From a virus, in the IMG/VR virus record IMGVR_UViG_3300047564_002393, positions 1-22,439 of that record: a DNA stretch of 22,439 bases; one strand, given 5' to 3'. The translations under genes and the position numbers were made by a program. The notes beneath the pieces are model-generated. The model was given only the letters and a program-made list of their open reading frames with translations. It was not told the origin of the DNA and searched no databases. Below are positions 1 to 22,439 of this stretch, piece after piece. Numbering within the stretch: the stretch's first letter is position 1; each line of letters begins with the position of its first letter.

Positions 1-369
1 TCCTGGTAATTCACCTGCCGATGAAGATATGTTTGATAAACTGCCAGATCTACCTCTAGTATCTTTTGGTTTTGATGCTCTACCAGTATTAACTTTGGTT
101 TCCATTCCAGAAGTTCTACTCGTTCTTGGATCTTTTGCTTTAGATACTTCATCAGCACCAAAAATAGCAGATTTCATTTTCCTAACTCTCTGCAAATTTG
201 CTACTATTTTTTGTGGATCACTTTCCCTTTTTTTGGAAAGTTGTGTCATCTTTTGTTTTGCAGTATCTGATGGACTTTTTTGACTGCCAGACAACTTCCC
301 ACTATTCCAAGCAATTTCCCTTTCCTGCAAATTATTGCACTCAAATATAAATTGAGAAAAAGTTTTCAT
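1..369 (-). CDS. Putative capsid-targeted internal protein (partial)
   Basis: Open reading frame of 123 codons starting at the ATG at 369 and running off the window edge at position 1, so the C terminus is missing. The N terminus reads MKTFSQFIFE. From memory, the T4 capsid-targeting peptide of internal protein III is MKTYQEFIAE, which the prohead protease gp21 cleaves after an I/L-x-E site; here I-F-E at residues 8-10 and L-Q-E at 14-16 both fit. The rest is basic and low in complexity, rich in Ser, Lys, Arg and Gly, with no recognisable enzyme motif. It begins just after a terminator, so it is probably a separate transcription unit. No good Shine-Dalgarno sequence is visible. Inferred role: a scaffold or internal protein packaged in the head. 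It could instead be a cytoplasmic protein with a chance N-terminal match. Confidence 0.72.
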   Translation of the reverse strand, partial: MKTFSQFIFECNNLQEREIAWNSGKLSGSQKSPSDTAKQKMTQLSKKRESDPQKIVANLQRVRKMKSAIFGADEVSKAKDPRTSRTSGMETKVNTGRASKPKDTRGRSGSLSNISSSAGELPG

Positions 370-378
370 TTTTATTTT

Positions 379-386
379 TATTTATT
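379..386 (-). promoter_or_regulatory. Possible late-promoter motif AATAAATA
   Basis: The minus strand reads AATAAATA, which fits the NATAAATA late motif of T4-like cyanophages. It lies only about ten bases before the ATG at 369, so a transcript starting there would have almost no leader. The surrounding run is A/T-only, so a chance match is likely. Confidence 0.25.
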
Positions 387-387
387 T

Positions 388-415
388 AAAAACCCCTCCA
401 GTAAACTAGAGGGGT
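388..415 (-). terminator. Intrinsic terminator after the 59-residue ORF
   Basis: On the minus strand a perfect 7-bp stem ACCCCTC/GAGGGGT with a 10-base loop is followed directly by a run of T. It lies seven bases after the stop of the small ORF and ends the long polymerase-uvsX-helicase operon. Confidence 0.88.
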
Positions 416-421
416 CATAAA

Positions 422-601
422 TTATTTTTTATTTACTGCGTCTTCCATTGCTGCATCAAGATTGGTAATAACTTCACGAAGATTAAAAATCCTTTCTGGA
501 ATTGCTGGTCCATCAGTATAACCTTCTTGTGCGTCAATTAGAGATAGAAGAACAACTTTAGATTCTTCAAGACTCATCTCAAGAACTACTTTAGTGCTCA
601 C
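422..601 (-). CDS. Small hypothetical protein, 59 aa, GTG start
   Basis: Short ORF that starts with GTG at 601 and ends in TAA at 422. The start is supported by two things: GTG overlaps the stop of the MazG-like gene as GTGA, and a strong GGAGG ribosome-binding site sits seven bases upstream (609-613). The product is acidic and probably helical, with a Leu/Val-rich N-terminal half containing EMSLEESKVVLLSLID and a C-terminal half ending in Asn-Lys-Lys. An in-frame ATG at codon 9 is an alternative start. I do not recognise the family. It is the last gene of the operon, directly before a terminator, and is probably made together with the pyrophosphohydrolase and helicase. Confidence 0.75.
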   Translation of the reverse strand: MSTKVVLEMSLEESKVVLLSLIDAQEGYTDGPAIPERIFNLREVITNLDAAMEDAVNKK

Positions 602-1020
602 AGATCTCCCTCCGCACGATTTTCAGAATAGTAAACATCAAAAGAACCACCAGGATAACGCTTCTCAAGTTTAGTCACATTCTTTGCGATCACTTCATCA
701 ATAGAAACTCCGAGTGCCATACATGCCTGTGCAACATACCACATCAGATCTCCAAGTTCAATAATCAAGTGATCTTTGTTATCTTGATTCCATGGTTTAC
801 CTTGAAAGATCATCTTCTTAATAATCTCAAGAAATTCACCGCCTTCTGCGTTAATGCCAACACCAGCGGTTAGAAGACGCTCAATGTTTGCACCTTTCTC
901 ATCCAGTTGAACAAGACGATCAGAGAGAGCGAGAAAATCAGTAGATGCTTCAGAAGTAACAGCATCTACAAACTCAGCATACTTATTAAAGTCAACAGAT
1001 TTAGTCATAGTTTCAGTCAT
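598..1020 (-). CDS. mazG: MazG-like nucleotide pyrophosphohydrolase
   Basis: A 140-residue protein with the single MazG domain of the all-alpha NTP pyrophosphohydrolases. The E-x-x-E helix is seen in GGEFLEIIKKM and the E-x-x-D helix in IIELGDLMWYVAQ, the metal-binding core of the family, which converts (d)NTPs to (d)NMP and pyrophosphate. Small MazG proteins are common in marine cyanophages; reported activity favours deoxynucleotides, which suits a role in nucleotide supply, although a role in lowering host ppGpp was proposed earlier. The ATG at 1020 overlaps the helicase stop (TGATG); the TTG one codon earlier is less likely. It lies directly after helicase gene 41 and before a 59-residue ORF, within the replication operon. 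Confidence 0.87.
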   Translation of the reverse strand: MTETMTKSVDFNKYAEFVDAVTSEASTDFLALSDRLVQLDEKGANIERLLTAGVGINAEGGEFLEIIKKMIFQGKPWNQDNKDHLIIELGDLMWYVAQACMALGVSIDEVIAKNVTKLEKRYPGGSFDVYYSENRAEGDL

Positions 1021-2396
1021 CAAAATTTCAATCCAGAGAATTTTTTAGTTAGTTTATTTTCTTCATCATTATACTCGTCTTCTTGTCCAGAGTCAAGTAT
1101 GTCTTTTTGTGCAGATTGTTCACAGTCATACAAACGCATCTTTGCACGATCAATCCCAAGAACAAACCTTTTATTAACTGTAGGATCATTGTAACGATTC
1201 TTCAGTTGTTTTACCATAATTTGTCCAAGACCTTCAAGTTCTTCTGTAGAAATAAGGGCAAACATAAGATCAGCAGTAGCAGGAAGACCAAAGGATTCAC
1301 TAGTATCAGTAAGTTCAACATCACTACTACCGTAACCAGAACGAGTAGTTTGTGTTGCAGATACGATGGGAACATTTGCTTCAACTGCAAGACCTCTAAG
1401 TTCTTCAGCAATCGCTTTAATATAACTATAGGAATTGACGGAAATGCCAGACTTATATCGTGAGGAAGCACATATATTAAGGTAATCAATGAAGATAATA
1501 TCAGGTTTAAATGATTTCTTAAGTGCTAACTCATTAATAAGTGACTTAAAGTGCCCACTGTGTGCAGATGCAGTTGGGTACTCTTTGATGATTAGAGTTC
1601 CTTGAGTTTTCTTAGATAGGTTTGTAACTTTATTTTCAAACATATTACGAGGAATACTTTCAATCTCCTGGATATTAATATTCAAAAGATTAGAATCGAT
1701 CCTCTCTGCAATTCTTTCCTCTGCCATCTCCATGGTAATGTACAAAACATTTTTACCTTGAAGCAAACAAGCAGAGGCAACATGACACATAAAAAGTGAT
1801 TTACCAACTCCAGTGCCAGCAAGAGCAATATTCAATGTCTTATTTGGTAGTCCACCTTTGGTAATTTTATTAAAGAACTCCAAATCGAAAGGAATTTTTT
1901 CCTCAGTTTGATGATAGAAATCATATCGTTGTTCATAGTCTTGAAGATAATCGTGACCGACATTATTATCAAAACTAACAGCAAGGGCATCAGAGAGAAT
2001 AGAAGGAATAGCATCTCTGTTTTTCTTCTCACTATTTCCATCTGCAATACTAATGGATTCCACTAGTGCTAGATAAATTGCCCTATCCCTACACCACTTT
2101 TCTGCTGTATCAAATAACCAATGAATATCATTTGGACTATTCTGTAAAGAATCAACATATTCACATATTGTTTTAAATGTATCATCATTTATATCTGTTC
2201 GTTTTTCAGATTCGATGATAATTACTTCCTTAGTCGGAAGTGAATTATACTTAACAATAAACTTACATACCTCCTCAAAAATTACTTTCTCATGATGATT
2301 TTCAAAATATTCATTACGAATGAAGGGTAAAACTTTTCTAGAAAATTCATCATTAAAGACCAAATTTTTTAGAATAGTCGTTTCAACTTTTTCCAT
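1020..2396 (-). CDS. 41: Replicative DNA helicase gp41 (DnaB-like)
   Basis: 458-residue hexameric 5'-3' helicase that unwinds DNA at the fork and, in T4, works with primase gp61 and loader gp59. An N-terminal helical domain (about 1-150) is followed by a RecA-like motor. Walker A is AGTGVGKS, Walker B is DIIFIDYLNI, and the downstream SATQTTRSG and KNRYNDP segments match DnaB-family motifs H3 and H4. The C-terminal 30 or so residues are acidic and then basic, a likely tail for partner contacts. The start codon overlaps the preceding dioxygenase stop (TAATG) and the gene overlaps mazG by one base, so translation is probably coupled. Length is close to T4 gp41 (475 residues). No primase gene lies in this window. 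Confidence 0.95.
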   Translation of the reverse strand: MEKVETTILKNLVFNDEFSRKVLPFIRNEYFENHHEKVIFEEVCKFIVKYNSLPTKEVIIIESEKRTDINDDTFKTICEYVDSLQNSPNDIHWLFDTAEKWCRDRAIYLALVESISIADGNSEKKNRDAIPSILSDALAVSFDNNVGHDYLQDYEQRYDFYHQTEEKIPFDLEFFNKITKGGLPNKTLNIALAGTGVGKSLFMCHVASACLLQGKNVLYITMEMAEERIAERIDSNLLNINIQEIESIPRNMFENKVTNLSKKTQGTLIIKEYPTASAHSGHFKSLINELALKKSFKPDIIFIDYLNICASSRYKSGISVNSYSYIKAIAEELRGLAVEANVPIVSATQTTRSGYGSSDVELTDTSESFGLPATADLMFALISTEELEGLGQIMVKQLKNRYNDPTVNKRFVLGIDRAKMRLYDCEQSAQKDILDSGQEDEYNDEENKLTKKFSGLKF

Positions 2397-2944
2397 TAGG
2401 TGTAGTGTAAATATGTACTAACAATGTACTTTGGTTCTTTGGTGGGTGGTTCACCTCTATGTGGAAACATCCAAAGTGGTGGGAAGATAACCAGTTTACC
2501 TTGTTTTGGAGTAATAGTCAAGTCAGAAAAAACAGTTTGTCCGCCATCATCAACATCATTTAAATACCACATAAAGGACAAAAATCTTCTTGCAGATGAA
2601 TAATCTTGAACATCCACATGGGTATCAAATCTATCTTGACCTCCAGGATTATATTTTTTTATCCTAAAGTGCTCGAAGGCATATTTTTCTGGAAAAACTT
2701 TTGAATACACATGCTCATAATATAAATCTTTATAATCAAAAGTTGATCCAATTAGTTTATTATGTACCTCAGTATATAATGAATTATGAGTGGTTAAGTC
2801 AAATTGAGTAAACGATGGTTTGAAATCATTGTCAATTCTTTCATGCTTATCAGTATTAGACTCGTAGATATCAATAATACTATTACATGTCTTTGAGTCT
2901 AATACATTATCATAAACACGAATCAAATCGTTAAGTTTAACCAT
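2396..2944 (-). CDS. 2OG-Fe(II) dioxygenase, prolyl-hydroxylase-like
   Basis: 182-residue protein with the double-stranded beta-helix signature of 2-oxoglutarate/Fe(II) oxygenases: the iron ligands H109-x-D111 (THVDVQ), distal H162 (FPHRGEPP) and K172 ten residues later, the expected 2OG-binding position in prolyl-4-hydroxylase-like enzymes. FRIKKYNPGGQD before the HxD resembles the substrate-side strand of that group. Such enzymes are frequent in cyanophage genomes, but their substrates are mostly unknown. The ATG at 2944 overlaps the uvsX stop slightly; an upstream ATG at 2971 has no ribosome-binding site. Position between uvsX and helicase 41 suggests early or middle expression. A protein or nucleobase substrate is equally possible from sequence alone. 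Confidence 0.85.
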   Translation of the reverse strand: MVKLNDLIRVYDNVLDSKTCNSIIDIYESNTDKHERIDNDFKPSFTQFDLTTHNSLYTEVHNKLIGSTFDYKDLYYEHVYSKVFPEKYAFEHFRIKKYNPGGQDRFDTHVDVQDYSSARRFLSFMWYLNDVDDGGQTVFSDLTITPKQGKLVIFPPLWMFPHRGEPPTKEPKYIVSTYLHYT

Positions 2945-3938
2945 AAGAGAATTCTTCCTTTGCAGCGGCATCAAGTTGCTGCATTATCTCTTCAGTGAAA
3001 TACTGATCTGGGTTCTTTAAGATCTCCTTCCCATAAATCTTCTTCCCATTGATCTCATAACGCCCCGCAACATTCTTCCAGAGTCCAGCGAGTTCCCCGA
3101 GTTCCAGAAGACCATAATAGCGGTCAAGACCACGCTCATCATAAAATAGACGGACATTTACTTCCTGGTTCTCCTTACTTAAACGCGACTTAGCAGTCTT
3201 TGCCTTGATAATATTTCCAATGACTTCTGTTCCATCCTTTTCTTTCTTTTTGCTGAGATAAATGATAGTAGAAGCGGCGTACTTAAGGCCGCTGCCACCT
3301 CCCATCTCCTTAGTAGGAACATAAGCACCGATAACATCGTAGGTGTGGTTAGTAACAATCATTGGAATGTTTGCTTGACCAAGTTTCAAAGTAAGCATTC
3401 TAAATGCACCTTTGACCAATTGTGATTTGGTCATGTCACGAACTTGCTTGTCGTTAAGTGCGTCAGTGATCTCCTTTTCAGTGGAAAGCATTCCTAAGGA
3501 GTCTAACACAAACATACAAGGTTTGCGTTCTTCTAAAGGTTTTTTTAAGTATATATCTACTGCTTTGAGTGCCTTCCCACGAAACTCTTCAACAGTAACA
3601 ACATTGACAACCACAAGACGAGAAGTATCAATTCCACGAGATTCTAATAGAGATTTGGTAATGGCAGCCTCAGTATCAAAGTAGAGACAATAACCATCGG
3701 GATTATTATCAAGAAAATTCTTAACAACGGCGAGACTGAAGAAAGTCTTTCCAGTAGAAGACTCTCCAGCAATAGCAGTAATCTTATTCCCAGATACACC
3801 ACCAAATATGCTACCTGAAACCAGTGCATTAAAAATGTACGAACCTGTGTCAACATAAGTCTCAGTCTCATCAATATCTGATGCTAGTTTGGTGTAATCA
3901 TCACCAATTTCTTTTACGATATCTTTTAAAAAGTCCAT
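2937..3938 (-). CDS. uvsX: RecA-like recombinase UvsX
   Basis: 333-residue strand-exchange ATPase of the RecA family that drives recombination-dependent replication and repair together with UvsY (partly present at the right edge). Walker A is GESSTGKT at residues 58-65, Walker B is CMFVLDSLG, and the L2-like segment around IVTNHTYDVIGAY and EMGGGSGLKYAAS is as expected. The C-terminal part matches UvsX in order and in length (T4 UvsX has about 390 residues, so this one is shorter). The start is the ATG at 3938, which shares one base with the stop of the preceding 54-residue ORF; a TTG one codon upstream is unlikely. It is followed by the dioxygenase gene with slight overlap. Confidence 0.96.
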   Translation of the reverse strand: MDFLKDIVKEIGDDYTKLASDIDETETYVDTGSYIFNALVSGSIFGGVSGNKITAIAGESSTGKTFFSLAVVKNFLDNNPDGYCLYFDTEAAITKSLLESRGIDTSRLVVVNVVTVEEFRGKALKAVDIYLKKPLEERKPCMFVLDSLGMLSTEKEITDALNDKQVRDMTKSQLVKGAFRMLTLKLGQANIPMIVTNHTYDVIGAYVPTKEMGGGSGLKYAASTIIYLSKKKEKDGTEVIGNIIKAKTAKSRLSKENQEVNVRLFYDERGLDRYYGLLELGELAGLWKNVAGRYEINGKKIYGKEILKNPDQYFTEEIMQQLDAAAKEEFSYG

Positions 3939-4102
3939 CAAGCCACCATCCCGTATTGTTCACGAAGAATTTTTTTATAAGGAAGACCCTGATCACGCAG
4001 TTCCTTCACTAGTTTCAGTTTTTGATACAATGCTGTATCACCACCAAGATGCATTGCACTCACAATCGTTGCGAGTTCTTTATCGTCAATAGGAAGATCC
4101 AT
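3938..4102 (-). CDS. Small hypothetical protein, 54 aa
   Basis: Short ORF between polymerase 43 and uvsX. It begins with MDLPIDDKEL at the ATG at 4102 and ends with TGA at 3938. An AAGGAG ribosome-binding site lies just upstream, its start overlaps the previous small ORF (TGATG) and its stop overlaps the uvsX start (TGATG). These couplings are the main evidence that it is real. The product is probably helical, with a Lys/Leu-rich middle (YQKLKLVKELRDQG) and a basic C-terminal stretch. I do not recognise the family. Confidence 0.75.
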   Translation of the reverse strand: MDLPIDDKELATIVSAMHLGGDTALYQKLKLVKELRDQGLPYKKILREQYGMVA

Positions 4103-4263
4103 CAATACTCCTTTAAGTTTTTAGTTTCTACACACATCACCCAATTATAACTCTTTTTCATTTCTTTTGCAAACCATTGTGCTTCTTGAAAAAATTCAAA
4201 AGTTTTTCTCTTTTGTTTTGGAGATAATTCACCATTTTCAGACCATAAAACCGAATAACTCAT
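4102..4263 (-). CDS. Small hypothetical protein, 53 aa
   Basis: Short ORF that starts at 4263 with ATG overlapping the DNA polymerase stop (ATGA) and ends with TGA overlapping the next small ORF. The sequence is basic and aromatic (LSPKQKRKTFEFFQEAQWFAK in outline), with Trp at residues 7, 30 and 41, and one Cys. The EAQWFAKEM-like helix suggests a small nucleic-acid or protein-binding module, but this is only a guess from composition. A possible sigma-70 promoter for the genes downstream lies inside its 3' half. I do not recognise the family. Confidence 0.72.
   Translation of the reverse strand: MSYSVLWSENGELSPKQKRKTFEFFQEAQWFAKEMKKSYNWVMCVETKNLKEY
4144..4172 (-). promoter_or_regulatory. 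Candidate sigma-70 promoter before the 54-aa ORF and uvsX
   Basis: Minus strand TTGCAA (4172-4167), 17-base spacer, TATAAT (4149-4144). The -10 is perfect and the -35 matches four of six positions. It lies within the 53-residue ORF and would start RNA near 4137, about 35 bases before the next ATG. It could supply uvsX and helicase separately from polymerase. Confidence 0.45.
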
Positions 4264-6755
4264 GAGAAAAAACTTTCTAAACTAACCCTCTTTTCAACAG
4301 ACCAACCTATTGCGTCAAGGATTGTTCTGATTGGTTCGAGAAATGCTTTGTCAAATTGAGTATCATAATCAACATATTTTTCTAGATTAAATTCTTTTGG
4401 AAAATTTTGAATGAAAGAAATTACATTTTCTCTAGTTGGATTTGGATTTTTCAAATAACAGAATTTAATTTTTTCTCCATTCTGGATATATGCATATTTT
4501 TTATCCAATCCTCTCTCCTTTATATAGAAATTATAAAGAAGAGCGCCACGAACATGCATTGGAGTTCCTTTACCATAAATTTTGGAACTAGATTTATACT
4601 TATTGACATCAGAAACAGATCTTGGAAAAGAAATTTCTTCAGGAGTCAATTTTTTGAATTCCTTTCTAGAATTTTCGATATAAGAAATCATTTCATCTTC
4701 TGTTCCACTCATAGTGAGTTTTAATCCATCCTTAATCATTTGACGGCATGGAGCAGGTGTGGAAGATTTAACTGCTTCAATGCCCATGATTTTAAGTTTT
4801 GGTTCATTATATCGAACCCCCTCACTATCCCATACATTAAGAATGTATCTTTTCTTTGCAGTCCAAATTCCACGATCAGCGATATTCTCTCGCTTCATGC
4901 TCATCTTTTGATCATATGCATTTACATAATCTGCTAATGCTTGATACGAACTTTCAATATAAGGTTCAAACTCAACTTCACATACTTTATTCAAAAAATC
5001 AACAATCTTTTCAGTTGATTCTTCCTTTCCTTTAAATACAGCGTTAACAAAAGGTCCCAAGTTCAAATAAATTGAATCGGTATCAGAAGCAATAACATAA
5101 TCAACATCATCAGTCTTTAGGATTTTATTCAAACGAGCATTCATTTTATTTTCAATCCAACGGATTGAAACCTGTCCAGATAGAGTAATCGCTTCTGCAT
5201 TTGCAAGTTTGAAGTATCTAAAATATTGATTACCAATCGCACCATAAGCAGAGTTCAAAGAAATTTTCTTTGCCATCTGGATATTATTGCATCGAGCAAT
5301 TTCCTTAACTAGTTCTTTATTCTTAGTTTTTTCATATTCCTTTTTCGCCTCAATCATCTTCTTTTTAAAGATGACTCGATCATTATACATTTTCTCCATC
5401 AACTCTGGAAGAAATCCACGGATGTCTTTACGATACATTGCTCCGTTAGCACAAACAGAATAATCTTTGTGCATTTCAAAGTTGATTTGTTCGTTTAGAA
5501 TTTTTTCAACAGTTGCAGTTGGATGGCGTTCTTCAAGGAGAGTCTCGGGGGAGATGTTATATTGCATAATAAGATGGGGATATAGGCTATTAAGATCAAA
5601 ACTGACCACCCAATCATATAACCCAGGAATCGGTTCTTTGACATATGCACCTGCATATTGAGAGTCTTTTTTCTGTCCTTCCTTTTGGGGAATGACAATG
5701 TTTTTATTCCTTAAGTAGTTATAAATGATACTATCCCAAGTTCTTACCTGAAAGAATACATCAGTAAAATTTACTTTAGCATCAAACGCCATAGTAAGAC
5801 AAAGTTCAATCAACTTCATCTTATCCTCAAGTTTATCTACAAGTTCAACATCTCGAATGTTATACTCAATAAACTTTTGCCAATTTTGAGTATAAAATTC
5901 TCTGAAAGTATCATACTCTGAGTGATCTAACTTTCTTTCCCCAAGTTCAACAAAAGCAATATGGTCGAGACGATATGATTCTTGATTTGTATAAGTAAAT
6001 TTCTTATACAAATCTAGATAATCGATTACAGTAATACCAGCAAGTTCACAAGTAATTTGTTTTCTTCCAGTGATTACAATCTCTCTACTACGAACTATTC
6101 CCCAAGGAGAAAGTTTCTTAAGAACTTTTTCTCCCATAATCCTATCAATTCTTCCAACAATATAGGGAATATCATACAATTCACAGTTCCAACCAGTAAT
6201 TACCTCTGGTGTATTGGTTTGCCAATAGTCAAGAAATTTATTAATCAGATCATATTCATCATTGCAATAGATGTACTTTACATCACTCCTAGTATTCTTG
6301 AATGGGCGAGATGCAAAACAGATAATCTGTTTAGTTGCATAATCTTGCAAAGTTATTGCAAGAAGTTCTTCAGCACAATTAAAAACATCTGGGAATCCAC
6401 TTTCTGCAGCAACCTCAATATCGATTGTTACAAGTTTGATTTTTTTAATGTCAAACTTAATTTCATCTTCTGGGTATTTTTCAGAAATATATTGGCAGAC
6501 ATAACGATCATTACCATAGATCTTAAATCCTTCAACATTAGAATACTTATCTAAGAATTCCTTGCAGTCAGATATTTTGCCTGGTTTAATTGGTTCTACA
6601 CTTCTACCGTCTAGAGTTTTATACTTTGTTTCCTTCTTTGAAGGTACATAAAATGTTGGATAAAATTCTTCTCTTGTTGTAAAATGTTCTCCATTTTCAT
6701 AACCACGAACTAAGATTTGATTATAAAGTTGGTAAACATTAGTGTAGAATTTCAT
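4260..6755 (-). CDS. 43: DNA polymerase gp43 (family B)
   Basis: 831-residue replicative family B polymerase with 3'-5' proofreading, slightly shorter than T4 gp43 (898). Exonuclease motifs are present: Exo I with D112-I-E114, Exo II in GWNCELYDIPY, Exo III in YNIRDVELVD. Polymerase motif A is SFDLNSLYP, motif B is KKISLNSAYG and motif C is ASDTDSIY, so all catalytic carboxylates are intact. The C-terminal end LESFFS is short and hydrophobic, as expected for the peptide that docks on the sliding clamp. The start ATG overlaps the stop of the preceding Sm-like gene (ATGA), and the stop overlaps the next small ORF. No intein, split or frameshift is seen, although cyanophage and T4-like polymerases are sometimes split. 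Confidence 0.97.
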   Translation of the reverse strand: MKFYTNVYQLYNQILVRGYENGEHFTTREEFYPTFYVPSKKETKYKTLDGRSVEPIKPGKISDCKEFLDKYSNVEGFKIYGNDRYVCQYISEKYPEDEIKFDIKKIKLVTIDIEVAAESGFPDVFNCAEELLAITLQDYATKQIICFASRPFKNTRSDVKYIYCNDEYDLINKFLDYWQTNTPEVITGWNCELYDIPYIVGRIDRIMGEKVLKKLSPWGIVRSREIVITGRKQITCELAGITVIDYLDLYKKFTYTNQESYRLDHIAFVELGERKLDHSEYDTFREFYTQNWQKFIEYNIRDVELVDKLEDKMKLIELCLTMAFDAKVNFTDVFFQVRTWDSIIYNYLRNKNIVIPQKEGQKKDSQYAGAYVKEPIPGLYDWVVSFDLNSLYPHLIMQYNISPETLLEERHPTATVEKILNEQINFEMHKDYSVCANGAMYRKDIRGFLPELMEKMYNDRVIFKKKMIEAKKEYEKTKNKELVKEIARCNNIQMAKKISLNSAYGAIGNQYFRYFKLANAEAITLSGQVSIRWIENKMNARLNKILKTDDVDYVIASDTDSIYLNLGPFVNAVFKGKEESTEKIVDFLNKVCEVEFEPYIESSYQALADYVNAYDQKMSMKRENIADRGIWTAKKRYILNVWDSEGVRYNEPKLKIMGIEAVKSSTPAPCRQMIKDGLKLTMSGTEDEMISYIENSRKEFKKLTPEEISFPRSVSDVNKYKSSSKIYGKGTPMHVRGALLYNFYIKERGLDKKYAYIQNGEKIKFCYLKNPNPTRENVISFIQNFPKEFNLEKYVDYDTQFDKAFLEPIRTILDAIGWSVEKRVSLESFFS

Positions 6756-7006
6756 TGAATAATTTCAAAGTAAAGATCAAGGAGTTTTTTGTTTGGTTCA
6801 ACCAAAGTCAAAATTTTATCAGAACTAATTAGAATTTCATTTACATCAGTTAGATCTGACATCCATGGTGTTAGTTGAGTTCCTTCAACTACACATGGAG
6901 AAATAAGTTTACAATCTGGTTGTCCAATATCTGCAAGGACTTCATCAATTTTACTGATTAGGATCAAATTGTTCGTCAAATACAATACTTGTATCGACAG
7001 TTCCAT
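6752..7006 (-). CDS. Sm-like (LSm-type) small protein B
   Basis: Small protein directly upstream of polymerase 43, which it overlaps as ATGA. Its core, ILISKIDEVLADIG, then TPWMSDLTDVNEILISSDKILTLVEP, matches two other proteins in this window (6951-7346 and 20351-20740) in the order expected of an Sm fold: a first strand with the S-x-x-E-[VI] turn and a last strand of the D-x-[IV]-x-[TA]-[IV]-x-E type. Structures of Sm-like proteins of presumed cyanophage origin are known, and RNA binding is the natural guess, but this is unproven. The start is uncertain: ATG at 7006 is given; ATG at 7051 has the best ribosome-binding site (AGGAG) but overlaps the previous gene by 101 bases; TTG at 6979 would align best with protein A. 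Confidence 0.78.
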   Translation of the reverse strand: MELSIQVLYLTNNLILISKIDEVLADIGQPDCKLISPCVVEGTQLTPWMSDLTDVNEILISSDKILTLVEPNKKLLDLYFEIIQ

Positions 7007-7346
7007 CACCTGCTCGTCCGCTGGCAGATCCATCAGAATTTCCTCTTCCATTCATTTTCTCCTCATAAGATTTTTTAATAGAGTCAATTGGTTCAACAAT
7101 AGCAACGATCCAATCTTTGTTTACAATGATATCAGTTTCCTTAGAAAGTGCAATCCACTTATAGAAAAATGCTTCATACTTTTGCGAATCACTTTCTTCT
7201 TCAAGAAGAACTTTAGATGTTTGAATCTTGATACCATGCGGATCCTTGAAAAGATACGATACTAAATTTTCTTCAGAATCCCTAAATTCTTTAATATCTG
7301 CAATTACTTCTTCGCCAGATTTCAAAAGTGCAAGTTGTACGCTCAT
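6951..7346 (-). CDS. Sm-like (LSm-type) small protein A
   Basis: 131-residue protein starting MSVQLALLKSGEEV, first gene after the strong promoter at 7368-7396. The first strand LALLKSGEEVIADI and the closing strand IIVNKDWIVAIVEP show the same pattern as proteins B and C of this window, an Sm-like beta-barrel with a longer central insertion. The C-terminal tail is Gly/Ser/Asp-rich and probably disordered, as in many Hfq-like proteins. The ATG at 7346 is preferred over one six codons upstream because the promoter would start RNA near 7361, leaving no leader for the earlier start. Probable role: RNA or nucleic-acid binding, possibly in mixed rings with B; both points are inference. Confidence 0.8.
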   Translation of the reverse strand: MSVQLALLKSGEEVIADIKEFRDSEENLVSYLFKDPHGIKIQTSKVLLEEESDSQKYEAFFYKWIALSKETDIIVNKDWIVAIVEPIDSIKKSYEEKMNGRGNSDGSASGRAGDGTVDTSIVFDEQFDPNQ

Positions 7347-7367
7347 AGTAGTTTTATACCTCATCTG

Positions 7368-7396
7368 ATTTTAACATGAAAAAGGAGAGGTGTCAA
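7368..7396 (-). promoter_or_regulatory. Near-consensus sigma-70 promoter overlapping a terminator
   Basis: Minus strand TTGACA (7396-7391), exactly 17 bases, then TAAAAT (7373-7368). The -35 is perfect and the -10 matches five of six. The -35 hexamer lies inside the 3' arm of the terminator that closes the hsp20 unit. It should drive the two Sm-like genes, polymerase 43 and probably the genes beyond, early in infection by host RNA polymerase. Confidence 0.82.
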
Positions 7397-7420
7397 CTGG
7401 ATTTTGCCAGTTACCTCTCC
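7379..7420 (-). terminator. Intrinsic terminator after hsp20
   Basis: Long hairpin on the minus strand: an outer stem GGAGAGGT/ACCTCTCC of eight pairs, an inner stem AACTGG/CCAGTT of six, a small bulge between them and a run of five T after the stem. The same GAGAGGTA...CCTCTC-T(5)-C pattern occurs at 7958-7992 on the other side of hsp20. Confidence 0.9.
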
Positions 7421-7439
7421 GTCTGCGCCGACGATATTC
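7379..7439 (-). ncRNA. Possible short late RNA after hsp20
   Basis: An exact TATAAATA late motif (7445-7452) followed about 60 bases later by an intrinsic terminator would give a short RNA with two hairpins, a small one at 7420-7433 (CGTC/GACG) and the terminator stem. No ORF fits inside. Whether it is transcribed is unknown; the motif could also be a chance product of the codons at the hsp20 end. Confidence 0.3.
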
Positions 7440-7444
7440 TCTAG

Positions 7445-7452
7445 TATTTATA
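7445..7452 (-). promoter_or_regulatory. Late-promoter motif TATAAATA at hsp20 stop
   Basis: The minus strand carries a perfect copy of the T4 late -10 element TATAAATA. Its TAA is the stop codon of hsp20. In T4-like phages this element is recognised by gp55, encoded in this window. RNA from it would meet the terminator at 7379-7420 within about 60 bases. Confidence 0.5.
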
Positions 7453-7882
7453 GGTAGTTTTTACGGGCATGATGTTCTGGAATTACTTTTCCAAGAGTTA
7501 TAGTCAAAAGACCATCTTCGAATAAAACTTCTTTTACTTCTGTCTCATCCGATAAAGTCCATGCTCTCTTGAAACTTCTCTGAGCCAATCCCTTATGGAC
7601 ATAGTGGGTCTCAGATTCTTTATCTTCCTTCTGTCCTTCGATAAAAAGTTTTCCATACTCCGTGTATACATCGACTTCCTCCTTTTTAAATCCAGCAAGT
7701 GCAAGTTCTAGACGAGATTCTACATTACTTACTTGAACAAGATTATATGGTGGATAATTAGAAGTTGTTTCATGAAGTTTAAATAAACGATCAAAATATT
7801 CATCCATTCCAATGCTGTTGCGGGTAATCTTATCCAACAATGTAGGAAGATCCGCAGTAGTATACCTTGTGAGGTTTGTCAT
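7448..7882 (-). CDS. hsp20: Hsp20/alpha-crystallin small heat-shock protein
   Basis: 144-residue ATP-independent holdase. The alpha-crystallin domain covers about residues 45-135, with the A-x-R-S-F-K-R strand (LAQRSFKRAWTL), the EVLFEDGLLTITLG strand and a following PE. The tail after it is short (HHARKNYL) and lacks a clear I-x-I anchor. Small heat-shock proteins of this type are a hallmark of T4-like cyanophages and are thought to protect phage or photosystem proteins during infection. The start at 7882 is set by a strong AAAGGAG ribosome-binding site; the same frame is open about 50 codons further upstream but that part covers a terminator and is not coding. The gene stands alone between two terminators. 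Confidence 0.93.
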   Translation of the reverse strand: MTNLTRYTTADLPTLLDKITRNSIGMDEYFDRLFKLHETTSNYPPYNLVQVSNVESRLELALAGFKKEEVDVYTEYGKLFIEGQKEDKESETHYVHKGLAQRSFKRAWTLSDETEVKEVLFEDGLLTITLGKVIPEHHARKNYL

Positions 7883-7957
7883 TATGGTAGCTCCTTTAAA
7901 AGCGAGTTTGTGTTGTGTGGATCCTTTCGGCATCCAATAATATTTAATCACAAAACG

Positions 7958-7992
7958 AAAAAGAGAGGTATGGTAATGACCGTACCTCTCTT
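7958..7992 (-). terminator. Intrinsic terminator between regA and hsp20
   Basis: A perfect 10-bp stem AAGAGAGGTA/TACCTCTCTT with a 12-base loop, the end of the stem merging into a T run on the minus strand. It ends the clamp-clamp loader-regA unit and resembles the terminator at 7379-7420. Confidence 0.88.
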
Positions 7993-8005
7993 TAGGGTGT
8001 TCCGA

Positions 8006-8033
8006 CTTTCGTAGAGACCGCACGAAAGGTCTC
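8006..8033 (-). promoter_or_regulatory. Two mutually exclusive hairpins before hsp20
   Basis: CTTTCGT (8006-8012) can pair with ACGAAAG (8022-8028), and GAGACC (8014-8019) can pair with GGTCTC (8028-8033). The stems share bases, so only one can form at a time. Together with the terminator just downstream this resembles an attenuator, but no ligand or leader peptide is evident. Confidence 0.4.
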
Positions 8034-8038
8034 ATTGT

Positions 8039-8046
8039 TATTTATG
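8039..8046 (-). promoter_or_regulatory. Late-promoter motif CATAAATA at regA stop
   Basis: The minus strand reads CATAAATA, fitting NATAAATA; its TAA is the regA stop codon. It would direct late RNA into the hsp20 leader if the terminator at 7958-7992 is passed. Confidence 0.42.
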
Positions 8047-8473
8047 CAATTTCTTCTGGTTTCTTCTTTTTACCAATATTATATTTGGTTTCTAGAACCC
8101 AGTCGTTTTTCTCTTTGTATGAAAGAACTTTGATTTGATTTAAAGGTGCAATGTCAGTAATATTTTCAATATTAATAACAGTGACAAGTCCCCAATCACA
8201 AAGAAGTTGGATAATTCTATTTCTCCTTTGAACATCATTCACAGTAAGATTTGCATGTTTGCCATCAAGAGCAAACAGTTCTTTAAAGTGAACAATATAG
8301 TATCTACCTTGCTTATGCAAGATATGACATGATTGATAGATCTTTTTCTCCTTACGAGATGCAACTCCAATACGGGTCAGAGTTTCACGAACTTTCAAAA
8401 AATCGTCAGGTTCGTTCAAATTTACTTCAATCATTTGGTCAGCAGACCAGTTAACCTCAGGTTCAGCAATCAT
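8042..8473 (-). CDS. regA: Translational repressor RegA
   Basis: 143-residue homologue of T4 RegA, the protein that binds start-codon regions of early phage mRNAs (including 44, 45, rIIB and its own) and blocks ribosome binding. The conserved run from MIEVNLNEPDDFLKVRETL through KIYQSCHILHKQGRYYIVHFKE and CDWGLVTV is readily aligned with T4 RegA. The given start adds 13 residues before the T4-like beginning; it is supported by a GGAGG site six bases upstream and an ATGA overlap with gene 62. The tail is Lys-rich (KKKKPEEIA). As in T4, it follows genes 45, 44 and 62 and is probably autoregulated. Confidence 0.95.
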   Translation of the reverse strand: MIAEPEVNWSADQMIEVNLNEPDDFLKVRETLTRIGVASRKEKKIYQSCHILHKQGRYYIVHFKELFALDGKHANLTVNDVQRRNRIIQLLCDWGLVTVINIENITDIAPLNQIKVLSYKEKNDWVLETKYNIGKKKKPEEIA

Positions 8474-8850
8474 TTTGATCCTCCAGTTTCAAATTTAGAT
8501 TTAATATAAGATAATTGTTCTTTAGTAAGAATATTCAGAGCTTGCTTTGCTTTTTCGTTACTATAACCATAATAACGCTTCACATAATCTAGATCTCTGA
8601 TCTCGTCTTTACGGAGCCAGGGAGAAAATCTCTTACGCTTCCTCACAATATTTATAAAAAACTGATATTGCATATCTAATGGAAGATGCGAGTTCATGTT
8701 CATTTCATTTGCAAACAGAACCGTATCCAATTGTCCAGACATACACCTGTTAACAATATATGCAGGATATTTTGCTGAAGGATCTTCTTTTAAAAGATTT
8801 TTCTTTGTCTGATTGATTGAATTTAACCAATCCTTAAGTTCGTATGTCAT
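8470..8850 (-). CDS. 62: Clamp loader small subunit gp62
   Basis: 126-residue homologue of T4 gp62, which with four gp44 subunits forms the clamp loader that opens gp45 and places it on primer-template DNA. Recognisable features are the N-terminal LKDWLNSIN segment, NRCMSGQLDTVLFANEMN, and the basic KRKRFSPWLRKDE followed by KRYYGYSNEKAKQAL, matching the order in T4-like gp62. It is shorter than T4 gp62 (187 residues), which is usual in cyanophages. It overlaps the DruA-like gene upstream (ATGA) and regA downstream (ATGA); its last codons carry the GGAGG site for regA. In T4 the 44 and 62 genes touch; here another gene separates them. Confidence 0.9.
   Translation of the reverse strand: MTYELKDWLNSINQTKKNLLKEDPSAKYPAYIVNRCMSGQLDTVLFANEMNMNSHLPLDMQYQFFINIVRKRKRFSPWLRKDEIRDLDYVKRYYGYSNEKAKQALNILTKEQLSYIKSKFETGGSK
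8480..8484 (-). promoter_or_regulatory. Strong ribosome-binding site of regA
   Basis: GGAGG on the minus strand, six bases before the ATG at 8473 and inside the end of gene 62. It decides in favour of the longer RegA start. T4 RegA represses its own translation at the equivalent place. Confidence 0.7.
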
Positions 8851-9962
8851 CGTATAATTTGAATGTTATCATCTTCGGTCCAGAGTTCAACTTTAGTTCT
8901 GAACTTATTATCTTCTTTTAGTTTTTCATATCTCTTTGATGCTTTCTTTTTCCACCAAGAGATAATATTCTCATAGTAAAATTTATCAAAATTTTGACCA
9001 GGAATAAGTTTATCTTGTTCACCAAGAATTACTTCACGAACATTCGAATATCCATAATCAGATATGTAAAATCTTTTCTTCTGAGTTAGATTAAATGCCA
9101 TAGAAATAACTTGATTGAAATGCTCAAGTTTTTGTTTATCCTGAAGAGAATTTCTAATAATAGATATCATCTTAGTCTGACGCTTCATCTTTTTTGAGGA
9201 TGCTTTATTGTCAGTCAAAGGAGTGTTATTATTCAGATATGTAAACTTATCATGCAACTTATGGAATTGTTTATCATGCATGAGGGGAAGGAACTTACTT
9301 TCGGTAAGACCTTTGTATCTCATGAATGGTTTAAGACCATCATACTGTGAGGCATCTGTAGAAGACCCATATAAAGATGTTGTTTCAAAAAGTGCAATAT
9401 CCTTGTCAAAGACTTCATTCAATGTCTCACGGGCAAAATGAGAGCAGCACAGAAGTGCTAAAAGTTTACCTCCGAGATAATTATATCCAAATGGTTGGGA
9501 TGGTACAATTACAAATCCCATCGCAGCATGTCGATTGAAAAGTGATAGATCTGGTGCCTTACCTAACCAAAGATTTCTTGGTTTGGAATTGATAGTTGGT
9601 GAACCAAAACGAATAAATCCAACTACCTTTTTAGTATTCTTTTCAAATACCATCCATCGCAATTCACGACCAGGAATGTTAGATTCATTATTGTGAGAAG
9701 AAACTGCAGAAAGAAGATTGACATAGTGCTCTTGTTGAACTGCCCCCTGAAAGCGACCACCAACAAATTTAATGTCAAAGTCCATATCATAAGGATGCAT
9801 GTCTTCATTGAAGAACTCATCCTCAAGGGAAAATAAAGATGGTGAAGAATTGATTACTTCTTTCTTCACAAATCTAAGATAATCTTCAATATTAGTAAAG
9901 TGGGAAAAATAGTTGATAAATTCATCTGCTGCCCACTGAGCAACTTCTTCCGATACTATCAT
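8847..9962 (-). CDS. DruA/DUF4338-like protein
   Basis: 371-residue protein inserted between clamp-loader genes 44 and 62. The middle part, GRELRWMVFEKNTKKVVGFI, then RHAAMGFVIVPSQPFGYNYLGGK in outline, and ALFETTSLYGSS with QYDGLKPFMRYKGLTES, resembles the DUF4338 family (acyltransferase-like GNAT fold) that includes DruA of the Druantia defence system, in which a structural kinship to acetyltransferases has been noted. The C-terminal third is basic and probably helical. I place it in this family from pattern memory, not from a search. It overlaps 44 and 62 as ATGA on both sides and so is co-translated with the clamp loader. Possible roles: a nucleic-acid enzyme, or an accessory of replication. 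No active site can be assigned with confidence. Confidence 0.62.
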   Translation of the reverse strand: MIVSEEVAQWAADEFINYFSHFTNIEDYLRFVKKEVINSSPSLFSLEDEFFNEDMHPYDMDFDIKFVGGRFQGAVQQEHYVNLLSAVSSHNNESNIPGRELRWMVFEKNTKKVVGFIRFGSPTINSKPRNLWLGKAPDLSLFNRHAAMGFVIVPSQPFGYNYLGGKLLALLCCSHFARETLNEVFDKDIALFETTSLYGSSTDASQYDGLKPFMRYKGLTESKFLPLMHDKQFHKLHDKFTYLNNNTPLTDNKASSKKMKRQTKMISIIRNSLQDKQKLEHFNQVISMAFNLTQKKRFYISDYGYSNVREVILGEQDKLIPGQNFDKFYYENIISWWKKKASKRYEKLKEDNKFRTKVELWTEDDNIQIIR

Positions 9963-10900
9963 TTAAAGTTGCACTCCACCATAATCTCAGTCATTGCCGC
10001 TAGCAGATTAATTTCTTGATCGGCAACAAATGCAGACTGATACTGATACTTGGCAATAATCAAAACTGCTGCAGCGATACTAGGACCATCAAGAGAATCA
10101 TAAAGTGCATCATAAACTCGTCGAAGAAGAACATTAGAATCGTTATCCAAATTGCTTACGATCCATTTCCTAACTTCAGGGAAATTCTTATCTTTGAGAT
10201 TCTGAACAAGATCATTAACAGCGACATCAGAAAACACTGCAAGAATACCAGAGTCAATCTTTCCGCTTACAGAATAACGCTGACACTCATTCAGAACACG
10301 ACGCCAATCTGGAAAGTGTTTGTTGATTAATTCTGCAAGAACTTTTGGTTCATATTCAACACCTTCTGCTTGAAGGATATCTTGAATGCGCTTATAAAAA
10401 TTTGAAGCAAGTTTTGCTTTTTCTTTACCTTTGACAGAAAAGTCAACGACTGCACATCGAGAGTGGAGAGGTTCCAGAATTTTGTTTTTATAATTGCAGG
10501 TGAAGATGAATCGGCAATTATTAGCAAATTCCTCAATAAACGCCCGTAGGCAGAGTTGTACATCGTTTCCCGTGTTATCTGCCTCATCAATAATGATGAC
10601 TTTGTGTTTAGCATCTGACGAAAGTGAGACGGTCGAAGCGAAGTTCTTCGCATTGTTTCGGACAGTATCAAGGAATCTACCTTCGTCGGATCCATTGATA
10701 ACATATACATCTACTCCAAGTTCGTTGCACAATGCCTTGGCAACTGTGGTCTTACCAATACCAGGAGGACCTGCCAGGAGCATGTTAGGAATTTCACCCT
10801 TATTTAGAAAGTCCAGAAACATATTCTTCGTAGACTCCGGAAGAATACAATCTTCAATAGTCTTAGGACGGTATTTTTCAACCCAAATAAAATCACTCAT
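9959..10900 (-). CDS. 44: Clamp loader ATPase gp44
   Basis: 313-residue AAA+ ATPase, the large subunit of the sliding-clamp loader (T4 gp44 has 319). It starts with the WVEKYRPKTIEDC box typical of RFC/gp44 proteins. Walker A is GPPGIGKT at residues 44-51, Walker B is VIIIDEAD, sensor 1 is FTCNY, and the SRC arginine-finger motif is in PLHSRCAVVDF. The C-terminal helical collar domain is intact. ATP hydrolysis closes clamp gp45 around DNA. It starts six bases after the cupin-like gene and overlaps the DruA-like gene (ATGA). Its start region is a known RegA target in T4. Confidence 0.96.
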   Translation of the reverse strand: MSDFIWVEKYRPKTIEDCILPESTKNMFLDFLNKGEIPNMLLAGPPGIGKTTVAKALCNELGVDVYVINGSDEGRFLDTVRNNAKNFASTVSLSSDAKHKVIIIDEADNTGNDVQLCLRAFIEEFANNCRFIFTCNYKNKILEPLHSRCAVVDFSVKGKEKAKLASNFYKRIQDILQAEGVEYEPKVLAELINKHFPDWRRVLNECQRYSVSGKIDSGILAVFSDVAVNDLVQNLKDKNFPEVRKWIVSNLDNDSNVLLRRVYDALYDSLDGPSIAAAVLIIAKYQYQSAFVADQEINLLAAMTEIMVECNFK

Positions 10901-10906
10901 AATAAA

Positions 10907-11380
10907 TTATTCACCGATGGTGTGGATCACTGGTTTTTCATGTGCCAGTATACTATACAAGTCTTGGTTTTGTCCAGCAGAAACTGGAATAAATTCTGTT
11001 TCTGGATCAAACTCATCGTCACGAATTGCTTGATTGATAACAATTGATCCGCCATCTCCAGACCAAGAACGATGGTATGTCATCTTGGGGATTACCAAAG
11101 CACCAGAACTACGATTCAAATGAACAATATGATAAGGATATTTCCACTCAGGATTTACCAACTCAAATGTGCGAACTCCAGAAAGAACACGGTTGTGATC
11201 TACCTGGTGATAATGAATATAGAACTGCTTTGCTCCTACAATATCATCAGGTGGTGAAATAGCAGCACCAGTATGAACCACAAGATCTTGTGCATTCGAA
11301 TTTTCTACAGAGATGTCATAGAATACGACTGCATCAGTTTCTCGGAAGACCCTATGTTTTTTAAAGTTAACTTCACTCAT
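10907..11380 (-). CDS. Cupin-like conserved cyanophage protein
   Basis: 157-residue protein starting MSEVNFKKHR at the ATG at 11380, two bases after the stop of the previous gene. FYIHYHQVDHNRVLSGVRTF has the His-rich strand of a cupin barrel, and GALVIPKMTYHRSWSGDGG the second conserved motif with a further His, so a metal-binding small beta-barrel is likely. The substrate is unknown: cupins range from sugar isomerases to dioxygenases. It sits between clamp 45 and clamp loader 44 and is therefore expressed with the replisome. I do not recognise a named family; cupin assignment rests on motif pattern only. Confidence 0.65.
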   Translation of the reverse strand: MSEVNFKKHRVFRETDAVVFYDISVENSNAQDLVVHTGAAISPPDDIVGAKQFYIHYHQVDHNRVLSGVRTFELVNPEWKYPYHIVHLNRSSGALVIPKMTYHRSWSGDGGSIVINQAIRDDEFDPETEFIPVSAGQNQDLYSILAHEKPVIHTIGE

Positions 11381-11382
11381 AA

Positions 11383-11895
11383 TCAAATCCAATCAGGTTT
11401 ACGCTCAGGCATACGCAGATAGTTGTCTGCTACCCAAGGTTTGGAAGCAATATACATTTTGTATGCAGTGAATGTATCAATGCTATCATCAAATTTCCAT
11501 TCTTCAGGCATAGCACGAGCGAATGGAGTTACTTCTGTAATCTTCCCCCTTGGAAACAAATAGAAGGCATCAACAAGAGTCTTGTAACAGGAGTGGACCT
11601 TATTATACCGTAGAGTGTATTCGTCGCACAAGTTCAATCCGTGTTTAATCAACCAATAGGCATTATGGATACTTTCCATTGCCCATTTGGTACAGGGATG
11701 ATTACGAAACGCACCCTTTTCAGTTCTGTAGGGAGTATGGTCAGTCTTATACAGAGGACCATACCCATGACCCCACTTTTCAGATGCCACAATGGAGAGC
11801 ATTTGGCAGCACTCCAGGGGCATCTTGACGATGTGTTTATCGGGGAGACAAATGGCACTTTCTGCTGGCCAAGGAGAAGTTACGAAGATGTTCAT
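11383..11895 (-). CDS. Conserved phage protein of unknown function
   Basis: 170-residue protein beginning MNIFVTSPWPAESAICLPDK, with HIVKMPLECCQMLSIV, NHPCTKWAMESIHNAYWLI and TPFARAMPEEWK further on. This combination (short N-terminal strand, a D-K-H-x-V-K-M helix, an H-P-C-T-K-W motif and a T-P-F-A-x-A-M-P motif) belongs to a family I recall from many T4-like and other phages; it has no established function. The conserved His, Lys and Cys residues suggest an enzyme active site. The ATG at 11895 overlaps the clamp gene stop (ATGA) and the next gene follows after two bases, so it belongs to the clamp operon. Confidence 0.8.
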   Translation of the reverse strand: MNIFVTSPWPAESAICLPDKHIVKMPLECCQMLSIVASEKWGHGYGPLYKTDHTPYRTEKGAFRNHPCTKWAMESIHNAYWLIKHGLNLCDEYTLRYNKVHSCYKTLVDAFYLFPRGKITEVTPFARAMPEEWKFDDSIDTFTAYKMYIASKPWVADNYLRMPERKPDWI

Positions 11896-12560
11896 CCAAA
11901 GGTAGAATCGGGTTCCAGAGCAATATAATAAGTCAAATTATAACTTTCGTTTACGAACCTAGCAAGAAGTTTTTTCGAGATTACAACTTCATAAGTACCA
12001 GGAAGAATTTTTACATTTTCTACTTTGAAGTTGAAACAGAAATTGCTATCAGTTTCTCCAACAACAACAGAATATTCGTTCGATGTGTCATTCTTTTTAT
12101 CACGAATTACAAGTTTAACAACACCATTTTCACCAACAACAGACAAATCTGAAAGTTGATATACTGCCGCTGCTTTCAGGATTGAAGACAATTGATCGCT
12201 GTTAACTACAAAACAAACATCTTCACTTGGAAGAATCAGCGGTTTTTCTGGGGGAGTAACAATGACACTAGGATCAGCAAAGAAATATTTGGTCCTACGA
12301 TCTTTACCTTCATTGATAGTCAGATAAGAATCATCATTGAAATTAATTTCTGGATTCGAATAAAGAGAAACACCATTCAAAAATTGGTTCAAGTCATAAA
12401 TGGCGAAGTCACGAGGAAACTCTTCTTCAATTTGAACTTCAGCAAGGATATTCTTCATGACTGACATTGTACGAAGAATGCTACCCTGCTTAAACTGGAT
12501 CGATTGATTGATGCCAGAAAAGTTTTTCAGGAGATTCAGAGTTTTTTCAGATAGTTTCAT
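11892..12560 (-). CDS. 45: Sliding clamp gp45
   Basis: 222-residue homologue of T4 gp45 (228), the trimeric ring that tethers polymerase 43 to DNA and, in T4, also activates late transcription through gp55 and gp33. MKLSEKTLNLLKNFSGINQS, FAIYDLNQFLNGVSL, YFFADPSVIVTPPEKP and the C-terminal YYIALEPDSTFG correspond in order to T4 gp45. The start at 12560 is chosen by alignment with T4; an ATG at 12581 seven codons upstream, two bases after the previous stop, is possible. Neither has a clear ribosome-binding site, so translation may depend on coupling with the DUF3310-like gene. It overlaps the next gene as ATGA. Confidence 0.95.
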   Translation of the reverse strand: MKLSEKTLNLLKNFSGINQSIQFKQGSILRTMSVMKNILAEVQIEEEFPRDFAIYDLNQFLNGVSLYSNPEINFNDDSYLTINEGKDRRTKYFFADPSVIVTPPEKPLILPSEDVCFVVNSDQLSSILKAAAVYQLSDLSVVGENGVVKLVIRDKKNDTSNEYSVVVGETDSNFCFNFKVENVKILPGTYEVVISKKLLARFVNESYNLTYYIALEPDSTFG

Positions 12561-12583
12561 AGTTTGTGGTTTCAGTTTCATGA

Positions 12584-13042
12584 TCAACGAAATTCAGAGA
12601 GTCCATTATCTTGGCGGGAGTAATGCCCATCGAAGTGGAGCAGAAGCATAGCATAATGAATGACTTTAAGCAAGTCACGCTTGTTTCGTCCATCCTTATC
12701 ACCGTAGCGACTGCCGTACTTAAGGATGTTTGCCTGACAGAAATGCGCTGCAAGGTCCTTTGCTGCCATCAGGTCGATAGTTTGGACATCTTGATATTCA
12801 GTATTGTGACCACAGTAGTGACTCTTATAGGTGCTGGTCACATAGTCCTGAATGTCCTTCAGGATTTTATCTTCGTTATATTTCCAGAGGTGATTTGTTT
12901 GTTCGCTCATAACAGGTGTCTTTTCAATTACAATTTTATCATCACTATTCATTGACATAGTGAATTTATACATTTCAGTATCAAAATAAGGGTGTTCGTC
13001 CATTGTCATTTCATCGTAAAGTAAACTCCAAGAATTTGACAT
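12584..13042 (-). CDS. DUF3310-like protein (SaV-type)
   Basis: 152-residue protein. The C-terminal half, DLAAHFCQANILKYGSRYGD, followed by NKRDLLKVIHYAMLLLHFDG, has the A-N-x-x-K-Y-x-x-R and D-L-x-K-x-x-x-Y pattern of phage DUF3310/SaV proteins, which are often annotated as nucleotide-kinase-like though the activity is not established. The N-terminal 45 residues are acidic and not part of that domain; an internal ATG (MSEQTNHLW, about 12909) could be the true start. An extended -10 promoter lies just upstream (13070-13098). It leads the clamp operon. There is no ribosome-binding site in front of the given start. Confidence 0.75.
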   Translation of the reverse strand: MSNSWSLLYDEMTMDEHPYFDTEMYKFTMSMNSDDKIVIEKTPVMSEQTNHLWKYNEDKILKDIQDYVTSTYKSHYCGHNTEYQDVQTIDLMAAKDLAAHFCQANILKYGSRYGDKDGRNKRDLLKVIHYAMLLLHFDGHYSRQDNGLSEFR

Positions 13043-13069
13043 AACTAAGAGTCAAAGTAACCCATACCA

Positions 13070-13098
13070 ATTATATCAGAAAGGAAGATCAGATGCAA
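13070..13098 (-). promoter_or_regulatory. Extended -10 promoter of the clamp operon
   Basis: Minus strand TTGCAT (13098-13093), 17 bases, then TATAAT (13075-13070) preceded by TGA, the extended -10 form TGn. It overlaps the last codons of the CobS-like gene. RNA would start near 13063, some 20 bases before the DUF3310-like ATG. Confidence 0.62.
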
Positions 13099-14173
13099 CC
13101 TCTTGAGAAGGCATCTGGAAATCAGCATCAACTTTATCGTACAGTTCCAAGAATGCTTGCTTGGTTTCATCATCAAAGCGGTTTACACACACTTGAATTG
13201 CCTTTGCCTTATCGCTGAAGATGCTATAAGCACGGATGATGTGAACCAGACGGCGGGTGCTGATAATTTCCTCAATACCACCATCATAGAAGGTCTTGCG
13301 GATGATGTCTGCCCAATCCACAAGGCGCTTACAGAAGTCACGGTCTTCCACGCCAAGGTCCAGAGCAATTCCCTCAAGGATCTTCTGCTCAGTTGCAGGG
13401 GCAGGATAGGACTGCTCAAAGGTCACAGGGAAACGCTCTAGGAATGCCTCATTGAGCACATTGGTGCCGATGAAGCGTCCATCATCGCTACCCTTACCTT
13501 TGGTGTTAGCAGTAGCAATTACATTAAAACCAGCAGCAGGTTTTACGAACCGACCAATCTTTTTCAGGAAAACACCCTTTCCTTCCAACACGGATTGTAG
13601 ACAAAGGATTTTGTTGGATGCCAGGTCGATCTCGTCAAGGAGCAGGATCGCTCCACGCTGGAGTGCTTCAATGACTGGACCGTTGTGCCAAACAGTAGCA
13701 CCATCAACAAGACGGAATCCACCAATTAGATCGTCTTCATCAGTCTCAATCGTGATGTTAACACGAATCAGTTCTCGACTGAGTTGGGCACACGCTTGTT
13801 CAATAGAAAACGTTTTACCGTTGCCCGAAAGACCAGTGACAAAAGTCGGATAGAATACTTTGGATTGGATAATTTTTTTAATGTCGTTAAAATTACCAAA
13901 CTTGACGAAGGTATCATCTTTTTCTGGAATAAGATTTTGTTCGATGGGAAGAATAGTAGCAGGAACTTTTACAACTTGCTCAAGTTGCTCTCGTGCTTCT
14001 TGGATGGTCAGATTCCACTTACCACGACTAGTTTTGTACTGATCGAGTTTTTTAGTAACAGTCTGGTAGTTAGCACCATTCATAGCGCACCATCCACGAA
14101 TATCAGCAGCAGTAACGGATTCACCGTAAACTGACTGGAGAGAAGTAATGATGTAGTCAACGGAGATGGTCAT
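13076..14173 (-). CDS. cobS: CobS/MoxR-like AAA+ ATPase
   Basis: 365-residue ATPase annotated in cyanophages as CobS, the ATPase subunit of aerobic cobaltochelatase. After about 90 helical N-terminal residues come Walker A GLSGNGKT (114-121), Walker B AILLLDEID, sensor 1 IATANTKGKG and an arginine-finger region NEAFLERFPVTFEQ; the order is that of the MoxR/CobS clade. The start at 14173 is set by the TATAAT promoter at 14202-14207; the ORF is open further upstream, but that part is promoter DNA. There is no ribosome-binding site. Just upstream lies a VWA-domain gene, so the two form a MoxR-VWA pair that remodels a target protein. Whether it makes vitamin B12, as the name implies, is not shown by the sequence. 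Confidence 0.88.
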   Translation of the reverse strand: MTISVDYIITSLQSVYGESVTAADIRGWCAMNGANYQTVTKKLDQYKTSRGKWNLTIQEAREQLEQVVKVPATILPIEQNLIPEKDDTFVKFGNFNDIKKIIQSKVFYPTFVTGLSGNGKTFSIEQACAQLSRELIRVNITIETDEDDLIGGFRLVDGATVWHNGPVIEALQRGAILLLDEIDLASNKILCLQSVLEGKGVFLKKIGRFVKPAAGFNVIATANTKGKGSDDGRFIGTNVLNEAFLERFPVTFEQSYPAPATEQKILEGIALDLGVEDRDFCKRLVDWADIIRKTFYDGGIEEIISTRRLVHIIRAYSIFSDKAKAIQVCVNRFDDETKQAFLELYDKVDADFQMPSQEVASDLPF

Positions 14174-14201
14174 TGGTTGGTTGTTTGTTTCAACTGAAGT
14201 T

Positions 14202-14207
14202 ATTATA
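14202..14207 (-). promoter_or_regulatory. Extended -10 promoter of cobS
   Basis: TGGTATAAT on the minus strand is a perfect extended -10 (TGn plus TATAAT). No good -35 is visible; the region where it would be is the terminator hairpin at 14213-14235. Confidence 0.65.
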
Positions 14208-14212
14208 CCAGC

Positions 14213-14235
14213 AAAAAGGGTCCGCAAGGGACCCC
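14213..14235 (-). terminator. Intrinsic terminator upstream of cobS
   Basis: Minus-strand stem GGGTCC/GGACCC (six pairs, extendable) with a five-base loop followed by five T. It closes the unit of the VWA protein and the Pro/Ala-rich ORF, and merges into the cobS promoter. Confidence 0.88.
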
Positions 14236-14262
14236 AGTAGACAGTTCAAGAAGTGGTATCTA

Positions 14263-14418
14263 TCAATCCATCGTAAAACCCTTTTTCTTTCTAGTTGATT
14301 TCACATTCCCATCTGCTTTTGCTTCTGGGGATGGAACAACTGCTGGTGCTGGTTGTGATGGTGCTGCTGGAGCAGGTGCAGGTTCTGGCTCTTGAAATAA
14401 ATTTGAAAATCTGCTCAT
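14263..14418 (-). CDS. Small Pro/Ala-rich protein, 51 aa
   Basis: Short ORF from ATG at 14418 to TGA at 14263. It starts MSRFSNLFQEPEPAPAPAAP, continues as a Pro/Ala/Ser/Gln-rich linker to about residue 37, and ends with a basic stretch STRKKKGFTMD. No globular domain is apparent. It has a late-type GATAAATA motif 26 bases upstream and a terminator downstream, so it may be its own late transcript. The MSRF-x-x-LF start and basic end look like a short adaptor peptide that holds two partners together; this is a guess. I do not recognise the family. Confidence 0.68.
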   Translation of the reverse strand: MSRFSNLFQEPEPAPAPAAPSQPAPAVVPSPEAKADGNVKSTRKKKGFTMD

Positions 14419-14443
14419 TTACTTTACTAGAACTCTATAAAAA

Positions 14444-14451
14444 TATTTATC
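14444..14451 (-). promoter_or_regulatory. Late-promoter motif GATAAATA at VWA stop
   Basis: The minus strand reads GATAAATA, fitting NATAAATA, and overlaps the TGA stop of the VWA gene. It is 26 bases before the start of the 51-residue ORF, a normal distance for a late promoter with a short leader. Confidence 0.5.
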
Positions 14452-16597
14452 AAGAGATAAGTTCTACAAACTCACCAAGAATTTTTTTATTCATCTTTTT
14501 AGACTTCAAACTCTTCACAAATGCAGTTTTGATTTGGGATTTGGTAGCATCTTCAGCAACTTCAAACTCAGTATCTTGCCCAAGAGTATTTGCCGCAAGA
14601 CCAAAGTAACTATGATAACCTGATTTTTTGATAGAAAATGATTTTTGCTTTCTCCAAGAAGAATAAGTTGTATCATATTCCTTTCCAAAATATCCACAAT
14701 ACCGACGAATAAAAGCGCCTGCATCACGAGATTCTAGGACTCGAATACCAATAAAGTTAATATTGTTAAAACTATCCCTCAGATTGCGAAGAAGAACATC
14801 AGTAAATCCATACCATTCGACATCACAGGAATAGGTGTGACCATTTTTACGATCACGCAAGAAAGCATTTGGACCAATATGAGCAGTGCCCATAAAAGGT
14901 TCAACTTCAAAACGGCGTTGAACTTCACGATGATACTTAAGCATACATGCTTCGCCATCAGTCAAAACAATACACTGAACCTTCTGAAGTTTGTTTTCCT
15001 TTTGGAACTTAGGAAGAATTTGATGAAGAGAAATCAATGCCTCGTTTAGAGGAGTTCCAGATAGACTTAGACCAGGAGGTACACTGTAATAAACAAAAGA
15101 ATTATAACGAAAACTAGATGCAAGACGAAAAATAATTTTCATTTGATTTTCTAGAGTTTTTGCATTTACTTTGCTTGTCAACAAGTTCATCATAGAGAAC
15201 CATTCTCCAACCTGAACTAATCCATCACGCTTAGCGTAAGAAAGTTCACGGATAGTTACTTTATTATTTTCATCATATTTGACAAGTGGATAATCACTTG
15301 TGAATGCATAAACCTCAAATGGAATAGAAACCTTCTTACAGAACCATACCAGGTTGAAGAGTTGCTTGACAGTATCGAGCATCACATCACCCATAGAACC
15401 AGACCAGTCCAGTACAAACACCAAACCATGGTTCTTACCATCAGCAAGAGTGGTGACTTTCTTGAAGAGATCTTCGTTATATTTGTAGGTATGAAGTTTG
15501 GAACAGTCCAGAACACCAGTACGAGCAGTCGAAGCACGAGCATAGGAGTCTGCTGCCTTGCGGCACTCAAACTCTTTCACCAGATAGTTCACTTCTTTCT
15601 GTGCTGAACGCTTAAATTCGACAAAGAGACGATCAACTTCACTAAAGATTTCCTCTTCAGAATATTCCTTTTCATCCATCCAAGATCCCCAGTAATCACT
15701 ACACTTGGAATGAATTTCTAAGTTGGAAACAATAACTTTATTCAAATCAAGTTGAGGCAACTCAAGGTAAACATTCTCATAACCATCCATATTAGCAAGA
15801 TCCTTTAGAGCATCTTCCAGAGACTCCATAGTCTTGATTTCTGGTTCTTCATTGGTCTCACCACCCATAGAAGTAGGTTGTTGTTGCTGCTGCTCAGAAG
15901 TTCCACCATAAGACTCAGTTTCACCAGGTTGCTCCTGGTCACCTTCATTCTCACCCTCAGGTTGATCAGAGAAATCAGAAGCACCTTGATTAGAACCAGA
16001 AGTCTGAGACTCCAGATCATCCATAGGAGTCTTGGTTTCTTCTTGCTGCTTTTTCTTACAGAACTTATAGAGAACTTCTGCAGCAATCAGAACATCAGAG
16101 AAAGTCTCACACTCACCGATCATACGAACGATGGGCATCTCATCAAAATCATTAAAAGGAATTTCTACAAAGTTTCCAATCTTGTAATACAGATTGACCT
16201 TATCGGCAAGATTGTAAGTAGTAATATCATCATCTCCCAGTTGAAAAAAGTCTTCATCAGACAACTCTTTGTATCCGTTATAGAAGGTCTTGGCAAGACC
16301 AGCATAACGACGCTTCATCAGTTTCTCAATGCGAGCATCCTCAACCACATTCACAAACTGCGGAGGAATCTTGTGCTCCTTCAACCAATCCTCATCAGGC
16401 GTATAGAGAGCGTGACCCACCTCGTGACCCACCAGAAGGTCATATACGGTGCTGCTTGCTCGCTCCCACATAGGCAGGGTCAGTACGCGGGTATGGACAT
16501 TAAAGCAGGCAGTCTCTACCTTCTTGTGCTCAACCACAAGGTCTTCAGTGGCAAGCAGTTTGGCGAGTTGGGACTTGATTTCGTGACGGATGGTCAT
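14450..16597 (-). CDS. VWA-domain protein with zincin motif (CobT-like partner)
   Basis: 715-residue protein with three parts. Residues 1-180 contain HEVGH at 58-62, a classic HExxH zinc-peptidase motif, and VEDARIE at 85-91, where a third ligand (Glu) of a gluzincin would be expected. Residues about 183-260 are an acidic Gln/Ser-rich linker with five consecutive Gln. The C-terminal half is a VWA domain with the MIDAS motif D397-W-S-G-S401 and a downstream LTDGEA. CobT, partner of CobS, also has an acidic linker and a C-terminal VWA domain. The start at 16597 follows a TATAAT element and has no ribosome-binding site. With the CobS-like ATPase it forms a MoxR-VWA module; a peptidase or chaperone role is as likely as metal chelation. 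Confidence 0.85.
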   Translation of the reverse strand: MTIRHEIKSQLAKLLATEDLVVEHKKVETACFNVHTRVLTLPMWERASSTVYDLLVGHEVGHALYTPDEDWLKEHKIPPQFVNVVEDARIEKLMKRRYAGLAKTFYNGYKELSDEDFFQLGDDDITTYNLADKVNLYYKIGNFVEIPFNDFDEMPIVRMIGECETFSDVLIAAEVLYKFCKKKQQEETKTPMDDLESQTSGSNQGASDFSDQPEGENEGDQEQPGETESYGGTSEQQQQQPTSMGGETNEEPEIKTMESLEDALKDLANMDGYENVYLELPQLDLNKVIVSNLEIHSKCSDYWGSWMDEKEYSEEEIFSEVDRLFVEFKRSAQKEVNYLVKEFECRKAADSYARASTARTGVLDCSKLHTYKYNEDLFKKVTTLADGKNHGLVFVLDWSGSMGDVMLDTVKQLFNLVWFCKKVSIPFEVYAFTSDYPLVKYDENNKVTIRELSYAKRDGLVQVGEWFSMMNLLTSKVNAKTLENQMKIIFRLASSFRYNSFVYYSVPPGLSLSGTPLNEALISLHQILPKFQKENKLQKVQCIVLTDGEACMLKYHREVQRRFEVEPFMGTAHIGPNAFLRDRKNGHTYSCDVEWYGFTDVLLRNLRDSFNNINFIGIRVLESRDAGAFIRRYCGYFGKEYDTTYSSWRKQKSFSIKKSGYHSYFGLAANTLGQDTEFEVAEDATKSQIKTAFVKSLKSKKMNKKILGEFVELIS

Positions 16598-16618
16598 TGA
16601 TCTGTTGCGTATGGACCT

Positions 16619-16624
16619 ATTATA
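16619..16624 (-). promoter_or_regulatory. TATAAT promoter of the VWA gene
   Basis: A perfect TATAAT on the minus strand, about 22 bases before the ATG at 16597 and directly after the terminator at 16626-16651. No clear -35. It also contains the stop codon of the tiny basic ORF upstream. Confidence 0.55.
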
Positions 16625-16766
16625 CAAAAGAACCCCGCCTTTGGGGCGAGGTCATGTGACGCTTTTTGAACTGGCGTAATGCTTCACGCCGTGCTCTCAA
16701 TGCTTGCGGTTTAAGTTTTCGTTTCTGTTCCTTCTTGGAATGATGCTGCCAGTTTGGAGTGTTCAT
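16620..16766 (-). CDS. Tiny basic protein, 48 aa
   Basis: ORF starting at the ATG at 16766, which overlaps the gene 46 stop (ATGA), and ending with the TAA at 16620. The protein is strongly basic: NTPNWQHHSKKEQKRKLKPQ, then ALRARREALRQFKKRH, a likely nucleic-acid-binding helix. Its last ten codons run through a terminator hairpin and the stop lies within the TATAAT of the next gene. A basic composition together with the coupled start argues for a real gene, yet the 3' end overlapping two signals is unusual and there is no ribosome-binding site. I do not recognise the family with certainty. Confidence 0.65.
   Translation of the reverse strand: MNTPNWQHHSKKEQKRKLKPQALRARREALRQFKKRHMTSPQRRGSFV
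16626..16651 (-). terminator. Intrinsic terminator after gene 46 and the basic ORF
   Basis: Minus-strand stem CCTCGCC/GGCGGGG (seven pairs, one G-U) with a five-base loop, then TTCTTTT. It overlaps the end of the tiny basic ORF. Confidence 0.75.
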
Positions 16767-18478
16767 GACACGAGTTTGCTGAATCCTTTTATTTTATCAA
16801 ACTTTATCACATTGTCAAACTTGTCGATCAATTCGTCTGTCTTATGTGAGATAACAAATACATTAGCATCTGTTACAACATATCTGATAATTTTTGTAAA
16901 ATAATCTGTTCCAAATCCATCAAGTGAACTATCAAAAATTTCATCCAGGATAAGAAGGTTAGTGCTTGCAGAATTTTTCATCTTTGCAATTTCCCTCCAG
17001 GTGAAGAGGAGAGACAAGTCAATTCTCATCTTCTCCCCTTCACTGAATGATTCATAACTAAAATCCTCATGAATTGGGGATTTCACCGTCTCTTTAAATT
17101 CATCATCCAAAGAGAAGTTAATATAAAAGTCCATCAATTGAAGATATTTGTTAATCTGCTGATTCATAAGAGGCAGATATCTCTTAATGATTTTGGATTT
17201 TACTCCACCATCCTTCATCAGGGAATAAGCAAAATCAAAATAGACATTGCTTTCTTTAGTATTTGATTGTTCTTTTTGAAGATCTCCTAATTCATCTTCT
17301 AAGTTTTTGAGAATTTCTCGGTCAGAATTTCGTTTTTCAAGTTGCTCGGTAATTGTTTGAATTTCATTTTCAAGATTTCTGATTTGTCTGCGACACCCAG
17401 AAATCTTAATGTTGTTTTGAGAAATGCCATTCGTTCTTTTTGAAATCTCCTTGGATAAATCATTAAATTGACGCTCTCTCTGTTCCTCCTCCTTAATTGC
17501 TGCCTCTAGTTCTTCGTAACCAGATTGCAACTCCTTTGCTTTATCTTGAGCGTCCTTAATTTTATTTATCCTAAACTCTTCATCAATAGATTGTGTACAT
17601 GTTGGGCAAACCGTATTCTCAGTGAAGAACTTATGCTCTTTTGTAATTGTAGATACTTTTTGGGAAACCTTTCCTTTAAGATTTCCTAACTTACGAAGTT
17701 TTTCAGAGTAACCAATAAGTTTATCTTGATCTTGAATCAACTCACGGAGAGTTTCTTCCAAAGATTCATTCTCTTCAACATGAATATCAATTTCTTTGTC
17801 TAGGTTTGAAATATTTTCCTTTTTATCTCTAATAGTTTTTTTGCCAGTTTCTTCCAAATCAGAAATAAAGTTTGTCTGCATTTCGATCTTCTCTTCCAGA
17901 AGATTCTTACGAATTGAGAGTTCCTTTATCTTCTCATTGTTACTTCGAATCTTGTCCTTAATGATCAAACTCATTGAGGAAAAAATCTTAATATCCAAAA
18001 GATCTTCAATAATTTCTCTACGACTTGATGCTGGTAGTTGCATAAATGGAACAAAAGAAGCACTACCTAGAATTACAATTTGTGTGAAAGATTTGTAATT
18101 CAATTTCAAAACATTATCTTCTAACCATTTTTGCTGATCAATAGCGGCAGCAGATTGATCCAAGACCTTTCCATCTTTATAAATTTCAAAAATGTTTGGT
18201 TTGATACCACGAACTACTTTCCATTCGGTAGAACTAATAGAAAAATTAATCTCAACTAAACAATCCTTTTCGTTTACACTATTGATTAGTTGTGGTTTGT
18301 TAACCTTTCTGAATGGTTTATTAAAAAGAACAAATGTAAGCGCATCTAGAATGGTGGACTTTCCTGCACCATTAGTACCAACGATTAAATTTGTCTTTGA
18401 GTTAGTAAAATCTATTTCGGTAAATTGATTTCCAGTGGAAAGAAAATTACGCCATTTTATCGTTTTGAACAAAATCAT
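16763..18478 (-). CDS. 46: Recombination nuclease subunit gp46 (Rad50/SbcC-like)
   Basis: 571-residue SMC-type ATPase that with gp47 forms the nuclease complex which resects DNA ends and, in T4, degrades host DNA. Walker A is GTNGAGKST near residue 37. A long coiled coil (about 170-430) is broken by a zinc hook with CPTC. The ABC signature is FSEGEKMR and Walker B is LLILDEIFD. Length matches T4 gp46 (560). It begins inside the 3' end of the DUF3110-like gene (32-base overlap), and its stop overlaps a tiny basic ORF. In T4 genes 47 and 46 are separated by only small ORFs, as here. Confidence 0.96.
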   Translation of the reverse strand: MILFKTIKWRNFLSTGNQFTEIDFTNSKTNLIVGTNGAGKSTILDALTFVLFNKPFRKVNKPQLINSVNEKDCLVEINFSISSTEWKVVRGIKPNIFEIYKDGKVLDQSAAAIDQQKWLEDNVLKLNYKSFTQIVILGSASFVPFMQLPASSRREIIEDLLDIKIFSSMSLIIKDKIRSNNEKIKELSIRKNLLEEKIEMQTNFISDLEETGKKTIRDKKENISNLDKEIDIHVEENESLEETLRELIQDQDKLIGYSEKLRKLGNLKGKVSQKVSTITKEHKFFTENTVCPTCTQSIDEEFRINKIKDAQDKAKELQSGYEELEAAIKEEEQRERQFNDLSKEISKRTNGISQNNIKISGCRRQIRNLENEIQTITEQLEKRNSDREILKNLEDELGDLQKEQSNTKESNVYFDFAYSLMKDGGVKSKIIKRYLPLMNQQINKYLQLMDFYINFSLDDEFKETVKSPIHEDFSYESFSEGEKMRIDLSLLFTWREIAKMKNSASTNLLILDEIFDSSLDGFGTDYFTKIIRYVVTDANVFVISHKTDELIDKFDNVIKFDKIKGFSKLVS

Positions 18479-18734
18479 AGTCTCTAGGAGGAATCACTAA
18501 TTCATCTGGGGTAATAACCACATACCTGTAATTATACAGGTGACATGTTTTAATTGCAAGTTCATCATCAACTTCTACGACACTCATATCGGGATAATCT
18601 TCTGCCTCTAAAAGACCAGCATATCTCAATGCATCATCTTCATCCTCAAACATATACAGAGTCTTTTGACCCTCATTGTCTGTTACGGCATATGCTCCTT
18701 CATCTTCCTGTCCAGAAATTGTAAGAATAAACAT
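18447..18734 (-). CDS. DUF3110-like protein
   Basis: 95-residue acidic protein between 47 and 46, starting MFILTISGQ at the ATG at 18734, which shares a base with the 47 stop (TAATG). LYMFEDEDDALRYAGLLEAE, followed by DYPDMSVVEVDDELAIKTCH in outline, resembles DUF3110, a small domain found in cyanobacteria and plants (pattern F-E-D-x-D-D-A-x-R-Y-A-x-x-L-E). The function of DUF3110 is unknown. Presence in a phage that also carries hsp20 fits acquisition from a cyanobacterial host. It overlaps the start of gene 46 by 32 bases. The family call is from memory. Confidence 0.75.
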   Translation of the reverse strand: MFILTISGQEDEGAYAVTDNEGQKTLYMFEDEDDALRYAGLLEAEDYPDMSVVEVDDELAIKTCHLYNYRYVVITPDELVIPPRDYDFVQNDKMA

Positions 18735-19777
18735 TATTCCAATTCGCAAGCTTCTTGATAGACTTCTTTTATAATTTTTTTGACTAGATTTTTGTCCAAA
18801 TCAAAATCAGAATCTTCAATGTATTTATTTAAAATGGTGAATGTATCTTCCCCATCTTCTTGCGTAAATTCTACATCATCGTCACATATAGCAAAATTTT
18901 CTACAACCTTAAGATCAGAACATCCAGATTTAGTAATCTTATCTAAGAACTTTTCAAAGTCAAGTTGTTTTGTTTTTTTGCGAACAATAACTTTTACAAT
19001 TTTATCTTTGAGTGGCGCAGAATTATAAAGTTTATGGTTGGTATCTTCATAGTATACCTTTTCAAACATTGTGTAAGGATTTTCAATGAATTCTAACTCA
19101 TAAGTTTCTGTATCAAAAATGTGGAATCCTCTTTTGTCATTGACATCATTCCAATAAAGTTGATATGGATTTCCCAGATAAAAAATCTTTCCATCATTGG
19201 AGCGTGTATGATAATGACCAGAAAAAACCATATCAAAGTCATTAAAGATTTTTGGATCCATTCCACCTGGTTGGACATGACCAGGATAGACAGAAAATCC
19301 ACTCAACTCTAAATGACCAAAAATATGTTTTGCCTTTGTTTTTTTAATTAGATCAATGGTTTGATCATAATTATCCTGGCATATCCAAGGAAGAAGAACA
19401 CACTTGAACCCAAGAATATTTACTTCTGTTGGTTCTGATATACGAACTACATTATCATATTCAGTAAGAAGAGAATCTAAAGCATTTACTTCATTTGTAT
19501 TTTTATAATATGCATCGTGATTTCCGACAATATTATAAACTTCGATGCCTAAGTTCTTAAACTTATCATAAACATTTTCTTTTGCCCAATCAAGTGCCCA
19601 AAAATCTACACTTTTTCTATTATCAAAAGCATCACCAAGATGAATTGCTTTGGTTATCTTTCTTTCTTCTAGAGTTGGAAAGAAAACATTTTCATAAAAT
19701 TTTTGAAAATAATCATGAAATAATTTACTTCCCTTCCTAGCACCATAATGTGTATCCGTAATCAATGCTATTTTCAT
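18734..19777 (-). CDS. 47: Recombination nuclease subunit gp47 (Mre11/SbcD-like)
   Basis: 347-residue metallophosphoesterase, nuclease partner of gp46. The five phosphoesterase motifs are seen in order: ITDTHYGAR (motif 1), HLGDAFDNRK (2), VGNHDAYY (3), FGHLELSG (4) and FSGHYHTR (5), with all metal ligands present. Length is the same as T4 gp47 (339) within a few residues. Its ATG overlaps the gene 55 stop (ATGA) and its stop overlaps the DUF3110-like start (TAATG). In T4, gp46/47 supply 3' single-stranded ends for UvsX. Confidence 0.96.
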   Translation of the reverse strand: MKIALITDTHYGARKGSKLFHDYFQKFYENVFFPTLEERKITKAIHLGDAFDNRKSVDFWALDWAKENVYDKFKNLGIEVYNIVGNHDAYYKNTNEVNALDSLLTEYDNVVRISEPTEVNILGFKCVLLPWICQDNYDQTIDLIKKTKAKHIFGHLELSGFSVYPGHVQPGGMDPKIFNDFDMVFSGHYHTRSNDGKIFYLGNPYQLYWNDVNDKRGFHIFDTETYELEFIENPYTMFEKVYYEDTNHKLYNSAPLKDKIVKVIVRKKTKQLDFEKFLDKITKSGCSDLKVVENFAICDDDVEFTQEDGEDTFTILNKYIEDSDFDLDKNLVKKIIKEVYQEACELE

Positions 19778-20244
19778 GAATACAATTTTGTTTGAATATT
19801 TTCTTTAATGGTATTGTAATCAGAGTTGTTATAGATATCGCCATCACTAGTAAAGACAACATCATATCCAGATCTTTCAATGATTTTAGATCTGATTTCC
19901 ATTTGTCTTTTTTCTTTTTGAATTCTTCTCAAAAATGCATAGTGAATAATTTGAGTGAAATACGCAAAAGGATTAGATGACTTCTCTGGATTAAAATTTT
20001 TAATGTATTGAACGCAATTTTCAATTCCATCAGAAATCATATCTTCACGGAACATGTAATTGACAAAGTTTGGTTTGTAAGACAGGTGCGTGGCAATCTT
20101 CAGGAAACAATCTCCAAGATAGTTCGTGATCCTAGGAGTTGGTAGTCCCTTTTCATTTGCCTCTGCAACTTTCTTCTTGTAAATGACGAGTGCTTCTAAG
20201 AAGTCTTTGTTGTTTACATAATGTTCTGATTTTCTTTTTGGCAT
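19774..20244 (-). CDS. 55: Late-transcription sigma factor gp55
   Basis: 156-residue divergent sigma factor that directs host RNA polymerase to late promoters with the NATAAATA/TATAAATA element. The HYVNNKDFLEAL start, then MISDGIENCVQYIKNFNPEK and NPFAYFTQIIHYAFLRRIQKEKRQ (the region-2-like helix) align with T4 gp55 (185 residues). The C-terminal end is shorter than in T4; the end that binds clamp gp45 is not easily recognised. A strong sigma-70 promoter lies upstream with short inverted repeats around it. The leader has no ribosome-binding site. It is the first gene of the 55-47-46 unit. Confidence 0.94.
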   Translation of the reverse strand: MPKRKSEHYVNNKDFLEALVIYKKKVAEANEKGLPTPRITNYLGDCFLKIATHLSYKPNFVNYMFREDMISDGIENCVQYIKNFNPEKSSNPFAYFTQIIHYAFLRRIQKEKRQMEIRSKIIERSGYDVVFTSDGDIYNNSDYNTIKENIQTKLYS

Positions 20245-20264
20245 TTCATGTTTTACTTTTTATC

Positions 20265-20299
20265 GTGTTAATATTATAACACATCGGTCAAGGCTTGAC
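20265..20299. repeat. Two inverted repeats across the gene 55 promoter
   Basis: GTGTTA/TAACAC (20265-20282, six-base spacer) covers the -10 and start region, and GTCAAG-G-CTTGAC (20287-20299) overlaps the -35. Either could be an operator for a repressor or activator dimer. Confidence 0.45.
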
Positions 20300-20301
20300 A
20301 A
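20273..20301 (-). promoter_or_regulatory. Strong sigma-70 promoter of gene 55
   Basis: Minus strand TTGTCA (20301-20296), 17-base spacer, TATAAT (20278-20273). The -10 is perfect and the -35 matches five of six positions. RNA would start near 20266 and give a leader of about 20 bases. Confidence 0.8.
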
Positions 20302-20350
20302 GGTTCAAATATTTGTGTACAATAACTCTGTCAGGGGTTCAGAGATTAAT

Positions 20351-20740
20351 TTAGCTAGATTTATAGATTTTCTCTAAGGATATTCTGGCATTGCTTATTG
20401 AAGATAGATACCCCATCTTTTGAGTTGGATTTGTTTGATTTGAGTCTCTATCTTTATTTTTTACAAACCTATCATATGATTCAATTGTGTATTCATCTGT
20501 AACTTCTGTTATCGTTATTACTTTATCCATATTAATTAACACAATAGGATCATCAGCACTTTTTAACCATGGTTCTATTTTTAATGCATTCATTTCAAGA
20601 TGACGAATGAATACATTTTCAAATATAACTGGATTTTCTAACATCAATATTGTTTTATTTTCTTCTTCTACGGGACATACTTTACTAAAGATTTCTTCCC
20701 CTGAAATTAGTTTTATTGATGCGTAAAATTCATCTATCAT
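20351..20740 (-). CDS. Sm-like (LSm-type) small protein C
   Basis: 129-residue protein after uvsW, whose stop it overlaps (ATGA). SIKLISGEEIFSKV is the first strand, and IEPWLKSADDPIVLIN followed by MDKVITITEV the last ones, the same pattern as proteins A and B at 6752-7346: L-I-S-G-E-E-[IV], a Trp, and D-K-[VI]-[IL]-T. The tail after residue 95 is charged and Asn/Ser-rich. An RNA-binding ring protein is a reasonable inference, not shown. It is followed by about 100 bases without a gene, containing a weak hairpin (20326-20344) and the gene 55 promoter. Confidence 0.78.
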   Translation of the reverse strand: MIDEFYASIKLISGEEIFSKVCPVEEENKTILMLENPVIFENVFIRHLEMNALKIEPWLKSADDPIVLINMDKVITITEVTDEYTIESYDRFVKNKDRDSNQTNPTQKMGYLSSISNARISLEKIYKSS

Positions 20741-22203
20741 TTTTCTCTTAGGTCTACTTGAATTATGTCATAATTAAACTTCTCTTCATTGTAAATTTTT
20801 ATTCTTTCTACCAAATGATTTAAAGTGTAATTTTTTCTTGATTTAAATGTGATATCATCAGCGATGTCATACAAAACTGCTTTTGACTTGTTATCTCCTT
20901 TTCTTAAAACTCTACCAATTGATTGGAGATTTCTAACTCTAGATTTACTTGGAGATGCAAAGATTACATTATGAAGATTTTTAATATTGATTCCAGTACT
21001 AAAGGTACCATAAGAAGCAACAATGATTGCATCGTTTTCTTTTTCTGTAATTTCTCTTACTTGTTCTCTTTCTGATGCTTCAATGCCGCCATGAACATAA
21101 AAAACTTTTCTATCACCCTTCACAGAATTATTTATTGATTCGAAAAGTGGTTGACCATGAGTTTCAACTCTACTAAAAAGAACTAAAGTATTTCCTTTTA
21201 GATCTACCGTCAAATTACGAATAAATTTATTTCTTTTCTCATGTCCAATTAAATATTGAATTTCATCTTCATATTTTTCAAATTGGTGCGAGTGATGCTT
21301 TAGAATCAAAACACGAATTTGTAATTTTGATAAATGCCCCTTATCAATAAGTTCTTTTGTTTGAGTAACTTTATATGATGGTCCAAAAAGACCTTCTAAG
21401 ACCCATTTATGCGTCTGTGTGCCGTCTAATGTTCCAGTGAACCCAAATCTATATTTGGCATCATCCATCTTGGTCATGATGCTTACAAGTGACTTAGATT
21501 TAAATAGATGCGCTTCATCACCAATTACAACTTCAAAATCTTTGAAGAATGGTCTTTGTAATTTATAAATTGATTGCCATGTTGTAATTGTTACAGGAAA
21601 TTCATTTGTTTTTTCTTTACCTGAATATATTTTGTGGCAATAGTCCTCAGCATTCCAACCATAGTCTATAAAATCTTTATACATCTGCTCAACGAGAGAT
21701 GTGGTTGGAACAACTAAGAGTATTTTTTTTCCTTTCTCCGCATAATACCTCACAACAGAATAAATCATTAAAGATTTACCAGACGCAGTTGGTGAGATAA
21801 GTAATTTCCGATTATATTTTAGTGCATCATAAACAGCATCAATTTGGTAATCTCTTGGTTTGTGTTTAGAGATACGGCACATGTAATCTTTAACGCCTTC
21901 ATATGAAATCGTTTCATTGATTTCAAATGGAGTTCCATAAAATTTATTATCTTCAAATTCAACTTTATATTCAGACTTCTTTGCCCAAGAAAGAACCTTA
22001 TCTAGAAGTCCTACATAGATTTCTCCAGTATGAGTTGAAAAGAGACGAATTTTTCCATCCCAATATTTGCTTCTATATTGTGGCATGAACTTTGCACCAG
22101 GAACATCAAATGTAAAATGATCTGATAGTTCTTGGCAAATATATGGTTCTGCTTTTATAGTTACATAAATCTCGTTCTTTTTGCGGATGATAATATCAGT
22201 CAT
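20737..22203 (-). CDS. uvsW: RNA-DNA and DNA helicase UvsW
   Basis: 488-residue superfamily 2 helicase (T4 UvsW has 503). An N-terminal double-stranded-DNA-binding domain (about 1-90) precedes motif I SPTASGKS, motif II GDEAH, motif III GFTGTLDG and motif VI QSIGRVLRKG; all are intact. In T4 UvsW unwinds R-loops and branched DNA and switches replication from origin-dependent to recombination-dependent. The ATG at 22203 is chosen; the TTG nine codons upstream is inside uvsY. It overlaps uvsY by eight bases and the Sm-like gene C by four. Confidence 0.95.
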   Translation of the reverse strand: MTDIIIRKKNEIYVTIKAEPYICQELSDHFTFDVPGAKFMPQYRSKYWDGKIRLFSTHTGEIYVGLLDKVLSWAKKSEYKVEFEDNKFYGTPFEINETISYEGVKDYMCRISKHKPRDYQIDAVYDALKYNRKLLISPTASGKSLMIYSVVRYYAEKGKKILLVVPTTSLVEQMYKDFIDYGWNAEDYCHKIYSGKEKTNEFPVTITTWQSIYKLQRPFFKDFEVVIGDEAHLFKSKSLVSIMTKMDDAKYRFGFTGTLDGTQTHKWVLEGLFGPSYKVTQTKELIDKGHLSKLQIRVLILKHHSHQFEKYEDEIQYLIGHEKRNKFIRNLTVDLKGNTLVLFSRVETHGQPLFESINNSVKGDRKVFYVHGGIEASEREQVREITEKENDAIIVASYGTFSTGINIKNLHNVIFASPSKSRVRNLQSIGRVLRKGDNKSKAVLYDIADDITFKSRKNYTLNHLVERIKIYNEEKFNYDIIQVDLREK

Positions 22204-22439
22204 AACCTCTAATAAATTTCTGCCACTCAATTGAATTTTTAATTTGATAAGTTCGATTATTAATTGATTTGAGGATGCTATCCAAATAACTCAACATTAC
22301 TTGGTAGTAATCAATTTTTGAATTTATCTTTATGAGGTCCTCATCTGCCTCCATATAACGATCTACATCTTGTCTTAATACTTTATGATCAAATGGTTTT
22401 TCTACATAAACTTCTGGATCTGCTTTACCAGTGTAGTAT
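22196..22439 (-). CDS. uvsY: Recombination mediator UvsY (partial, C-terminal)
   Basis: An open frame enters from the right edge and ends with TGA at 22196; 80 residues are visible. The part EADEDLIKINSKIDYYQVML, then LDSILKSINNRTYQIKNSIE, followed by WQKFIRGYD, corresponds to the C terminus of T4 UvsY (its ADKDVLKVDTSLQYW and ALDAIKSRSFAIKHI regions). UvsY loads UvsX on single-stranded DNA coated with gp32. Its overlap with uvsW has the same order as in T4, where uvsY and uvsW are also adjacent. The N-terminal half lies beyond the window. Confidence 0.85.
   Translation of the reverse strand, partial: YYTGKADPEVYVEKPFDHKVLRQDVDRYMEADEDLIKINSKIDYYQVMLSYLDSILKSINNRTYQIKNSIEWQKFIRGYD

Follow-up and report, generated by a model that had tools for sequence, protein, structure and literature searches.

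A candidate T4-type internal head protein with a tandem-site capsid-targeting leader in a T4-like cyanophage

The question raised by this locus is whether a short basic protein, encoded next to the replication genes of a cyanophage, is loaded into the phage head together with the DNA. The window analysed, a 22,439-base IMG/VR fragment, belongs to a T4-like cyanophage whose nearest relatives, at approximately 74–80% DNA identity, are mostly members of the Kyanoviridae. Its gene content includes uvsX, gp41, mazG, gp43, the clamp and loader genes, gp46/47 and gp55. Elsewhere in the window (13076-16627, minus strand), a MoxR/CobS-like ATPase gene adjoins a gene whose 725-aa product has a putative von Willebrand-type domain.

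The leader and its gene

The gene in question is the final one before the window edge, complement(1..369). It starts with ATG, reads MKTFSQFIFECNNLQEREIAWNSGKLSG... and is cut by the edge at 123 aa. The same protein is present at 100% identity, and complete, in a second IMG/VR contig (L002; whole contig L020), where it comprises 161 aa with a pI of 10.9.

The first ten residues, MKTFSQFIFE, fit the form M-K-x-[FY]-x-x-[FY]-[IL]-x-E of the T4 internal proteins IPII and IPIII, whose leader, MKTYQEFIAE, was read from the T4 record. Agreement at M, K, T, F/Y, F, I and E had been claimed in the original prediction and was borne out, with six of ten positions identical, or seven counting F/Y. The start of T4 gp61.1, MKTFKEFIKE, is identical at seven of ten. 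Incorporation of IPIII needs just the first ten residues; mutational work assigns positions 4 and 7 to targeting and positions 8 and 10 to processing, and the protease gp21 cleaves after L/I-x-E (review of Black's work, PMC9026906). At all four of these positions the window protein has a suitable residue, aromatic at 4 and 7, aliphatic at 8 and E at 10; K2 is present as well. T4 gp61.1 itself (NC_000866, 18966-19130, minus strand; L327) is a hypothetical protein of 54 aa and, judged by its N terminus, is a candidate for an unrecognised T4 internal protein.

The second L-x-E proposed at residues 14–16 is present, and the description of the rest of the protein as basic also holds: the 145 residues after E16 contain 32 K+R versus 12 D+E and are rich in S and G. 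An AlphaFold2 model is of low confidence (mean pLDDT 51), with low-confidence helices to about residue 78 and predicted disorder beyond. Pfam and PHROGs searches returned no family and no enzyme domain, and the body showed no similarity to IPI, IPII or IPIII. The likeness to these three T4 proteins (Straboviridae) lies in the ten-residue N-terminal leader with the same key residues and the [IL]-x-E site, in small size and basic character, and in the lack of homology between bodies behind a common leader, since the T4 proteins share the leader alone. The window protein differs from them in its phage family and hosts, its unrelated body, a six-residue extension with a second protease site, and a gene that adjoins a mazG–cytidylyltransferase cluster. 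The head and ejection propeptides of phiKZ-like phages and SPN3US are also protease-removed regions of head-packed proteins with redundant cleavage sites, although phiKZ belongs to a different phage group and uses an S/A-x-E motif (PMC9026906).

The gene does adjoin the replication genes, as originally stated, but a transcript shared with them was not supported. The gene was excluded from the replication operon on two grounds: a terminator-like hairpin lies before it and a late-type promoter-like element, AATAAATA, precedes its start (Table 1). Such an element lies upstream of just one of the 28 other window genes. The form [ACGT]ATAAATA is found at −18 to −29 in all 13 homologues described below, an observation made on sequence without transcript data, and in a wider set of leader genes ATAAATA occurs within 60 bases upstream in 22 of 88, against 1.7% of random 60-mers. 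The gene order in most homologous loci is uvsX, gp41, mazG, small ORF, leader protein, basic protein, (tRNA-Ala), cytidylyltransferase, basic protein. ORFs 89 to 93 of cyanophage S-SCSM1, labelled as virion proteins, include counterparts of the downstream genes (ORFs 89, 91 and 92). The products of the next two genes, read in L002 (2053-2985 and 3076-4602), are basic, with L-x-E sites in acidic N-terminal regions; they share an EGFASD motif followed by VYE or IYE, and both genes have TATAAATA upstream.

Table 1. Features of the candidate gene and the adjoining region. Positions are those of the window unless a contig is named.
Feature	Position	Strand	Basis	Remarks
Internal-protein candidate gene	1..369	-	ORF list, second contig	Codons 1-123 of 161
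Remainder of candidate gene	L020:5316-5801	-		Past the window edge; read in second contig
Capsid-targeting leader (putative)	340..369	-		Codons 1-10, MKTFSQFIFE; first protease-like site I8-x-E10
Leader extension	322..339	-		Codons 11-16, CNNLQE; second protease-like site L14-Q15-E16; conserved body from R17
Predicted mature part	1..321	-	Composition, structure model	From R17; basic, Gly/Ser-rich
T4-late-promoter-like element	379..386	-	Sequence	AATAAATA, at -17
Terminator-like hairpin	387..415	-		ACCCCTC, loop, GAGGGGT, T run; between replication transcript and leader gene
Small ORF	422..601	-		59 aa; between mazG and leader gene; position kept in homologous loci
mazG	598..1023	-		Synteny anchor with gp41 and uvsX

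Homologues and the site of cleavage

A scan with the leader pattern gave relatives that had been missed by direct searches, and an alignment search then gave 13 homologous loci, with 34–62% identity where complete. Homologues lacking the peptide would have refuted the original prediction. None was present among the 13, all of which keep the leader MKTF..F[IVL]. A tblastn search of the window protein and a relative (L230) against 50,697 phage records yielded nothing usable, and none of the virion proteomes consulted comes from a phage with a member of this family. A search for the window protein in 17 contigs carrying near cytidylyltransferases gave one weak match (E 0.003).

Although the leader varies in length, a conserved block stands directly after [IL]-x-E in each of the 13 homologues, and this bears on where the protein would be cut. 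The leader could target the protein while processing takes place at E10, as in T4, with the LQE at residues 14–16 merely incidental; in its favour, T4 propeptides end at the canonical position, which I8-x-E10 occupies. We consider this unlikely. In most homologues, the ten-residue leader goes straight into the conserved body (FISE/AEVAWNTG, the slash marking the presumed cut), whereas the window protein has six inserted residues, CNNLQE, and matches that body only after the second site (LQE/REIAWNSG). In its closest relative (L311), E10 is lost and the second LQE is kept in register (MKTFSQFVGLLQE/KEIAWNSG). The same arrangement is seen in a family of S-adenosylmethionine (SAM) lyases, with FIDE/SSLARIKSKSDKGG, FITECYSIQE/TSLNRVRSKSDKGG and, in ORF6 of cyanophage S-CREM2, an extended leader, FLEEFDRDQESLEE/SSLSRLVRKGDKGG (SLEE/SSLSRL). 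This pattern, seen in both families, suggests that the cut fixes the start of the body and that the extra site serves as a working alternative. Cleavage at the second site (after E16), and not at the first, would probably yield the conserved mature N terminus.

The window fragment stops short of the head genes; all seven cyanophages compared have a conserved gp21 prohead protease. Their gp23 propeptides terminate in LTE, LAE, ISE or LNE, and that of T4 in LTE before AEIGG, the site at which T4 gp23 is cut.

Leader-bearing enzymes and virion proteomes

It had been suggested that the same N terminus could be found elsewhere, and in complete genomes the motif picks out T4 ipII and ipIII and three genes of S-CREM2. 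The three S-CREM2 genes, the only strict matches in that genome, are ORF6, ORF14 (kinase) and ORF154 (cytidylyltransferase), and the products of all three are among the non-structural proteins of purified virions (PMC10665884). ORF6 is annotated as a SAM hydrolase and matches the Pfam S-AdoMet lyase family PF23780 (E 2e-19). A relaxed motif adds ORF13 and ORF136, both detected in virions, and a sixth match, a 55-aa ORF, which was undetected. Given 52 virion proteins among 219, the association is 3/3 for the strict motif (P 0.013) and 5/6 for the relaxed motif (P 0.003). In ORF12, a non-structural virion enzyme, a similar stretch, LRFASFMAEA, begins at residue 18. Virion proteomes may include carry-over, and the S-CREM2 authors themselves state that contamination was not ruled out (PMC10665884).

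ORFs 12–15 of S-CREM2 are contiguous (L324, 7704-13331, minus strand), and all four products are found in virions. The leader opens ORFs 13 and 14; the internal stretch given above is that of ORF12, and ORF15 contains a weaker leader-like stretch. It is possible that these genes form a cargo island.

The cytidylyltransferase (NMNAT-like; T4-GC190, PF01467) is a cyanophage core protein encoded in the same late cluster as the window protein, a few genes downstream, and starts with the same leader, MKSFxQFIxEA. It is an enzyme with a GDGHGDWYD module, whereas the window protein has no enzyme domain. Besides those of S-CREM2, virions of S-SM1 (PMC3037559), S-SCSM1 (PMC9602691) and S-SZBM1 (PMC9146016) have been shown to contain it. 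The leader, with F or L at position 4, was present in 75 of the 79 IMG/VR sequences read. Among 25 distinct N-termini, K2, F4, F7, I/L8 and E10 are conserved, and these correspond to the targeting and processing positions of T4 IPIII. The S-SZBM1 enzyme has a variant shorter by one residue, MRFRQFIIEA; in the same phage ORFs 191 and 192, both small, have the leader and were not detected in virions by mass spectrometry.

Behind the leader, the cytidylyltransferases (L033-L112) contain the module QAKxxGLxGDGHGxWYDxxGxxVAKTxxGxLKFF. The GDGHG module recurs in the S-CREM2 kinase and in Cas9-like virion proteins (L031, 10579-12846), and might serve as a second domain for packaging or for binding to the head. 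Another small recurrent domain, ending near YPGAxVxxxYP or YPxAxVxxFxP, was seen in L022, L024, L114 (8312-8629) and at the C-terminus of the L194 and L214 proteins; it occurs either alone behind the leader or C-terminally in longer leader proteins.

Leader-bearing genes also encode SAM lyases, kinases, ADP-ribosyltransferases and GNAT proteins. The S-CREM2 ORF6 lyase resembles the window protein in its leader, which is likewise extended by a second x-E ahead of the conserved body, and is itself found in virions; it differs in belonging to an enzyme family with known anti-restriction members, and the two are not homologous. A packaged and injected SAM lyase could counter restriction before any phage gene expression. 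S-AdoMet lyase-like leader proteins are encoded in S-CREM2 (L031, 3837-5081, minus strand) and in L209, L214, L236, L246, L248, L252, L254 and L258. In L250 (6037-6816), a leader protein of 259 aa has an ART-PolyVal ADP-ribosyltransferase domain (PF18760, E 1e-23) and is reminiscent of the injected Alt protein of T4; YHGT-like sequences in L202, L247 and L213 may be related to it. One contig (L242, 7000-9422, minus strand) contains four different leader-bearing genes within 2.5 kb.

The tests run support the original proposal of a T4-type internal-protein candidate, while packaging, cleavage, DNA binding and injection have not been shown. We consider it probable that the product of this gene is an internal head protein of the T4 type, belonging to a T4-like cyanophage (Kyanoviridae), and that it is loaded by its leader, cut by a gp21-type protease and probably injected; packaging, cutting and injection are inferences from sequence. 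The gene would be transcribed late, as its putative promoter suggests. The leader, MKTFSQFIFE(CNNLQE), probably a short helix, would dock the precursor on the prohead core, and a gp21-type prohead protease would cut after [IL]-x-E, most likely after E16. What remains among the packaged DNA would be a basic and mostly disordered product of some 145 residues, although there are no DNA-binding data. By inference from T4, the mature protein would probably enter the host together with the phage DNA and there target either host defence or DNA.

The protein could instead be loaded by its leader and cut, and then remain in the head or be lost, as a prohead core or head-structural protein that is never injected. 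Its basic, disordered, low-complexity character is that of a DNA-associated filler, it lacks an enzyme domain, and its neighbours are basic, Lys-rich proteins with acidic N termini, L-x-E sites and virion-protein counterparts. Such a purely structural fate nevertheless seems doubtful, since the leader-bearing internal proteins of T4 are injected, and leader-bearing enzymes such as the SAM lyase, kinase, ADP-ribosyltransferase and GNAT proteins make sense mainly if delivered. For an injected window protein, a counter-defence role is the natural first guess by analogy with T4 Ip1-3, which behind their leader inhibit GmrSD, type IV restriction enzymes (PMC12373910), but the sequence itself gives no evidence of such a role.

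Frequency of the leader and its possible meaning

The chance of finding the leader among the 29 genes of the window, calculated from the amino-acid composition of the window, is approximately 5e-4. In eight complete genomes, the motif opens 14 of about 1,890 genes, with 0.006 expected at starts, and occurs just once among 323,847 internal residues; S-PM2 gave no strict match in the complete-genome scan. At the DNA level, the motif pattern matched in 9 of 13 records, at 19 places, and the reversed pattern at none. A narrow pattern run over 2.9 million viral contigs matched at least 120 stretches, which are to be regarded as a sample, and a permuted pattern of the same information content matched none. 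Every one of the matches listed (80 loci, 89 matches) stands at the start of a reading frame that is 50 codons or longer. Since the motif was defined with T4 and the first cyanophage examples already in view, the P values are descriptive and not blind tests.

The leader peptide is short and Met-Lys starts are common, but the counts at starts versus interiors, the absence of permuted matches, the invariance of the leader in homologues and its link with virion proteins make it very improbable that the likeness to T4 leaders is fortuitous or a general translation-start preference of these phages, and chance was rejected on the internal-position and permuted-pattern controls. The leader observation is correct and far above chance.

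That such proteins are hardly described in this phage group, as first suggested, agrees with the literature searched, in which no description of a capsid-targeting sequence in cyanophages was found; unsearched papers may exist. The kind of protein is known from T4. The novelty lies in the phage family, in the tandem-site form and in the protein family, and also in the explanation offered for the virion enzymes of cyanophages.

More broadly, we think it likely that T4-like cyanophages and related uncultured phages share a tag, M-K-x-[FL]-x-x-F-[IL]-x-E, in some cases followed by a second cleavage site, and that this tag loads a large, rapidly changing set of proteins into the head for injection. 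The cargo of this shared tag would comprise DNA-associated basic proteins, SAM lyases, ADP-ribosyltransferases, kinases, acetyltransferases, HNH proteins and cytidylyltransferases. A T4-like loading tag would explain the enzymes that recur without explanation in cyanophage virion proteomes. If this is true, the injected proteome would be readable from the genome sequence, with leader-bearing genes predicted to encode injected proteins. Because T4 Ip1-3 disable type IV restriction enzymes (PMC12373910), the tag may also mark candidate counter-defence proteins in the cyanophages, which are some of the most abundant marine viruses.
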